Positions 1-64,000 of a stretch of DNA of 64,000 bases are shown one piece after another (the first letter of the stretch is position 1; each line of letters starts with the position of its first letter). The stretch comes from Streptomyces agglomeratus (lineage in GTDB: Bacteria; Actinomycetota; Actinomycetes; Streptomycetales; Streptomycetaceae). Position numbers and translations under genes: made by a program. Below the pieces are notes generated by a model. The model saw nothing but the letters and a program-made list of their open reading frames with translations, had not been told where the DNA came from and made no database searches. The stretch spans positions 4,223,501-4,287,500 of the forward strand of contig NZ_MEHJ01000001.1 of assembly GCF_001746415.1 (NCBI RefSeq). Reading direction: 5' to 3'.

Positions 1-2021
1 TCGCCCGCTGTCTGAACTGTGAGCAGGGTCCCACTCCGAACCCGTGCGGCGAGTGCCAGTCCTGCGTCGACCTGGCCAGGAACGGCCGGGGTTCGATCGA
101 CGTCATCGAGATCGACGCCGCTTCGCACGGTGGCGTGGACGACGCCCGTGACCTGCGGGAAAAGGCGTTCTTCGGCCCGGCGAGCAGCCGCTACAAGATC
201 TACATCATCGACGAGGCGCACATGGTCACCCCGGCGGGCTTCAACGCCCTGCTGAAGGTGGTCGAGGAGCCCCCGGAGCACCTGAAGTTCATCTTCGCGA
301 CGACGGAGCCCGAGAAGGTCATCGGCACGATCCGTTCGCGTACGCACCACTACCCGTTCCGCCTGGTGCCGCCGGGCACCCTGCGCGAGTACCTCGGCGA
401 GGTGTGCGGCAAGGAGGGCATCCCGGTCGAGGACGGCGTACTGCCCCTCGTCGTACGGTCCGGGGCCGGATCCGTCCGTGACTCGATGTCCGTGATGGAC
501 CAGCTCCTCGCCGGCGCGGCCGACGACGGTGTGACATATGCCATGGCGACCGCGCTCCTGGGGTACACCGAGAGCTCCCTGCTCGACTCGGTCGTGGACG
601 CCTTCGCGGCCGGGGACGGGGCGGCCGCGTTCGAGGTCGTCGACCAGGTCATCGAGGGCGGCAACGACCCCCGGCGGTTCGTGGCCGACCTGCTGGAGCG
701 GCTGCGCGACCTGGTGATCCTCGCCGCCGTGCCCGACGCCCGCGAGAAGGGCCTGATCGACGCGCCGGCGGATGTCGTGGAGCGCATGCAGGCCCAGGCT
801 TCGGTCTTCGGCGCCGCGGAGCTGAGCCGCGCCGCCGACCTGGTCAACACCGGCCTCACGGAGATGCGCGGGGCGACGTCGCCCCGGCTCCAGCTGGAGC
901 TGATCTGCGCCCGCGTGCTGCTGCCCGCCGCCTTCGACGACGAGCGTTCCTTCCAGGCGCGGCTGGACCGCCTGGAGCGCAACGGCGGCGGCGCCTTCAT
1001 GGCCGCGGCCGCCGCCCCCGGTCCGGCGATGGGATATGTACCGGGCGCCGAGGCGCACGGGGCGCCCGCGGCTGCGGCGGCCGCACCGGCCCCCGCCCCC
1101 GTGGTGCCCGCGCCCGTCCCCGCAGCGGCGCCCGCACCGCTGGCGCCCGTGGCCGGGCCGGCCGCCCCCGAGGGCGGTCAGCGCCCCGGTGCGTGGCCCG
1201 GTTCCGGCGGCGCCGGTGCCGCCGGGCAGGACGCCGGGGGGCGCCGGCCCGGCGGGTGGCCCACCGCCTCCGCCCCGGGCCAGGGCCGGCCCGAACCGCA
1301 GCCCGCGCCGCCCGCAGCGGCGCCGTCGGCCCCCGCCGCTCCGGCTGCTGCCGCGCCCGCCGTCTCGCAGCAGGCCGTGCAGGGCGCCGTACAAGTGCAG
1401 AACATGTGGCCGGGCATTCTGGAGGCCGTCAAGAACCGGCGCCGCTTCACCTGGATCCTGCTCAGCCAGAACGCCCAGGTCAGCGGCTTCGACGGGACCA
1501 CGCTCCAGATCGCGTTCATCAACGCCGGCGCCCGCGACAACTTCGCGAGCAGCGGCAGCGAGGACGTGCTGAAGCAGGCGCTGGCCGAGTCCTTCAACGT
1601 GCAGTGGAAGATCGAGTCGGTTGTCGACCCGTCCGGCGGCGCAGGCGGCGGAGGCGCGCAGCCCCCCGGTGCGGGAGGCGGCTTCGGCGGTGGTGGCGCC
1701 GCGGGTGGAGGCGGTTTCGGCGGCCGGCCCCCTGCCCCGGCACCGCGACCGGCCCAGCCCGCCCCGCAGCCCCAGCCTGCCCCGGCCCACACCGGCCCGC
1801 AGTCCCCGGGCCCGCAGCGGCCGGCCCCCGAAGGGGCTCCGGGCAGCTCGTACGCCATGGACTCGGCGCCCCCGCCCGCACCCGCGCCGCCGCCCATGGC
1901 GATCGAGGACGACGTACCGGAAGAGGACGACCCGGACCTCGTCGACTCGGCCCTCTCCGGTCATGACCTGATCGTGCGGGAACTGGGCGCGACGGTCGTC
2001 GAGGAGTTCACGAACGAGTAG
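1..2021 (+). CDS. dnaX: DNA polymerase III subunit gamma/tau, 5'-truncated by window edge
   Basis: Clamp-loader ATPase of the replisome, which loads the beta clamp and ties polymerase cores together. The reading frame is open from base 3 and its start lies left of the window; 672 residues are visible. The first residues carry the family's four-cysteine zinc module (LNC, PC, EC, SC). The DEAH-type Walker B (YIIDEAHM), the FATTEP sensor and the RSRTHHYPF arginine-finger region follow. After the clamp-loader core come a long Ala/Pro/Gly-rich linker, a conserved tau-type block around [18 protein letters not shown], a second Gly/Pro-rich linker and an acidic tail. The C-terminal part is longer than in E. 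coli, as is usual in Streptomyces. The stop codon lies within a short inverted repeat just ahead of the purD promoter. Confidence 0.96.
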
Positions 2022-2049
2022 CCCGGCGGGGGGAGCGCGGCGCGCGGGC

Positions 2050-2062
2050 TAGGCTGCACACC
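2050..2062 (+). promoter_or_regulatory. purD -10 box, leaderless start
   Basis: TAGGCT at 2050-2055 fits a Streptomyces TANNNT -10 element. It lies 7 nt before the purD GTG, so the transcript would begin at or beside the start codon. There is no Shine-Dalgarno sequence, and the purF start has the same arrangement. No convincing -35 is visible. Confidence 0.5.
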
Positions 2063-3316
2063 GTGAAGGTCCTCGTCATCGGCGGCGGCGCCCGCGAACA
2101 CGCCCTGTGCCGCTCTCTGTCCCTCGATCCCGACGTCACCGCGCTGTACTGCGCCCCCGGCAACGCCGGCATCGCCGAGGTGGCCGAGCTGCACCCGGTC
2201 GACGCCCTCGACGGCGCCGCCGTGGCCCGCCTCGCCGGCGAGCTCGGCGCCGGCCTCGTCGTCGTCGGCCCGGAGGCGCCGCTCGTCGCGGGCGTCGCCG
2301 ACGCCGTGCGCGCGGCCGGTATCCCGTGCTTCGGCCCGTCCAAGGAGGCCGCCCAGCTGGAGGGCTCCAAGGCGTTCGCCAAGGACGTGATGGCCGCGGC
2401 GAACGTTCCCACCGCCCGCAGCTACGTCTGCACCACCCCCGAAGAGATCGACACGGCACTGGACGCCTTCGGCGCGCCGTACGTCGTGAAGGACGACGGT
2501 CTCGCCGCCGGCAAGGGCGTCGTCGTGACCGACGACCTCGCGGCGGCCCGCGACCACGCGCTCGCCTGCGACCGCGTGGTCATCGAGGAGTTCCTCGACG
2601 GCCCCGAGGTCTCCCTCTTCGCGATCACCGACGGTGTGACCGTCCTCCCGCTCCAGCCCGCGCAGGACTTCAAGCGCGCGCTCGACGGCGACGAGGGCCC
2701 GAACACCGGCGGCATGGGCGCGTACTCCCCGCTCCCGTGGGCCGACCCCAAGCTGGTCGACGAGGTCATGGCGACCGTCCTCCAGCCGACCGTGGACGAG
2801 CTCCGCCGCCGCGGCACTCCCTTCTCGGGGCTGCTGTACGCGGGTCTGGCGATCACCTCGCGCGGCGTACGGGTCATCGAGTTCAACGCCCGTTTCGGCG
2901 ACCCGGAGACCCAGGTGGTCCTGGCCCGTCTCAAGACCCCGCTGGCGAGCGTCCTGCTGCACTCCGCCAACGGCACTCTCGACGTCGAGCCGCCGCTGAC
3001 CTGGCGCGACGACGCCGCCGTGACGGTCGTCATCGCCTCGCACAACTACCCGGAAACGCCGCGCACGGGGGACCCGATCGAGGGCCTCGGCGAGGTCGCG
3101 GCCCAGGATGCGCCCCATGCGTACGTCCTGCACGCCGGCACGCGGCGCGAGGGCGACGCGATCGTGAGCGCGGGCGGCCGGGTGCTGTCCGTGACAGCGA
3201 CCGGCAAGGACCTCACCCAGGCCCGCGAGCGCGCGTACAAGGCCGTCTCCCGGATCCGCCTGGACGGCTCCCAGCACCGCACGGACATCGCCCAGAAGGC
3301 GGCAGCGGGGTCCTGA
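2063..3316 (+). CDS. purD: Phosphoribosylamine-glycine ligase (GAR synthetase)
   Basis: Second step of de novo purine synthesis: ATP-dependent joining of glycine to 5-phosphoribosylamine, in the cytosol. At 417 residues it has normal family length. It shows the N-terminal fold ([12 protein letters not shown]), the ATP-grasp domain with [12 protein letters not shown], the [10 protein letters not shown] motif and the metal-binding [12 protein letters not shown]. The GTG at 2063 is chosen because the protein then begins with the family's [11 protein letters not shown] strand and because of the adjacent -10 box. It stands alone after dnaX and is not part of a pur operon. Confidence 0.97.
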
Positions 3317-3568
3317 CCACCCACTGCGCCCACTCCACTCACCCGGGCCACCGCGCCCTCTCCTGTTGCCGACCAAGTCAGCAGCTTTCCCCAAAGCCAT
3401 TCCATCGGGTGACCGCTGGTCCATCCGGCTGACGGCCGCCGAACCCCCAACTAGGGTGCGGCGCAAGCGTTCCGGCACTTGGCCCACCGACATTGCGATG
3501 TCAGTGACGGGTGCCACAGTGGGGGAGTGAGCAAAGCCGTCGCAGGGCGAAGGGGGTGACGTCCGGCC

Positions 3569-5203
3569 GTGTCCGGTACCGGTATGGGTGTGGAGAAGGG
3601 CGCGCGGTCCGCGCGTTCCAGGGCTCTCGCCGTGCTGCACATCCGCAGCACGGCGCTGGCCGTCGCCCTGCTTCCCGCGGCCGTCGCCGTCGTCCTGCTC
3701 GTGGGCGGCGCGACGGGTCACGCGGTCGGCGGGGGCTGGGACACCGCGCGCTGGGTGACGAGTGCGGTCGCGGTGGTGGCGCTGCTGGCGGCCGCCGCCG
3801 TGGGGGCCGTGATCGTACGGGCGAGACCCGCCACGAGTCCGACGGTGGAGGTCGCCGAACAGTCGGCGCCGGACCTCTACCGGCTCGTGCGCGACCTGGC
3901 GGACCGCCTGGAGGTCCCGGTGCCGTCCGCGATAGCGCTCACCCCGGACTGCGACAGCTGGCTGGAGGACCGTACGCACCCGGCGGCGTCGATACCGGGC
4001 GAGACCCCCCGGCGCCGCAGGTCCACGGAGGCCCCCGTGCTCGTCATCGGGTCGCCTTTCCTGTGGTGGATGCGGGTCGCCGAGCTGCGCGCGGTGCTCG
4101 CCCCGGTCGTCGCCGGTACGGGCCCCTCCGCGCACCCCGACATAGCCGCCGCCCGCCGCTTCGTACGCGGCCTGGACGCGGCGGTCGCGGTCGCGGCGGC
4201 CCCGGGGCAGAGCCTGCTGCGCCGTGTCCTCCTCGGTTTCGTCGGCCGGGTCTCCCGGCTTCTCCTGCGGAGCTGCCGCGTCCACGCGGCCGAGATGGAG
4301 CGCGGCGTGGCCGCCGCCGCTTCCGACCGCGCGCAGACCGTCGACTACGGCCTGCGGATCGTCGCCCAGGAGCAGGTCGGCCTGGCGTACGCTGGCTGGG
4401 ACCGGCTCCTGACCCGGGTCGCGCTGCCCGCCTGGCGGATGGGCCGCTGGCCCTCCCGCCTGGACGCGGGCGTCGTCTCGGCGCTCACCGAACTCTCGCG
4501 CCGCGACCGCCTGGCCGAGGGTTTCGCCTCCCGTCTGGGCGAGCGTCCGGCGTGCGATCTGCTCGAAGAGCCGGGCACGGTGGACGAGGCCGCGTCGCTC
4601 CTCGCCGCCCGCCTGTTCCACGGCGGCCCCGCCGAGCCGGGACCGGACTGGTCACCGGTGGACTGGAGCCATTACCCGGAAGAGGTCGTGGACCGTAAGT
4701 GGCGCGCGGACGCCGCCCGCCTGCACCGCGTCCTGGACACCATGGGCGTACGCCGCGCCACGGCCCCCACCCTCACCCGGGTAATGGACCACCTGTCGGC
4801 CGCCACGCCCCCCGACAACCCCGCGGCGGAGACACTGGCCGCCGCGATCGGCGCCGAGGTGGCCCGGGAAGAGGCCGCGGCCCCGCCGCCCGCCCCCCTG
4901 GGCGTCGACGCCGACGGGGACACCGGCCCCCTCCCGCTCCTGCCCCTGGTCCCGCCCAGAACGGGCCGCGACCTGCTGGCCGACCACGTCACCGCGATGG
5001 TCTGCTGCGCCGCGGTGGACACGGCCGGCGCGACCCCGGGCCTGGACTGGCTCGACGGCCCCACGCTCCTGGTGGACGGCGAAAAGCGCGCGGACCTCGG
5101 CTCCCCGGTCCTGACCCTCGTGGAGGACGGCGACGCGACACCACTGCGCTCCTGGCTGGCCTCAGTAGGAGTACGCCCGGAAAAAACAGTCCGCCTGGTC
5201 TGA
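3569..5203 (+). CDS. Membrane protein, degenerate M48-like (HtpX-type) peptidase fold
   Basis: 544 residues. Two hydrophobic helices occupy roughly residues 25-50 and 60-85. The next segment has the layout of M48 zinc peptidases: APDLYRLVRDLADRLEVPVP, then VLVIGSPFLWWMRVAELRAV. Where M48 enzymes have ELRAVLAHELGH this protein reads ELRAVLAPVVAG, so both zinc histidines and the catalytic glutamate are missing. It is therefore probably a catalytically dead, Streptomyces-specific paralogue of unknown role. GTG 3569 is preceded by AGGGGG 12 nt upstream. A 10-codon reading frame (3527-3559) with its own GGGGG sits just before it. The C-terminal 200 residues match nothing I recognise. Confidence 0.75.
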   Translation: MSGTGMGVEKGARSARSRALAVLHIRSTALAVALLPAAVAVVLLVGGATGHAVGGGWDTARWVTSAVAVVALLAAAAVGAVIVRARPATSPTVEVAEQSAPDLYRLVRDLADRLEVPVPSAIALTPDCDSWLEDRTHPAASIPGETPRRRRSTEAPVLVIGSPFLWWMRVAELRAVLAPVVAGTGPSAHPDIAAARRFVRGLDAAVAVAAAPGQSLLRRVLLGFVGRVSRLLLRSCRVHAAEMERGVAAAASDRAQTVDYGLRIVAQEQVGLAYAGWDRLLTRVALPAWRMGRWPSRLDAGVVSALTELSRRDRLAEGFASRLGERPACDLLEEPGTVDEAASLLAARLFHGGPAEPGPDWSPVDWSHYPEEVVDRKWRADAARLHRVLDTMGVRRATAPTLTRVMDHLSAATPPDNPAAETLAAAIGAEVAREEAAAPPPAPLGVDADGDTGPLPLLPLVPPRTGRDLLADHVTAMVCCAAVDTAGATPGLDWLDGPTLLVDGEKRADLGSPVLTLVEDGDATPLRSWLASVGVRPEKTVRLV

Positions 5204-5698
5204 CCCCGGCACAGACCCACCGCACTCCACGGTGCCGGGAGGGGCCGTGTCGGGGCGCTCCCCGCAGGGTGTCGAACGCAACGACCGCGAACACACCGCA
5301 GCGCTGCCCGAAGGTTCGGCACCCGAGGAGACGCCCCGACGCGGCACCGACCCCAGCGCCTCTGCCCCGAAGCCCCCGCGATGCACTCCACGGTGCCGGG
5401 AGGACGCGGCACCGACCCCGAAGCCCCGGACCACTCGGCCCTGCCGCACTCCACGGCACCGACCCCGAAGCCACCGCACCGAAGGCCCCAGCCCCCGCCC
5501 CCGCGCCCCCGTCGCGCCCCGCCCGCGCTCCCTCACCACCCCCTTACCACGACACCCTCGTACCGGAGGCTGAGGTTCCGTTAACGTCAATTCGCGACGA
5601 ACGGTGACGGAGTGCGTGCGTTATGTGATGTGCTGGGGGCCAGTAGCTGACAAGTGACGCATCACAGTTGTCTCGGGGGCTAGAGGGAGGGAAGCGGC
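5204..5698. other. 495-bp gap filled by decayed direct repeats
   Basis: No credible gene. The left two thirds are built from two interleaved repeat motifs (separate entry). The right end, 5600-5698, is upstream of the dimethylformamidase-like gene and contains GTGATG and GCATCAC half-sites flanking about 30 bp. It ends in GGGAGGGAAG, the ribosome-binding site of the gene at 5699. Confidence 0.6.
5222..5480. repeat. Interleaved direct repeats in intergenic DNA
   Basis: Motif A, ACTCCACGGTGCCGGGAGG, occurs at 5224-5243 and 5385-5403, with a shorter variant near 5448-5461. Motif B, GGCACCGACCCCGAAGCC, occurs at 5408-5425 and 5455-5472, with a variant at 5343-5356. The two alternate, which suggests a once-regular array that has decayed. 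Confidence 0.65.
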
Positions 5699-7206
5699 AT
5701 GGGGGACGAGTTTATCCGGCGCTGGGAATCGGGCGCGCTCGCCCATGCCGTGTCGGACCCGTTCGGGCAGGGCCCCCTGCCCTGGCTGCGCGGCAGCGAG
5801 CACTACTTCAGCGACAGCGGCCAGGTCATCCCCTGGTACGCCGAGCCCACGGAAGGCGCCGACCACCGCGACCCCGTCACCGGAGCCCGCCTCCCGCAGC
5901 CCCGCTCCGCTTCCACCGGCGGCCCCCGCACCGCCGACGACGTACGGCAGCAGATCAAAGGCTTCGCGTCACCCGGCGCGGCCGCCCCCGGCGAGGCGAT
6001 CGACTTCCACATCACGGTGGACCCGCCCCAGCAGTTCTCCGTGGACATCTACCGGATCGGCCACTACGGCGGCGACGGCGCGGCGAAGATCACCACCAGC
6101 CCCCGCCTGTCCGGCATCGTCCAGCCGGCCCCGCTCACCGCCGACCGCACGGTCTCCTGCCACCACTGGTGGCTGTCCTGGCGCCTCCAGATCCCGGACT
6201 TCTGGAGCATCGGGGCGTACGTGGCCGTGCTGACCACTGCCGACGGCTACCGCTCGCACATCCCCTTCACGGTCCGCGACAGCCACCCGGCCGACCTGCT
6301 CCTGCTCCTCCCGGACATCACGTGGCAGGCGTACAACCTCTACCCGGAGGACGGCCGCACCGGCGCCAGCCTGTACCACGCGTGGGACAGCATGGGCCGG
6401 CTCCTGGGCGAGGAGCAGGCGGCCATGACGGTCTCCTTCGACCGCCCGTACGCGGGCGCGGGCCTCCCACTGCACGTGGGCCACGCGTACGACTTCATCC
6501 GCTGGGCCGAGCGCTACGGCTACGACCTGGCGTACGCGGACGCCCGCGACCTGCACGCCGGCCGCATCGACCCGACCCGCTACCGGGGCCTGGTGTTCCC
6601 GGGCCACGACGAGTACTGGTCGGCCCCCATGCGCCGCACCACGGAACTCGCACGCGAATCCGGCACCTCACTCGTCTTCCTCTCGGCGAACACGATGTAC
6701 TGGCAGGTCGAGCTCGCCCCCTCCGCGTCCGGCACCGCCGACCGCCTCCTCACCTGTCGCAAGCGCCGAGCCCCCGGCAAGGCCGCCCTGTGGCGCGAGA
6801 TCGACCGCCCCGAGCAGCAGCTCCTGGGAATCCAGTACGCCGGAAGGGTCCCGGAGCCCAGGCCCCTGGTCGTACGCAACGCGGACCACTGGCTGTGGGA
6901 CGCGACCGGCGCCCACGAGAACGACGAGATCGAGGGCCTGGTGGCGGGCGAGGCCGACCGCTACTTCCCCCGCACGCAGCTCCCGAGCACCAGGAACGGA
7001 TCCTGCTCGCCCATTCCCCGTACGAGGACAGCGAGGGCCACCGCCGCCACCAGGAGACCTCGCTCTACCGCGCCCCCAGCGGCGCCCTGGTCTTCGCCTC
7101 CGGCACCTTCGCCTGGTCGCCAGCGCTGGACCGCCCCGGCCATGTGGACCCGCGCATCCAGCGCGCGACGGCGAACCTCCTGGACCGCATCTGCAAACGC
7201 GACTGA
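5699..7206 (+). pseudogene. N,N-dimethylformamidase large-subunit-like protein, frameshifted
   Basis: The first ~428 codons encode a protein resembling the large-subunit-like domain of N,N-dimethylformamidase: VDIYRIGHYGGDGA, the IPFTVRD region, DITWQAYNLYPEDG, VSFDRPYAG and FPGHDEYWSAPMR. At 6982-6984 the frame is lost. The family's C-terminus (AHSPYEDSEGHRRHQETSLY to RATANLLDRICKRD) continues in the -1 frame to the stop at 7206. Restoring one C in the CCC at 6982-6984 rejoins the two parts as QLPEHQE. Unrepaired, the upstream frame reads through 35 bp of leader into purC, giving a false 830-residue fusion. The cause is a true single-base deletion or a sequencing error in a C run. A strong GGGAGGGAAG precedes ATG 5699. 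The substrate is unknown. Confidence 0.8.
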
Positions 7207-7291
7207 CCGACGCACCGCCCCCGCCCCGACACCCGCGCTCCGCATACGGGAGAATCGGAAGCGTTCCTGGATCAACCTACGCGGAGGAACC

Positions 7292-8191
7292 GTGTCCGGA
7301 TTCGTAGAAAAGCCCGAGCCGCTCCAGCTGCCGGGCCTGACCCACCTCCACACGGGCAAGGTGCGTGACCTCTACCAGAACGAGGCCGGCGACCTCGTGA
7401 TGGTCGCCAGCGACCGCATCTCCGCGTACGACTGGGTACTGCCCACCGAGATCCCCGACAAGGGCCGGGTGCTCACCCAGCTCTCGCTCTGGTGGTTCGA
7501 CCAGCTCGCGGACCTCGCCCCGAACCACGTGATCTCCACCGACCTTCCCGACGGCGCCCCGGCCGACTGGGCCGGCCGTACGCTCATCTGCAAGTCCCTG
7601 CGGATGGTGCCGGTCGAGTGCGTGGCCCGCGGCTACCTCACCGGTTCGGGCCTCGTGGAGTACAAGGAATCAAGGACCGTCTGCGGCCTCGCCCTCCCCG
7701 AGGGCCTGACCGACGGCTCCGAGCTGCCGGCCCCGATCTTCACGCCCGCCACGAAGGCGGCGGTCGGCGACCACGACGAGAACGTCAGCTACGAGGAAGT
7801 GGCCCGCCAGGTCGGCGCCGAGACCGCCGCCCAGCTGCGCCAGATGACCCTCGCCATCTACAGCCGGGCCCGCGACATCGCCCGCGACCGGGGCATCGTC
7901 CTCGCCGACACGAAGTTCGAGTTCGGCTTCGACGGCGACGAGCTGATCATCGCCGACGAGGTGCTGACCCCGGATTCCTCGCGTTTCTGGCCCGCCGCCA
8001 CCTGGGAGCCGGGCCACGCACAGCCCTCGTACGACAAGCAGTACGTCCGCGACTGGCTGACCTCGCCGGCCTCCGGCTGGGACCGCAAGGCGGAACTGCC
8101 GCCGCCCGCGCTTCCGCAGGAGATCGTCGACGCCACCCGGGCGAAGTACCTGGAGGCGTACGAACTCCTCACCGGCACCACGTGGTCGTAG
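7292..8191 (+). CDS. purC: Phosphoribosylaminoimidazole-succinocarboxamide synthase (SAICAR synthetase)
   Basis: Purine pathway step that condenses CAIR with aspartate using ATP. 299 residues, matching single-domain PurC. Motifs seen include TGKVRDLYQN (phosphate loop), ASDRISAYDW, PVECVARGYLTGSG, and FEFGFDGDELIIADEVLTPDSSRFW. GTG 7292 is chosen because of GGAGGAA at 7283-7288. An in-frame extension upstream exists only because of the frameshift in the preceding gene. A strong hairpin terminator lies just after the stop. Confidence 0.97.
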   Translation: MSGFVEKPEPLQLPGLTHLHTGKVRDLYQNEAGDLVMVASDRISAYDWVLPTEIPDKGRVLTQLSLWWFDQLADLAPNHVISTDLPDGAPADWAGRTLICKSLRMVPVECVARGYLTGSGLVEYKESRTVCGLALPEGLTDGSELPAPIFTPATKAAVGDHDENVSYEEVARQVGAETAAQLRQMTLAIYSRARDIARDRGIVLADTKFEFGFDGDELIIADEVLTPDSSRFWPAATWEPGHAQPSYDKQYVRDWLTSPASGWDRKAELPPPALPQEIVDATRAKYLEAYELLTGTTWS

Positions 8192-8197
8192 CAACGC

Positions 8198-8230
8198 AGA
8201 AGGCCCCGGTCGTGGTGACCGGGGCCTTCT
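8198..8230. terminator. Bidirectional hairpin between purC and tRNA-Gly
   Basis: Perfect 14-bp stem AGAAGGCCCCGGTC / GACCGGGGCCTTCT with a 5-nt loop. It serves purC from the left and tRNA-Gly from the right. A near copy lies at 12238-12272. Confidence 0.9.
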
Positions 8231-8237
8231 GACTCTG

Positions 8238-8310
8238 AGCGGACGACCAGGTTCGAACTGGCGACCTCAACCTTGGCAAGGTTGCGCTCTACCAACTGAG
8301 CTACGTCCGC
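8238..8310 (-). tRNA. tRNA-Gly (GCC)
   Basis: 73-nt cloverleaf with acceptor GCGGACG/CGTCCGC, anticodon loop TTGCCAA and T-arm GTTCGAA. CCA is not encoded. The terminator at 8198-8230 follows it. Confidence 0.97.
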
Positions 8311-8339
8311 ATGCACTGTGTTGCCGTGTGCGTTGCCAA

Positions 8340-9116
8340 CTATACCCAACCTCGCTCGCGTGCGAGGCGCACCGCGGCATGACGATTTTCCGCACCCAGT
8401 TTCGAGGCGGCCGAGGACAGGTAGTTCCGGACCGTCCCGGGCGACAGCGCGGCCCGCTCGGCGATCTCCGCGACGGGCGCCCCGTCCGCCGCCAGCTCCA
8501 GCACTTCCGCCTCGCGCGCGGTCAGCGGCGAGTCCCCGGCGGAGATCGCGTCGGCCGCCAACTCCGGGTCCACGTAACGGTTTCCGTCCCGTACGCTCCG
8601 GATCAGCTCGGCCAGCCGCTGCGCGCTGACGGTCTTCGGCACGAAGGCCCGCACCCCCGCCGCGAGCGCCCGTTTCAGGTGGCCGGGCCGCCCGTGGCTG
8701 GTCACGATCATGCAGCGGCAGCCGGGCAGCTCGGCCCGCAGGGTTGTGGCCACACTCACACCGTCGGCGCCCGGCATCTGGAGATCAAGGACGGCGACGT
8801 CCGGCCGGTGCGCCCGCGCCATCGCTATCGCCTCGGGGCCGGTGGCCGCCTGGGCGACGACGACGAGGTCGTCCTCCAGCCCGAGGAGCGCGGCGAGGGC
8901 TCCCCGGATCAGATGCTCGTCGTCGGCGAGCAGCACCCGAACCGGCCTTCCGCCGGACCCGCGCCCCTCATCCCCACCCACGGCACGACCACCCGACCCA
9001 GCACCGTCCACCGCACCGCCACCCACTCCGGCACCCCCCACACCGGCACCACCCACCGCACCGCCACCCACTCCGGCACCTCCCGCACCAGTGTTACCCG
9101 CCCCGGTACCGCTCAC
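8340..9116 (-). CDS. NarL/FixJ-type response regulator with Gly-rich N-terminal extension
   Basis: Cytoplasmic transcription factor with a receiver domain (VRVLLADDEHLIRGAL, phospho-acceptor in VAVLDLQMPG, lysine in FVPKT) and a LuxR-type HTH (LTAREAEVLELAADGAPVAE, SPGTVRNYLSSAASKLG). It overlaps the kinase stop by 4 nt (GTGA) and forms one operon with it. The GTG at 9116 has GGGAGGT 6 nt upstream, which favours it. The product then starts with ~58 Gly/Ala-rich residues that no typical family member has. A second GTG at 8936 with GGAAGG upstream would give a standard 198-residue regulator, so the true start is uncertain. Confidence 0.88.
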   Translation of the reverse strand: MSGTGAGNTGAGGAGVGGGAVGGAGVGGAGVGGGAVDGAGSGGRAVGGDEGRGSGGRPVRVLLADDEHLIRGALAALLGLEDDLVVVAQAATGPEAIAMARAHRPDVAVLDLQMPGADGVSVATTLRAELPGCRCMIVTSHGRPGHLKRALAAGVRAFVPKTVSAQRLAELIRSVRDGNRYVDPELAADAISAGDSPLTAREAEVLELAADGAPVAEIAERAALSPGTVRNYLSSAASKLGAENRHAAVRLARERGWV

Positions 9117-10333
9117 CGCAGCACCTCCCGTACCAGCGGCACCTCGGCCGTGAGCCGGAACCGCCCGCCCGCGGCCGGCCCCGCCCGCAGCGTCCCGCCG
9201 ACCGCGCTCAGCCGCTCCCGGAGCCCCGCGATCCCCGACCCGGGAGTCGCCGAGGCGCTCACCTCACCCGCACCGTCGTTCTCCACGACCAGCACCGCCC
9301 GCTCCCCGTCCGCCGTCAGCCGCACCGTGCAGTTGCGGGCGTCCCCGTGCCGCAGCACATTGGTCGTCGCCTCCCGTACGACCCACCCGAGCGCCGACTG
9401 CACGCCGGCCGGAAGCTGCACCCCGGCCTCCCGCTCCATCCGGCACGCGATGCCCGCCGCACTCAGCACGCCCCGTGCCCCTTCCAGTTCGGCGGGCAGA
9501 TCCGCCGCACGGTAGCCCCGTACGAGCTCACGCACCTCGCGCTGCGACTCCTGGGCGATCCGCTGCACCTCGGCCATCTGGTCGGCGGCCTCCGGCCGGC
9601 CGCGCCGCGCCAGCTGCACCGCCAGCTCGCTCTTGAGCGCGATGACGGCGAGATTGCGGCCCATAACGTCGTGCATGTCCCGTCCGAAACGCAGCCGCTC
9701 CTCGGCCACCGCGAGCCGCGCCGACACGTCACGGGCCTTGTCCAGCTCGCGGATGACCGCCATGAACCAGGCCGACGACCGCGTGGTGATCAGCGCGATC
9801 AGCCCTATGACGACCACGACCACCGCCCCGGCCACCGCCGCCGACGCGGGCGCGCCGGTGGCGGCGAGCGCCCCGGCGATCAGCACCGCGACCACCGACG
9901 TCCCGAGCACCAGGCGCCGCAGGGTCGACAGCATGTACGTCGACATGGCCGTCGTGAGCAGGGTGTACGGGAGTATCCCCACCAGAGCCGAGCCGTCGTC
10001 CCGAACTCCGTCGGTCGCCCGGAGGGCCAGGACGAACCCCGCCGAAGCGCCGCCCAGCGCCAGCGAGGCCAGGGCCGAACGCCACGGGGTCGGCGCCCCC
10101 TCGATGTAGTGCGCGAGCCCGTGGTGGATGGTGTGCATAGCGACGGCGCACTGAGCCACGGTGAGGGCGATCAGCCCGCGGGCGAGGGCGACGGAATCGG
10201 AGTCGTGGCCGAGCTCCTGTGTGAGTGGCGTGAGCATGCCGAGGGACATGAGCCACGGCAGCACATACAGCAGCACCCGCATGTACAGGTCGAGCTTCCC
10301 CGCCTGAGTGCGCTTGCCCCAGAACCCCTTCAT
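9113..10333 (-). CDS. DesK-type sensor histidine kinase
   Basis: 406 residues. Five or so membrane helices in the first ~170 residues (VLLYVLPWLMSLGM, VAVLIAGALAATGA, VVVVVIGLIALI) precede a HisKA_3 dimerisation domain. The phosphorylated histidine is in RFGRDMHDVMGRNLAV. A HATPase domain follows (REATTNVLRHGDA, GSGIAGLRERLSAVGG). It pairs with the overlapping response regulator and follows an ABC-2 exporter, so it probably senses the exporter's substrate or membrane stress. The ATG at 10333 is chosen because upstream codons have no family similarity. Confidence 0.92.
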   Translation of the reverse strand: MKGFWGKRTQAGKLDLYMRVLLYVLPWLMSLGMLTPLTQELGHDSDSVALARGLIALTVAQCAVAMHTIHHGLAHYIEGAPTPWRSALASLALGGASAGFVLALRATDGVRDDGSALVGILPYTLLTTAMSTYMLSTLRRLVLGTSVVAVLIAGALAATGAPASAAVAGAVVVVVIGLIALITTRSSAWFMAVIRELDKARDVSARLAVAEERLRFGRDMHDVMGRNLAVIALKSELAVQLARRGRPEAADQMAEVQRIAQESQREVRELVRGYRAADLPAELEGARGVLSAAGIACRMEREAGVQLPAGVQSALGWVVREATTNVLRHGDARNCTVRLTADGERAVLVVENDGAGEVSASATPGSGIAGLRERLSAVGGTLRAGPAAGGRFRLTAEVPLVREVLR

Positions 10334-10376
10334 CCCCGTCCCCCGATTCCCGGCGCCACCGCCCCGCCCCCGTCCG

Positions 10377-11144
10377 TTACCGCCGCGGTTCCCACCGGAA
10401 CCACCGCCGCACCGCGACCACTGACAGTACGGTCCACGCCACCGCCGTGCCGACCGACCCCAGCGCCTCGTACACGCCCAACTGCCCACTCCAGCCGCCC
10501 CGCACGAGCTCCACCACCGGCGACAGCGGCAGCAGCTCCAGCACCGAGGCCACTCTGTCCGGCAGCAGCTCAAGCGGCACGACGACGCCGGAGCCCACCA
10601 GCGAGATCAGCATCAGCGGCATGATCGTGATCTGGGCTCCCTCGGCGGACCGGGTGAACACCGTGGTCAGGGCCGCCATCCCGCTCGTGACCACCAGCCC
10701 CAGCAGCACACCGGCCACCACCCACACCGGATCGGCCGGCATGTCCATCCCCAGCACCGCCGCGCCCGCGACCATCAGCACCACGCACTGCGCCAGCCCG
10801 GCCACCAGCGTGGCGGCGGCCGTGCCGGCCAGGATCTCGGCGTCGCTCAGCTCCCCCGTGCGCAGCCGCTTCAGTACGAGCTCCTCGCGGCGCACCACGT
10901 AGACCGTGACCAGCGCCGAGTACACCCCGAAGAGCAGGACGAACGCCACGGCCATCGGCATCATCGCCTCCCCCAGCGAGAGCCCCGCCTCTGCGAGGTC
11001 CAGGTCCTCGACGACCGGCCGCATCGAGTACGTCATGGCCACCGGAACCACCAGCGCCGTGAGGAGTACCGCCTTGTGGCGTACGAGCAGGGTCAGTTCG
11101 GCCCGCGTCAGAGCCGCCATACGTCCTGTGACAGCGGTACTCAT
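10377..11144 (-). CDS. ABC-2 type transporter permease
   Basis: 255 residues with six hydrophobic segments, including LLTALVVPVAMTYSM, MPMAVAFVLLFGVYSALV, TLVAGLAQCVVLMVAGAAVL, VVAGVLLGLVVTSGMAAL and the C-terminal AVAWTVLSVVAV. This is the usual topology of the membrane half of an ABC exporter. Its ATG overlaps the stop of the ATPase gene by 4 nt, so the two are translationally coupled. 43 nt separate it from the kinase gene. The substrate cannot be told from the sequence; drug, lipid or peptide export is typical. Confidence 0.9.
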   Translation of the reverse strand: MSTAVTGRMAALTRAELTLLVRHKAVLLTALVVPVAMTYSMRPVVEDLDLAEAGLSLGEAMMPMAVAFVLLFGVYSALVTVYVVRREELVLKRLRTGELSDAEILAGTAAATLVAGLAQCVVLMVAGAAVLGMDMPADPVWVVAGVLLGLVVTSGMAALTTVFTRSAEGAQITIMPLMLISLVGSGVVVPLELLPDRVASVLELLPLSPVVELVRGGWSGQLGVYEALGSVGTAVAWTVLSVVAVRRWFRWEPRR

Positions 11145-12127
11145 CGTGCCGCCACCCCCTCTTCCACCTTGTCGTTCCGGTCGTCCTGCCCGTCCTGCCC
11201 GTCCTTCCCGGCATCCCGGGCAATGCTGAGGAACGCCTCCTCCAGCGAAGCCGACCGCACATCGAGCCCGCGCAGCTCCAGCCCCGCCGCCTCCGCCCAC
11301 ATCAGCAGCCCCGTGGCGGTCCGCTGAAGGTGTTCGGTGAACAACCTGGCCGTGCGCCCCGCCAGTTCGTGCCCCGTGACGCCCAGCGGCCCCAGCGGCG
11401 GCAGGTCTCCCAGGTGGTAACCGTCCGGCAGCTCGAAGGAGATCTGCGACGGGTACTCCGCCACCACCTCGGCCACCCGCCCCTCGGCGGCGATCCGCCC
11501 CTCGTGCAGGATCGCCAGCCGGTCGGCCAGCTCCTCCGCTTCCTCCAGGTAGTGCGTGGTCAGCAGCACGGTCGTCCCTCCGTCGCGCAGCTCCCGCACC
11601 AGCTGCCACGTCTCGCGCCGCCCCTCGGCGTCGAGCCCCGTGGTCGGCTCGTCGAGGAAGAGGACCTCGGGCCGTCCGAGCAGCGCCGTGGCCAGGTCCA
11701 GCCGCCGCCGTTCGCCGCCGGACAGCTGTTTCACCCGTACGCTCTGCCGCTTCCCCAGCCCCACCAGATCCAGCGCCTCGCCCACCGGCCGCGCCCCGCT
11801 GGTGCAGCCCGCCCACATCCGGACGGTCTCGCGCACGGTCAGCTCGGACGGGAAACCGCCTTCCTGGAGCATGACGCCGACCCGGGGCCGCACCTTGGCG
11901 CGTTCGGCGTACGGGTCGTGTCCGAGCACCCGGACGCTGCCGCCGCTGGGCCGGGCGAGGCCCTCCAGGAGTTCCATGGTCGAGGTCTTGCCGGCGCCGT
12001 TGGTGCCGAGCAGCGCGAAGAGTTCGCCGCGCGCCACGGAGAAGGAGAGCGAACGGACGGCCTCGAAGCCGCCACTGTAGGTACGCCGGAGCCCCTCGGC
12101 GTCGATCACGTACTCGTTACTGGTCAT
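11141..12127 (-). CDS. ABC transporter ATP-binding protein
   Basis: 328 residues. Walker A is LLGTNGAGKTSTMELL, the signature is QLSGGERRRLDLATALL, and Walker B is VLFLDEPTTGLD. An H-loop follows in LLTTHYLEEAEELA. The ~100-residue C-terminal extension is typical of DrrA/CcmA-like exporters. It is first in the four-gene operon ATPase-permease-kinase-regulator. ATG 12127 is chosen as the start of the conserved domain. A TGACA/TGTCA dyad lies 59-70 nt upstream and is a candidate operator for the encoded regulator. Confidence 0.93.
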   Translation of the reverse strand: MTSNEYVIDAEGLRRTYSGGFEAVRSLSFSVARGELFALLGTNGAGKTSTMELLEGLARPSGGSVRVLGHDPYAERAKVRPRVGVMLQEGGFPSELTVRETVRMWAGCTSGARPVGEALDLVGLGKRQSVRVKQLSGGERRRLDLATALLGRPEVLFLDEPTTGLDAEGRRETWQLVRELRDGGTTVLLTTHYLEEAEELADRLAILHEGRIAAEGRVAEVVAEYPSQISFELPDGYHLGDLPPLGPLGVTGHELAGRTARLFTEHLQRTATGLLMWAEAAGLELRGLDVRSASLEEAFLSIARDAGKDGQDGQDDRNDKVEEGVAAR

Positions 12128-12170
12128 GCCACAAGGCTTCCGCCGGACCACGGCCACCGGCAGTGCGCGT

Positions 12171-12197
12171 TGTCATCACTGCACATGACAAATGTCA
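12171..12197 (-). promoter_or_regulatory. TGACA/TGTCA operator candidate before the ABC-two-component operon
   Basis: TGACAAATGTCA at 12186-12197 is an inverted repeat of TGACA with a 2-bp spacer. A further TGTCA half-site lies at 12171-12175, two helical turns away. The site is placed where a response regulator would bind to activate or repress its own exporter operon. Confidence 0.45.
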
Positions 12198-12237
12198 GAT
12201 CGGCGGTGGGACGGGAACACCGGACCCAGGACGTACG

Positions 12238-12272
12238 ACGAAGGCCCCGGTCGTGATGACCGGGGCCTTCGT
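12238..12272. terminator. Hairpin terminator after tRNA-Gly
   Basis: Perfect 15-bp stem ACGAAGGCCCCGGTC / GACCGGGGCCTTCGT with a 5-nt loop. It is almost identical in core to the hairpin at 8198-8230, which also follows a tRNA-Gly(GCC) on the minus strand. Confidence 0.85.
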
Positions 12273-12280
12273 ACTCATGG

Positions 12281-12353
12281 AGCGGACGACGAGATTCGAA
12301 CTCGCGACCCTCACCTTGGCAAGGTGATGCTCTACCAACTGAGCCACGTCCGC
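12281..12353 (-). tRNA. tRNA-Gly (GCC)
   Basis: 73-nt cloverleaf, acceptor GCGGACG/CGTCCGC, anticodon loop TTGCCAA. It is a diverged second copy of the tRNA at 8238; the D- and T-arm stems differ. No CCA is encoded. Confidence 0.97.
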
Positions 12354-12406
12354 ATTTGGTGCCACCACTGTACCCGACACACCGAAGTGGTAGGTAAGCG
12401 ATGTAG

Positions 12407-12478
12407 AGCGGGTGACAGGAATTGCACACTGCGCCTCCCCCCTGGAAGGGGGGTGTTCTACTACTGAACTACACCCGC
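12407..12478 (-). tRNA. tRNA-Gly (TCC)
   Basis: 72-nt cloverleaf, acceptor GCGGGTG/CACCCGC, anticodon loop CTTCCAG on a CCCCC/GGGGG stem. No CCA is encoded. It is probably co-transcribed with the tRNA-Gly(GCC) 53 nt downstream. Confidence 0.95.
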
Positions 12479-12634
12479 ACGCTGCTCGGGGACCGGCCCT
12501 TCGGCCTTGCCCCTCGGCGTGCTCCAGACTCTAGCCGATCACCCGGGGTGGAACGCAAGTCGGCTGCTCCCGGGGCCTGCCGAGCGTGCCCGAACCCTTC
12601 CGGTCCGGGCACCGGCCCACCTCCGCCCGGCCGT

Positions 12635-12952
12635 TCAGGACGCCTCCGCGAAGGCTTCGTAGACCTTCTTCGGGATGCGGCCGCGGGCCGGCACGTCCAT
12701 CTGGTGCGAGCGCGCCCAGGCGCGCACCGCCGCCGGGTCGGGTGCCACGGCGGTGTGGCGGTAGACCTTGCCCGACTTCGAGTGCTTTCGGGCAGCCTCG
12801 ACGAACGGTTCCAGCGCGGTGCGCAGTTTCTTTGCATTGGCGGGATTCAGGTCGATCTCGTACGACTTCCCGTCCAGGCCGAAGCTGACCGTTTCCGCTG
12901 CTTCCCCGCCGTCGATGTCGTCGGAGAGCGTGACCACTACGCGCTGAGCCAC
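12635..12952 (-). CDS. lsr2: Lsr2-family nucleoid-associated protein
   Basis: 105-residue xenogeneic silencer that binds and bridges AT-rich DNA. It has the N-terminal dimerisation strand set (RVVVTLSDDIDGGEAAETVSF) and the C-terminal DNA-binding helix pair. The AT-hook-like ARGRIP lies next to VRAWARSHQMDVP. GTG 12952 is preceded by GGAAAGGA. It is divergent from purSQL across a 324-bp gap unusually rich in A and T for this window, which suggests self-binding. Confidence 0.95.
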   Translation of the reverse strand: MAQRVVVTLSDDIDGGEAAETVSFGLDGKSYEIDLNPANAKKLRTALEPFVEAARKHSKSGKVYRHTAVAPDPAAVRAWARSHQMDVPARGRIPKKVYEAFAEAS

Positions 12953-13276
12953 GGATATCGGTCCTTTCCTGCGGCACTACCGCGTCGGACAGCGCGTCTG
13001 ACATGCGGTGATGCCGGCCTTCCGGCTGATTCTGGGCAATGTTGTTTTTCTCGCTATTCCTTTGTACAGCGAGAGGCATTGCATGGTGAAGCCCAGTTAA
13101 TTCCGTCCGCGTGTCCTTCCGCAATCGGAGACGGCTGTTTTTCCGTGAATTTTTCCCCGGTTGTCGCCTCCGATACCGGAACGTGATCCACGTCAGCCTA
13201 TATCTATGCGCGTAGAATTTCTGGGCGGGTACGCTGATGGAACCGCCTTCGCACCACACCACCACCGGGAGTGCCA
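12953..13276. promoter_or_regulatory. AT-enriched divergent control region, lsr2 / purSQL
   Basis: 324 bp without a gene. T- and A-rich runs (TTGTTTTTC, GTTAATTCC, CTGTTTTTCC, GAATTTTTCC) concentrate at 13030-13170. A perfect dyad, ACGTG-ATC-CACGT, lies at 13181-13193. TAGAAT near 13212 and TACGCT near 13231 are possible -10 boxes toward purS. An Lsr2-type protein would be expected to bind here. Confidence 0.5.
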
Positions 13277-13528
13277 GTGGCACGCGTCGTAGTCGACGTC
13301 ATGCTCAAGCCCGAGATCCTCGACCCGCAGGGACAGGCGGTGCAGCGTGCACTGCCCCGTCTCGGCTTCGAGGGAATCGCGGACGTCCGTCAGGGAAAGC
13401 GTTTCGAGCTCGAGGTCGAGGGGCCGGTCGATGACGCCGCCCTCGCTCGCATCAACGAGATGGCCGAAACGTTCCTCGCCAACACCGTCATCGAGGACTT
13501 CACCGTGAAGGTGGAGGAGCCGAAGTGA
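13277..13528 (+). CDS. purS: Phosphoribosylformylglycinamidine synthase subunit PurS
   Basis: 83-residue structural subunit that bridges PurL and PurQ in the FGAM synthase complex. The sequence begins [20 protein letters not shown] and contains [21 protein letters not shown] 13277 is preferred over GTG 13271 because GGGAG at 13267-13271 is then correctly spaced. Its stop overlaps the purQ GTG by 4 nt. Confidence 0.95.
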
Positions 13529-14205
13529 CCGCTCGTATCGGAGTCGTCACCTTTCCGGGAACGCTCGACGACAAGGACAGCCTCCGCGCCGTCCGGACCG
13601 CGGGCGCCGAGCCGGTCTCGCTGTGGCACCGCGACAAGGACCTCAAGCAGGTCGACGCGGTCGTGCTCGCGGGAGGCTTCTCCTACGGCGACTACCTGCG
13701 GGCCGGAGCCATCGCCCGCTTCTCGCCGGTGATGGAGACGATCATCGAGCAGGCGAAGGCCGGTCTTCCGGTCCTCGGCATCTGCAACGGATTCCAGATC
13801 CTCACCGAGGCGCACCTGCTGCCCGGCGGGATGCTCCAGAACAACCACCTGCACTTCATCTGCCGCGAGCAGAAGCTGCGCGTGGAGACGAGCGGGACGG
13901 CCTGGACGGCGGACTACACCGCCGGGCAGGAGATCCACATCCCGCTCAAGAACATGGACGGCCGTTACGTCGCCGAGGAGCGCGTGCTCGACGAGCTGGA
14001 GGCGGAGGGCCGCGTCGCCTTCCGCTACCTCGACGTCAACCCGAACGGCTCGCTCCGCGACATCGCCGGCATCACCAACGCCGCCGGCAACGTCGTCGGG
14101 CTGATGCCGCACCCGGAGCACGCCGTGGAGCCGCTGGTCGGCACGGGACGTACCGACGGCCTCGGATTCTTCACCTCGATCCTGAAGAAGCTGGTCAACG
14201 CATGA
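13525..14205 (+). CDS. purQ: Phosphoribosylformylglycinamidine synthase, glutaminase subunit PurQ
   Basis: 226-residue class I glutamine amidotransferase that supplies ammonia to PurL. It shows the oxyanion region ([15 protein letters not shown]), the nucleophile cysteine in [10 protein letters not shown] and the His/Glu pair in [11 protein letters not shown]. It overlaps purS upstream and purL downstream by 4 nt each, so the three subunits are translationally coupled. Confidence 0.97.
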
Positions 14206-16451
14206 CTCTGGACACCGTCAAGCACGCCTCACAGACCCCAGAGGCGGAGCAGCCCTGGAAGGAACTCGGCCTCAAGGAGGACGAGTACGCGCGCATCCGG
14301 GAGATCCTCGGCCGCCGCCCGACCGGCGCCGAGCTCGCCATGTACAGCGTCATGTGGTCCGAGCACTGCTCGTACAAGAGCAGCAAGGTCCACCTGAAGC
14401 AGTTCGGCGAGAAGGTCCCCGAGAACGACGCCATGCTCGTCGGCATCGGCGAGAACGCGGGCGTCGTCGACGTCGGCCAGGGCTACGCCGTGACCTTCAA
14501 GGTCGAGTCGCACAACCACCCCTCGTACATCGAGCCCTACCAGGGCGCGGCCACGGGTGTCGGCGGCATCGTCCGCGACATCCTCGCCATGGGCGCCCGC
14601 CCGGTCGCGGTCGTCGACCCGCTGCGCTTCGGCGCGGCCGACCACCCCGACACCCGGCGCGTGCTGCCCGGCGTCGTCGCGGGCATCGGCGGCTACGGCA
14701 ACTGCCTGGGCCTGCCGAACATCGGCGGCGAGGTCGTCTTCGACGAGTGCTACCAGGGCAACCCGCTGGTCAACGCCGGCTGCATCGGCGTCATGAAGCA
14801 CGAGGACATCCACCTCGCGAAGGCGAGCGGTCCCGGCAACAAGGTCGTCCTGTACGGCGCCCGCACGGGCGGCGACGGCATCGGCGGCGTGTCGGTGCTG
14901 GCCTCGGAGACCTTCGAGTCGACGGGTCCCGCGAAGCGTCCGGCCGTTCAGGTCGGTGACCCGTTCCAGGAGAAGCTCCTCATCGAGTGCACCCTGGAGA
15001 TCTTCCGCGAGCAGCTCGTCGCGGGCATCCAGGACCTCGGCGGCGCGGGCCTGTCCTGCGCGACCTCCGAGCTGGCCTCGGCCGGTTCCGGCGGCATGCG
15101 GGTGGAGCTGGACACCGTTCCGCTGCGCGACTCCTCCCTCTCGCCCGAGGAAATCCTCATGAGCGAGTCGCAGGAGCGCATGTGCGCGATCGTCGAGCCG
15201 GACAAGGTCGACCGGTTCATGGAGATCTGCGAGAAGTGGGACGTCATCGCCACCGTCATCGGTGAGGTGACCGACGGTTCGCAGCTGGAGATCTTCTGGC
15301 ACGGCGAGCAGATCGTCGACGTACCGCCGCGCACCGTGGCCCACGAGGGCCCGGTCTACAACCGGCCGTACGCCCGGCCCGCGTGGCAGGACGCGCTCCA
15401 GGCCGACGACGCGAACAAGCTGGCGCGCCCGGCGAACGCGGCGGAGCTGCGCGAGCAGGTCCTGAAGCTCGTCTCGTCGCCGAACCAGGCGTCGAAGTCG
15501 TGGATCACCGACCAGTACGACCGGTTCGTGCAGGGCAACACGGTGCTCGCCATGCCCGAGGACGCCGGCATGGTGCGGATCGACGAGAAGACGAACCTGG
15601 GCGTCGCCATGGCGACCGACGGCAACGGCCGGTACGCGAAGCTCGACCCGTACACGGGCGCGCAGCTCGCGCTGGCCGAGTCGTACCGCAACGTCGCCGC
15701 GTCCGGCGCCAAGCCGCTCGCGATCTCCGACTGCCTGAACTTCGGCTCCCCCGAGGACCCGGACGTCATGTGGCAGTTCGCGGAGGCCACGCGCGGTCTC
15801 GCGGACGGCTGCCTCCAGCTCGGTACGCCGGTGACCGGCGGCAACGTCTCGCTCTACAACCAGACCGGCGAGACCGCCATCCACCCGACGCCCGTCGTCG
15901 CGGTGCTCGGCGTGATCGACGACGTGACCCGGCGTACGCCCGTCGCCTTCGCGGAAGAGGGCCAGCTCCTCTACCTGCTCGGCGACACGCACGAGGAACT
16001 GGGCGGCTCGGCCTGGTCCCAGGTGATCCACGACCACCTCGGCGGCATGCCGCCGAAGGTCGACCTGGACCGGGAGAAGCTGCTCGGCGAGATCCTGATC
16101 TCGGCCTCGCGCGACGGCATGATCGACGCCGCGCACGACCTGAGCGACGGCGGCCTGATCCAGGCGGTCACCGAGTCCTGCCTGCGGGGCGGGAAGGGCG
16201 CGCGGCTGGTCGTGCCGGACGGGCTGGACGCGTTCGTGTTCCTCTTCTCCGAGTCGGCGGGCCGGGCGGTCGTGTCCGTGCCGCGCAGCGAGGAGCTCCG
16301 CTTCACCGACATGTGCGGGGCTCGCGGTCTTCCCGCGACCCGGATCGGTGTCGTGGACGGCGACGAGATCGAGGTGCAGGGCGAGTTCGGCATCCCGCTG
16401 AGCGAGCTGCGCACCGCGCACGAGGCGACGCTGCCGGTCCTCTTCGCCTGA
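14202..16451 (+). CDS. purL: Phosphoribosylformylglycinamidine synthase, large subunit PurL
   Basis: 749-residue small-type PurL that makes FGAM from FGAR, ATP and ammonia. Conserved blocks include [50 protein letters not shown], and in the second half [14 protein letters not shown] and [15 protein letters not shown] 14202 overlaps the purQ stop. Longer upstream extensions of this frame are antisense-like shadows of purQ. A hairpin terminator follows. Confidence 0.97.
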
Positions 16452-16471
16452 GCGGCTCCCCGAACGATCAT

Positions 16472-16505
16472 CTCGGCCCCGGTCAGTCAGTTGGCCGGGG
16501 CCGAG
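16472..16505 (+). terminator. purSQL terminator hairpin
   Basis: Perfect 11-bp stem CTCGGCCCCGG / CCGGGGCCGAG with a 12-nt loop, 20 nt after the purL stop. There is no T run. Confidence 0.75.
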
Positions 16506-16539
16506 CCCGGGGACGGTGCCCCCGCGCTAATCTCGGGCT

Positions 16540-17343
16540 ATGCCATCCGCCGCCCCGAAGCGCCCGCGCCCGCGCCGTTACGACCCGGCGAGGACCCGCG
16601 CCGCGGTCCTGGCGCAGTTCGGCAACGTACAGGACGCCGTACGCGATCTGACGCCCGCGCAGCTCGCGCTTCCCACGCACCTCGGGGACTGGACGGTCCG
16701 GGAGCTGGCCGCACACATCGCCCTCGCGGTGGGCGCCGTCAGCCGCTGTCTCGAACAGGCCGCGCCGCCCGCGCAGGAAGTCACCCTCCAGCAGTGGCCG
16801 TTCGCGACCGCCGCACACGCCGGGCCGATCTCCGACGCCACGAAGGCGCTCGCCGCGTCCTCTCCCGACCTCGGTGAGCTGTACGGGCGGACCCGCGACC
16901 GGCTCGCCGAACTGCTGCCCGCCGCGCCCGGCGAGCGGCTGCTGGCGACCCGCGTCGGTGCCATGCGGCTCGACGACTACCTCGTCACCCGTACCGTCGA
17001 ACTGATCGTCCACACCGACGACCTGAACCACGCCGCCGGCCTCGCCGTCCCGTACGACCGTCAGGCCCTCGCCGCCTGCACGCGCCTGCTCGCCGACGCC
17101 CTCGCGGCGAAGGCGCCCGGCGGTTCGGTCGAGGTGCGCGTCCCGCCGTACGCCGTCGTGCAGTGCGTGGAGGGTCCCCGCCACACGCGCGGCACCCCGC
17201 CCAACGTCGTCGAGACCGATCCGCTCACCTGGATCCGCCTCGCCACGGGGCGTACGGACTGGGACACGGCGGTCGACGACGCGAAGGTCAGCGCCAGTGG
17301 CGAACGGGCGCACCTGGCCGGGTTGTTGCCCGTTCTCGGCTGA
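16540..17343 (+). CDS. Maleylpyruvate isomerase-like / sterol carrier family protein
   Basis: 267 residues. The N-terminal DinB-like four-helix domain has the mycothiol-dependent isomerase pattern (LPTHLGDWTVRELAAHIALAV and a later TRTVELIVHTDDLNHA). The C-terminal part resembles a sterol-carrier-like fold. These proteins use or bind mycothiol, but the substrate here is unknown. TAATCT at 16528-16533 lies 6 nt before the ATG, so the mRNA is probably leaderless. Confidence 0.8.
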   Translation: MPSAAPKRPRPRRYDPARTRAAVLAQFGNVQDAVRDLTPAQLALPTHLGDWTVRELAAHIALAVGAVSRCLEQAAPPAQEVTLQQWPFATAAHAGPISDATKALAASSPDLGELYGRTRDRLAELLPAAPGERLLATRVGAMRLDDYLVTRTVELIVHTDDLNHAAGLAVPYDRQALAACTRLLADALAAKAPGGSVEVRVPPYAVVQCVEGPRHTRGTPPNVVETDPLTWIRLATGRTDWDTAVDDAKVSASGERAHLAGLLPVLG

Positions 17344-17402
17344 CGGCAGAAGTTGATCATGTAGTGTGGCCGACGCCAACGCAGGACGTACGCACCAAGG
17401 AG

Positions 17403-17471
17403 GTGAGACCCATTACCGCTGTATCAGGTCGGGTGCTCTCATCTCGCGACCGCGCGGTCCACCGGGCATAG
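17403..17471 (+). CDS. Possible 19-22-codon upstream ORF with a very strong ribosome-binding site
   Basis: AAGGAGG at 17397-17403 is a perfect Shine-Dalgarno sequence but no ATG follows at the right distance. A GTG overlaps it at 17403. An ATT at 17412 sits exactly 8 nt downstream and would give ITAVSGRVLSSRDRAVHRA before TAG. The ORF ends 43 nt before the methyltransferase start. It could be a regulatory leader ORF with a rare AUU start, or the remnant of a lost gene. Confidence 0.3.
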   Translation: MRPITAVSGRVLSSRDRAVHRA

Positions 17472-17513
17472 GGGACCGAGGGAGCGCCCATCGGCGTCCC
17501 GAAAGGGTTTCCC

Positions 17514-18314
17514 ATGTCCCTCTGCTCCTCGCTGTCCCCTTCCGTCATCGTCACCAGGCTTCGGGCCGCCGGCTGTGTATTCGCCGAGGACGAGGCGGAA
17601 CTGCTCCTTTCCACCGCCCGCGACGCCGCGCACCTTTCCGCGATGGTGGACCGCCGCGTCGTCGGCCTGCCCCTCGAACACGTCCTCGGCTGGGCCGAGT
17701 TCCTGGGCCGCCGCGTCGCGGTGGACCCCGGGGTCTTCGTTCCGCGCCGCCGCACCGAGTTCCTGGTCGAGCGGGCCGTGGCCCTCGCGCCGCCCCGTGC
17801 GGTGGTCGTCGACCTGTGCTGCGGCTCCGGAGCGCTCGGCGCGGCGCTGGCCGGGGCCCTGGAGCGGGTCGAGTTGTACGCCGCCGATGTGGACCCCGCC
17901 GCCGTGCGGTGCGCCCGGCGCAACGTCACCGCCGTTGGCGGGCAGGTCTACGAGGGCGACCTCTACGCGCCGCTGCCCGCCGCGCTGCGCGGACGTATCG
18001 ACGTACTGCTCGCCAATGTGCCGTACGTACCGACCGGCGAGATAGAGCTGCTGCCCCCGGAGGCGCGCATCCACGAGGCGCGGGTCGCGCTCGACGGCGG
18101 GGCGGACGGGCTCGACGTACTGCGGCGGGTGACGGCGGAGGCGGCGCAGTGGCTGGCGCCGGGCGGTCACCTGCTGTTCGAGACGAGTGAACGCCAGGCA
18201 CCGCGGGCCGTCGAGACGGTCGCCCGGGACGGTCTGCTCCCGCAGGTCGTCACCTCCGAGGAGCTGTACGCCACCGTCGTCATCGGGAGGAAGGACGCTC
18301 CGGGGGAGGGCTGA
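17514..18314 (+). CDS. Putative protein N5-glutamine methyltransferase (PrmC/HemK-like)
   Basis: 266-residue SAM-dependent methyltransferase. The Rossmann motif is VVVDLCCGSGALGAALAG. The substrate-binding motif that is NPPY in PrmC reads NVPYVPTGEI here. The N-terminal helical domain and VDRRVVGLPLEHVLGWAEF match the PrmC family. It is a paralogue rather than the release-factor enzyme itself, and its target is uncertain. GAAAGGG lies 6 nt before ATG 17514. A 17-bp direct repeat covers its stop codon. Confidence 0.85.
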   Translation: MSLCSSLSPSVIVTRLRAAGCVFAEDEAELLLSTARDAAHLSAMVDRRVVGLPLEHVLGWAEFLGRRVAVDPGVFVPRRRTEFLVERAVALAPPRAVVVDLCCGSGALGAALAGALERVELYAADVDPAAVRCARRNVTAVGGQVYEGDLYAPLPAALRGRIDVLLANVPYVPTGEIELLPPEARIHEARVALDGGADGLDVLRRVTAEAAQWLAPGGHLLFETSERQAPRAVETVARDGLLPQVVTSEELYATVVIGRKDAPGEG

Positions 18315-18354
18315 CGGGAATGCGGTGCGGGGGGGAAGGCTGACGGGAATGCGG
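18309..18354 (+). repeat. 17-bp direct repeat over a stop codon
   Basis: GGCTGACGGGAATGCGG occurs at 18309-18325, where it contains the methyltransferase TGA, and again at 18338-18354, just before the ribosome-binding site of the next gene. Confidence 0.75.
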
Positions 18355-18362
18355 AGGGCGAG

Positions 18363-19271
18363 GTGCGCGGGAACAGGCGAAGGGGCACGGGAACAGAGAT
18401 GTGGAACCAGAAACCCCACTCGATCCGTCCCATCGCCATGGATACGTCGCACACCCGCATCTCCGGCCCCCTCACCGGCGCCGTCACCGTCCTGGCCCTG
18501 CTGACCCTGGCCGCGTGCGGCACGGAGTCCGGCCCCGGCGCCGGAGGTGACGGCACCGTAAAGCCGGACCTCCAGGTCTCCGGCATCGACTGGACCGTGG
18601 ACAGCGTCACCGTCGACGGGAAGAAGACGCCGGCGCCCGAGAAGGCCACGGTCCGGATCGACGAGAAGGGCCGGGCCAAGGGCAACACCGGCTGCAACCA
18701 CTTCGGCGCCGATGTGAAGGTCAAGGGCGACACGGTCACCGTGGGCCCGGCCCAGACCACCGAGATGGGCTGTCCGAAGACCGTCGCGCACTTCGAGCAG
18801 CAGCTTCAGCGCACGTTCAAGGGTGAGCTCAAGGCCAAGATCACGGACGACAGGATGACGCTGACCACGGCCGACGGCGACATCGTCGCCCTGTCCGAGA
18901 CCAAGCCCGAACCCGCGGCGCGGCTGCTCGGCACCGAGTGGCGCGTGGAGTCGCTGCGCGACGGCGACACCGCGACCTCGCTGCCCGAGGACGCGGCGGC
19001 GAAGGCGAAGCTGTTCTTCGGCGAGGACGGTTCCGTGGGCGGAAACCTCGGCTGCAACAACGTCTCGGGCAAGGCGAAGGTCTCGGGCTCCACCATCACG
19101 TTCTCCAAGATCGCTACGACCCGGAAGCTGTGCCCGCCGGCGGTGATGGACACCGAGGACGCGCTGCTAAAGATCCTCGACGGCAAGGCGGAGTACGAGA
19201 TCCGTGAGCGCGCCCTGTCCCTCACCGGGGCGGACGGCAAGGGGCTGGACGCGATGGCGATCGCCAGGTAG
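18363..19271 (+). CDS. META-domain (HslJ-like) lipoprotein
   Basis: 302 residues. A basic start leads to a hydrophobic segment (LTGAVTVLALLTLAACG) ending in a lipobox, so the mature protein is attached to the outer face of the membrane. Two HslJ/META repeats follow, each with the NTGCN or NLGCN motif and a downstream cysteine (MGCPKT, KLCPPA). Family members are linked to heat-shock or antibiotic tolerance but have no known enzyme activity. GTG 18363 has GGAGG at 18353-18357. ATG 18399 or 18438 would give a more normal signal-peptide length and cannot be excluded. Confidence 0.85.
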   Translation: MRGNRRRGTGTEMWNQKPHSIRPIAMDTSHTRISGPLTGAVTVLALLTLAACGTESGPGAGGDGTVKPDLQVSGIDWTVDSVTVDGKKTPAPEKATVRIDEKGRAKGNTGCNHFGADVKVKGDTVTVGPAQTTEMGCPKTVAHFEQQLQRTFKGELKAKITDDRMTLTTADGDIVALSETKPEPAARLLGTEWRVESLRDGDTATSLPEDAAAKAKLFFGEDGSVGGNLGCNNVSGKAKVSGSTITFSKIATTRKLCPPAVMDTEDALLKILDGKAEYEIRERALSLTGADGKGLDAMAIAR

Positions 19272-19335
19272 CCCATGGCAGCCGCGCCCCCGGAGCCGGC
19301 CGGGCGAGCGGTCAAGGGGGCGGAGCGGTCGCACA

Positions 19336-19400
19336 GTCACGGGTGGCGGTGCGGCCAAGTGGTCACGGGTGGTCGTGCGGCCCAGTGGTCACGGGAGCGG
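19336..19400. repeat. 26-bp tandem repeat, 2.5 copies
   Basis: Two units starting GTCACGGGTGG (19336-19361 and 19362-19387) differ at a few positions. A third partial copy runs to 19400. They lie between two convergent genes. Confidence 0.75.
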
Positions 19401-19449
19401 GCGCGGGGCGGGGGCGGAGGAAGCGTCCCCCGCCCCCGCCGGTACCCCG

Positions 19450-20520
19450 TCACCCCGCTGGGGCCGGGCCGCCCGCCGCCCCCGGCAGGCTGACGGCGAC
19501 CGTCGCCTCCGCGTCGCCCGCCGTCACGACCTTCACCGACACCTTGCGCGCGGTGTCACTCAGTTCCGTACCGGCCTTGAACGCGTCGGCGTCCGCCGCC
19601 TTGCCCTCGCCCGGCGTCGGATCGATCAGTTCCGACCTCGTGTAGTCGCCCCCGGAGACCCGGTAGGCGTGGACGCCCTGGATCGCGCCGTCGAGCGAGC
19701 CCGCCCGCGCCCGCAGCTCCACGACGAGCTTGTCCTTGTCGCCGAGCGGGACCCGCAGCGCGCGCACGCCGGTGCCGCCGCCGTGCAGCGGGCGGAGCGT
19801 GTACGTACCGGACGCGCTCACGTCGGTGAGTTCGTCGCCCGTGAGCCACTTGTTGTGGATCAGCTCCGCCGCCGACAGACCGGCCGCCGCATGTCCGCCG
19901 CCCATGACCGACTTGTGGCTGTCGCCGTCCTCCTTGCAGCCGGCGCCCAGGTCACCGTCCGCACAGCGCAGCCGCTTCTGGTGGTGGTAGCCGAGGTTGT
20001 GGCCGAACTCGTGGACCAGCGCGTCGATCGAGAAGTGCTGGGACGGCATCCACGTCTTCCCGCCGCCGACCGTGCCGAGGCCGGCGTACGCGCACTTGGC
20101 CTTCTCGTTCGGGAAGACGATCGAGACATGGTCGTACGCGCTCTCCCCGACGCCCTTCCCCGCCAGCGCCTTCTGCGCCTCGTCCGCGATCCGGCCGCTG
20201 TCGCACGCGGCGGCCATGGGGAGCGTGAGCGGTCCGATCACCTGGTCGGCGCCGGCGGGGGCGAAGGTCGTTCTGCCGCGGGTGATCTCGTCGTAGTACG
20301 AGATCAGGGAACCGTCCTTCCCGTAGTACGTGTCCTCCAGAGTCGACTTGAGCTTGGCGGCGTCGGCGAACCCGCTGTCGCTGAAGTCCACCATCACGAC
20401 CTGCACGGTGCGCCGGCCGGCGGGCGCCTGGGCGGCGTGCGTCGCGGCGGGGAGCGCCGCCGACGCCAGCACGACGCCGCAGGCGAGGGCCGACAGACGG
20501 ACTCGGGAGGTCGACTGCAT
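19450..20520 (-). CDS. Secreted zinc metalloprotease, M11 (gametolysin)-like
   Basis: 356 residues. A cleavable signal peptide (RLSALACGVVLASAALPAATHAA) directs export. The catalytic motif HEFGHNLGYHH is the extended HExxHxxGxxH of metzincins, followed by the conserved Met-turn region (SHKSVMGGG). A beta-rich C-terminal domain follows. It lies 96 nt downstream of the sulfatase on the same strand, so both may share the leader-peptide-controlled promoter. Substrates are unknown; proteins in the surroundings are likely. Confidence 0.85.
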   Translation of the reverse strand: MQSTSRVRLSALACGVVLASAALPAATHAAQAPAGRRTVQVVMVDFSDSGFADAAKLKSTLEDTYYGKDGSLISYYDEITRGRTTFAPAGADQVIGPLTLPMAAACDSGRIADEAQKALAGKGVGESAYDHVSIVFPNEKAKCAYAGLGTVGGGKTWMPSQHFSIDALVHEFGHNLGYHHQKRLRCADGDLGAGCKEDGDSHKSVMGGGHAAAGLSAAELIHNKWLTGDELTDVSASGTYTLRPLHGGGTGVRALRVPLGDKDKLVVELRARAGSLDGAIQGVHAYRVSGGDYTRSELIDPTPGEGKAADADAFKAGTELSDTARKVSVKVVTAGDAEATVAVSLPGAAGGPAPAG

Positions 20521-20616
20521 GTGGGGGTTCCTTCCGCCGCGAAGCGAAAACAGTGGGGGAGGAGATCGTGATCACGCGCGACGTCCGCTAAACCACGACA
20601 TCTCCCCCAACACCCC

Positions 20617-22050
20617 TCAGGACACGGCCGAGTACGGCAGCAGCCCCGCGTCCGTCCGTTCCCAGGCGGCCCGCAGCGCGGCCAGCCGGCCGGGCTCGGC
20701 CGACGCCTTGTCCGCCTGTTCGCGCGCGTCCTCGGTGAGCCGGAACAGCTGGTCCTTGCCGCCGGGGCCCCGGTAGTACTTCCACTCGCCCCGCCGCAGC
20801 GCCCGTTCACCCCGTACGCGCCAGAACAGGTCCCGCCGCGGCGCCCGTTCACCGCGCAGCAGGTACCCGGCGAGACTCGCGCCGTCCAGCGGGTACGCCG
20901 GATCGGGGCGCGCGCCGCCCAGCTCCAGCAGCGTCGCCGTCCAGTCAGGCGTGAACACCGGCACGTCGCTGACCTGGCCGCCGTCGATCCTGGCAGGCCA
21001 GCGCACGAGGGTCGGCACCCGTATGCCGCCCTCCTTCAGGGAGGACTTGTTGCCGGACAGGGGCCAGTTGTACGAGAAGCGTTCGCCGCCGTTGTCGCTC
21101 GCGAAGAAGACCAGGGTGTCCTTCTCCTGCCCCGACCGTTTCAGCGCCCCCAGCACCTCACCGACCGACCGGTCCAGGTCCTCGACCATCTCCTTGTACT
21201 TCTCGACCGAGCCGCCGTCCTGGTGCCACAGCGCCCCGCGGTCGCCCGCCTTGATCCGGCGGACGATCTCCGCGCTCCGCTCCTCGTCGCCGTCGGCGAT
21301 CCAGGGCCAGTGCGGGGTGGTGAAGTTCAGGTTCAGCAGCCACGGCTTGTCGTGCTCGCGCTGTACGTACTCGCTCACCCGCTCGGTCAGGATCCGCGTG
21401 TAGTAGCGCAGGTCCTTGTACTGGGCGTCGCCCTCGTAGAGGTCGTACTCCCCGCCGGGACCCAGCTTCGAGTAGTACTCCAGCGCGCCCCCGAAGTTGC
21501 CGAAGAACTCGTCCCAGCCCGACCGCGTCGGGCTGTAGTCCGGCAGATACCCGCAGTGCCACTTGCCGATCAGCGCGGTCGCGTACCCGGCGCCCTTCAG
21601 CAGCGAGGCGAGCGTGGGGTGCGTCGGCTCCAGACCCACCGACCGGTCCGCGATCGGTTCGGCGAGCCCGCCCTTCGTACGGCCGGGGAAGCGCCCGGTG
21701 TAGAGGCTGAAGCGGGTCGGGGAGCAGGTCGCGGAGCCGGAGTACCCGTCGGTGAACCGGACCCCCTGGCGGGCGAGCCGGTCGAGGTGCGGTGTACGGA
21801 TGTGAGGTGATCCGTACGAGGACAGGTCGGCCCAGCCCAGGTCGTCGCCCAGGATGAACAGGATGTTGGGCCGCCGGGAGCGCCGCTCGGCGGCGGCCCG
21901 GAACGGCCGCTCGGCGGTGGCACCGGCGGCGGCAGAGCCCGTGCCAGGGGCGGCGAGCGCCGGCCCGGCCGAGAGGCCGACGGCCGCGGCGCCCGCGCCG
22001 ACGACGCCCCCGAAGGCGCGCCGGGACAGCTTCTGGTCGTGCGAGGTCAC
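20617..22050 (-). CDS. Secreted sulfatase (formylglycine-dependent)
   Basis: 477 residues that hydrolyse sulfate esters outside the cell. The N-terminus has a Tat signal (SRRAFGG followed by a hydrophobic stretch). Metal ligands are in FILGDDLGWADLSSYG. The nucleophile cysteine, to be converted to formylglycine, is in ATCSPTRFSLYTGR. Further active-site residues are in ALIGKWHCGY and FFASDNGGERF. GTG 22050 is chosen for its GGAGA ribosome-binding site and Tat spacing; GTG 22074 would add eight residues. A cysteine-type leader peptide lies upstream, suggesting induction when sulfur is short. Confidence 0.9.
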   Translation of the reverse strand: MTSHDQKLSRRAFGGVVGAGAAAVGLSAGPALAAPGTGSAAAGATAERPFRAAAERRSRRPNILFILGDDLGWADLSSYGSPHIRTPHLDRLARQGVRFTDGYSGSATCSPTRFSLYTGRFPGRTKGGLAEPIADRSVGLEPTHPTLASLLKGAGYATALIGKWHCGYLPDYSPTRSGWDEFFGNFGGALEYYSKLGPGGEYDLYEGDAQYKDLRYYTRILTERVSEYVQREHDKPWLLNLNFTTPHWPWIADGDEERSAEIVRRIKAGDRGALWHQDGGSVEKYKEMVEDLDRSVGEVLGALKRSGQEKDTLVFFASDNGGERFSYNWPLSGNKSSLKEGGIRVPTLVRWPARIDGGQVSDVPVFTPDWTATLLELGGARPDPAYPLDGASLAGYLLRGERAPRRDLFWRVRGERALRRGEWKYYRGPGGKDQLFRLTEDAREQADKASAEPGRLAALRAAWERTDAGLLPYSAVS

Positions 22051-22196
22051 AGGGTCTCCAGTGATGAAGGGCACACCGGCCGGGCCCCGTGGCGGCGCGG
22101 ATCAGCGCGCGGCCAGGGCCGGGCCGTGGCGGGGAGCGGTGCGCGGAGGCACCGGGGAAAGGAGAGGTGAACTACGGGGCGCGGCGGTGCGCGCGC

Positions 22197-22289
22197 CTAC
22201 GCGCAGCGACAGATGGCGCTCGCGACACGGACCAGGTCGACGTGGCGGCGCTCCACAAGCGTGACGGAGAAGTCACCGAGGGGCTGCAT
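22197..22289 (-). CDS. Cysteine-rich-end leader peptide upstream of the sulfatase
   Basis: 30-codon ORF from ATG 22289 to TAG 22197. Its last residues, ERRHVDLVRVASAICRCA, match the short actinobacterial leader peptides (HVDLxRxxSAxC) found before sulfur-assimilation genes. Those act as cysteine-responsive attenuators, in which ribosomes stall at the C-terminal Cys codons when charged tRNA-Cys is low. The next gene on the strand is a sulfatase, which fits. No Shine-Dalgarno is present. A -10-like box lies 8 nt before the ATG, implying a leaderless mRNA. Too short for ordinary gene calling. Confidence 0.8.
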   Translation of the reverse strand: MQPLGDFSVTLVERRHVDLVRVASAICRCA

Positions 22290-22297
22290 GAGGCGGG

Positions 22298-22327
22298 AGC
22301 CTGACGGAGCCACCACGTACCTGTCAA
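22298..22327 (-). promoter_or_regulatory. Promoter of leader peptide-sulfatase transcript
   Basis: TTGACA (-35) occupies 22322-22327 and CAGGCT (-10) 22298-22303 on the minus strand, with an 18-bp spacer. The leader ATG begins 8 nt after the -10 box. Confidence 0.6.
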
Positions 22328-22391
22328 GCGCAGGGTGCCGGGGAGGGGCGGCCGCCCGTATCCCCAATTCGGACCAGTGGTCGATCTCGCC

Positions 22392-22404
22392 TACACTCGG
22401 TGGT
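22392..22404 (+). promoter_or_regulatory. purF -10 box, leaderless start
   Basis: TACACT at 22392-22397 lies 7 nt before GTG 22405. There is no Shine-Dalgarno sequence. The geometry is the same as at purD. TTCGGA at 22368-22373 is a weak -35 candidate with an 18-bp spacer. Confidence 0.55.
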
Positions 22405-23928
22405 GTGCCTCGTGGTGATGGACGACTCAACCACGACCTGCTCCCCGGTGAGAAAGGCCCCCAGGACGCTTGCGGCGTCTTCGGTGTCTGGGCTCCCGGC
22501 GAAGAGGTCGCCAAGCTCACCTATTTCGGACTGTATGCCTTGCAGCACCGTGGACAGGAGTCCGCGGGCATCGCAGTGAGCAACGGGTCCCAGATCCTGG
22601 TCTTCAAGGACATGGGACTGGTCTCGCAGGTCTTCGACGAAACTTCCCTCGGCTCCCTCCAGGGCCACATCGCGGTCGGTCATGCCCGCTACTCCACCAC
22701 CGGAGCCTCGGTGTGGGAGAACGCGCAGCCGACGTTCCGTGCCACCGCGCACGGCTCGATCGCCCTGGGTCACAACGGCAACCTGGTCAACACGGCGCAG
22801 CTCGCCGAGATGGTCGCCGCCCTGCCCAAGGAGAACGGCCGCGCGACCCAGGTCGCCGCGACCAACGACACCGACCTGGTCACAGCCCTGCTGGCCGGCC
22901 AGACGGACGACGACGGCAAGCCCCTCACGATCGAGGAAGCCGCCGCCAAGATCCTCCCCGAGGTCATGGGCGCCTTCTCCCTCGTCTTCATGGACGAGGG
23001 GACGCTCTACGCCGCCCGCGACCCGCAGGGCATCCGCCCGCTGGTCCTCGGCCGGCTGGAGCGCGGCTGGGTGGTGGCCTCCGAGTCCGCCGCCCTCGAC
23101 ATCTGCGGCGCCGCGTACGTCCGTGAGGTCGAGCCGGGCGAGATGCTCGCCATCGACGAGAACGGTCTGCGCACCTCCCGATTCGCGGAAGCGAAGCCCA
23201 AGGGCTGCGTCTTCGAGTACGTCTACCTGGCGCGCCCGGACACGGACATCGCCGGCCGCAACGTCTATCTCTCGCGTGTCGAGATGGGCCGGAAACTGGC
23301 CAAGGAAGCCCCGGTCGAGGCCGACCTGGTGATAGCTACGCCCGAGTCCGGCACCCCCGCGGCCATCGGCTACGCGGAGGCCAGCGGAATTCCGTACGGC
23401 TCGGGCCTCGTCAAGAACGCGTACGTCGGCCGGACCTTCATCCAGCCGTCGCAGACGATCCGCCAGCTCGGTATCCGCCTGAAGCTCAACCCGCTCAAGG
23501 AAGTCATCCGCGGCAAGCGCCTGGTGGTCGTCGACGACTCGATCGTCCGCGGCAACACCCAGCGCGCCCTGGTCAAGATGCTCCGCGAGGCCGGCGCCGC
23601 CGAGATCCACATCCGGATCTCCTCCCCGCCGGTGAAGTGGCCCTGCTTCTTCGGGATCGACTTCGCGACCCGCGCGGAGCTCATCGCCAACGGCATGACG
23701 ATCGACGAGATCGGCAAGTCCCTGGGCGCCGACTCGCTCTCGTACATCTCCATCGACGGGATGATCGAGTCGACCACCATTCCCAAGGCGAACCTGTGCC
23801 GCGCCTGCTTCGACGGCGAGTATCCGATGGAGCTCCCGGACCCCGAGCTGCTCGGTAAGCAGCTTCTGGAGACCGAGCTCGCGGCCGGCCCGGCGAGCGC
23901 CGCGGCCGAGGCGCTCCGTCGCCCGTAA
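22405..23928 (+). CDS. purF: Amidophosphoribosyltransferase
   Basis: First committed enzyme of purine synthesis, making phosphoribosylamine from PRPP and glutamine. 507 residues. The nucleophile cysteine is residue 23 (GPQDACGVFGVWAPG), so a 22-residue propeptide must be removed. The PRPP site is LVVVDDSIVRGNT. The late cysteines (KWPCFFGIDF, LCRACFDGEYP) suggest the oxygen-sensitive iron-sulfur form known from Bacillus. GTG 22405 is chosen on family alignment and on the adjacent -10 box; longer frames upstream run through the promoter. Confidence 0.96.
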   Translation: MPRGDGRLNHDLLPGEKGPQDACGVFGVWAPGEEVAKLTYFGLYALQHRGQESAGIAVSNGSQILVFKDMGLVSQVFDETSLGSLQGHIAVGHARYSTTGASVWENAQPTFRATAHGSIALGHNGNLVNTAQLAEMVAALPKENGRATQVAATNDTDLVTALLAGQTDDDGKPLTIEEAAAKILPEVMGAFSLVFMDEGTLYAARDPQGIRPLVLGRLERGWVVASESAALDICGAAYVREVEPGEMLAIDENGLRTSRFAEAKPKGCVFEYVYLARPDTDIAGRNVYLSRVEMGRKLAKEAPVEADLVIATPESGTPAAIGYAEASGIPYGSGLVKNAYVGRTFIQPSQTIRQLGIRLKLNPLKEVIRGKRLVVVDDSIVRGNTQRALVKMLREAGAAEIHIRISSPPVKWPCFFGIDFATRAELIANGMTIDEIGKSLGADSLSYISIDGMIESTTIPKANLCRACFDGEYPMELPDPELLGKQLLETELAAGPASAAAEALRRP

Positions 23929-23963
23929 CGCCCCCCTTTCACGACACGAAAGATCTACAACTC

Positions 23964-25058
23964 ATGTCTGCTGAATCTGTTGGGCGTGCTGCGCACGCGG
24001 GCGAAGGTGCCAGCTACGCGGCCGCGGGCGTCGACATCGAGGCAGGCGACCGCGCCGTAGAGCTGATGAAGGAGTGGGTGAAGAAGACGCAGCGCCCCGA
24101 GGTCCTCGGTGGCCTGGGCGGCTTCGCCGGTCTCTTCGACGCCTCCGCGCTCAAGCGCTACGAGCGGCCGCTGCTCGCCTCCGCCACCGACGGTGTCGGT
24201 ACGAAGGTCGACCTCGCCCGCAAGATGGGCGTGTACGACACGATCGGCCACGACCTCGTCGGCATGGTCGTCGACGACCTGGTCGTCTGCGGCGCCGAGC
24301 CGCTCTTCATGACCGACTACATCTGTGTCGGCAAGGTTCACCCCGAGCGTGTCGCGGCCATCGTGAAGGGCATCGCCGAAGGCTGTGTCCTCGCCGGCTG
24401 CGCCCTGGTCGGCGGCGAGACGGCCGAGCACCCGGGCCTGCTGGGCGAGGACGACTTCGACGTCGCCGGCGCCGGTACGGGCGTTGTGGAGTACGACCGG
24501 CTGCTGGGCGCGGACCGTATCCGTAAGGGGGACGCGGTGATCGCCATGGCGTCCTCCGGTCTTCACTCGAACGGGTACTCGCTGGTGCGCCACGTGGTCT
24601 TCGACCGCGCCGGCTGGTCGCTGGACCGCGAGGTCGAGGAGTTCGGCCGCACGCTCGGCGAGGAGCTTCTGGAGCCCACCAAGATCTACTCGCTGGACTG
24701 CCTGGCCCTCACCCGCACCACCGAGGTGCACGCTTTCAGCCACATCACGGGCGGCGGTCTTGCCAACAACCTGGCCCGCGTGATCCCGGACGGCCTGCAC
24801 GCGACGGTCGACCGCGCCACCTGGACCCCCGGCGCGGTGTTCGATCTCGTCGGCAAGGCCGGTCAGGTCGAGCGGCTCGAACTGGAGAAGACTCTCAACA
24901 TGGGCGTCGGCATGATGGCCGTGGTCCCCGGTGAGTCGGTGGACGTGGCCCTGGAGACCCTCGCGGACCGGGGCGTGGCGGCCTGGGTCGCCGGAGAGAT
25001 CACCGAGCGCGGAGACCGCGCCACGGGCGCGACGCTTACGGGCGACTACGCCAAGTAG
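23964..25058 (+). CDS. purM: Phosphoribosylformylglycinamidine cyclo-ligase (AIR synthetase)
   Basis: 364 residues; ATP-dependent ring closure of FGAM to AIR, following the PurSQL step. Motifs seen are YAAAGVDIEAGDRAVELM, LLASATDGVGTKVDLA, VDDLVVCGAEPLFMTDYI, VGGETAEHPG and FSHITGGGLANNLARV. It follows purF by 35 nt and is probably co-transcribed. The ribosome-binding site is weak (GAAAGA). A long hairpin terminator follows. Confidence 0.97.
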   Translation: MSAESVGRAAHAGEGASYAAAGVDIEAGDRAVELMKEWVKKTQRPEVLGGLGGFAGLFDASALKRYERPLLASATDGVGTKVDLARKMGVYDTIGHDLVGMVVDDLVVCGAEPLFMTDYICVGKVHPERVAAIVKGIAEGCVLAGCALVGGETAEHPGLLGEDDFDVAGAGTGVVEYDRLLGADRIRKGDAVIAMASSGLHSNGYSLVRHVVFDRAGWSLDREVEEFGRTLGEELLEPTKIYSLDCLALTRTTEVHAFSHITGGGLANNLARVIPDGLHATVDRATWTPGAVFDLVGKAGQVERLELEKTLNMGVGMMAVVPGESVDVALETLADRGVAAWVAGEITERGDRATGATLTGDYAK

Positions 25059-25076
25059 TCGCCGGTGGTAGCACAG

Positions 25077-25111
25077 AACCCGGTCCGGGGCCGAGGCCCC
25101 AGGACCGGGTT
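25077..25111. terminator. purFM terminator
   Basis: Nearly uninterrupted stem AACCCGGTCC / GGACCGGGTT enclosing GGGGCC-GA-GGCCCC. It lies between convergent purM and the DUF3073 gene and may serve both. Confidence 0.85.
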
Positions 25112-25144
25112 ACGTGTGTAATGCCTGTTCGAGGTGTACGGACG

Positions 25145-25405
25145 TCAAGCGCCGCGACGATGTGCCGAAGGGCCGGACTCTTCGGTCGAGTCCTCGTCCT
25201 CGTCATCGTTGTACTGAGCCGCGTACTGTGCGTACGGGTCGTCTTCCTCGTCGTCGTCCTCGAACGGCTCGCCATTAGGCGGCTGTTGCGAAGTCGTCGA
25301 AGCGCCCAGCTCGTTGGCCAGACGCGACAGGTCAGTCCCGCCGCTGCTGTACTTCAGCTGGCGGGCGACCTTAGTCTGCTTGGCCTTTGCCCGGCCGCGC
25401 CCCAT
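25145..25405 (-). CDS. DUF3073 family protein
   Basis: 86 residues: a basic N-terminus (MGRGRAKAKQTKVARQLKYS) and a very acidic C-terminus (EPFEDDDEEDDPYAQYAAQY and onward). This charge pattern and start match actinobacterial DUF3073 proteins, whose function is unknown. ATG 25405 with GAGGGGG upstream is chosen; longer readings have no similarity. It is downstream of the dehydrogenase on the same strand but 310 bp away. Confidence 0.9.
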   Translation of the reverse strand: MGRGRAKAKQTKVARQLKYSSGGTDLSRLANELGASTTSQQPPNGEPFEDDDEEDDPYAQYAAQYNDDEDEDSTEESGPSAHRRGA

Positions 25406-25715
25406 GGCTCGACCCCCTCGGTGACGGGGCTCGACGGCCCCAGAGTCTTGACACGCGTTCATGGTTCGGAACGGACTCCCCTCGGAGAGACCGGTCCGTA
25501 GGGCATCAACGGTACCTGCTTCCGGGGCCATACGGTACGCCGCCCGCATGCAACGCCTCGGCACAGAACCCTCGAGGAGCCCCGTCCTCGCTGGTCAACT
25601 GCGATTTTAACCTCTTCCGGAGGGCCGACCCGCCGACGGGGGTGAGTCATGTCTCCTCATGTCCCACCGACGGCGGGCCGGCCCCTTCCCGGAGACCGGC
25701 CCGCGAACCTCCGTG
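25406..25715. other. 310-bp gap between the dehydrogenase and the DUF3073 gene
   Basis: No gene seen. An inverted repeat CGGGCCGG (25674-25681) / CCGGCCCG (25696-25703) just past the dehydrogenase stop could act as its terminator. The promoter of the DUF3073 gene must lie in the part nearer 25420-25500, but I see no clear boxes. Confidence 0.4.
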
Positions 25716-26798
25716 TCAGCTCCGGCGCGCCTCCGCCATCCTCTGCTCCGCGATCCGGTCGGCCGCAGCGGCCGGCGGAATGCCGTCCGTCTTCGCACGT
25801 GCGAATATTGCCAGCGTGGTGTCGAAGATCTTCGCGGCCTGCACCTTGCACCGGTCGAAGTCGAAGCCGCGCAGCTCGTCCGCCACCTGGATCACGCCGC
25901 CGGCGTTCACCACGTAGTCGGGCGCGTAGAGGATCCCGCGGTCCGCGAGGTCCTTCTCGACGCCCGGGTGCGCGAGCTGGTTGTTGGCCGCGCCGCACAC
26001 CACCTTCGCCGTGAGCACCGGAACGCTCTCGTCGTTCAGGGCGCCGCCGAGCGCGCACGGGGCGTAGATGTCGAGGCCCTCGACGCGGATCAGCGCCTCG
26101 GTGTCCGCGACGACCGTGACGTTCGGGTGGCGGTCGGTGATGCGGCGTACCGACTCCTCCCGGACGTCCGTGATCACGACCTCGGCGCCGTCCGACAGGA
26201 GGTGCTCGACGAGGTGGTGGCCGACCTTGCCGACGCCCGCGATGCCGACCTTGCGGCCGCGCAGGGTCGGGTCGCCCCAGAGGTGCTGGGCCGAGGCCCG
26301 CATGCCCTGGAAGACACCGAAGGCGGTCAGCACGGAGGAGTCGCCCGCGCCGCCGTTCTCCGGGGAGCGGCCGGTGGCCCAGCGGGTCTCACGGGCGACG
26401 ACGTCCATGTCGGCGACGTACGTGCCGACGTCGCAGGCGGTCACGTAACGGCCGCCGAGGGAGTTCACGAACCGGCCGTACGCGAGGAGCAGTTCCTCGC
26501 TCTTGAGCGTCTCGGGGTCGCCGATGATCACGGCCTTGCCGCCGCCGTGGTCGAGTCCGGCCATGGCGTTCTTGTACGACATGCCGCGCGCCAGGTTCAG
26601 CGCGTCGGCGACGGCCTCTTCCTCGGTCGCGTACGGGTAGAAGCGCGTACCGCCGAGGGCCGGGCCCAGGGCGGTGGAGTGGATGGCGATGACGGCCTTG
26701 AGGCCGGAGGCACGGTCCTGGCACAGCACGACTTGCTCGTGGCCGCCCTGTTCCGATCGGAACAGGGTGTGCAGGACGCCGTCGGTTGCGTCGGTCAC
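25716..26798 (-). CDS. vdh: Valine/leucine dehydrogenase (Glu/Leu/Phe/Val family)
   Basis: 360 residues; NAD-dependent oxidative deamination of branched-chain amino acids to 2-oxo acids, which in Streptomyces feeds acyl-CoA precursor supply. It shows the substrate region [16 protein letters not shown], the catalytic lysine in [13 protein letters not shown], and the Rossmann motif [20 protein letters not shown] 26798 is chosen because GGGAG lies 8 nt upstream and family members begin TDxT-VLHTLF. It could be leucine- rather than valine-specific. Confidence 0.92.
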
Positions 26799-26996
26799 GG
26801 TGGTGACTCCCAAGTACGAGGCGGCTTCGCCCTCCTGCGGGTGGGGAGGGCTGATGGGCAAGAGAGTAAGACCTGGCGGGCCGCCTGCGCGCGGCAGTGC
26901 CGGGGATCACCCCCTGGCGGAGTACGCGTGGGACGATTTCTTTCCGGTTTCGTGCCGGTTCTTTGAGGTTCTTTCCGGTCCGAGTGAGGAGCAGGC

Positions 26997-27848
26997 GTGG
27001 CCCAGGAGTCATCGGTGATCGTCCCGTACGTCTCCTATGTGCGGGTGTACGAACCGCTGGCGGCCTTCCCCGAACCCGAACGGGGTCACTGGGCGCGGTA
27101 CGCCAAGCGCGAGCGGCTCCCCACCGCGCAGGACGAACTGAGGCGATCGCTGGCGGACTTGCTGCCCACCCCGCCCGTCCCGGTGCCGGTGCACGAGAGC
27201 GGCGACGCGTTCGTGACCGAAGTGGACGGAGTGGTGTGCGTATGTCCCTGGCGGACGCGGCTGCGCGGCTGGCTGGCGCTGGAGGAGCTGCCCGACCTCT
27301 TCCCGGAGCCGCTGCTGGACGCGGCGCTGCCGCCGCTGGTGCGCCGGCAGGCGGCCGCGGACTACGAGCGGTGGCTGGAGCGCAACCCGGACGCGCGGCC
27401 GTGGATCAGGAGCTCGGCCTGGCACGTGCCGCTGCGCTGGTTCGCGCTCTTCGCGGATGAGGAACGGGAGTACGCGAAGGCCGAGGGTGAGTCCGCGCCC
27501 GTACTGCGCTACCGGACGCCGATGGCCCAGGCGAGGCGGCGGGTGGCGCGGACGCTCAAGGCGCTGCGGGAGCACCTGGACGCGGAGGCCGGAGGGCCGC
27601 TCGTCGACGGCCTGGTCGACGTGGGGCGCTGGCTGGAGGAATTCCACCCGCGTTCACTGGTCGAGCTGGACTACGGCGGCTTGGTGTACGTACTTCCGGA
27701 GGAACATCTGGCCGAGGACCGCTCCGCCGCGGATGTGGCCGAGGGGATCGCGGCGTTGCGGGCGGGGGACGGCGCGGCGGCCGGGGAGGCGTACGGACGG
27801 CTCACGGAGCGGTGGCGGGTGGTGCGCGAGCGCCAGTTCGCGAACTGA
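26997..27848 (+). CDS. Conserved hypothetical protein (actinobacterial)
   Basis: 283 residues, no signal peptide or membrane helix. Landmarks are VIVPYVSYVRVYEPLAAF near the start, VCVCPWRTRLRGWLALEELP in the middle and LVELDYGGLVYVLP near the end. I do not recognise a named enzymatic domain. Its place between the dehydrogenase and bldC looks conserved in Streptomyces. GTG 26997 has GAGGAG 5 nt upstream. The C-terminal DRSAADVAEGIAAL segment is helical and alanine-rich. Confidence 0.85.
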   Translation: MAQESSVIVPYVSYVRVYEPLAAFPEPERGHWARYAKRERLPTAQDELRRSLADLLPTPPVPVPVHESGDAFVTEVDGVVCVCPWRTRLRGWLALEELPDLFPEPLLDAALPPLVRRQAAADYERWLERNPDARPWIRSSAWHVPLRWFALFADEEREYAKAEGESAPVLRYRTPMAQARRRVARTLKALREHLDAEAGGPLVDGLVDVGRWLEEFHPRSLVELDYGGLVYVLPEEHLAEDRSAADVAEGIAALRAGDGAAAGEAYGRLTERWRVVRERQFAN

Positions 27849-28317
27849 GAGCATTCGGGCGGCTCCGGCGGCCGGGACGTAGGTCCTGATCCGGGCCTTT
27901 GCCTCAAGCGTGACGGACAGCACTAAGCGGGCTCTTGCGCCCATCGCCCATCCTCATGCCAAAATAGGACAAGGAGTCCGGTGAGGGCTCCTTCCGTCCA
28001 AGTAAGGGCGGATTAGCTCGGTATTGCGCGCTATGGGGGGTCTGGTGGCTCCTGATCGCTCTGTGACTGATCGTCACTGTGACGTGACTGTCCGCTATGG
28101 CATGGTCCATCGGCTTCGTCGCTGATGAACACCTGGGAGGGCAATTCCATCGGTTTGGCCGACGTGGCTGGACGGATGGTGTAGTTGTAGTGCCGAGGAC
28201 AAGCCGTTCGTCCTATAACCGACTCGGCCCGCGTCCGCCATTTCGGGCAACGCGGGTCAAGGTGCAGAATTTAGAGGAAAGAACCGTGATGGTTCGGTTC
28301 TCCCGAGGAGGCCGCTC
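27849..28317 (+). promoter_or_regulatory. 469-bp bldC upstream region
   Basis: No gene is supported here. The region holds the GTGAC half-site cluster at 28063-28088, a TATAAC -10-like box at about 28215-28220, an imperfect hairpin at 28280-28301 (AGAACCG / CGGTTCT) and the GAGGAGG ribosome-binding site at 28305-28311. Its length is consistent with heavy developmental control of bldC. Confidence 0.55.
28063..28088 (+). promoter_or_regulatory. GTGAC/GTCAC cluster with a BldD-like box upstream of bldC
   Basis: Four half-sites lie in 26 bp (28063, 28073 reversed, 28079, 28084). TGACTGATCGTCA at 28064-28076 is a dyad fitting the outer TNAC-N5-GTNA frame of the published BldD box. bldC is, to my knowledge, an established BldD target. 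Confidence 0.5.
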
Positions 28318-28524
28318 ATGACCGCTCGCACCCCTGACGCCGAGCCGCTGCTGACCCCGGCTGAGGTTGCCACGATGTTCCGCGTGGACCCGAAGACGGT
28401 TACGCGCTGGGCCAAGGCAGGCAAGCTCACGTCCATCCGCACGCTTGGTGGACACCGGCGTTACCGCGAGGCTGAGGTCCGCGCACTGCTTGCGGGCATT
28501 CCGCAGCAGCGCAGCGAGGCCTGA
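28318..28524 (+). CDS. bldC: Developmental regulator BldC
   Basis: 68-residue MerR-like winged-helix DNA-binding protein without an effector domain. It binds as head-to-tail oligomers to direct repeats and holds Streptomyces in vegetative growth. The HTH is LTPAEVATMFRVDPKTVTRW and the wing is GGHRRYREAEVRALL. ATG 28318 with GAGGAGG 6 nt upstream is unambiguous. It is monocistronic, ending in a canonical terminator. Confidence 0.97.
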   Translation: MTARTPDAEPLLTPAEVATMFRVDPKTVTRWAKAGKLTSIRTLGGHRRYREAEVRALLAGIPQQRSEA

Positions 28525-28650
28525 ACAACCGCATAACCCCGCTTTACCGGGCATTCCTCCGGGTCCCCCAACCCGGACGCCCACCTGAGCACCACACGAC
28601 AGGCGTCTGCCCCAACAGGCGCCACATCCATGCAGAACGGGTGCGTCGTT

Positions 28651-28689
28651 GATCGCGCTGGACTCCGCCGGGTCCAGCGCGATCTTTTT
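28651..28689 (+). terminator. bldC rho-independent terminator
   Basis: Perfect 13-bp stem GATCGCGCTGGAC / GTCCAGCGCGATC, 8-nt loop, followed by TTTTT. It is the most classical terminator in the window. Confidence 0.93.
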
Positions 28690-28808
28690 ATGCCCGCTTC
28701 CGGGTGCCCGCCGAGCGCTCCCGCCGCCCTGCTCACAGCCCCTCTGACCTGCGGGACGCCGGCTTTGCGGGGCCCCTCCGACCGCCTCGCGAGAGCCTCC
28801 CCGGAGGG

Positions 28809-28820
28809 GTGCAATTGCAC
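28809..28820. promoter_or_regulatory. Perfect palindrome GTGCAATTGCAC in an AT island
   Basis: The 12-bp perfect palindrome is followed by ATATTAAATT, an AT patch unlike the surrounding DNA. It lies between the bldC terminator and the end of the small gene at 28944. It could be a protein-binding site or the promoter of an unseen RNA. Confidence 0.35.
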
Positions 28821-28943
28821 ATATTAAATTGGGCGGTTGTAGGGAGGGTGTAAGTCCTCCGGTTCCCAAAACTCGTTGGGTGACACCCGTCACACACCAC
28901 AACTCTTGTGCATTCCAGGGCTGACGGCGATAGAGCCGGGGTG

Positions 28944-29135
28944 TCACACAGCCGGCGGGCTCTCGTCCTCACCGGCCTCCGGCTCCTCCCGGGGTTCCGG
29001 CTCGGGCTCCATGGCGAGCCGCAGGAGCCGATGGCAGATGGGACAGTGCCGCGTGAAGTGGCGGTAGCCCGTAGAGGCCGCCAGATGGGCACGCAGCAGT
29101 GCGCGCGTCTCGTGCCTGGCCGTTGATGGCGCCAT
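28944..29135 (-). CDS. Small conserved protein, DUF6274-like
   Basis: 63 residues: RHETRALLRAHLAAS, then GYRHFTRHCPICHRLLRLAM, then an acidic EP-rich tail. The HCPICH core (two cysteines and flanking histidines) could bind zinc. The start is strong: GGGGAGGT 5 nt before ATG 29135. I recall similar short proteins beside hrpA/bldC in Streptomyces, annotated DUF6274, but cannot verify this. Function unknown. Confidence 0.75.
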   Translation of the reverse strand: MAPSTARHETRALLRAHLAASTGYRHFTRHCPICHRLLRLAMEPEPEPREEPEAGEDESPPAV

Positions 29136-29211
29136 GCGTCACCTCCCCGGTGCGGGCCCCCCGGTGCCCTGATGCCTGGGTACTGGTGGCGGAAGGCGCA
29201 GTCAAGACGCA

Positions 29212-29245
29212 AGAAGGCCCGGATCCAAACGGATCCGGGCCTTCT
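29212..29245. terminator. Hairpin downstream of tRNA-Asp
   Basis: Perfect 15-bp stem AGAAGGCCCGGATCC / GGATCCGGGCCTTCT with a 4-nt loop. It lies between tRNA-Asp and the small gene at 28944. Confidence 0.88.
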
Positions 29246-29261
29246 GCTACTTCGTATCGTG

Positions 29262-29336
29262 CGGTCCTGACGGGATTTGAACCCGCGGCCTCCACCTTGA
29301 CAGGGTGGCGAGCACTCCAAACTGCTCCACAGGACC
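29262..29336 (-). tRNA. tRNA-Asp (GTC)
   Basis: 75-nt cloverleaf, acceptor GGTCCTG/CAGGACC, anticodon loop CTGTCAA. It is identical to the tRNA at 35915-35989. No CCA is encoded. Confidence 0.97.
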
Positions 29337-29429
29337 TTGCTTTGCCGCGCCGTACTGCGTTGCGCTGCGAAGACAGACTGTACAGCAGGTCAGGGGGTGC
29401 GGGCGAACTCACTCAAGGCGACGGAGGAG

Positions 29430-32400
29430 TTACGGCGCCGCGGCGTCGATCGCCGCCACGATCCGCTTGTCGGAGACCGGCCGGGACGTTCCCAGGGCGT
29501 GCGCGAAGTAGCTCACCCGCAGCTCCTCGATCATCCAGCGGATGTCCAGGACTTCCTGCGGTACGGGCCTGCCCTTCGGCAGCTGCTCCAGCAGCCAGGC
29601 GTACTCGTCCTGCATCTCGTGGACCTTCTGCATGCGCGTGGTGTCGCGCTGGACGGCCGTGGGCATCTGCTGGAGCCTGCGGTCGACCGCGACGAGATAG
29701 CGCATCAGATCGGGCAGCCGGCGCAGCCCCGTCTTCGTCACGAAGCCCGGCGGCACGAGGGCCGCGAGCTGGTCGCGTACGTCGGCGACGTTGTTGATCA
29801 GGGTCAGGCTGTTCGTGGCCTTCAGGCGGCGCTCGCACGCCTGCCAGGCGGCCAGGATCTGCTGGACCTGGTTCACCGTGCGTACGGTCGCGTCCACGAG
29901 GTCGGCGCGGACCTTGTCGTACAGCTTCCGGAACGATTCCTCGTCCCAGGCCGGCCCGCCGTGGTCCGCGATCAGCTTGTCGGCGGCAGCGGTCGCGCAG
30001 TCCTCGAAGAGGGCCTGGATCGAGCCGTGCGGATTGCGCGAAAGGGCGAGTTTCTGCTGATTGCTGAGCTTGTCCGAGGCGAACTTCGCCGGATTGACCG
30101 GGATGTTCAGCAGGATGAGCCGGCGCGTGCCCCGCCACATCGCCTGCTGCTGCTCCGCCTCCGTGTCGAAGAGCCGTACGGCGACGCTCTCGCCCTCGTC
30201 CACGAGCGCCGGATAGGCCCGTACGGGCTGTCCGGCCCTGCGCGTCTCGAAGACGCGGCTGAGCGTGCCCACGGTCCAGTCCGTGAGGCCCGTACGTTCG
30301 ATCGACTCGCCCGACGGCCCCGCGGTCGCCGCGGCGGCCTTGGAGAGCGCCTGGCGGGCCTTGGGGCGCAGCTTCAGCCGCAGCGCCTCCAGGTCCTTGT
30401 CCTCGGCGAGGTTCCTGCGCCGCTCGTCGACGATCCGGAACGTGATCTTCAAGTGGTCCGGGACGCGCGAGAGGTCGAAGTCGTCCGCCTCGACCGGGAC
30501 GCCGACCATCCGCTTCAGCTCGCGGGCGAGCGTGAGCGGCAGCGGCTCCTGCAACGGCACCGCGCGCTCCAGGAACTTGCGCGCGTAGTCCGGCGCCGGG
30601 ACGTAGTGGCGGCGGACCGGCTTCGGCAGGGAGCGGATCAGCTCGGTGACCACGTCCGCGCGCAGGCCCGGGATCTGCCAGTCGAAGCCGTCGGACGTGA
30701 CCTGGTTGAGCACCTGGAGCGGGATGTGGACGGTCACGCCGTCCGCGTCCGCGCCCGGCTCGAACTGGTACGTCACCCGGAACTTGAGCTTCCCCTGCCG
30801 CCAGGAGTCCGGGTAGTCGTCCTTCGTGACCTCCCCGGCCTTCTCGTTGATGAGCATCTCGCGCTCGAAGTCGAGAAGTTCGGGCTCCTCGCGCTTCTTG
30901 TGCTTCCACCACGAGTCGAAGTGCGCGCCCGAGACGACGTGTTCGGGGACGCGCTTGTCGTAGAAGTCGAAGAGTGTCTCGTCGTCCACGAGGATGTCGC
31001 GGCGGCGGGCGCGGTGCTCCAGCTCCTCGACCTCGGTGAGGAGCTTGCGGTTGTCCGCGTAGAACTTGTGGTGCGTACGCCAGTCACCCTCGACCAGAGC
31101 GTTGCGAATGAAAAGATCGCGGCTGGTCTCCGGGTCGATCCGGCCGTAGTTGACCTTGCGCTGGGCGACGATCGGGACGCCGTACAGCGTGACCCTCTCG
31201 TACGCCATCACTGCGGCCTGGTCCTTCTCCCAGTGCGGCTCGCTGTACGTGCGCTTGATGAGGTGCTGGGCGAGCGGCTCGATCCACTCCGGCTCGATCC
31301 TCGCGTTGACCCGCGCCCACAGGCGTGACGTTTCGACCAGCTCGGCGGACATGATGAAGCGGGGCTGCTTCTTGAACAGCGCCGAGCCGGGGAAGATCGC
31401 GAACTTCGCGCTGCGGGCCCCGAGGTACTCGTTCTTCTCGGTGTCCTTCAGCCCGATGTGGGAGAGCAGGCCGGCCAGCAGCGACTGGTGCACGGACAGC
31501 TCGGGCGCGTCGTCCTCGTTGACGTGTATCCCCATCTGCTTGGCGACCGAGCGCAGCTGGGTGTAGATGTCCTGCCATTCGCGAATGCGCAGGAAGTTCA
31601 GATACTCCGACTTGCACATCCGGCGGAAGCTGGAGGAGCCGCGCTCCTTCTGCTGCTCCCGGACGTACCGCCAGAGGTTGAGGAAGGCGAGGAAGTCGGA
31701 CGTCTCGTCCTTGAAGCGGGCGTGCTGCTGGTCCGCCTGCTGCTGCTTCTCGGAGGGGCGCTCGCGCGGGTCCTGGATGGAGAGCGCGGAGGCGATCACC
31801 ATCACCTCGCGCACGCAGCCGTTCTTTTCCGCCTCCAGGACCATGCGGGCCAGGCGGGGGTCGACGGGGAGCTGCGCGAGTTTGCGGCCCTGCTCGGTGA
31901 GCCGCTTCTTGGGATCCTTCTCGCCGGGGTCCAGCGCGCCGAGCTCCTGGAGGAGCTGGACGCCGTCGCGGATGTTGCGGTGGTCCGGCGGGTCGATGAA
32001 GGGGAACTTCTCGATCTCGCCGAGGCCGGCCGCGGTCATCTGGAGGATGACGGAGGCGAGGTTCGTCCGCAGGATCTCGGCGTCGGTGAACTCGGGCCGG
32101 GTGAGGAAGTCGTCCTCGGCGTACAGCCGGATGCAGATGCCGTCGGACGTACGGCCGCAACGGCCTTTGCGCTGGTTGGCGCTGGCCTGGCTGATCCGCT
32201 CGATCGGCAGGCGCTGGACCTTGGTGCGGTGGCTGTAGCGGGAGATGCGGGCGGTGCCCGGATCGATCACGTACTTGATGCCCGGGACGGTGAGAGAGGT
32301 TTCCGCGACGTTGGTGGCCAGCACGATCCGCCGGCCGGTGTGGCGCTGGAAGACGCGGTGCTGCTCGGCGTGCGACAGGCGGGCGTAGAGGGGGAGGACC

Positions 32401-33350
32401 TCGGTGTGACGGAGGTTCTTCTTGTTGAGCGCGTCGGCGGTGTCGCGGATCTCCCGCTCGCCGGACAGGAAGACCAGGATGTCACCCGGCCCCTCGGCCT
32501 GGAGCTCGTCCACCGCGTCGGCGATCGCGGTGATCTGGTCGCGGTCGGAGTCGTCGCTGTCGTCTTCGAGGAGGGGCCGGTAGCGGACCTCGACGGGGTA
32601 CGTACGGCCGCTGACCTCGACGATCGGCGCCTCGCCGAAGTGGCGGGAGAAGCGCTCGGGGTCGATGGTCGCGGAGGTGATGACCACCTTGAGATCGGGG
32701 CGCCTGGGCAGCAGCTGGGCGAGGTATCCCAGCAGGAAGTCGATGTTGAGCGACCGCTCGTGGGCCTCGTCGATGATGATCGTGTCGTACGCGCGCAGCT
32801 CGCGGTCCGTCTGGATCTCGGCGAGCAGGATGCCGTCCGTCATCAGCTTGACGAAGGTCGCGTCCGGATTGACCTGATCGGTGAACCGGACCTTCCAGCC
32901 GACCGCCTCGCCCAGCGGCGTCTTCAGCTCGTCCGCGATGCGTTCGGCGACGGTGCGGGCGGCGATGCGGCGGGGCTGGGTGTGGCCGATCATGCCCTTC
33001 ACACCACGGCCGAGCTCCATGCAGATCTTGGGGATCTGCGTCGTCTTGCCGGAGCCGGTCTCGCCCGCGACGATCACGACCTGGTGGTCGCGTATCGCCT
33101 CGGCGATGTCGTCCTTGCGCTGGCTGACCGGCAACGACTCCGGATACGTGATCTCGGGCATCCGGGCAGCACGCTGCGCCAGGCGGGCGGCGGACTTCTC
33201 CGCCTCGGCGGCGATTTCGTCCAGTACGGCCTGGCGGGCCTCGGGCTTGCGGATGCGACGGGCGCCGTCGAGACGGCGGCCGAGCCGGTGGGCGTCGCGG
33301 AGCGGCAGCCCTCCGAGCACGGTCTGGAGGTCGGCGAAGGAAGTAGACAT
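29430..33350 (-). CDS. hrpA: ATP-dependent RNA helicase HrpA
   Basis: 1306-residue DEAH-box helicase of normal HrpA length. Walker A is VIVAGETGSGKTTQIPK, the DEAH box is TIIIDEAHERSLNIDF, motif III is VITSATIDPERF, and motif VI lies in QRKGRCGRTSDGICIRLY. Helicase-associated and OB-fold regions follow, then the long HrpA-specific C-terminal domain. In other bacteria HrpA rescues stalled or collided ribosomes and processes mRNA. ATG 33350 gives the family N-terminus. It stands alone between tRNA-Asp and a divergent small gene. Confidence 0.96.
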   Translation of the reverse strand: MSTSFADLQTVLGGLPLRDAHRLGRRLDGARRIRKPEARQAVLDEIAAEAEKSAARLAQRAARMPEITYPESLPVSQRKDDIAEAIRDHQVVIVAGETGSGKTTQIPKICMELGRGVKGMIGHTQPRRIAARTVAERIADELKTPLGEAVGWKVRFTDQVNPDATFVKLMTDGILLAEIQTDRELRAYDTIIIDEAHERSLNIDFLLGYLAQLLPRRPDLKVVITSATIDPERFSRHFGEAPIVEVSGRTYPVEVRYRPLLEDDSDDSDRDQITAIADAVDELQAEGPGDILVFLSGEREIRDTADALNKKNLRHTEVLPLYARLSHAEQHRVFQRHTGRRIVLATNVAETSLTVPGIKYVIDPGTARISRYSHRTKVQRLPIERISQASANQRKGRCGRTSDGICIRLYAEDDFLTRPEFTDAEILRTNLASVILQMTAAGLGEIEKFPFIDPPDHRNIRDGVQLLQELGALDPGEKDPKKRLTEQGRKLAQLPVDPRLARMVLEAEKNGCVREVMVIASALSIQDPRERPSEKQQQADQQHARFKDETSDFLAFLNLWRYVREQQKERGSSSFRRMCKSEYLNFLRIREWQDIYTQLRSVAKQMGIHVNEDDAPELSVHQSLLAGLLSHIGLKDTEKNEYLGARSAKFAIFPGSALFKKQPRFIMSAELVETSRLWARVNARIEPEWIEPLAQHLIKRTYSEPHWEKDQAAVMAYERVTLYGVPIVAQRKVNYGRIDPETSRDLFIRNALVEGDWRTHHKFYADNRKLLTEVEELEHRARRRDILVDDETLFDFYDKRVPEHVVSGAHFDSWWKHKKREEPELLDFEREMLINEKAGEVTKDDYPDSWRQGKLKFRVTYQFEPGADADGVTVHIPLQVLNQVTSDGFDWQIPGLRADVVTELIRSLPKPVRRHYVPAPDYARKFLERAVPLQEPLPLTLARELKRMVGVPVEADDFDLSRVPDHLKITFRIVDERRRNLAEDKDLEALRLKLRPKARQALSKAAAATAGPSGESIERTGLTDWTVGTLSRVFETRRAGQPVRAYPALVDEGESVAVRLFDTEAEQQQAMWRGTRRLILLNIPVNPAKFASDKLSNQQKLALSRNPHGSIQALFEDCATAAADKLIADHGGPAWDEESFRKLYDKVRADLVDATVRTVNQVQQILAAWQACERRLKATNSLTLINNVADVRDQLAALVPPGFVTKTGLRRLPDLMRYLVAVDRRLQQMPTAVQRDTTRMQKVHEMQDEYAWLLEQLPKGRPVPQEVLDIRWMIEELRVSYFAHALGTSRPVSDKRIVAAIDAAAP

Positions 33351-33489
33351 ACCTGATTCAGGATCTCACCCGCCGGTCGGGACTGGCGAACCGATTTCGG
33401 CCGCGGCGGGGGTGCGGCGGGGGTGAGGGCCGCTGCGCGGGAGCCTTTACGCTGGGCGGGACGTTCCCCGGACAGGAGATCCAGAGCCA

Positions 33490-33909
33490 ATGCCCCAGGT
33501 CAGGCCCCCGGCCAGCCGACGGCGTCGCGGTGCGGCGACCGTGAGCGCGCTGCTGGGGATGCTGCTTGCGGTGGCTGTGCTGCTGCTGTGTACGGACCCG
33601 GGGGCCGGGGGCGTGCGTGCCTCGGAGGCTCCGGTCGCGGCCGGGGCGGTCGCGGCGCCGGAAGCCGCTCCCTCCGCCGGGGAGCGGGAGCCCGGTTGCC
33701 GTGAGCCCGGCCGGGACGGAGTGGGCAGCGTTCCCGCGGCGCCGGGGCGGGGCGGGTCGGCGCACGAGCTGCTGCCCGCCCTGCACGACGCCAGGGCCGG
33801 GGCCGGCTCCTGGGGCGCCGCCGCCGTGGTCCCGGATCCCGCCCCCGGCCACTGGACACCGCCGGTCGCCCCACCGACGCCGATGGACCTCTCGATCCTG
33901 CGGGTGTAG
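33490..33909 (+). CDS. Small secreted or membrane-anchored hypothetical protein
   Basis: 139 residues: a basic start (RPPASRRRRGAATVS), one hydrophobic segment (ALLGMLLAVAVLLLCT) and an Ala/Pro/Gly-rich remainder ending MDLSILRV. There is no recognised domain. AGGAGAT lies about 10 nt before ATG 33490, supporting translation. It is divergent from hrpA and upstream of the thiol-redox pair. The low-complexity composition leaves some doubt that it is real. Confidence 0.55.
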   Translation: MPQVRPPASRRRRGAATVSALLGMLLAVAVLLLCTDPGAGGVRASEAPVAAGAVAAPEAAPSAGEREPGCREPGRDGVGSVPAAPGRGGSAHELLPALHDARAGAGSWGAAAVVPDPAPGHWTPPVAPPTPMDLSILRV

Positions 33910-34131
33910 ACCGCCGCCTCGGCGGGCCCGTTCCACGCCCCGCCCCTTCCCGCTGTGCCACTTCGCGGCTCCGCCGCGCCGGAGGTCTGCCGTTTCTCGG
34001 CCCGTCCGGCGTTCGAGGACCGCGGCCCGGGGCGGAGTCCCGGTTCGGGAAGGGTCGGGTGGGGGACAAATGCCCCGCCCACCCCGGCCCACGTCCACGT
34101 CCCGCATTCCATCCAGGAGTACCGAACACCC

Positions 34132-34887
34132 ATGAGCTCCTCCCGTACCTCCCGTCCCAGGGCTGTCGCCATCGGCGCGGCCGTCGCCGCTGCGGCCGTC
34201 CTGCTCGGCGTCGTCTCGTACACCGCCACCAAGCCGGGCGACGCCGGCCCGCCCGTCTCCGCTGAGGTCTCCGCCGATCCGCAGGCCGGCGTCTACCCCG
34301 AACTCGCGAAGCTCGCCCGGCGCGACGCCAAGGACCCGCTCGCGCAGGGGCGGGCCGACGCGCCCGTCGTGATGATCGAGTACGCCGACTTCAAGTGCGG
34401 CTACTGCGGAAAGTTCGCCAGGGACACCGAGCCCGCCCTGGTGAAGAAGTACGTCGACGAAGGGACCCTGCGCATCGAGTGGCGCAACTTCCCGATCTTC
34501 GGCAAGGAGTCCGACGCGGCGGCCCGCGCGGCCTGGGCGGCCGGGCAGCAGGGCCGCTTCTGGCAGTTCCACGCGGCCGCCTACGCCGAGGGCGCCAAGG
34601 AGAAGGGCTTCGGCGACGCGCAGCTCAGGGCGCTGGCCGAGGAAGCCGGGGTCAAGGACCTCACGCGCTTCGGCCGCGACACCGGCAGCGACGTCGCCGC
34701 GGAGGCGGTGAAGAAGGACCAGGAGGAGGCGTACCAGCTCGGTGCGACGTCCACCCCGTCGTTCCTCGTCAACGGCAGGCCGATCGCCGGCGCCCAGCCC
34801 GCCGGGACCTTCACCGCGGCCATCGAGGCGGCGGTGCGGGCGGCGAAGGCACCGAAGGACCCGAAGGACGCGAAGGCGGGGCAGTGA
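34132..34887 (+). CDS. DsbA-like thioredoxin-fold thiol-disulfide oxidoreductase
   Basis: 251 residues, anchored by an N-terminal helix (AVAIGAAVAAAAVLLGVVSY), so it acts outside the cytoplasmic membrane. The active site is FKCGYCGKF (CxxC), the cis-proline loop is GATSTPSFLVNGRPI, and the helical insertion between them is typical of DsbA-like proteins. The next gene, overlapping by 4 nt, is a CcdA-like electron transporter, so the pair probably moves reducing equivalents across the membrane. ATG 34132 is the best start; AGGAG lies 12 nt upstream. Confidence 0.88.
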   Translation: MSSSRTSRPRAVAIGAAVAAAAVLLGVVSYTATKPGDAGPPVSAEVSADPQAGVYPELAKLARRDAKDPLAQGRADAPVVMIEYADFKCGYCGKFARDTEPALVKKYVDEGTLRIEWRNFPIFGKESDAAARAAWAAGQQGRFWQFHAAAYAEGAKEKGFGDAQLRALAEEAGVKDLTRFGRDTGSDVAAEAVKKDQEEAYQLGATSTPSFLVNGRPIAGAQPAGTFTAAIEAAVRAAKAPKDPKDAKAGQ

Positions 34888-35720
34888 GCGCCGACATCGG
34901 GTACCTCGCCGCCTTCCTCGGAGGGCTGCTCGCCCTGCTCAGCCCGTGCAGCGCGCTGCTGCTCCCCGCCTTCTTCGCGTACTCGATCGACTCGACCTCC
35001 CGGCTGATGGCCCGGACCGGCATCTTCTACGCCGGACTCGCGTCCACCCTCGTGCCGCTGGGCGCGGCCGGTTCGTACGCCGGACGGCTCTTCTACGGAC
35101 ACCGGGACCAGCTCGTCCTCGCCGGCGGCTGGCTGATCGTCGCGCTCGGCGTCGCGCAGATCCTCGGCATGGGCTTCGCGCCCCGCAGTATCGCCGCCCT
35201 GTCCGGCCGCATCAGGCCCACGACGGCGGTCTCCGTGTACGCGCTCGGCGCCGTCTACGGGCTGGCCGGCTTCTGCGCGGGGCCCATCCTCGGCAGCGTC
35301 CTGACGGTCGCGGCCGTGAGTGGCAGTCCGGTGTACGGCGGACTGCTGCTGGCCGTCTACGCGTTGGGCATGGCTGTTCCGCTGTTCCTGCTGGCGCTGC
35401 TCTGGGAGCGGTTCGAGCTGGGGAAGCGGCGGTGGCTGCGGGGGCGGGCGCTGCGGGCGGGGCGTTTCGAGCTGCACACCACCTCCCTGCTGTGCGGCCT
35501 CTTCTTCGTCGCGCTGGGCACGCTGTTCCTGGTGTTCGACGGCACGACGGCCCTGCCGGGGCTGCTGGACGTGGACGACTCGTTCGCCGTCGAGGAGTGG
35601 GTGAGCGGGCTCGGCGCGACGGTGTCGGACGCGGTGCTGCTGACGGGAGTGGTGGCCGTGGTGGCGGTGACCCTGACTCTGCGCGCCCGCCGCCGGAAGA
35701 CCCCGGTGGAGGAGGGGTAG
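34884..35720 (+). CDS. CcdA-like transmembrane electron carrier
   Basis: 278 residues with six or more membrane helices. The paired cysteine motifs of the CcdA/DsbD family are seen as LLSPCSALLLPAFF and GLAGFCAGPILGSVL. It carries electrons from cytoplasmic thioredoxin to extracytoplasmic thiol proteins. GTG 34884 overlaps the stop of the DsbA-like gene (GTGA), so the partner is almost certainly that protein. Two hairpins follow the stop. Confidence 0.9.
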   Translation: MSADIGYLAAFLGGLLALLSPCSALLLPAFFAYSIDSTSRLMARTGIFYAGLASTLVPLGAAGSYAGRLFYGHRDQLVLAGGWLIVALGVAQILGMGFAPRSIAALSGRIRPTTAVSVYALGAVYGLAGFCAGPILGSVLTVAAVSGSPVYGGLLLAVYALGMAVPLFLLALLWERFELGKRRWLRGRALRAGRFELHTTSLLCGLFFVALGTLFLVFDGTTALPGLLDVDDSFAVEEWVSGLGATVSDAVLLTGVVAVVAVTLTLRARRRKTPVEEG

Positions 35721-35723
35721 CAC

Positions 35724-35753
35724 GAAAGGCCCCGTCCATGGGACGGGGCCTTC
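35724..35753 (+). terminator. First terminator after the CcdA-like gene
   Basis: Stem GAAAGGCCCCGTCC / GGACGGGGCCTTC, 3-4 nt loop, immediately after the stop codon. Confidence 0.85.
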
Positions 35754-35781
35754 GAGGTGAGCCTGGAGCCGGGGTTACGCA

Positions 35782-35810
35782 AAAACCCCCGTCCACCGGA
35801 CGGGGGTTTT
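35782..35810. terminator. Bidirectional terminator with A and T runs
   Basis: Perfect 13-bp stem AAAACCCCCGTCC / GGACGGGGGTTTT with a 3-nt loop. The A/T ends make it work in both directions. It ends the tRNA cluster on the minus strand and backs up the hairpin at 35724. Confidence 0.9.
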
Positions 35811-35815
35811 CGAAG

Positions 35816-35892
35816 TGGTGGCTGGGGCCGGGATCGAACCGGCGACCTATCGCTTTTCAGGCGATCGCTCGTACCAACTGAGCTACCCAGCC
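35816..35892 (-). tRNA. tRNA-Phe (GAA), CCA encoded
   Basis: Cloverleaf with acceptor GGCTGGG/CCCAGCC, anticodon loop CTGAAAA. The 3' CCA is present in the DNA, unlike the other tRNA genes in this window. Confidence 0.97.
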
Positions 35893-35914
35893 ACTCGGAT
35901 CTCTCGATCCGCAG

Positions 35915-35989
35915 CGGTCCTGACGGGATTTGAACCCGCGGCCTCCACCTTGACAGGGTGGCGAGCACTCCAAACTGCTCCACAGGACC
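35915..35989 (-). tRNA. tRNA-Asp (GTC)
   Basis: 75-nt gene identical to 29262-29336. It is the middle member of the Glu-Asp-Phe cluster on the minus strand. Confidence 0.97.
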
Positions 35990-35996
35990 AAGCGTG

Positions 35997-36017
35997 GTGC
36001 GAGAACAAGTCTCGCAC
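35997..36017 (-). other. Hairpin between tRNA-Glu and tRNA-Asp
   Basis: Perfect 8-bp stem GTGCGAGA / TCTCGCAC with a 5-nt loop. It is probably a processing signal in the tRNA precursor or a weak terminator. Confidence 0.5.
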
Positions 36018-36028
36018 ACGGTTGTGCG

Positions 36029-36101
36029 TGCCCCCAACGGGATTCGAACCCGTGCTACCGCCTTGAAAGGGCGGCGTCCTGGGCCACTAGACGATGAGGG
36101 C
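36029..36101 (-). tRNA. tRNA-Glu (TTC)
   Basis: 73-nt cloverleaf, acceptor GCCCTCA/TGGGGGC with one G-T pair, anticodon loop CTTTCAA. No CCA is encoded. First gene of the Glu-Asp-Phe cluster. Confidence 0.97.
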
Positions 36102-36180
36102 TAGAGCCCGCCTGGGCGCTTTGCAGCGCGTCGGGGACGTGAGAAGCATATGGGATGGCGGGACCGATCGCCAAAACGGT

Positions 36181-37737
36181 TTACGGGGCGTGTGAGGCGG
36201 AGGGGGCGGACGGGGATGGAGAGGGCGTCGGAGAGCCGGGCGCACCGGGCCTGTTCTCCTCCGGGAGGTGGCGGCTGACCTCGGCCGTCGTCAGTCCCAG
36301 GCCGCCCAGCGTGACCTCGTCCCAGGCCTGGAGCCGCTTGGTCGAACGGTCCAGATAGAGCACGGACGTACGTACCTTCTCCGGCTCGTCGTTCTGGAGC
36401 GCCCGCAGACCGCCGCCGCCTGTCGATCCCTCGATCTTGAGGCGGGTGCCCCGGTCGAGGACCTCGGTCTTGCGGTTGTGGACATGACCTGCCAGTACGA
36501 GCGGGACCGTGCCGTCCGTCTCGCGCGCCGCGACCGGGTTGTGCGCCACCGCGATGTCGACCGGCGTCCCGGCGCGGCGCTGGTCGCGCAGGGCCGAGGC
36601 GAGGCGGATGCCGGCCATGCGCTCGGCCGGGTCGCCCTGCGCCGCGACCGAGCGGTCCGGGGTGAACTGCGGGTCGCCGGTGCCCGCCACGCGCAGGCCC
36701 GCCACCGTGACCGCCTCGCCCTCGTCGAGCACGTGGACGCCCTTGAGCCGTTCGAGGTAGCGCTGGGTGGCGAGCGAGTCGTGGTTGCCGCGCACCCAGA
36801 CGTACGGGGCGCCGAGGTCCGGGATCGGGTCCAGGAAGCCGTTCTCGGCGGCGGTGCCGTGGTCCATCGTGTCGCCGGAGTCGATGATCACGTCGATGTC
36901 GTACTGCTCGACGAGCGAGCCGATGATGTGCCACGACGCCGGGTTGAGGTGGATGTCCGAGACGTGCAGGACGCGCATCGTCGCCGGGTCCGGCTGGTAG
37001 GTGGGGAGCGTCGAGGTGGCGTCGTAGAGCTTCGTCACGTTCGTGACCAGGCGCGCCAGCTCCTTCTGGTAGACGTCGAACTCGCTGACGATGCTGCGGG
37101 CGTTGCCGACCACCGAGGGCGCGGAGGAGAGGAGCCCGGAGAACTTCGGCTCCAGGACCGACTTGGGGTTCCAGGTGGCGTACGCGCTGATGCCCGAGGC
37201 CGCCAGCAGGGCGAGCGCCAGGTTGCCCGCCGCGAGAGCGCGGCGCGGGCGGCGGTACACGGCGAGGCCGAGCGCGGTGGCGCCCGAGACGACGGCGACG
37301 CAGGAGCGTACGGCCAGCTCGGTGGCGCCGGCGGCGACGTCCTCGGTGACCTCGTCCTGGAGGCCGGACAGGCGCTCGGGGTGTTCGACGAGGGCCTGGG
37401 AGCGGACCGGGTCGAGCTGGTCGACGTCCACGTCGAGGCGCAGAGGCGCGGTGTGGGTGTCGAGTTCCAGGGCGCCCAGCGGGGAGACGTTGATCTTGGT
37501 GCCGCCGGCGGCGGACGCGCGGAGCGTCATGGTCGTGTCCATCGGGCCGACCGGAGCCCGGACACTGCCGACGATCAGCAGTCCCAGCCAGGCGCCGCAC
37601 AGGACCACCGCGGCGAGGCCGAGCGTCCGCGCGTAGGGATGCGGGCCGGGGACGAGGGTGCCGGCGGGGGCGGGGCGGCGGGAGCGGTAGTGCGCTCGAA
37701 GTCGGTTCAGCATGCTGGTGGGCATTCGGTTGTGCAT
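36181..37737 (-). CDS. Membrane-anchored metallophosphoesterase
   Basis: About 518 residues. Hydrophobic helices lie near the N-terminus (TLGLAAVVLCGAWLGLLIVG) and around residues 155-200 (RSCVAVVSGATALGLAVY, LALALLAASGISAYA), flanking an extracytoplasmic loop. The calcineurin-like catalytic domain follows, with all metal motifs: HVSDIHLNPAS, IDSGDTMDHG, WVRGNHDS, VAHNPV and LAGHVHN. The substrate is unknown. The tail is Pro/Ser-rich. ATG codons at 37737, 37725 and 37713 are all in frame with no clear ribosome-binding site, so the exact start is uncertain. Confidence 0.88.
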   Translation of the reverse strand: MHNRMPTSMLNRLRAHYRSRRPAPAGTLVPGPHPYARTLGLAAVVLCGAWLGLLIVGSVRAPVGPMDTTMTLRASAAGGTKINVSPLGALELDTHTAPLRLDVDVDQLDPVRSQALVEHPERLSGLQDEVTEDVAAGATELAVRSCVAVVSGATALGLAVYRRPRRALAAGNLALALLAASGISAYATWNPKSVLEPKFSGLLSSAPSVVGNARSIVSEFDVYQKELARLVTNVTKLYDATSTLPTYQPDPATMRVLHVSDIHLNPASWHIIGSLVEQYDIDVIIDSGDTMDHGTAAENGFLDPIPDLGAPYVWVRGNHDSLATQRYLERLKGVHVLDEGEAVTVAGLRVAGTGDPQFTPDRSVAAQGDPAERMAGIRLASALRDQRRAGTPVDIAVAHNPVAARETDGTVPLVLAGHVHNRKTEVLDRGTRLKIEGSTGGGGLRALQNDEPEKVRTSVLYLDRSTKRLQAWDEVTLGGLGLTTAEVSRHLPEENRPGAPGSPTPSPSPSAPSASHAP

Positions 37738-37870
37738 TCGGGTCGGCGGCCGGGTCGGCGGGCACGGAGAGGGGCGCTGGCCATTGGTCCCGTATGCCCA
37801 TGCGGGCGGGGACCCATGCTCACCGGGGCTCAGCCCTCCCCGTCGCACGGATTTACGTGACAATGGCGGG

Positions 37871-38233
37871 GTGCTGGAGATGACGCGTGAGGAGTTCGAG
37901 GAACTGGTCGCCGAGGCGCTGGACAGGATCCCGCCGGAGCTGACGCGGCTGATGGACAACGTCGCGGTGTTCGTGGAGGACGAACCGGCGACGGACGATC
38001 CCGACCACGGCCCCGACCTGCTCGGGCTGTACGAGGGAACCCCGCTGACGGACCGTGGCGAGTGGTACGCCGGGGTGCTGCCGGACCGGATCACGATCTA
38101 CCGGGGGCCGACGCTGCGGATGTGCGAATCCCGGGAGGACGTCGTCGCGGAGACGGAGATCACCGTCGTCCACGAGGTGGCGCACCACTTCGGAATCGAC
38201 GACGAGAGGCTGCACGCGCTGGGGTACGGGTGA
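37871..38233 (+). CDS. Metallopeptidase family protein (minimal zincin)
   Basis: 120 residues, a very small zinc-peptidase fold. The motif is TVVHEVAHHFGIDDERLHAL, with HExxH and a downstream acidic ligand. The N-terminus MTREEFEELVAEALDRIPPE is typical of this actinobacterial family, whose substrate is unknown. GTG 37871 is chosen, with ATG 37880 as alternative; GACAAT 6 nt before the GTG may be a leaderless -10. Its stop overlaps the first fluC start by 4 nt. Confidence 0.9.
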   Translation: MLEMTREEFEELVAEALDRIPPELTRLMDNVAVFVEDEPATDDPDHGPDLLGLYEGTPLTDRGEWYAGVLPDRITIYRGPTLRMCESREDVVAETEITVVHEVAHHFGIDDERLHALGYG

Positions 38234-38706
38234 GCGGAGGGGCCGGCGCGGAGCGGGCGGTCGACCCCGATGTCGATCTGCACGTGCCCGCGCAGCGTGC
38301 CGAGACCGCCGGCCGCGCCAAGTGGCGGGTGCTCGGCGCGGTCTCGGCGGGCGGTGTGCTGGGGGCGCTTGGCCGGTACGGAGCGGCGGTGCTGTGGCCG
38401 GGGAGCGTCTGGACGACCTTCGGGGTCAATGTGCTGGGCTGCGCGCTGATCGGCGTACTGATGGTGCTGGTGGGCGAGCAGGGCCGCGGGCATGCGCTGG
38501 TGCGGCCGTTCCTCGGGGTCGGCGTGCTCGGTGGCTTCACCACGTTCTCGACCTACGCGGCGGATGTCGTGCGGCTGCTGGAGCGGGGTGAGGCGCTCAC
38601 CGCCGCGGCGTACGCCGCCGGGACGCTCGTGGGGGCGCTGGGCGCGGTGTGGGCAGGGGTGGCGGTGACGCGGGCGGCCGTGGCGCGCGGCGAGGCGGCC
38701 CGGTGA
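38230..38706 (+). CDS. crcB: Fluoride channel FluC/CrcB, subunit 1
   Basis: 158 residues, four membrane helices. Family motifs are GALGRYGAAVLWP, TFGVNVLGCALIGVL and GGFTTFSTYAADVVRL. An extra hydrophilic N-terminus of about 30 residues precedes the first helix. It pairs with the overlapping second copy as a probable heterodimeric, opposite-topology fluoride exporter. GTG 38230 overlaps the peptidase stop. Confidence 0.93.
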   Translation: MSGGAGAERAVDPDVDLHVPAQRAETAGRAKWRVLGAVSAGGVLGALGRYGAAVLWPGSVWTTFGVNVLGCALIGVLMVLVGEQGRGHALVRPFLGVGVLGGFTTFSTYAADVVRLLERGEALTAAAYAAGTLVGALGAVWAGVAVTRAAVARGEAAR

Positions 38707-39065
38707 CCTGGCTGCTGGTGGCGGTGGGGGCGGCCGTCGGGGCGCCCCTGCGGTATCTGACGGACCGTGCGGTGCAGGCGCGGCACGAAGCGGTGTTCCC
38801 GTGGGGCACGTTCGTGGTCAACGCGGGCGCGAGTCTGGTGCTGGGGGTGCTCACGGGGGCGCTGGTGTCCTCGGCCACGTACGCGCTGCTCGGAACCGGG
38901 CTGTGCGGGGCCCTGTCGACGTACTCGACCTTCAGCTACGAGACGCTGCGGCTGGCCGAGCGCGGCCGGAGGCTCCTCGCGGCGGCCAACGTGGGCGCTT
39001 CGCTGCTGGTGGGGCTCGGCGCGGTCGTCGCGGGGTCCGGGATCGGGCGGGCGCTGGCGGGCTAG
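38703..39065 (+). CDS. crcB: Fluoride channel FluC/CrcB, subunit 2
   Basis: 120 residues, four helices, standard family size. Motifs are GAPLRYLTDRAVQA, WGTFVVNAGASLVLGVL and CGALSTYSTFSYETLRL. GTG 38703 overlaps the stop of the first copy (GTGA). I see no fluoride riboswitch ahead of this operon. Confidence 0.93.
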   Translation: MTWLLVAVGAAVGAPLRYLTDRAVQARHEAVFPWGTFVVNAGASLVLGVLTGALVSSATYALLGTGLCGALSTYSTFSYETLRLAERGRRLLAAANVGASLLVGLGAVVAGSGIGRALAG

Positions 39066-39171
39066 CGGGCCCGTCCGGGCGTGTCCTCCGGCCGTCCCCT
39101 TGCGTGTCCCTTGTGGGCCAAAGGGAGTTGGACAGTGAAATCCCGCCCCCCGTGCCCCGGAGGTGCCGCCC

Positions 39172-39774
39172 GTGCGCCAGTTGCCCCAGCCTGCCCGATT
39201 GGTCCCAGTCAGATTGGCCGCTGCCGTCCTCGCGGTCGCGGCGTCGGCGGGCTGCATGAGCGTGAGCGACGAGGGAGGCAGGCCGGAGCCGTCCCGTTCG
39301 GCGGGCAGGCAGGGCGCGGCGGCGGCGGAGCCCGACGGCGGGAAGGCGCACTCCGGCACGGGAATCGGGCGTACGGGCGGACGGGCGGCGGAAGGGCGAG
39401 AGGGCGGCCGGAAGGCGGCCGGCGACGACAAGGCCGAAAAGGCCGGACCGTCGAAGAGCCCGGGCGCGTCGCCGGGCGTCTCGGCCGCGCCCTCCAAGAG
39501 CGGCCAGGCCCCGCCCCGGGCCGGCGGCACCCCGCCCGAGCCGCGCCCCGGGGTGCCGACGCCGACGCAGGACACCCCGGCGCCGACGCATTCCCCGGAG
39601 CCGCCCGAGCCGCCGCCGGTCACGGAGCCGCCGCCCCCCGAGCCGTCCGAAACGGAGCCGACACCGCCGCCGCCCTCGGCGTCGCCGGCGGTGGACACGC
39701 AGACGGCGGCGATGGGTGAACGGCGGGAGATGGAACGTGAGCCGGCGGCATCACCGCAGGTGGGGCCGGTTTAG
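39172..39774 (+). CDS. Proline-rich lipoprotein of unknown function
   Basis: 200 residues. A signal peptide ends in a lipobox (VLAVAASAGC), so the protein should be lipid-anchored outside. The rest is low-complexity: a Gly/Lys/Glu-rich half, then a Pro/Thr/Ser/Glu-rich half, with no recognised domain; it resembles a wall-spanning spacer. GTG 39172 is chosen over 39163 because GGAGG at 39159-39163 is then correctly spaced. Confidence 0.6.
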   Translation: MRQLPQPARLVPVRLAAAVLAVAASAGCMSVSDEGGRPEPSRSAGRQGAAAAEPDGGKAHSGTGIGRTGGRAAEGREGGRKAAGDDKAEKAGPSKSPGASPGVSAAPSKSGQAPPRAGGTPPEPRPGVPTPTQDTPAPTHSPEPPEPPPVTEPPPPEPSETEPTPPPPSASPAVDTQTAAMGERREMEREPAASPQVGPV

Positions 39775-39891
39775 GGACCCCGGTTTGCCAGATGGGGGGG
39801 AGGGTGCGTATGGTTATAGATCGTTTGATCCCATTGCCCGGCGCCGTTGAGTTCTCGTAAAGAACGAGGACCTGGAGCGCCCCGTGGCGCG

Positions 39892-40001
39892 TACTCTCCC
39901 TTACCGTGACTGACCGCACTGAGGCGGTCGAATTTGCGATTGATTTGCGATTTCACGGAGTTTGGGCGCGTGCCGAGACTCCGAGAGGTTTCGCATTTCG
40001 T
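39892..40001 (+). promoter_or_regulatory. Promoter and ~97-nt 5' UTR of the DEAD-box helicase gene
   Basis: TACTCT at 39892-39897 is a likely -10 box. The following 97 nt are in frame with the helicase from GTG 39906, but their codons (TTT, ATT, GAT, TTG, CGA, AGA) are very unlike Streptomyces use, so this is best read as an AT-richer untranslated leader. TTGCGATT is repeated within it. Confidence 0.45.
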
Positions 40002-42287
40002 ATGTCCATTTCCAGCACTGACCGCACCGCCATGCCCGAGAACACCGAGACGGTCGTCGAGGTCGTAGAGACCGCCGCCGTCGTCGAGGCCACCGAGGCG
40101 CCCGCCGACATCACCGCCGAGATCATCGAGATCGCCGAGCTCGACGACGAGATCGAGGCCGTCGAGGCAGAGGCGGACGAGGCCGCTGAGGCCGACGCCG
40201 ACGCCGACGCCGAGCCGACTGTGACCTTCGCTTCCCTGGGCCTGCCGGACGGCATCGTCCGCAAGCTCGCGCAGAACGGCGTCACCGCCCCCTTCCCGAT
40301 CCAGGCCGCGACCATCCCGGACGCCCTGGCCGGCAAGGACATCCTCGGCCGTGGCCGCACCGGCTCCGGCAAGACGCTCTCTTTCGGTCTGCCGACCCTG
40401 GCTTCGCTGGCCGGCGGTCACACCGAGAAGAAGAAGCCCCGCGCGATCATCCTGACGCCGACGCGTGAGCTCGCGATGCAGGTCGCGGACGCGCTTCAGC
40501 CGTACGGCGACGTACTCGGCCTGAAGATGAAGGTCGTCTGCGGCGGTACGTCCATGAGCAACCAGATCTACGCCCTGGAGCGCGGCGTCGACGTCCTCGT
40601 CGCCACCCCGGGCCGACTGCGCGACCTCCTCAACCGAGGCGCCGCGTCGCTCGCGAACGTCCAGGTCGCCGTCCTCGACGAGGCCGACCAGATGTCCGAC
40701 CTGGGCTTCCTGCCCGAGGTCACCGAGCTGCTCGACCAGATTCCCGGCGGCGGCCAGCGGATGCTCTTCTCCGCCACCATGGAGAACGAGATCAGCACGC
40801 TGGTCAAGCGCTACCTGACCAACCCGGTCACGCACGAGGTCGACAGCGCCCAGGGCAACGTCTCGACCATGACCCACCACGTCCTCGTCGTGAAGCCGAA
40901 GGACAAGGCGCCGGTCACGGCCGCGATCGCCGCCCGCAAGGGCCGCACGATCATCTTCGTCCGTACGCAGCTGGGCGCCGACCGTATCGCCGAGCAGCTC
41001 CAGGACTCGGGCGTCAAGGCCGACGCACTGCACGGCGGCATGACGCAGGGCGCCCGTACCCGCGTCCTCGAGGACTTCAAGAAGGGCTACGTCAACGCCC
41101 TGGTCGCCACCGACGTCGCCGCTCGCGGTATCCACGTCGACGGCATCGACCTGGTGCTCAACGTGGACCCGGCCGGTGACCACAAGGACTACCTGCACCG
41201 CTCGGGCCGTACCGCCCGCGCCGGCAAGTCCGGTGTCGTCGTCTCCCTGTCGCTGCCGCACCAGCGCCGCCAGATCTTCCGCCTGATGGAGGACGCGGGC
41301 GTCGACGCCTCGCGTCACATCGTCGGCGGTGCGGGCGCGTTCGAGCCGGAGGTCGCCGAGATCACCGGCGCCCGTTCGCTCACCGAGGTCCAGGCCGACT
41401 CCGCGAACAACGCCGCCAAGCAGGCGGAGCGCGAGGCCAAGGAGCTCACCCGTGAGCTGGAGCGCGTCCAGCGCCGTGCGACCGAGCTGCGCGAGGAGGC
41501 CGACCGTCTGGTCGCCCGTGCGGCGCGTGAGCGCGGCGAGGACCCGGACGAGGCCGTGGCGGAGGCGGCGAAGGCCGCCGAGGCCGAGCTGGCCGCAGCC
41601 GAGGCCGCTGCCGCTGTAGTGGCCCAGGCGCCGGAGCGCCGCGACGACCGCGGCAACTTCCAGCGTCGTGACGACCGTGGCGGCGACCGCGGTGGTGACC
41701 GTGGCGGCTTCCGTGGCGGCGACCGTGGTGGCGAGCGCGGCGGCTTCCGTCGTGACGACCGTGGCGGCGAGCGCGGCGGTTTCCAGCGTCGTGACGACCG
41801 TCCGGCCGGTGGCGACCGTGGTGGCCGTCCGTTCGAGCGTCGTGACGACAACCGTGGTGGCGGCTTCCGCCGCGACGACAACCGTGGTGGCGGCGAGCGC
41901 GGCGGTTTCCAGCGTCGTGACGACCGTCCGGCCGGTGGCGACCGTGGTGGCCGTCCGTTCGAGCGTCGTGACGACAACCGTGGCGGTGGCTTCCGCCGCG
42001 ACAACGACCGTCGTGACGACAACCGCGGTGGCGGCGACCGTGGCGGCTTCCAGCGCCGTGACGACCGTCCGGCCACCGGTGGCGGCTTCCGCTCCGGCGG
42101 CGCCGACCGTCCGTTCAACCGCGACCGTCGTGACGACCGTCCGGCCGGCGGCGGCTTCCGCACCGGTGGCCACGACCGCCCGCAGGGCCGTCGCGACGAC
42201 CACCGCGGCGGCGGCAGCACCGGCACCGGCACCGCGACCGGCTCGTTCGGCCGCCGTGACGACAAGCCGCGCTGGAAGCGCAGCTGA
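40002..42287 (+). CDS. DEAD-box RNA helicase with long RGG-type tail
   Basis: 761 residues. An acidic Ala/Glu-rich N-terminus precedes the helicase core: Q-motif region (PFPIQAATIP), Walker A (GRGRTGSGKTLSF), PTRELAMQ, DEAD box (VLDEADQMSDLGF), SAT, and motif VI (HRSGRTARAGKSG). After a helical alanine/arginine segment comes a ~230-residue RGG/RDD tail that should bind RNA non-specifically. Such helicases assist mRNA decay, ribosome assembly and cold adaptation. ATG 40002 is chosen on codon use; GTG 39906 is a possible alternative. A strong terminator follows. Confidence 0.92.
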   Translation: MSISSTDRTAMPENTETVVEVVETAAVVEATEAPADITAEIIEIAELDDEIEAVEAEADEAAEADADADAEPTVTFASLGLPDGIVRKLAQNGVTAPFPIQAATIPDALAGKDILGRGRTGSGKTLSFGLPTLASLAGGHTEKKKPRAIILTPTRELAMQVADALQPYGDVLGLKMKVVCGGTSMSNQIYALERGVDVLVATPGRLRDLLNRGAASLANVQVAVLDEADQMSDLGFLPEVTELLDQIPGGGQRMLFSATMENEISTLVKRYLTNPVTHEVDSAQGNVSTMTHHVLVVKPKDKAPVTAAIAARKGRTIIFVRTQLGADRIAEQLQDSGVKADALHGGMTQGARTRVLEDFKKGYVNALVATDVAARGIHVDGIDLVLNVDPAGDHKDYLHRSGRTARAGKSGVVVSLSLPHQRRQIFRLMEDAGVDASRHIVGGAGAFEPEVAEITGARSLTEVQADSANNAAKQAEREAKELTRELERVQRRATELREEADRLVARAARERGEDPDEAVAEAAKAAEAELAAAEAAAAVVAQAPERRDDRGNFQRRDDRGGDRGGDRGGFRGGDRGGERGGFRRDDRGGERGGFQRRDDRPAGGDRGGRPFERRDDNRGGGFRRDDNRGGGERGGFQRRDDRPAGGDRGGRPFERRDDNRGGGFRRDNDRRDDNRGGGDRGGFQRRDDRPATGGGFRSGGADRPFNRDRRDDRPAGGGFRTGGHDRPQGRRDDHRGGGSTGTGTATGSFGRRDDKPRWKRS
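41761..41983 (+). repeat. 126-bp in-frame tandem repeat in the RGG tail
   Basis: The sequence starting at 41761 recurs at 41887. At least 97 bp (41761-41857 and 41887-41983) match exactly and similarity continues beyond. The period of 126 bp equals 42 codons. Shorter GACCGTGGTGGC-like units repeat inside it. Confidence 0.9.
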
Positions 42288-42325
42288 CAACTGATCAGCT
42301 CGGCGGCCTGATCCGCTGACCTGAG

Positions 42326-42360
42326 AAGCGGGCCCGTTCTCCACGAACGGGCCCGCTTTC
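42326..42360 (+). terminator. DEAD-box helicase terminator
   Basis: Perfect 14-bp stem AAGCGGGCCCGTTC / GAACGGGCCCGCTT with a 5-nt loop, followed by TTCATTT. Confidence 0.88.
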
Positions 42361-42476
42361 ATTTCAGGACTGCACGGGGCCTGTTCCGGGCTCCCGGCCG
42401 GTTCCGACGAGCCCGGCTACCGATACCCGATCGGATGCCGGGCTCGCTGCGGCTATGCTCGGGGGTGATCCGTTGA

Positions 42477-42549
42477 GGGCCGTTAGCTCAATTGGCAGAG
42501 CAGCGGACTTTTAATCCGTTGGTTGTGGGTTCGAGTCCCACACGGCCTA
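42477..42549 (+). tRNA. tRNA-Lys (TTT)
   Basis: 73-nt cloverleaf, acceptor GGGCCGT/ACGGCCT with a terminal G-T pair, anticodon loop CTTTTAA, T-arm GTTCGAG. CCA is not fully encoded. Confidence 0.96.
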
Positions 42550-42591
42550 CCGACGCGGGGCGTCCGGGACATCCCGGCCGAACCGCACGTC

Positions 42592-42627
42592 AACGCCCCG
42601 TCCGGGCTTCTCCGGTCGGGGCGTTTT
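42592..42627 (+). terminator. tRNA-Lys terminator
   Basis: Stem AACGCCCCG-T-CCGG / CCGG-T-CGGGGCGTT with a 6-nt loop, then TTTT. Confidence 0.85.
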
Positions 42628-42641
42628 CGTGTTCGCGGGCG

Positions 42642-42691
42642 GCGGTGCCGAAGTGCGCGGGCCGCGGTGCCGACGTGCGCGGGCGGCGGTG
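42642..42691. repeat. 22-bp tandem repeat before a small gene
   Basis: GCGGTGCCGAAGTGCGCGGG units begin at 42642 and 42664, with a partial third at 42686. They end 19 nt before the ATG at 42710. Confidence 0.7.
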
Positions 42692-42709
42692 TGTGGCAAG
42701 ACTGGGGCC

Positions 42710-42910
42710 ATGACTGAAAAGGCGCTTCTTGAGGGCGGTCCGGACGATCTGCCCGAGCGGATCGTTCGGATCACGCCGCCCGGGCAGGAACTGAAGATCC
42801 CGCACCGCGGCGGTTACGAACACTTCAAGGTCACGACGAAGCATCAGGACACCGACCAGGGCCGTGTGACGGTGTACGAGTGGTGGGAACGGACCGAGAT
42901 CGCCGAGTGA
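42710..42910 (+). CDS. DUF5988-like small protein
   Basis: 66 residues: MTEKALLEGGPDDLPERIVR, then KIPHRGGYEHFKVT and VTVYEWWERTEIAE. The YEHF and FEWW/YEWW-ERTEIAE pattern is one I associate with Streptomyces DUF5988 proteins; function unknown. The ribosome-binding site is weak (CTGGGGCC). It sits between tRNA-Lys and tRNA-fMet. Confidence 0.8.
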   Translation: MTEKALLEGGPDDLPERIVRITPPGQELKIPHRGGYEHFKVTTKHQDTDQGRVTVYEWWERTEIAE

Positions 42911-42964
42911 CCACGACAAGTGGTCGAGGGCCCCTCCCCAATGGCGTACAGTTGGGTTCAACGA

Positions 42965-43038
42965 CGCGGGGTGGAGCAGCTCGGTAGCTCGCTGGGCTCA
43001 TAACCCAGAGGTCGCAGGTTCAAATCCTGTCCCCGCTA
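42965..43038 (+). tRNA. Initiator tRNA-fMet (CAT)
   Basis: 74-nt cloverleaf. The unpaired first acceptor position (C1 opposite T72) and the three G-C pairs in the anticodon stem (CTGGG / CCCAG) are initiator features. The anticodon loop is CTCATAA. No CCA is encoded. Confidence 0.96.
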
Positions 43039-43051
43039 CTGAAGAAGAAAA

Positions 43052-43087
43052 CGAAGGCCCGGATCTCGGAAGAGATCCGGGCCTTCG
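43052..43087 (+). terminator. tRNA-fMet terminator
   Basis: Perfect 16-bp stem CGAAGGCCCGGATCTC / GAGATCCGGGCCTTCG with a GGAA loop. Confidence 0.9.
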
Positions 43088-43300
43088 TCGTGTGCGGGGC
43101 CGGGGAAGCGCCGCCCTCCGCCCGCCCCCCGCGCGGACCGCCCGTCGTCCGTGCGGTCCGTCCACCCCGTTCCGCCCGTCCCCCGCCCCCGTCCCCCATT
43201 CGGCCGGTCTCCGATGGCCGTGCGGCACGGCTGCGGCCAGCCTGGGCTGGGCGCGGTACCGTCCGCGGCCGGGTGCGTGGCGGCGGGCAGGAGACCACTG

Positions 43301-44505
43301 GTGGGGAAGCGATGCGGAGCGGACGGCGGGCGCGGCGCGGGCACGGCCTCGCGGTTCGTCCGGGCGCTGCCCGCCCTGCTGATCTTCGGCGGGTGCGTCT
43401 TCGACGTCACCACGCCGCCGAACTTCACCGCCTCGCCGCTCTTCGCCGCCGCACCGCTGATCGCCGCGCCGCTCTTCTCGCCCCTGAACACGCTGGTGAC
43501 CGGTGGTGTCGCAACCGCCGCCGTCGTGGGGCTGCATCTCTACAACGGCACCTCGACGCACGTGGAGTCCGTGACCGAGCTGATCACGATGGTCACGGTG
43601 GCGCTCCTCGCGCTCGTCATCAACCGCGTCGTACGCCGCAGCGGCCGTCGGCTCGCCTCCGCCCGCACCATCGCCGAGGCGGCCCAGCGCGCCGTTCTCC
43701 CCGTACCCGCCGACCGGATCGCCAGACTGCACGTCGCCGCGCGGTACGAGGCCGCTCAGGCGGACGCCTTCATCGGCGGCGACCTCTTCGCCGTACAGGA
43801 CACGCCGTCCGGGGTGCGGCTGGTGGTCGGCGACGTACGGGGGAAGGGGCTCGGCGCGGTGGAGGCGGTGGCCGTCGTCGTCGGGGCGTTCCGGGAGGCG
43901 GCCGAGCAGGAGCGCACGCTGGAAGCGGTCGCGCAGCGGCTGGAGCGGGCACTCACGCGGGAGGGCGCGCGGCGGGACGGCCTGGACGCCTTCGAGGGCT
44001 TCACGACGGCCGTACTGGCCGAGATCCCGCGCGGCGAGGGCGTCGTGCGGCTGGTCAACCGGGGCCATCCGGAACCGCTGCTGCTGTACGTCGACGGCGA
44101 CCTGGCCCGGATCGTGCCGGCCGACGCCGCGCTGCCGCTGGGGATGGGCGAGCTGGGCGCCTGGCCGGACCGGGCGCAGGAGTACGCGTTCCCGCCGGGC
44201 GCCACGCTACGCTGCTGCTCTACACGGACGGCCTGTCCGAGGCCAGGAACGCCTCCGGTGTCTTCTACGATCCGGCCGTGCGGCTGCGCGGCCGGATCTT
44301 CCCCTGCCCGGACGAGCTGCTGGAGGCGCTGGTGGCCGACGTACGGCTGCACACGTCGGGGGCCGCCACGGACGACATGGCCCTGCTGGCGGTCGGGCGG
44401 CCCGCACACGGGCAGCAGGACCGCCGCAGGACCGTAAGCCTGGTCAGGCGGGCAGGTCTTGTGGCCGGCCGGACCAGTGCGGGCTCCGGCCGTGCGGAGC
44501 CGTGA
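43301..44505 (+). pseudogene. SpoIIE-family PP2C phosphatase, frameshifted by a 5-bp duplication
   Basis: GTG 43301 has AGGAG 7 nt upstream. The product has a membrane region (ALPALLIFGGCVFDV, VTGGVATAAVVGLHLY, LITMVTVALLALVINRVV) and a PP2C/SpoIIE catalytic domain: AFIGGDLFAVQD, LVVGDVRGKGLGAV, GFTTAVLAEIPRGEG, LVNRGHPEPLLL. At 44204-44213 ACGCT is present twice in tandem and the frame breaks. The correct end (LLLYTDGLSEARN, ATDDMALLAVG) continues in the -1 frame to 44505. Removing one ACGCT gives PPGATLLLYTDG, as the family requires. Such phosphatases act in sigma-factor partner switching. As given it should be inactive, truncated before the last metal-binding motif. Confidence 0.85.
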
Positions 44506-44875
44506 AGGCGACCGCGCGCTCGTCGAGGGCGAGGGTGAGGGCGAGCAGGTGTTGGCCGTCGGGGACGGAAGCGTCGAGTCAGGTCAGTACGGCGGTGAGT
44601 TCGGCGCAGGCGGGGCTCCATGGGGCCGAAGTCAGCCGTCCGACCTGCCTCATGACCGTGGGTGATCGCGAGATGCCCCTGCGCATAACAATTGACGAAC
44701 CGTCATGAGACGGATGTTTCCTGAGGGGCGGTCAACTCGTACGGCTGTGCCCGTTTGTGTCCTGATTGGTTCAGGCCAAGGCCCTTAACGATCAGTTGGA
44801 ACAGCTTGGAAACCGGAGCCGGTGTCTATTAACGTTCGATAACGCAGCGCGGTCATCCCAGTCGTCGCAAGAGAC
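44506..44875 (+). promoter_or_regulatory. Upstream region of the riboswitch-controlled peptidase
   Basis: 370 bp without a supported gene. TTGGAA (44806-44811) and TAACGT (44830-44835) with an 18-bp spacer form a plausible promoter that would start transcription just before the riboswitch. TTAACGTTCGATAACG across 44829-44844 is also dyad-like. Confidence 0.4.
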
Positions 44876-45014
44876 GGCACCGTGCGCACGCGCCGAATTC
44901 CGCAAGGGAACCGGGGAACCACGTTCCTTGGGGTGAATCGGGCCGCTTCGTCCGCGAAGAGGCCCGTAGGAGACCTTCCTGCTCCGAACCCGTCAGCTAA
45001 CCCGGTAGGCGAGA
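44876..45014 (+). ncRNA. Cyclic di-AMP riboswitch (ydaO/yuaA class)
   Basis: The conserved blocks of this class are all present in order: CGCCGAATTCC, GAACCGGGGAACCA, TTGGGGTGAATC, a variable hairpin, then CCGAACCCGTCAGCTAACC and CGGTAGGCG. It lies between a likely promoter and the M23 peptidase start, 24 nt from that start. In Streptomyces this class controls cell-wall hydrolase genes and switches them off when c-di-AMP is high. Confidence 0.93.
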
Positions 45015-45037
45015 AGGAAGGAAAGGAGCACGCCTCC

Positions 45038-46135
45038 GTGGCGTCAAACAGGACCGCGCCCCATGCCACCCTGCCCCCTCAAGGGGTGCCCCACGACAGC
45101 GAGACGTACGTCGGCGGGGAAGGTGCCTGGGAAGAATGGAATCCGACTGAGGAATCCGTCCGGCCCGTACGCGGTCGTCACCGAGTCGCCAAGCAGCGCG
45201 GCGGTCTCGGTCGCAGCTCCACCGTTCTCGGCGTCGGCGTCATCGCCGCGGTCGGCGCGGGAGGCATAGCCACCGCCCAGGACAAGCCGGCCATCTCGAT
45301 CTCCCTTCCGGACGCGATAGCGGACTCGCTTCCCGACGCCAAGTCACTACCCGGTGTCGGCACTTTGATGTCCGACGACGCCGAATCCGCCTCGGATTCG
45401 GGCTCCGGTACGGGTGAGGCGGTCGTCGCCGCCGCCCCGCTCACCACCGCCGGCGTCACCACCGCCGACGCGCGGCAGGGCACCACCGACGCGGGCGAGG
45501 CCCTGCGCGCCCGCATCCTCCAGCAGGCCGAGCAGCAGCAGGCCGCCGCCGACGCCGAGGTGCAGCTGGCCGCCGAGAAGGAGGCCGCCGAGAAGGCCGC
45601 CGCCGAGGCGAAGCAGCAGCAGACCGCGGCGGAGGCCAAGGCGGCCGAGGAGAAGCGCGAGGCCGAGGAGAAGAAGCGCCAGGCGGAGGAAGAGGCCGAG
45701 CGCAAGGCGGAGGAGGAGCGCCTCGCCAAGCTGGCCGCCAGCTACTCGATGCCCCTCTCGTCGTACACGCTCACCTCCACGTACGGGCAGGCCGGCGCCA
45801 TGTGGTCCTCCGGCCAGCACACCGGCCTCGACTTCGCCGCTCCGACGGGCACGCCGCTCAAGGCCGTGCACGGCGGCACGATCAAGTCCGCGGGCTGGTC
45901 GGGTTCGTACGGCTACCGCATCGTCCTGGAGCTCTCGGACGGTACGGAGATCTGGTACTGCCACCTCTCCTCGATGACCGTCACGTCCGGCGAGGTCGGT
46001 ACGGGCGACGTCATCGGCCGCGTGGGCGCCACCGGCAACGTCACCGGGGCGCACCTGCACATGGAAGTGCACACGCCGGACGGCGCGGGCGTCGACCCGG
46101 CCGCGTGGCTGCGCGGCAAGGGCCTCTCGGTCTGA
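45038..46135 (+). CDS. M23 family peptidoglycan peptidase with coiled coil
   Basis: 365 residues. One membrane or signal helix (STVLGVGVIAAVGAGGIATA) follows a polar N-terminus. A long Ala/Glu/Lys/Gln coiled coil spans about residues 150-245. The C-terminal LytM domain has HTGLDFAAPTGTPLKAVHGG and HLHMEVHTPDG, supplying the zinc ligands and catalytic histidine, so it should cleave peptidoglycan cross-links. GTG 45038 is chosen for AGGAG 9 nt upstream and because the c-di-AMP riboswitch ends just before it. The longer frame back to 44882 is riboswitch RNA. Confidence 0.95.
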   Translation: MASNRTAPHATLPPQGVPHDSETYVGGEGAWEEWNPTEESVRPVRGRHRVAKQRGGLGRSSTVLGVGVIAAVGAGGIATAQDKPAISISLPDAIADSLPDAKSLPGVGTLMSDDAESASDSGSGTGEAVVAAAPLTTAGVTTADARQGTTDAGEALRARILQQAEQQQAAADAEVQLAAEKEAAEKAAAEAKQQQTAAEAKAAEEKREAEEKKRQAEEEAERKAEEERLAKLAASYSMPLSSYTLTSTYGQAGAMWSSGQHTGLDFAAPTGTPLKAVHGGTIKSAGWSGSYGYRIVLELSDGTEIWYCHLSSMTVTSGEVGTGDVIGRVGATGNVTGAHLHMEVHTPDGAGVDPAAWLRGKGLSV

Positions 46136-46193
46136 GGGCAGTCCGGTCCGGTCCCCGGTCCAGGTCTCCGCGCTCCGACATCTGATTCACGAC

Positions 46194-46229
46194 ACGGCAG
46201 TCCCGGCCACGGTGCCGGGGCTGCCGTTT
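46194..46229. terminator. M23 peptidase terminator
   Basis: Stem CGGCAG-T-CCCGGC / GCCGGG-G-CTGCCG with a short loop and a TTT tail. It lies between the convergent peptidase and PrsW-like genes. Confidence 0.75.
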
Positions 46230-46256
46230 CGCGTGCCACCGCTCATGGCTCTCCTG

Positions 46257-47705
46257 CTACTGCTGCCGGTACGGGTTGTACGCGGCGTACTCCTGGTGAG
46301 GGGGCGGGCCGTACCCGTATCCGTACCCGTACGGCTGCCAGGAGGGCTGCGGAGGCGGGTGGTGCCACTGTGGCGGCCATGGCGGTGGAGTGCGCACCCG
46401 GCCCGCCGCCCGCGCCGCGTACTCCAGCGCCGGACCGGCCACCTCCCTGCGCTGCCACAGGTGGTGCAGGAGCTCCTGCTCGCGGGCCGGGAAGTCAGGG
46501 CCGAGTGCGCCGCGACCGGCGCGGTGGCGCAGGAAGGCCAGGGACGTGGCGAAGGTCTCGTACTCGGCGACGGCCCGGGCGGCGGCCCGGCCCGCGGCCC
46601 TGCTGCCGGGGCGGCCTCCGGCGGCTCCTCCGTACGTACGGGCCGCCGCGCCGCGCGCCAGCGCACGGGCCCGCATCGAGGAGAGGGCGAGCGGCTCCGT
46701 GGCCAGCAGCCAGCCGGCGGCGGCGTAGGCGGGCAGCTCGGTGGCTATCGTGCGCAGCTCACGCTGGCGCGTCCAGACCGCCAGCCAGGTCACCAGCGCG
46801 AAGGCCGGGACCATGAAGACCGCGTATACCAGGTAGAAGCCGTACCCCCCGAAAACCGCCGAGCCGTTCCACAGGGCGTGCATGGCCATCGCGAGCGCCA
46901 GGCCGAGCAGCGGCAGCGCGATGCGCCGCCACCGCCTCCGGCGGGGCGGCGCGACCGCGGCGAGGCCGAAGCCCATGCCCGTCAGCACGGTGAACAGGGG
47001 GTGCGCGAACGGGGACATCACGATGCGTACGAAGAAGGTCGCCGCGGTCACCGAGGCGAGGCCGGAGGCGCCCGCGTCCTGGTCCTCGCCGAAGGCGTTG
47101 CCGAGGTAGAGGATGTTCTCGGTGAAGGCGAAGCCGGTCGCGGTGAACCCGGCGACCACCACCCCGTCGACGAGTCCGGTGAAGTCCCGTCTCCGGAAGA
47201 GGAAGATCAGCAGTATCGCCGCCGCCTTCGCGCTCTCCTCGACGACCGGGGCTATCACCGTCGCGCCGAGGGATTCGGCCGCCGCCGGATCGGCGGTGGC
47301 CGTGGCTATCCAGCGGGTGGCGAAACTGTTCGCGATGATCGCGACGAGGGCGGCGGCGAACGCGCCCCAGGCGAAGGCGAAGACGAGGTTCCGCCAGGGT
47401 TCGGGCTCCACCCGGTCCAGCCAGCGGAACGCGGCGACGAGGAGCGGCACCGGAAGCACGGCGAGCCCCAGCCCGACCAGGAAGCCGTGCGTGCCGGTCT
47501 GGTCGCGGACGATCGCCAGGATCACCAGGGCGCAGAGCGCCAGCACGGTGACCACCGCGCCCGCGCGCGCCGCCCTAGTGCGCCACCAGGTCCGGCGCGG
47601 CTTGTAGCGCCAGCGCGCAGGCGGCGGTACGGCGGTGAACTGCGGCTGGTGCTCACAGTCCGGGACCGCCGGGTGCTGCCGGGTGTGCGGAGGCGTCTGG
47701 TACAC
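46257..47705 (-). CDS. PrsW-family intramembrane metalloprotease
   Basis: 482 residues with eight or so membrane helices between residues ~45 and 315. PrsW motifs are present: IAPVVEESAKAAAI (EExxK), FAFTENILYLGNAF, SPFAHPLFTVLTGMG and MHALWNG. In Bacillus PrsW cleaves an anti-sigma factor; the target here is unknown. The cytoplasmic C-terminus ends in a Pro/Tyr/Gly-rich tail (QPYGYGYGYGPPPHQ). The GTG start at 47705 is accepted for lack of a better one. Confidence 0.88.
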   Translation of the reverse strand: MYQTPPHTRQHPAVPDCEHQPQFTAVPPPARWRYKPRRTWWRTRAARAGAVVTVLALCALVILAIVRDQTGTHGFLVGLGLAVLPVPLLVAAFRWLDRVEPEPWRNLVFAFAWGAFAAALVAIIANSFATRWIATATADPAAAESLGATVIAPVVEESAKAAAILLIFLFRRRDFTGLVDGVVVAGFTATGFAFTENILYLGNAFGEDQDAGASGLASVTAATFFVRIVMSPFAHPLFTVLTGMGFGLAAVAPPRRRRWRRIALPLLGLALAMAMHALWNGSAVFGGYGFYLVYAVFMVPAFALVTWLAVWTRQRELRTIATELPAYAAAGWLLATEPLALSSMRARALARGAAARTYGGAAGGRPGSRAAGRAAARAVAEYETFATSLAFLRHRAGRGALGPDFPAREQELLHHLWQRREVAGPALEYAARAAGRVRTPPPWPPQWHHPPPQPSWQPYGYGYGYGPPPHQEYAAYNPYRQQ

Positions 47706-47838
47706 CCGTCGACCCTAACGAGGGCCACTGACACTGGCGATGGGGCCTGTGCGCGCGGCCGGCGGCGGACAGACCCGCGCGGCTCCGGCGAACAGGCCGT
47801 CGAGCTGCTTACGGGCCTGACCGCCCACCGGGGCCGGT

Positions 47839-47901
47839 GACCGCCTACCGGCTTACGGACCCGACCGCCTACCGGCTCGTGGGCCTGACCGCCTACCGGC
47901 G
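47839..47901. repeat. 24-bp tandem repeat over the trmB 3' end
   Basis: The core GACCGCCTACCGGC occurs at 47839, 47863 and 47887 with a 24-bp period; a degenerate copy starts at 47819. The last copy contains the trmB stop codon, so the repeats run outward from the gene end. Confidence 0.8.
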
Positions 47902-48687
47902 GCGGAAGAGCAGGTCCTGCACGACGTGCCCCTTGTCCAGGCCCTGACCCTCGAATCGCGTGAGCGGCCGGAAGGCGGGCCGGGACACGTAGCCACCGTC
48001 CGGGACGGTGTTCTCGAAGTCGGGGTGCGCGGTGAGCACTTCCAGCATCTGCTCGGCGTACGGCTCCCAGTCGGTCGCGCAGTGCACGATCGCCCCGGGG
48101 GCGAGGCGGGGCGCGACGAGGTCGAGGAACTCGGGCTGGATCAGCCGCCGCTTGTGGTGGCGCTTCTTCGGCCACGGGTCGGGGAAGTAGACGCGCAGGC
48201 CGGCGAGCGAGGCGGGCGGCAGCATCTCGCGGAGCAGGATGATCGCGTCGCCGTTCGCGACGCGGACGTTCGTGAGGCCGGCGCGCTCGGCGAGACCGAG
48301 CAGGTTGCCCTGACCGGGGGTGTGGACGTCGACCGCGAGGATGCCGGTGCCGGGGTCCTCGGCGGCCATCCGGGCGGTGGCCTCGCCCATCCCGAAGCCG
48401 ATCTCCAGTACGACGGGAAGGCCACGGCCACCGAAGAGTTCGTCGAGGTCGAGGACGCGGCGGCCGTCGATGTCCAGACCCCACTGCGGCCACAGCCGCT
48501 CCAGCGCCTCGGCCTGCCCGGTGGTCACCCGGCTGCGACGAGGCTGGAAGCTGCGGATCCGCCGCTCGTGGTGCGACCCGGCGGGGTCGGGCGCGGGGCC
48601 GCCGGGGAAGCGGGGCTCGCCCTTGGCTCGGTGGAACGGGGAGACGTGGGGGGCGGCGTCGGGGCGGACGCTGGAGGACTCAGACAC
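47893..48687 (-). CDS. trmB: tRNA (guanine-N7-)-methyltransferase
   Basis: 264 residues; methylates G46 of tRNA with SAM. The SAM motif is VVLEIGFGMGEATARMA and the family signature is YFPDPWPKKRHHKRRLIQ, followed by HCATDWEPYAEQM. The ~50-residue polar N-terminal extension is usual in Streptomyces. GTG 48687 is preceded by TAGAAT 9 nt upstream, so the mRNA may be almost leaderless. Confidence 0.96.
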   Translation of the reverse strand: MSESSSVRPDAAPHVSPFHRAKGEPRFPGGPAPDPAGSHHERRIRSFQPRRSRVTTGQAEALERLWPQWGLDIDGRRVLDLDELFGGRGLPVVLEIGFGMGEATARMAAEDPGTGILAVDVHTPGQGNLLGLAERAGLTNVRVANGDAIILLREMLPPASLAGLRVYFPDPWPKKRHHKRRLIQPEFLDLVAPRLAPGAIVHCATDWEPYAEQMLEVLTAHPDFENTVPDGGYVSRPAFRPLTRFEGQGLDKGHVVQDLLFRRR

Positions 48688-48909
48688 AATGCCCCGATTC
48701 TACGGCGCGCCGGGACGCGGTGGCCGGGCCGCGGCCTCGGGGAGCGTGATCGGCCGGAAGCGGCCGGCCCCGGGCTCTGGTGACCGGGCCCGCGGGTGCC
48801 CGACTGTGTTCCGAGTCACCCGCTGCTTCCATCCACCCACCACGCACGCGCTCGGGCTCGCGGGCCCGTAGGGCACCGCACCTCCGCAGGGCCCCCTCTC
48901 CCGGACGCT

Positions 48910-50118
48910 CTAAGCCGCCGACCCCAGAACCCCCAGCGCCCGCCGCGCCACTTCTCTCCCGATCGGGAGCGATGCCGTGGCCGCCGGGGACGGGGCGTTC
49001 AGCACGTGGATCGTGCGGGGGGTCTCCTGGATCAGGAAGTCGTCCACCAGCGTCCCGTCCCGCAGCACCGCCTGCGCCCGCACTCCCGCCGGCGCCGGCC
49101 GCAGGTCCGCTTCCGTGACCTCCGGCAGCAGCCGCCGCACGGCATCGGTGAACGCGCGCTTCGACAGTGAGCGGTGCAGCTCTCCCGCCCCGTACCGCCA
49201 GTGGCGCCGGGCTATCCGCCAGGACCCCGGCCAGCCGAGCGTCCCGGCCAGCTCGCGCGGCCGGATCGCGGACCAGGCGTACCCCTCCCGCGCGAGCGCC
49301 GGCACCGCGTTCGGCCCGACGTGTACGCCGCCGTCGATGCCCCGCGTGAGGTGCACCCCGAGGAAGGGGAACGCCGGGTCGGGCACCGGATAGACCAGAC
49401 CGCGCACCAGCTCCGGGCGCGCGAGCTCGAAGAACTCACCACGGAACGGAACGATCCGCACACCGGGGTCGTCGCCCGCCAGCCGCGCCACCCGGTCGCA
49501 GTGCAGCCCCGCGCAGTTCACCAGGACCCGCGCCCGCACCACCGTCCCGTCCTCCGTACGCACCGCCACACCCCACGGCCGCCGGTCGACGGCGGTCACC
49601 TCCGCGCCGTACCGGATCTCCGCGCCCGACGCGACCAGGCTCTCGGCGAGCTGCCCCGCGACCGCGCCAAAGTCGCACACGCCGGTGGTGGCGACCTGGA
49701 TCGCGGCCTGCCCGCGCACGTGCGGTTCGTATTCCTCGATCTGGGCCGGCCCGAGCTCCCGCACCGGAATGCCGTTCTCCCGCCCGCGCTGCACCAGCGC
49801 GTGCAGCCGCGGCAGCTCCTCGCGACCGGTCGCGACGATCAGCTTGCCCGTGACCTCGTGCGCGATGTCGTGCTCCGCACAGAACTTGATCATCTCCGCC
49901 GCGCCGCGCACCGCGTACCGCGCCTTGAGCGAGCCCGGCCGGTAGTAGACGCCGCTGTGGATCACGCCGCTGTTGCGCCCGGTCTGGTGCAGGGCGGGGC
50001 CCCGCTCCTTCTCCAGCACCGTCACGCGCGTGCCGGGCGCGGAGCGCGTGACGGCGTACGCCGCCGAGAGGCCGACGATCCCCGCCCCGATGACGAGTAC
50101 GTCGCAGTCGTACGGCAT
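48910..50118 (-). CDS. lhgO: L-2-hydroxyglutarate oxidase-like FAD enzyme
   Basis: 402 residues. The FAD-binding motif is DVLVIGAGIVGLSAAYAV, followed by HQTGRNSGVIHSGVYY and AAQA/GVCDFGAVAG blocks typical of LhgO. Later NCAGLHCDRVA and PFRGEFFEL match the family. It oxidises L-2-hydroxyglutarate to 2-oxoglutarate, feeding electrons to the respiratory chain. ATG 50118 with GGGAGGTGA just upstream is clear. Confidence 0.9.
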   Translation of the reverse strand: MPYDCDVLVIGAGIVGLSAAYAVTRSAPGTRVTVLEKERGPALHQTGRNSGVIHSGVYYRPGSLKARYAVRGAAEMIKFCAEHDIAHEVTGKLIVATGREELPRLHALVQRGRENGIPVRELGPAQIEEYEPHVRGQAAIQVATTGVCDFGAVAGQLAESLVASGAEIRYGAEVTAVDRRPWGVAVRTEDGTVVRARVLVNCAGLHCDRVARLAGDDPGVRIVPFRGEFFELARPELVRGLVYPVPDPAFPFLGVHLTRGIDGGVHVGPNAVPALAREGYAWSAIRPRELAGTLGWPGSWRIARRHWRYGAGELHRSLSKRAFTDAVRRLLPEVTEADLRPAPAGVRAQAVLRDGTLVDDFLIQETPRTIHVLNAPSPAATASLPIGREVARRALGVLGSAA

Positions 50119-50299
50119 CGCTTCACCTCCCACCGCGGCCGAGTCCGAGTCGCTGTCCGAGCCGGTGTCCCTGTTCGTGTCCTCCGGGGAAGCGCCCCCG
50201 GACTCCCGATGATGCACTGACCCACTGACAGCGCCTTCAAACCAGCGGCGGAACGATCCCCACGAGGCCCTACGCCCACGCTGACGCGGATGCCGTACG

Positions 50300-50360
50300 C
50301 CGACGCCCCCACGCCGTACGCCGAAGCCCCACGCCCTACGCCGAAGCCCCACGCCCTACG
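50300..50360. repeat. 20-21-bp tandem repeat over a stop codon
   Basis: CCGAAGCCCCACGCCCTACG is repeated exactly at 50321-50340 and 50341-50360, with a diverged 21-bp copy at 50300-50320. The last copy contains the stop codon of the NsdA-like gene (50356-50358). Confidence 0.85.
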
Positions 50361-51789
50361 CCGGCGCCACCAGCAGCGGCCGCGCCCGCTCGCGCAGCTC
50401 CGCGACCCGCGGCTCGTCGCCGTACGGCTCCAGCCGGTGCAGCAGGTCCCGTACGTACTCCGTCGTCCGCGCCGACGAGATCCGCCCCGCGACCTCCACC
50501 GCCCGCGTCCCCGCCGCGCACGCCGCGTCGAGGTTCCCCGACTCCAGCTCGGCGACCGCGGAGACCACCAGCCGCAGCCCGTGCGAGCGTACGAACTCCT
50601 CCGTCGGCCGCGACAGCGCCTGCTCGGTGAAGCGCCGCACCTGCCGGGGCGCCTTCAGGTCGCGGTAGCACTCCGCCGCGTCGGCAGCGAACCTGTCGTA
50701 CGAGTAGAAGCCCAGCCACGTCGGGTCCGGGTCGCCCTCCCGCGCCCGCTCCAGCCACCCCTCCGCCGCCTTCAGCGCGCCCCCGGCCGCCTGCGCGTCG
50801 CCCGCCTTCGCGTGCGCCCGCGCCTCCACCAGCCGGAAGAAGCTCATGGTGCGGGCGGTGGCCAGCCCCCTGTTCCGCTCCAGCGCCGCCTGCGCCAGGT
50901 CCACACCCTCGTCGGCGAAGCCGCGGTAGGTCGCCTGGAGCGACATCGACGCCAGGATGTAGCCGCCCAGCGGCACGTCGGCCGCCGCCCGGGCCAGCCG
51001 CAACGCCTGGATGTAGTACCGCTGGGCGGCCTCCTGCTGCCCGGTGTCGAAGGCCATCCAGCCGGCCAGCCGGGTCAGTTCGGAGGTCGCGCCGAAGAGC
51101 GAGCGGCCGACGTCGTCGCTGTACGAGCCGAGGAGTAGCGGCGCCGCGTCAACCCGTAAGCACTCCGGCACCATCGACGAACGCCAGTCCCCACCGCCGT
51201 ACTTGGAGTCCCAGCGCCGCGCGTCCTCCGCCGCCTCCCGCAGCTTGGCCACATCCGCGTGGCCCACCCGCAGCGGTGTCGCGTCCGCCGCCGACTCGCC
51301 CGACGCCGTGGAGTCCCGGGCGACCGACGAGTCGGCGGGTGTTATCAGCCAACGGGACGCGGGCGTGGCGTACGCGCTGACCGCGAACGAACCCGCCAGC
51401 GACTGCCAGATGCCGCCGCTGCCCGCCCGACGGCCGGCCAGATCCAGCCGGTACAGCTCGGTCGCCGAGCGCACCGCCGCCGATACGTCGCGCGGGAAGG
51501 CCAGGCCGACCTCCGGCGCGGGGTCGGCGTCCGCCAGGCCGATCTCGTGCAGCGGCACGGGGCGGCCGAGCTTGGCGCCGATGGCGGCGGCGATCAGATG
51601 GGGCGCGGCGCCCTGGGGCACCATGCCCTTCGACACCCACCTGGCCACCGACGTCTTGTCGTAGCGAAGTGTCAGGCCGCGCTGCGACCCCAGATCATTG
51701 ACCCGCCTCGCCAGGCCGGCATTGCTGATTCCCGCGAGGGCGAGAACCGTGCCGAGCTTTTCGTTCGGCCCGCGTTGCTCCCTGGACAT
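50356..51789 (-). CDS. NsdA-like regulator with N-terminal HTH and TPR repeats
   Basis: 477 residues. The N-terminus ([36 protein letters not shown]) is a helix-turn-helix-like region shared with NsdA, a negative regulator of sporulation and antibiotic production in Streptomyces. The C-terminal 300 residues are all-helical with TPR-like units ([38 protein letters not shown]). It may respond to a small ligand or peptide. It is divergent from the asparagine-synthase-like gene. ATG 51789 begins the conserved region; longer readings upstream are not credible. Confidence 0.8.
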
Positions 51790-52412
51790 GCGCCACCCCT
51801 CGACACAGACGGCCGTCCGGCGGGGACATTTCCAGCCGTACCGCCCGCACAACCACGCGGCCAGCCCAGCCGGAATATGCGGCCCGCTCAGAACATCAGT
51901 AAACCCAGCGTAGTTCGCCGCCTCCCGACCGTTAAGGGGCGGTGGTCCGTATGGCGAGATTCGTGTAGTTACACGAACGGCCGCCCTCCACCCGTGCTCC
52001 GTGTGTGTGGCCGTGCGCCCGCCCTGCGCTCTCGTCGGGCCGGCGGCCGCGGCCGTTCCATGGGAGTCGCGTGGGTCGGCCCGCTGCACTGGATCCAGCG
52101 GGCTGGGGGACACCGCCGTCTTCATCCCCGCGGGCGGCGGACCGGTCCGGGAGGCGAACAGCGCCTCCCGGACTGTGCGTTCCCCCTCGACCGCTCGTGG
52201 TACCGCCGTGCTCGCAGAATGGCTGAATGGCGCCTGTCGCCCAAACCGGCCGAAGTCCTGCGCACGGCGGGCGCATTGACTTGCCCGTACGCCTTCCTCA
52301 GCCCCTCCTGCGTGCCGTTGTCGTGGCAGCATGGTCCCGAAGCCGCTTCTCGGACTTTCCCGATGCCGCTTCGGTACGTGCGTTTGGTTGCCCACAGGCT
52401 GTGGAGGCGGCG
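51790..52412. promoter_or_regulatory. 623-bp divergent gap, NsdA-like / asparagine-synthase-like
   Basis: The longest gene-free stretch in the window. It holds a perfect 18-bp dyad at 51960-51977 (separate entry). TTGACT near 52276 is a possible -35 toward the right-hand gene. I see no ORF here with convincing codon use or homology. Confidence 0.45.
51960..51977. promoter_or_regulatory. Perfect dyad TTCGTGTA-GT-TACACGAA
   Basis: Two perfect 8-bp arms around a 2-bp centre, 170 bp upstream of the NsdA-like start. It is a strong operator candidate, perhaps for autoregulation. Confidence 0.5.
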
Positions 52413-54611
52413 ATGCGGTGGTTGGTGGGGTGGAGCAGTGTCGCCGCGAGCTTCGGGACAGTGGGAGCGGTCGGCGCGCCGCGCGCGGCCGGCGCGACTC
52501 CTTCTTCCGCCCATTCCTCCGCTCGTTCCTCTGCCCCCTCCGCCGCTTCACCCGGCCATTCGTCCGACCACGAGTCCCTCACCGTGCACCCCGTCGGCTC
52601 GCAGCTCCTGTGGGGCGACCCCGACCCCCTGTGGGCCGTCGGCGACTGGCGCCCCGACGAGGTCCGCACCCTCAGCGTCGACCCCTTCACCCGCATCGCC
52701 GTCCTCGGCTGCTGCGGCGCGTCCGACGAAGAACTGCGCGTCGGCCTCTTCGCGGCGCGCGGCGGCGCACTGCGGCACCTGACCGCGTGGTCCGGCAGCT
52801 ACACCGCCGTCGTCCAGGTCGGCCGCCGGGTCACCGTGGTCGGTGACCTGGCAGGCGCCCGCCCGGTTTTCTATACGCCCTGGGCCAATGGCACCGCGTA
52901 CGCCACCGCCGCGCTCCCGCTCGCCGACCTCATCGAGGCACAGCTCGACATCGGCCACCTCGCGGCGCTCCTCGCCTGTCCGGACGTACCGGAGGCGTTG
53001 CGCGACGGCACCCCGTACGCGGGCGTGCGGCGCATTCCGCCGGGGCACGCGCTGGTCCTGCGCGAGGGCTCGCGCGAGATCACGGGGTACGAGCCGGTGG
53101 CCTCCCTCGCCGTGGCCGCGCCCCAACTCGACCCGGAGCGGGCCGTCGACGGTGTCCGCGAGGCCCTCGTCGAGGCGGTACGGGCCAGACTCACCGCACC
53201 GCGCCACGCCCCCGAGACGGCTCCGCCCGACCCGGGGCCCGTCCCAGGCATGGGGCCCGCCGACCGCCGGGCGGCGCGTGGCGCGCCCGTCCCCGGCATC
53301 GGCGCCGACCTCTCGGGCGGCAGCGCGTCGGCGACGCTCGCCCTGCTCGCGGCGGGCCTGCCGGGGCTTCCCGGCACGGTCCTTGGCCACGGCACGGGCG
53401 CGGGGGAGCGGCTGCTCGCCGTCACCTTCAACGACCTCACCGCCGAAGGCCCCGGCGGTGAGGCGGAGTTGCAGCGGGCCGGGGCGATCGCCGCCAATCC
53501 CCGTCTGCACCACGTCGTCGTCGCCGCCGGAGCGGAAGCCCTGCCGTACGCGGACCTCGGCAGCGGACCGCTCACCGACGAGCCGGGCCCGTCCCTGGTC
53601 ACGGCCGAGCGCCACCGCCGGCGCCTCGCGGCGGGCAGCGCCGACCACTTCACGGGGCACGGAGCCCGCCAGGTCCTGGACGCCCACCCGGCGCGCCTCG
53701 CCGACCTCCTGATGGACCGCAGACGGCGCGACCTGCTGCGCCCGGTCGCCGCCCTCGCCAAGGTCGAGGGCTCGGCCCACTCGCTCCTCGTCCCGCTCAC
53801 CGTCTACCGCGCCGCACGGCGTCTCGCCCGTACGCCGTACCGCGCGGGCATCGAGGAGGCGGCGGCCCGCCTCATGGACGGCCGCTTCGACGAGCCGGGC
53901 TCCTGGGGTACGGGCAGCGGAACGGCCGGCGCCCTCGACGCCTCGCTCGCCGCCCTCGCTTGGACGAGACCGGGGCCCGCGGCGCGCTGGCTGACCGGGG
54001 AGGCTCTGGCTGAAGTATCGGTTCGCCTCCAGGCGTCGGCCACCAGGCCGTCGTCGGTGCTGAGGCCGGGCGAAGCACGCGCACGGGCCGCCCTGGCGCG
54101 AGCGGCGGCCGACCACCGGGTCTTCGAACAGGCGGCGGAGGTACGCAGTCAGCGCCTGCACGCCCCGTTCCTCGACAACCAGGTCGTACGGGCCTCCCGC
54201 GCGCTCCCCGAAGCCCTGCGGGTGCAGCCGGGCGCCCGCGCGGCAATCCTGCGCGCGGTCCTGTCCGGGGCGGGCATCAAGGACCTGCCGCCGGGCTGGG
54301 GCGCCACGTCCCACGCTTCGTCGGCGGCGGCAGCCCGGGCCGGCCTGCGTGCCGCGGTCGGCGACCTGATCGCCCTGTTCGACGCACCGCTGCTGGCCGA
54401 CGCGGGCCTGATCGAGGCCCGCGTCGTACGCAAGGCCCTGCGCGCGGCGGCAGAGGGCGAGCCGGTGCCGCTGGACGGCCTGGCCGACCTGGTCTCCACG
54501 GAACTGTGGCTGCGCCGCCTCGTCTCCCGCCGCGGGACATGCTGGACGGGCACGGCGGCGCCCCGTCAACGCGCGGTCGCGGGCGGAGTCCCCCAGCGCC
54601 GGGCCCTTTGA
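52413..54611 (+). CDS. Asparagine-synthase-like protein with degenerate PP-loop
   Basis: 732 residues. The N-terminal part resembles the glutaminase half of AsnB ([34 protein letters not shown]) but lacks the N-terminal nucleophile cysteine. The synthetase half reads [16 protein letters not shown] where AsnB has SGGxDS, losing the key aspartate. The AsnB GxGGDE region is [14 protein letters not shown], and [20 protein letters not shown] is retained. It is therefore probably not an asparagine synthase; a role in amide or lactam formation, or regulation, is possible. ATG 52413 has GGAGG 5 nt upstream. It is well conserved in Streptomyces to my knowledge. Confidence 0.8.
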
Positions 54612-54643
54612 GAGAAGTACGCTCCGGCGCCTGGGGAGCGGTG

Positions 54644-56593
54644 TCACCCCCCGCAGCTGATCCGCGACCGGGCCCAGTCCGCCAGCGCCACCGACTCGTG
54701 CGGATGCTCCGGTTCCACCACGAGCCGGATTGACTCACGCCCCGCGATGCCCGCCCGCACCGGTACGGCGGAGTCGTTGCCCCGCACCAGCCCCGACCGC
54801 CACAGCAGCGCCCCGTCCCAGTACAGCGAGAACCGTGCCGCTCCCAGCCCCATCGTCATGTCGTCGATGCCGACCAGCGCGTCATAGGTGGTGCACGCTC
54901 GGTTGAGGTCGATGGTGACGGACGACCTCGCGTGCATCGTCACACCGTTCCCGTACCGTTCACCGCCGATCGACATGCCGTAGCGCTGCCACAGCCAACT
55001 GCTCTCGGCGAGCCGCACTTCGGGCTCGGTGTGGTCGCCGAACGTCCCGTACTCCAGCGTGTTGACCTGATAGACGACCGGAGCGGGCGGCGGTGCGGGA
55101 GGAGGAGTCGGCTTCGGGGACGGCGTGGACTCCGGTGGCGGGGGCTCGGGAGCGGGCGGCTTCGGCACGGGCGAAGGCTCCGCCTTCGTGGGCGTCGGCG
55201 TGGGCGTCGGCGTGGGAGTCGGCTTCGGGGCGGGCGGAGGCGTGGGGGACGGCTCCGGCGGCGCGGGCGCGGGCGGCTTCGCGGCCGGCGGCGCGGACGG
55301 CTGCGGGCTCGGCGGCTGCGGCAGGACGGGCCGTGACACCGGCGGCTTGGCCACCGGCACCGGCTCCGGACGGGGTTTCGCCTCCTCACCGGCGAGCGCG
55401 AACACCACCCCCGCCGCCACCGCCGCGGTCACCGCCGCACCGATCGCGATCTTGGCCGGGGCGCCGATCGCCTCGCCCCCGGCCGCTCCCGCCGCGCCCC
55501 CGGCCGCACTCGAACCCCCGCCGGCCGCCGCGGCGGCCCCCGCGCCGGCCGCACCGGCCGCGCCCGCGACACCGCCCGCCACCAGGCCGGCGCCCTTGAC
55601 CGCGTACCCGGCGGCGAACCAGCCGATGACCGCGACCGGAAGCAGCGCCGGAATCCCGGCGTTGACATCGCTCAGCTCACCGGCCGCCACCCGGCACTTC
55701 GCGCACTCCTCCAGATGCTTGCGCAGCCCGCGCTCGGCCCGCATCCGCAGCCCGCCCCTGGCATACGCGCCGAGCCGGTCGGCGTACCGGGCGCAGTCGC
55801 CGCCCGCCGTCAGCGCCGTACTCACGTGCGCCTGGAGGTAAGCCTGCTTGAGGCCCTCCCGTGCCCGGCTCGCCAGCACCGCCGTGGCGTTGGCGGTGAG
55901 CCCGAACAGCGGCGCCACCTCGCTCGGCGACTCCTCCTCGACCGCGGTGTGCCACAGCACGGCCTGCCAGCGTTCGGGCAGGCTGCGAAACGCCTGCATG
56001 GCGAGCGTCTGCTCGGCCTCGTGCATGGCCCGTACGTCGGCACCCAGTTCCAGCGTGTCGTCGTCCGACGCGTCCGCCGAACGGGCGGACTGCGCCGCGA
56101 AGAGGGCGAAGTCCTCGACGAGGTGTTCGCGCCTGGCGGTCTTCGTCCAGGTCGCGGCCACCCGCCGTACCGTGGTCAGCAGATACGCCCGTACGGCGTA
56201 CTCGGGTCCAGAGCCTCCGCGCACGGCCTGGAGCGTGCGGGCGAAGACCTCGGCCGTCAGGTCGTCGGCGGTGTGCGCGTCGCGGCAACAGGTACGGGCG
56301 TACCGGCGGACTGCGTCGGAGTGACGCCGGAACAGCTCCTCGTACGCACTGTCGTCGCCACCGCGCATCCGCTGGACCAGCGCGACGTCGGACGTCGGCG
56401 TCTGCGACGGGAGGCCGCCGCTCCGGCTCCTGCCGCCGCCCCTGCCCTCGCGCTGCGAAGGGACGCTCCAGTCGTCGCGCTCCACGGCCGGCCACGGCCC
56501 GGGGAGCACGGTGCCGCCCAGGTCTTCGTCCGTGGAGCCGTTGGGCTCCGTACCGACACGGTCGAGCGGCTCGTCGCGCCCCTCAACACCCAT
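54644..56593 (-). CDS. ECF sigma factor fused to zinc-finger, membrane helix and carbohydrate-binding domain
   Basis: 649 residues with a rare domain order. Residues ~65-250 are ECF sigma regions 2 and 4 (YEELFRRHSDAVRRYARTCC, LTAEVFARTLQAV, LPERWQAVLWHTAVEEESPS). A zinc-finger anti-sigma-like motif follows (RGLRKHLEECAKCRVAAGEL). Hydrophobic stretches lie at ~318-365 and ~395-415 (KIAIGAAVTAAVAAGVVFAL). A 120-residue Pro-rich linker spans the wall, and the C-terminus (VNTLEYGTFGDH, RYGNGVTMHARSSVTIDLN, FSLYWDGALLWRSG) is an NPCBM-type carbohydrate-binding domain. It resembles the ECF53 group. This suggests one protein senses extracellular glycans and controls transcription. Confidence 0.88.
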   Translation of the reverse strand: MGVEGRDEPLDRVGTEPNGSTDEDLGGTVLPGPWPAVERDDWSVPSQREGRGGGRSRSGGLPSQTPTSDVALVQRMRGGDDSAYEELFRRHSDAVRRYARTCCRDAHTADDLTAEVFARTLQAVRGGSGPEYAVRAYLLTTVRRVAATWTKTARREHLVEDFALFAAQSARSADASDDDTLELGADVRAMHEAEQTLAMQAFRSLPERWQAVLWHTAVEEESPSEVAPLFGLTANATAVLASRAREGLKQAYLQAHVSTALTAGGDCARYADRLGAYARGGLRMRAERGLRKHLEECAKCRVAAGELSDVNAGIPALLPVAVIGWFAAGYAVKGAGLVAGGVAGAAGAAGAGAAAAAGGGSSAAGGAAGAAGGEAIGAPAKIAIGAAVTAAVAAGVVFALAGEEAKPRPEPVPVAKPPVSRPVLPQPPSPQPSAPPAAKPPAPAPPEPSPTPPPAPKPTPTPTPTPTPTKAEPSPVPKPPAPEPPPPESTPSPKPTPPPAPPPAPVVYQVNTLEYGTFGDHTEPEVRLAESSWLWQRYGMSIGGERYGNGVTMHARSSVTIDLNRACTTYDALVGIDDMTMGLGAARFSLYWDGALLWRSGLVRGNDSAVPVRAGIAGRESIRLVVEPEHPHESVALADWARSRISCGG

Positions 56594-56912
56594 AGCGGAA
56601 GCCCCCCGTAAGCATCCTCGGACCGGAAATACCGGCCAAGAATCCCACAGCGCGAAGCACGGCCCATGGCTCCGAACGGGCAACCACTCATCCGGGGAGT
56701 TTTTCCGTATAGGAGCACTATTGTTCACCCGAACGGGGAAGATTCCAGGGCTTCACCGGGCCGGCCGGCTCAGCCCCGCGCCCCGGGAAACCGGCAGACC
56801 CGCCCGTCCGCCACACGGCGGACAAGCGGGCCGACGGACACGGCCGCACGACACACAACGCCGCACGACACAGAGCCGTACGCGACGATGCCGCGTACAG
56901 CGCCCCACGGAC
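56594..56912 (-). promoter_or_regulatory. 319-bp gap upstream of the fused sigma factor
   Basis: No gene seen. An AT-richer patch at 56699-56726 contains TATACG on the minus strand and the small dyad GTTC-ACCC-GAAC (56723-56734), both plausible parts of the sigma gene promoter. The rest is plain GC-rich sequence. Confidence 0.35.
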
Positions 56913-57782
56913 CTACGCGGGCCTGGAGCGCAGCCCCTCCAGCAGGATGTCCAGCAGCCGGGCCGAAGCCGCCGCCTGCTGGGCCGCGTCCGGCAGCGAG
57001 GGCGCCGCCGTGGCGATCACCAGCAGTACGTCGGCCACCGTCACGTCGCCGCGCAGCTCACCGGACGCTCGCGCCCGGTCCACCAGCCGCCCCACGACCT
57101 CCAGCAGCTCCGACGCACCCGCGTCGTCGCTCTCCAGGACGTCGGAGCCGGCGCCCCCGGGCCGCTGCCCGACCAGCCGCAGCTCCCGTCCCGCAGAACC
57201 CGCGACCGCACCCGACCCGACCGAACCGGACCCGACCGGACCAGACCCAACCGGACCGGACGCACCCGGAGCCGCCCCCGCCGGACCCACGGCCTGCCGC
57301 TGCTGCGGCACCCGTACCTCGCCCTGCCCCTGGGGATCTCCGCCGCCGTCACGGTCGGCCTCGCCGGCGTCCACGCCCACCCGCAGCACCTGCGGCGGCA
57401 GCAGCCGGCCCGCGCCGGACGCCACCGACGTACGCAGGAAACGGGACAGAGCGGACCACGGCTCGTCCTCCTGCCCGAGGGCCGCGCGCGCCTGATCCGT
57501 CAGCCGGGAGGTCTCCTCCTCGGCTATTCGGCGGACCAGTACGTCCTTGCTCGGGAAGCGGCGGTACACCGTCCCGACCCCGACCCTGGCCCGTCGCGCC
57601 ACGTCCTCCATCGGCGCCCCGTAGCCCAGCTCGCCGAACACCTCGCGAGCGGCCCGCAGTACATGCTCAAGATTGCGCTGTGCGTCCACACGCAGCGGCG
57701 CGGAGCGAGAGCCTCCCGCACCCGCGCGCCCGTGGCCGTCGGATGCGACGGCTGTCTGCCAATGAGAGTCCTGAATGTGCAT
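56913..57782 (-). CDS. TetR-family regulator with a low-complexity insert
   Basis: 289 residues. The N-terminal HTH is standard: RAAREVFGELGYGAPMEDVA, then RARVGVGTVYRRFPSKDVLV. The ligand-binding half starts normally (RLTDQARAALGQEDEPWSAL) and ends normally (ASELLEVVGRLVDRARASG). In between, about residues 145-205, is a Gly/Ser/Pro/Val-rich segment of GPVGSG units. This is unusual in TetR proteins and probably forms a flexible loop. It is divergent from the NADH dehydrogenase and a candidate regulator of it. ATG 57782 has a GGGGGAA site upstream. Confidence 0.87.
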   Translation of the reverse strand: MHIQDSHWQTAVASDGHGRAGAGGSRSAPLRVDAQRNLEHVLRAAREVFGELGYGAPMEDVARRARVGVGTVYRRFPSKDVLVRRIAEEETSRLTDQARAALGQEDEPWSALSRFLRTSVASGAGRLLPPQVLRVGVDAGEADRDGGGDPQGQGEVRVPQQRQAVGPAGAAPGASGPVGSGPVGSGSVGSGAVAGSAGRELRLVGQRPGGAGSDVLESDDAGASELLEVVGRLVDRARASGELRGDVTVADVLLVIATAAPSLPDAAQQAAASARLLDILLEGLRSRPA

Positions 57783-58113
57783 CAGCGTTCCCCCGGTAAT
57801 GATGTCTCCCCCCGGAGACTCCCCGCCCTGATAGTCGGCCGGGACCGCAGACCCGGCCGCCCCGACGAGATACGAACATAGTTGAGCGCGCGTAGATTCA
57901 GAAGGGGGTAGTTCCGCACGGAGCGCCCGCCCGATCGGAGTATCGACCAAAACCTTCCTGATTCGGCCACTGTTCCCACCCCCTCCCCGCGCCCTGACCT
58001 GCGAACCTTCCGAGCCGGGCAGGGATTGCCGCACCCCACGCCACGTATGACCTCCGGTCACACAATCTGCCGGGCCTGTGGACAAACTCCTGCGGCCGTT
58101 GCGTCATGGGACA
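57783..58113. promoter_or_regulatory. 331-bp divergent gap, tetR / ndh
   Basis: No gene seen. The end near tetR has an AT-richer patch (GATACGAACATAGTTGAG, 57870-57887). GGTCACAC at 58056-58063, 50 nt before ndh, is one arm of the perfect dyad found downstream at 59472-59492. Confidence 0.4.
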
Positions 58114-59454
58114 GTGACAGAACCTGCGCGCATTCTCGTTGTCGGCGGCGGCTACGTCGGGATGTACACCGCGCTGCACCTCCAGCGGAAGCTGAGAAGC
58201 GGCGAGGCCGAGGTCATTGTGGTGACTCCTGATCCCTATATGACTTATCAGCCGTTCCTGCCCGAAGCGGCGGCCGGCTCCATCTCCCCGCGTCACGTCG
58301 TGGTCCCGCTCCGCCGGGTCCTGGACAAGTGCAAGATCGTCATCGGCGAGGCCGAGTCCATCGACCACGCCAAGCGCACCGCGACCGTCACGACCCTCGC
58401 CACCGAGGAGGAGGGCACCGGCGGCATCGAGATCACGTACGACGAACTCGTCCTCGCGCCCGGCTCCGTCTCGCGCACCCTGCCCATCCCCGGTCTCGCC
58501 GACTACGCCATCGGCTTCAAGACCGTCGAAGAGGCCATCGGCCTGCGCAACCACGTCATCGAGCAGATGGACATCGCGTCCGCCACCCGCGACCCGGCCG
58601 TCCGTGACGCCGCCCTGACCTTCGTCTTCGTCGGCGGCGGATACGCGGGCGTGGAGGCGCTCGGCGAGCTGGAGGACATGGCCCGCTACGCCGCCCGCTA
58701 CTACCACAACGTCAAGCCCGAGGACATGAAGTGGATCCTCGTCGAAGCGACGGGACGTATCCTCCCCGAGGTCGGCGAGGAAATGGGCAAGTACGCGATC
58801 CGTGAACTGCGCAGCCGCAATATCGACGTACGCCTGGAGACCCGTCTCGACTCCTGCGCGGACCGCGTGGCCGTCCTCAGCGACGGCTCGCGCTTCCCCA
58901 CCCGCACCGTCGTGTGGACCGCGGGCGTCAAACCGCACCCCGTTCTCGCCGCGAGCGACCTGCCGCTGAACGAACGCGGCCGCCTCACCGCCACCGCCCG
59001 GCTCACGATCGAAGGAACGGACCACGCCTGGGCCGCCGGGGACGCGGCGGCCGTGCCCGACCTCACCGCGGACGAGAAGGGCCGGGAGTGCGCGCCCAAC
59101 GCCCAGCACGCCGTACGCCAGGCCAAGGTCCTCGCCGAGAACGTCCTCGCCTCCCTGCGCGGCGAACCGCTCAAGAACTACGAGCACAAGTACGCCGGTT
59201 CGGTCGCCTCGCTCGGCCTCCACAAGGGCGTCGCACACGTCTACGGCCGCAAGCTCAAGGGCTACCCCGCCTGGCTGATGCACCGCACGTACCACCTCAG
59301 CCGGGTGCCGACCTTCAACCGCAAGGCCCGTGTCCTCGCCGAATGGACGCTCGCCGGACTCTTCAAACGCGAGATCGTTTCACTCGGCTCCCTGGAGCAC
59401 CCCCGGGCCGAGTTCGAACTGGCCGCGGGCGGCGAGCCGCCCAAGAACAAGTGA
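58114..59454 (+). CDS. ndh: Type II NADH dehydrogenase (NDH-2)
   Basis: 446 residues; non-proton-pumping membrane-associated NADH:quinone oxidoreductase. The FAD motif is ARILVVGGGYVGMYTALHL, the NAD motif is LTFVFVGGGYAGVEALGEL, and the second FAD contact is HAWAAGDAAAVPD. Quinone-site AQHAVRQAK and the C-terminal amphipathic region (MHRTYHLSRVPTF) fit the family. GTG 58114 begins the conserved domain; the extra 12 codons from 58078 are not conserved. No strong ribosome-binding site is seen. Confidence 0.93.
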   Translation: MTEPARILVVGGGYVGMYTALHLQRKLRSGEAEVIVVTPDPYMTYQPFLPEAAAGSISPRHVVVPLRRVLDKCKIVIGEAESIDHAKRTATVTTLATEEEGTGGIEITYDELVLAPGSVSRTLPIPGLADYAIGFKTVEEAIGLRNHVIEQMDIASATRDPAVRDAALTFVFVGGGYAGVEALGELEDMARYAARYYHNVKPEDMKWILVEATGRILPEVGEEMGKYAIRELRSRNIDVRLETRLDSCADRVAVLSDGSRFPTRTVVWTAGVKPHPVLAASDLPLNERGRLTATARLTIEGTDHAWAAGDAAAVPDLTADEKGRECAPNAQHAVRQAKVLAENVLASLRGEPLKNYEHKYAGSVASLGLHKGVAHVYGRKLKGYPAWLMHRTYHLSRVPTFNRKARVLAEWTLAGLFKREIVSLGSLEHPRAEFELAAGGEPPKNK

Positions 59455-59471
59455 CGACTGTCAGTGCGGTC

Positions 59472-59492
59472 GGTCACACTGGGCGTGTGACC
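59472..59492. promoter_or_regulatory. Perfect dyad GGTCACAC-N5-GTGTGACC
   Basis: 8-bp arms with 5-nt centre, 17 nt after the ndh stop. TAGGCT at 59495-59500 right after it could be the -10 of the PP2C gene, making this an operator overlapping its promoter. It could instead be a weak terminator for ndh, but it lacks a T run. Confidence 0.5.
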
Positions 59493-59630
59493 ATAGGCTG
59501 GCCCACACCTGCGCGGAGTGACCCTCTGTAACGGTGACGGCAGCTTCTCCCCGCAGGACCCAGCTCCCACAAGACAACAGCGGCAGCGACGCCACACAAC
59601 GCAACGCGACACCATGAGGCTTGAAAGTCA

Positions 59631-61307
59631 GTGAACTTCACGCGCTGGAGCGCCCGTCTCCCCGGAACGCAGCGCCGCGCCGCAGCGCGGACCGACCGCG
59701 GTTCCGTCCCGGCGGCCCGCGTTGAGTACGGCCGGCCGTCCGAGCACGGGTCGGACGACCCGGACGCGCCGGGCGACGCACCCCTGCACACCCCGGGCTC
59801 CCCGCAGGCCCTGACCGACCACCTCTCCGTCCGCGAGATCCTCGGCCGGCTGCCCGCCCTCGTAGCCCTGGTGTACGGCCCCGAGCACCGCGTCGCGTAC
59901 GTCAACGACGCCTATGCCGCCGCCTTCGGCCCCCGCGAGACCGGTGAACCCGCCGCCGTCGCCCTCCCCGAGCTGGACGAGCTCGGCCTGCTCCCGCTCA
60001 TGGACCAGGTCCTGCGCAGCGGCACACCCCGCACGGTCAAGTCCCGCAAGGTCCCCAAGGGCGGCTCGTACACCATCACCTGCACGCCGATCGACCTCGC
60101 GGCCGGCGGTGGTGAGGGCGGCGTCCTCGTCTTCGCCGCGGACGTCACCGACCACGCGGAAGCCGCCGAGCGCCTGCGCGCCAGCGAGCGCCGCCTGCGC
60201 GAGACGGCCGTGACCCTCCAGCGGTCGCTGCTCCCGCAGGAGCTGGAGCAGCCCGACGACCTGCGCATCGCCGCCACCTACCAGCCGGGCGGCACGGACG
60301 CGGCGGTCGGCGGCGACTGGTACGACGTCATCACCCTCGGCGCGGGGCGCACGGCCCTGGTCATCGGTGACGTCATGGGCCGCGGTGTCCGCGCCGCCGC
60401 CGTCATGGGCCAGCTCCGCACGGCGGTCCGCGCGTACGCCCGCCTCGACCTCCCGCCCCACGAGGTCCTCCAGCTGCTCGACGGCCTCGCCGCCGAGATC
60501 GACGCCAGCCAGATCGCCACCTGCGCGTACGCAGTCCACGACCCCAACGAGGGCCGGCTCGTCTACGCCTCCGCCGGTCACCTCCCGATCCTCGTCCGCG
60601 ACCAGGACGGCACGGTCCGCCGCGCCGAGGACCACACGGGCCCTCCGCTCGGCACCGGTGGCTGGATGCACACCTCGGGCACGATCGCCCTCCCGCCGGG
60701 CTCGACGGCTGTCCTCTATACGGACGGTCTCGTCGAACGGCGCCGCGAGGACATCGACGAGGGCGTGGCAGCCCTGGAGCGCGCCCTGTCCGGCGCCACC
60801 GGAACCCCGCAGATCGTCTGCGACCGCTTGATCCGCGCGCTGGGCGTCACCGCCGACCACGACGACGACGTGGCGGTACTGGTCCTCCAGCACCCCACGC
60901 GCACCGGACCGGACGCGGAGCTGTTCCACAACGCGGCGCTGGAGCTGCTCGGCGGCATCGAGGCGGCCCCCCGCGCACGCGCCTTCGCCACCGGAGTCCT
61001 CGCCTCGTGGCGCTTCCCGGTGGAGCTGTGCGACCTGGGCGTACTGGCGGCGAGCGAGCTGGTGGCCAACTCCCTCCAGCACGGCACCCCGCCCATGCGC
61101 CTGCGTCTTCGCCGCACCGACCGCCGCCTGATCATCGAGGTGACGGACGGCGACGACCACCTGCCGCGCCGCCGCCGCGCCGAGCCGGTGGACGAGGCGG
61201 GCCGCGGTATCTCGATCGTCGCGACGATCGCCTCGTCCTGGGGCAGCCGCCGCACGCCGGGCGGCGGCAAGGCCGTCTGGTGCGAATTCGCCCTGCCGAC
61301 GCCCTGA
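59631..61307 (+). CDS. PAS-PP2C(SpoIIE/RsbU)-HATPase regulatory protein
   Basis: 558 residues, soluble. A PAS domain (about 65-185; GPEHRVAYVNDAYAAAFG) senses a signal. The PP2C phosphatase follows with GGDWYDVITLGAGRTALVIG, GDVMGRGVRAA, LVYASAGHLPILVR, VLYTDGLVERR and DDDVAVLVLQ, so all metal aspartates are present. The C-terminal HATPase (ASELVANSLQHG, GRGISIVATI) is an anti-sigma-kinase type. Such proteins control anti-anti-sigma phosphorylation. GTG 59631 is accepted; GAGG lies 11 nt upstream. The IS1380 element begins 13 nt after its stop. Confidence 0.92.
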   Translation: MNFTRWSARLPGTQRRAAARTDRGSVPAARVEYGRPSEHGSDDPDAPGDAPLHTPGSPQALTDHLSVREILGRLPALVALVYGPEHRVAYVNDAYAAAFGPRETGEPAAVALPELDELGLLPLMDQVLRSGTPRTVKSRKVPKGGSYTITCTPIDLAAGGGEGGVLVFAADVTDHAEAAERLRASERRLRETAVTLQRSLLPQELEQPDDLRIAATYQPGGTDAAVGGDWYDVITLGAGRTALVIGDVMGRGVRAAAVMGQLRTAVRAYARLDLPPHEVLQLLDGLAAEIDASQIATCAYAVHDPNEGRLVYASAGHLPILVRDQDGTVRRAEDHTGPPLGTGGWMHTSGTIALPPGSTAVLYTDGLVERRREDIDEGVAALERALSGATGTPQIVCDRLIRALGVTADHDDDVAVLVLQHPTRTGPDAELFHNAALELLGGIEAAPRARAFATGVLASWRFPVELCDLGVLAASELVANSLQHGTPPMRLRLRRTDRRLIIEVTDGDDHLPRRRRAEPVDEAGRGISIVATIASSWGSRRTPGGGKAVWCEFALPTP

Positions 61308-61461
61308 CGGCGCCCTGCCTAACCTCGCTGTTTCGCTTGGGGTGACGAGGTGGCGCTGTGGGGTCGATCGAGGTGGTATCGGGCGGTGGGCATGGTGGGG
61401 ACCCGGCGCGTTGGTCGGGTTCTCCAAGGTCTTTCGTGTCGTAGGTGGCCGGGGCGGCTGG

Positions 61462-62868
61462 TCAGTTGGCGGGGCGGGGTAGGGCGGCCAGACGGTGGAA
61501 GGCGGCGGCGAGTTGGTGTCGCCAGGGCCAGGTTGCTGCGATCCGCAGGTGGAGGCGACGGCCGCCGCGGGTGAGACGGGCAGCGACGTGCAGGATCCGG
61601 TAGCGGAGTTTCTTGGGTTCGGCGATAGCCAGCTCGCCATCCAGCAGCAGGACGCGGGTCCAGGCCAGAAGGTCGATGGCCGCGAGGCTGAGCTCGAGCC
61701 AGGCGGCGTTGACGGAGAACAGGCGGGATGGGAAGCGTCCGAAGCCGGTGGTCTTGCCGCACCGGATGTGGTCCTCGACGGTGGCGTGTCCGCGGTGGCG
61801 GATCTCCAGGAACTGGGCCGAGCCGCCGCCGGAGTACGGGGTGTCGGTGAGGAAGACCTGGTGCCGCAGGCCCTCGTCACTGTCGAACAGGGACAGCTGG
61901 GCGCCGGGGTGCGGGCGTTCGCGGCGCACGATGATGCGGGTGCCGGCCGGGTAGCCGTTCAGGTCGACCATGCCGGTCAGCTCTGCGACCTCGGCGGACT
62001 CACGCAGGGTCCCGTCGGCGTCCAGGGCGGGGTGCCAGACCTGTTCGGGCAGGGCGCGGATCGCGCGGCGGACCGGTGCGGTGACGGCGTATCCGACCGA
62101 GAAACGCAGGTGAAGGCCGTTGTCACGCAAGGCGCGTAGATGCGTGAGGAACGCCTTTGCGCTGCCCGCGCTGTCGGTGCGGACCAGGATGTCGGTGCCG
62201 TGCCGGTGGGCGTCGGGGATCTGCGCGAGGGCCTGGTCGAGCACGGTGATGTGATCGGCGGCGGTGTTGGCTCCGGCGTTGCCAGGCCGGAGCAGCCCGG
62301 ACATCGCCTCGCCGGTGTTGGCCAGGAAACACAGCAACGGGTGGAACCCGAAGCCGCCTTTGTAGGTGGGTGCGGCCTGGTCTTTCTCGGAGTGGCAGGT
62401 GACCAGCGTGGCGTCGAGGTCCAGGACCAGGCCGGGCAGTTCGCGTCCGCCGGCCTTCACTGCGGGTATCGCGGTGCGGGTCTCGGCGGCCTGTAGCCAG
62501 GCCACCTCCCGGGCTGCGGCGCGGGCCGACCGCAGGCGGTCCAGTATGCGTTCGTCGACGGCGGCCAGCAGCCGCCAAGCCGTCGGGGTGGAGGCTACCG
62601 GTCCGAACACCTCGCGCTGGTCCCGCAGAACGGCCAGATCCGCGATCGCCTCGCCGCCGTCGGCGAGCATCACTGCGAGATCGGTGGCGATCCGGCCTGG
62701 GTCATGGCCGGTGCCGCGCGGCCGAAGCGGCCGGAGCACGGTGGAATAGGCCGCCGTCAGCCTGGTCGCTTCGGCGAGGTCCGCCAGCAAACGTGCTCCG
62801 GCGTGCCCGACCACCCCCGACCCGTCGGTGGACACCACAAGCCGGGGCCGTGAACCGATATCCTTCAC
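61462..62868 (-). CDS. IS1380-family transposase
   Basis: 468 residues, full length and apparently intact. DDE-fold landmarks: LPGLVLDLDATLVTCHSEK (first Asp), DILVRTDSAGSAKAF (second Asp), and an insertion with late VEDHIRCGKTTGFGRFPSR (Glu region), followed by AAWLELSLAAIDLLAW, typical of IS1380. The GTG start at 62868 has AGGAAGG 10 nt upstream, within the arm of a hairpin. Confidence 0.93.
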   Translation of the reverse strand: MKDIGSRPRLVVSTDGSGVVGHAGARLLADLAEATRLTAAYSTVLRPLRPRGTGHDPGRIATDLAVMLADGGEAIADLAVLRDQREVFGPVASTPTAWRLLAAVDERILDRLRSARAAAREVAWLQAAETRTAIPAVKAGGRELPGLVLDLDATLVTCHSEKDQAAPTYKGGFGFHPLLCFLANTGEAMSGLLRPGNAGANTAADHITVLDQALAQIPDAHRHGTDILVRTDSAGSAKAFLTHLRALRDNGLHLRFSVGYAVTAPVRRAIRALPEQVWHPALDADGTLRESAEVAELTGMVDLNGYPAGTRIIVRRERPHPGAQLSLFDSDEGLRHQVFLTDTPYSGGGSAQFLEIRHRGHATVEDHIRCGKTTGFGRFPSRLFSVNAAWLELSLAAIDLLAWTRVLLLDGELAIAEPKKLRYRILHVAARLTRGGRRLHLRIAATWPWRHQLAAAFHRLAALPRPAN

Positions 62869-62872
62869 GCAG

Positions 62873-62943
62873 AAAGTGCCTTCCTCTGGCGACGACAGAA
62901 CCCCTAGACAAGGTCCATCGTCCCAGCTCAGGAAGGCACTTTT
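62873..62943 (-). promoter_or_regulatory. Fold-back hairpin sequestering the transposase ribosome-binding site
   Basis: AAAGTGCCTTCCT (62873-62885) and AGGAAGGCACTTT (62930-62942) are perfect 13-bp inverted arms separated by 44 bp. The arm next to the transposase start contains its ribosome-binding site. RNA entering from outside the element contains both arms and would hide that site. Confidence 0.7.
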
Positions 62944-63027
62944 GCGCTTCTACCCAACCCCTCAGCCGCACCCCAACCGAAACGGCGAGGCTAAGCCCTG
63001 CCGCCGCGCTGCCGACGCTCTGACGGC

Positions 63028-64000
63028 TCAGCCGGCCGGAGCGAGATCCTTCTGGGGCGCCCCGGAGGCGACGACCCGCGACCTGGCCGGAAGCGGCTTG
63101 TCCTGCGCCGGGGTCAGCTGCTTGCCGAGCCGCAGCGCCAGCACGCTGATGCCCAGCGAGAAGAGGACGAAGGTGAGGATGTACGGCGCGTGCAGCGACG
63201 CGCCCATCGGCCCGCCCACCGCCGGCCCGACGGCCAGGGCGAGCTGCTTCACCAGCGCGAAGGCCGAGTTGTACTGCCCGATCATCGACTCCGGCGCCAG
63301 GTCGGCCACCAGCGGCGCGACGGTCGGCGACAGCATCGCCTCGCCGAGCCCGAACAGCGCGTACGTCGACACGAACGCGGCCGTGGCCATCGTCTGGCTG
63401 CCGTGCCCGAGCCCGGCGTAACCCGCCACGATCCACGCGACGGTCCAGATCAGCCCGACGAGCGCGATGACGCGTGAACGCCGGTGGCGCTCGACCAGCC
63501 GCAGCACCACGAACTGTGCGAGCACGATGACGGCGGTGTTCGCCGCGAGCGCAATGCCGAGCGTGGACGGCTGGATCCCGGCCGCCTCGGTGCCGTACGC
63601 GGCGAGCCCCGACTCGAACTGCCCGTAGCAGGCGAAGAAGAGTACGAACCCGAGCCCGCACAGCTGCACCATCGCCCGGTGCCTGAGCAGCGCCCGCAGT
63701 CCGCCCTTGGGAGCGGCGTCGTCCTGCGGCATGGCGCCGGGGATGACAGGGGCGCGCGGCAGCCGGACACTCGCGCCGATTCCGGCGAGCACCAGGAACA
63801 TCACGGCCTCGATGGCGAAGAGGAGCAGGAAGCTGCCGGGCCGGCTCTCGTCGACGAGTTGACCGCCGATGAGCCCGCCGATGCCGAGGCCGAGGTTGGC
63901 GAGGAAGAACTGCATAGCGAAGGCCCGCGTACGGGTGGCGGGCGTCGAGCACCACACGATCATCGTGGCGAGTGCCGGCTGGACGACCGCTGTACCGGCG
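63028..64000 (-). CDS. Major facilitator superfamily transporter, 5'-truncated by window edge
   Basis: At least 324 residues are visible; the start lies right of the window. Ten or so membrane helices are seen, with MFS landmarks: FLANLGLGIGGLIGGQLVDE, the inter-domain loop around HRAMVQLCG, VVLRLVERHRRSRVIAL in the second half (motif-A-like), and YNSAFALVKQLALAVGPAVG. It is probably a drug or metabolite exporter; the substrate cannot be told. The C-terminal tail is short and charged. Confidence 0.88.
   Translation of the reverse strand, partial: AGTAVVQPALATMIVWCSTPATRTRAFAMQFFLANLGLGIGGLIGGQLVDESRPGSFLLLFAIEAVMFLVLAGIGASVRLPRAPVIPGAMPQDDAAPKGGLRALLRHRAMVQLCGLGFVLFFACYGQFESGLAAYGTEAAGIQPSTLGIALAANTAVIVLAQFVVLRLVERHRRSRVIALVGLIWTVAWIVAGYAGLGHGSQTMATAAFVSTYALFGLGEAMLSPTVAPLVADLAPESMIGQYNSAFALVKQLALAVGPAVGGPMGASLHAPYILTFVLFSLGISVLALRLGKQLTPAQDKPLPARSRVVASGAPQKDLAPAG

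Follow-up and report, generated by a model that had tools for sequence, protein, structure and literature searches.

A putative cysteine-type leader peptide with a single conserved UGU codon upstream of a secreted sulfatase in Streptomyces

Does a 30-codon open reading frame (ORF) that precedes a secreted sulfatase gene in Streptomyces agglomeratus place that gene under the control of cysteine, and by what means would it do so? We addressed this question in a window of 64,000 nt, the whole stretch of DNA analysed here (GCF_001746415.1, NZ_MEHJ01000001.1, positions 4,223,501–4,287,500). The ORF, MQPLGDFSVTLVERRHVDLVRVASAICRCA, is located on the minus strand at 22197–22289, with its ATG at 22289 and its TAG at 22197. 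Its only cysteines are C27 and C29, separated by an arginine, so that a run of consecutive Cys codons is absent. The divergent neighbour purF (22405–23928, plus strand; TIGR01134), with a probable GTG start at 22405, was used as a landmark. A preliminary description of this DNA had read the ORF as a cysteine-type leader peptide on a leaderless transcript.

Assignment to that type was supported by NCBIfam. The peptide matched NF042934, "putative leader peptide" (cis_reg_atten), with 42.1 bits (E 4.3e-11) against a curated cut-off of 27, and the short ORF shares its strand with the sulfur-type gene directly 3' of it. It carries the same motif as the family. In a whole-genome search, the same leader scored 40.9 bits and was the best of six matches over the NF042934 cut-off. 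Weaker likeness was seen to the Cys-rich leader models Ms4527A (25.6 bits) and Ms5788A (23.6 bits), both below the cut-off of 45. The name and short description of NF042934, by which we compared it, mention neither a sulfatase target nor a rule on UGU nor a C-rich spacer.

The gene behind the leader encodes a secreted (Tat) sulfatase of 477 aa (20617–22050, minus strand), with a PF00884 domain (4.6e-59) and the CxPxR motif of formylglycine sulfatases in the form CSPTR. The cysteine of this motif, Cys109, is Cys in all 80 orthologue loci described below. From reading the sequence, the likely start is GTG 22050 rather than the 22074 given in the ORF list, as GGAGA ends 4 nt before it and the Tat motif SRRAF follows. 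Carrageenan S1 sulfatases are its best relatives of solved structure, a likeness by sequence alone, and two matches to PF03781, the family that includes formylglycine-generating enzymes, were detected in the genome.

To place the leader in context, we collected 80 sulfatase orthologue loci from named genomes by a genome scan. The leader was found upstream of the sulfatase at 77 of them, which supports the link between leader and sulfatase suggested earlier. At the remaining three, the record starts just before the match (L063), a run of N is present just upstream (L067), or the leader has been lost (L112). The last case, in S. typhae, is a natural uncoupled variant: the promoter persists together with the bases ATGCAGCCT, the remainder of the leader is gone, and the same ATG reads MQPHEQSRSFRLSRRSFAGG..., directly into the sulfatase signal peptide. 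A first sample of relatives (L020–L031, including the window's own genome) had the leader at 10 of 12 loci. Among these, L030 is a sulfatase orthologue without a leader, the match at L031 covers the C-terminal part of the sulfatase only, and the Streptomyces orthologue L028 retains just a shrunken ORF, MRPSPALCR, with the TGT kept and a promoter layout that is similar by eye. An HVDL leader was not found upstream of 16 more distant sulfatase loci (L032–L047, two of them pieces of one gene), a check that is weak where the match begins inside the gene and that gave one chance regex hit, in L047. In S. clavuligerus, the leader–sulfatase unit is located on a megaplasmid (L048 and L049), and both records share 51 identical bases with the window. 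Strains of S. albidoflavus and S. griseus (L086 and L095) also carry the unit.

The gene next to the sulfatase, encoding an M11-like secreted metalloprotease (19450–20520, minus strand; PF05548, 6.4e-7), had been proposed as a partner in the controlled unit. It adjoins the sulfatase at only 5/80 loci, a count that includes a few loci with little sequence beyond the sulfatase, and we therefore rejected it as part of the unit; the associated idea of protein degradation is left unsupported. No terminator was found in the sulfatase–M11 stretch (19300–20700), and in the window the protease is possibly cotranscribed with the sulfatase.

We compared the promoter region across the 78 leaders of the sulfatase set, which includes the window. 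In the window, TTGACA (22322–22327, minus strand) is followed after 18 nt by CAGGCT (22298–22303, minus strand), which ends 8 nt before the leader ATG, as originally noted. The pattern TTGACN-N17/18-NANNNT was present in 78/78, with TTGAC 36–38 nt 5' of the ATG; where several in-frame ATGs were available the one with TTGAC upstream was chosen, which slightly favours this count. The -10 box was exactly CAGGCT in 36 of the 78, and the base just before the ATG was C in every one. A sigma-70 scan of the leader region called no promoter, as it applies a stricter rule to the -10 box; the basis of the promoter prediction is comparative. We predict that transcription starts at the leader ATG or no more than about 2 nt from it, and translation of the leader would probably begin on the 5'-terminal base of the mRNA, or nearly there. 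The S. typhae variant fits this arrangement, as it indicates that the leader's promoter serves the sulfatase and that its ATG can start translation in place. Taken with the conservation of the leader at sulfatase loci, it suggests that leader and sulfatase share one (near-)leaderless transcript.

Aligning the upstream regions of orthologous sulfatases had been recommended as a check, and its outcome at the sequence level confirms that the leader ORF and the promoter boxes are real and more than chance. Apart from its short length, nothing would mark the ORF as a chance one without function at this locus; given the leader at 77/80 loci and the invariant promoter spacing, the probability of that is vanishingly small.

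Leaders of this kind had been said to precede sulfur-assimilation genes, and the rest of the genome bears this out for five of its six other leaders. Six leaders exceed the NF042934 cut-off and a seventh falls below it; the genes behind the seven encode the sulfatase, a PLP-dependent cysteine synthase-like protein, a cysteine dioxygenase, a sulfite/nitrite reductase, an FMN reductase, a rhodanese, and, behind the sub-cut-off leader (L007), a dicarboxylate-type symporter (PF00375) that is perhaps a cystine transporter. The same themes recurred elsewhere. Downstream genes, picked by our own codon-composition rule, were PALP (36), sulfatase (15), luciferase-like monooxygenase (12), CDO (8), sulfite/nitrite reductase (8), and rhodanese (7) for 93 Streptomyces leaders, and rhodanese (37), sulfite/nitrite reductase (8), luciferase-like (4), and PAPS reductase (3) for 65 leaders of other Actinomycetes. 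Searches detected family members in 61/61 Streptomyces genomes and in 110/148 genomes of the class Actinomycetes. In a phylum sample searched at a stricter E-value it was found in 6/119 genomes, all six inside that class. One locus, L223, has two family leaders on opposite strands about 100 nt apart, both with TGT.

The codon usage of these leaders was assessed with the H of HVDL numbered 0, so that position 11 is Cys by the definition used to find them, with its codon left free; in the window this is codon 27 (22209–22211, minus strand). Position 11 was TGT in all 158 family leaders scored (93 Streptomyces, 65 other), which are kin by descent, so that such counts are not independent trials. 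Background usage was estimated at each locus from a single long ORF, chosen for its base composition, and was 35 TGT among 214 Cys codons and 30 among 216 in the same loci (14–16%). The other cysteines of the 158 leaders showed the opposite preference (179 TGC, 24 TGT), and those at position 4 were TGC in 45/45 and 35/38. In the sulfatase set, the position was TGT in 77 leaders and TGC in one (L129), against 52 TGC and 14 TGT at other leader cysteines. Most family loci were the top-scoring matches of each search. Of 165 loci given, seven were initially missed; six of these were recovered, yielding seven leaders, all with TGT, and the leader at L286 was not found. A further 14/14 loci, some lower-scoring and at least two of them repeats, also had TGT.

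As controls, we examined the cysteines of neighbouring genes. The sulfatase genes hold 150 TGC and no TGT, and the cysteine positions of purF and sulfatase together were TGT in 59/502 cases. One purF cysteine column (257, query numbering) was TGT in 42/58 loci, far over background, purF being within the flank at 58 of the 80 sulfatase loci. A TGT-rich column is therefore not unique, and what appears to stand out is a TGT column that is fixed across the class. Codon bias relative to background, calculated per sequence, was highest at position 11 (1.80 and 1.96), followed by Ser AGC at position 8 (1.55 and 0.80) and by position -3 (0.96 and 0.84). The UGU position is 0–5 codons before the stop in 137/158 leaders and 1–5 codons before it in 78/78 of the sulfatase set. 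This pattern points to the uncommon UGU as marking the place where a cysteine-starved ribosome would stop.

A fixed third base would also be expected if the UGU were kept as an RNA or DNA signal, such as a pairing partner or a protein site, instead of for decoding. The dyad GTGAC-N-GTCAC inside the leader (22261–22276 in the window), present in 49/78 sulfatase leaders, could be a hairpin or an operator of this sort. However, flanking third positions vary and the codon bias peaks at position 11; the AGC preferred at position 8 is two changes away from TCN; and a comparison of 601 bases with Rfam, at E up to 1, gave no match, on which grounds a riboswitch was also rejected. We consider a signal of this kind very unlikely.

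The peptide is conserved as well, and in a different manner from the codon. Among the 158 leaders, D at position 2, R at 5, and R at -2 were present in 158/158, L at 3 in 157/158, and L at -5 in 156/158; these Asp, Arg, and Leu residues upstream of the cysteine are fixed as residues with varying synonymous codons, although the family model and the finder select for part of this conservation. In the sulfatase set, whose members were found via the sulfatase, R at -2 (76/78) and L at -5 (75/78) are outside the search pattern used. With the Cys codon in the A site, the D and the R would be 8 and 12 residues from the residue on the peptidyl-tRNA. In TnaC of E. coli, Asp16 and Trp12 have the same spacing to Pro24, a match that may be a coincidence. 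TnaC senses free tryptophan at a stop codon, and a Rho site is located just behind its halted ribosome. The resemblance thus comprises spaced key residues in the nascent peptide, a ribosome halted near the leader stop, and a Rho site behind it; the difference is that the sensor proposed for our leader is a sense codon, specifying the amino acid in short supply.

Invariant residues over varying codons are what one would expect of a translated upstream ORF whose signal is not Cys-tRNA but, for instance, free cysteine or some other ligand in the tunnel, in the manner of a ligand-dependent arrest peptide, and 22 of the 78 sulfatase leaders have a single cysteine. Yet at the sensor position the codon itself is fixed, an indication that decoding matters, and some class members (L219, L221, and L222) contain Cys-codon runs, as expected for tRNA sensing. 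As the family was found with a peptide model, its conservation was in part selected for. Sensing of a ligand other than Cys-tRNA is, in our judgement, distinctly unlikely.

How decoding of the leader could be passed on to the sulfatase was assessed from the RNA that follows. The spacer between leader and sulfatase (22051–22196, minus strand; 146 nt) is C-rich and G-poor, and is a candidate Rho-loading region. Over about 100 nt from the leader stop, the C/G ratio was 1.4–2.0 in all three leader sets, versus 0.8–1.25 in bins further upstream, with the exception of 1.67 in the sulfatase-set bin over the leader start; in the sulfatase set it remains close to 1.3 beyond this stretch, inside the gene, whose coding strand is mildly C-skewed (0.120). 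We were able to assign a sulfatase start at 69 of the 78 loci, 65 of which entered the skew test and 63 the opening-energy test below. The spacer C-skew was 0.287 (n = 65), compared with 0.046 for 104 control upstream regions from these loci, and the skew after the leader was positive in 93/93 Streptomyces and 62/65 other leaders. Within the window, one of 20 other upstream regions was more skewed than that of the sulfatase (0.38 versus 0.30) and four exceeded 0.2, so skew alone does not single out this unit. A consensus scan found no intrinsic terminator in 21950–22500, and a read-out of that type was rejected.

A second possible read-out is translational attenuation, in which the leader RNA hides the sulfatase ribosome-binding site and a Cys-stalled ribosome opens it. 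There is a precedent in the polycysteine leaders of M. smegmatis, and masking the leader slightly lowered the predicted opening energy of the site (9.04 to 8.32 kcal/mol, p = 0.03, n = 63). The real leader, however, hid the site no more than codon-shuffled leaders did (9.04 versus 8.71 kcal/mol in the predicted folds, p = 0.63, n = 63 of 78), and on this result hiding of the sulfatase start appears less likely as a specific role of the leader. In the window itself, masking changed the predicted value from 7.53 to 7.43, the 260-nt leader region folded no better than its shuffles (z = -0.74), and, as noted above, a Cys-codon run is lacking. Across loci, the leader-to-gene spacer ranged from 30 to 574 nt by our own start calls. 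We regard translational attenuation as rather unlikely. The C-rich spacer, the lack of a terminator or an unusual fold in the regions scanned, and the small effect of the leader on the start favour Rho over sequestration of the ribosome-binding site, short of proof.

Putative cysteine control of the sulfatase is likely, and we consider it probable that it is exerted by a cysteine-responsive, ribosome-mediated attenuator, most plausibly of a single-UGU, peptide-assisted, and probably Rho-dependent type. In the proposed mechanism, the promoter would give an mRNA beginning at or next to the leader ATG, whose leader is then translated by a 70S ribosome. If Cys-tRNA is plentiful, the ribosome would pass the UGU at codon 27 and terminate three codons later, leaving the C-rich, G-poor RNA open; Rho would then probably load and end transcription before the sulfatase. 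Under cysteine shortage, the ribosome would halt with UGU in its A site, and its leading edge would cover the stop codon and the start of the C-rich stretch, keeping Rho off. The sulfatase would then be made and exported, and would free sulfate from sulfate esters. The fixed L, R, D, L, and R upstream of the Cys would probably be in the exit tunnel at this moment, priming the ribosome to halt.

More tentatively, at somewhat less than even probability, we extend this to the whole class: one fixed UGU, placed by the peptide before the stop codon, would serve as the cysteine sensor, with a Rho read-out on the C-rich RNA behind it. As part of this joint reading, and with the same reserve, the sensor would be peptide plus codon rather than a run of codons. 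Being read by wobble, a lone UGU may be sensitive enough, and this would account for its resistance to drift toward UGC in these GC-rich genomes. If the reading is right, a UGU-to-UGC change should alter regulation with the amino acid unchanged; with the fixed codon, the vaguely defined "putative leader peptide" family can be tested at a single codon, and the rule would help to find cysteine-controlled genes across actinomycetes.

Finally, we compared the leader with known systems. In M. smegmatis, polycysteine leaders are said to act by translational attenuation, as proposed by Canestrari and colleagues in 2020. That proposal is cited in the portions consulted of PMC9031893 and PMC13236596, and polycysteine leaderless short ORFs of mycobacteria are described in the corresponding portion of Shell et al. 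(2015; PMC4633059). The mycobacterial leaders resemble the present one in being leaderless short ORFs (here by promoter prediction) with Cys codons near the end and sulfur genes downstream. They differ in that the window leader has no Cys run, has a fixed peptide motif, and precedes a secreted sulfatase; moreover, the hiding of a ribosome-binding site proposed for them has little predicted sign here.

Candidate cys leaders in Mycobacterium, P. acnes, and B. longum were described by Seliverstov et al. (2005; PMC1262725). In the sections consulted, Rho is raised as a possibility for the mycobacterial ones, but the case is called weak, the motifs not being conserved. Those leaders stand before cys genes and likewise lack clear terminators; they differ in having Cys runs and, within the same sections, in including no Streptomyces case, whereas the C>G skew reported above is near-universal in Streptomyces and other leaders alike. 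For uORFC-8-2, a Cys-codon leader before cysS in Rhodobacterales, attenuation is proposed in the part consulted of PMC8632094; this leader has two tandem Cys codons, a dominance of UGC, and an intrinsic terminator, and is from another phylum. The S. lividans leader catalogue (PMC8079986) comprises eight leaders, none described as cysteine-dependent in the text consulted. One of them, metL, a methionine-type leader before metNIQ, ends in CMCRRMCAF with three cysteines and might be readable as a cysteine leader too.

In the open-licence literature searched, part of it as extracts, we did not find the leader motif joined to a sulfatase or the UGU rule stated, nor "HVDL" together with "leader peptide". 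Elements of this kind are already known; what appears to be new within that literature is the sulfatase target, together with the fixed UGU and the C-rich spacer. Also absent from the preliminary description were the codon-fixed UGU, the peptide-fixed residues, and the C-rich, G-poor nature of the RNA behind the leader. The locus adds a secreted, probably sulfate-ester-scavenging enzyme to the genes behind cysteine-type leaders; if the proposed control is true, part of the release of sulfur in soil by Streptomyces would be set directly by the cysteine supply of the ribosome. A minor observation concerns the divergent neighbour: TACACT ends 7 nt before the likely GTG start of purF (22392–22407, plus strand), which is perhaps leaderless too.
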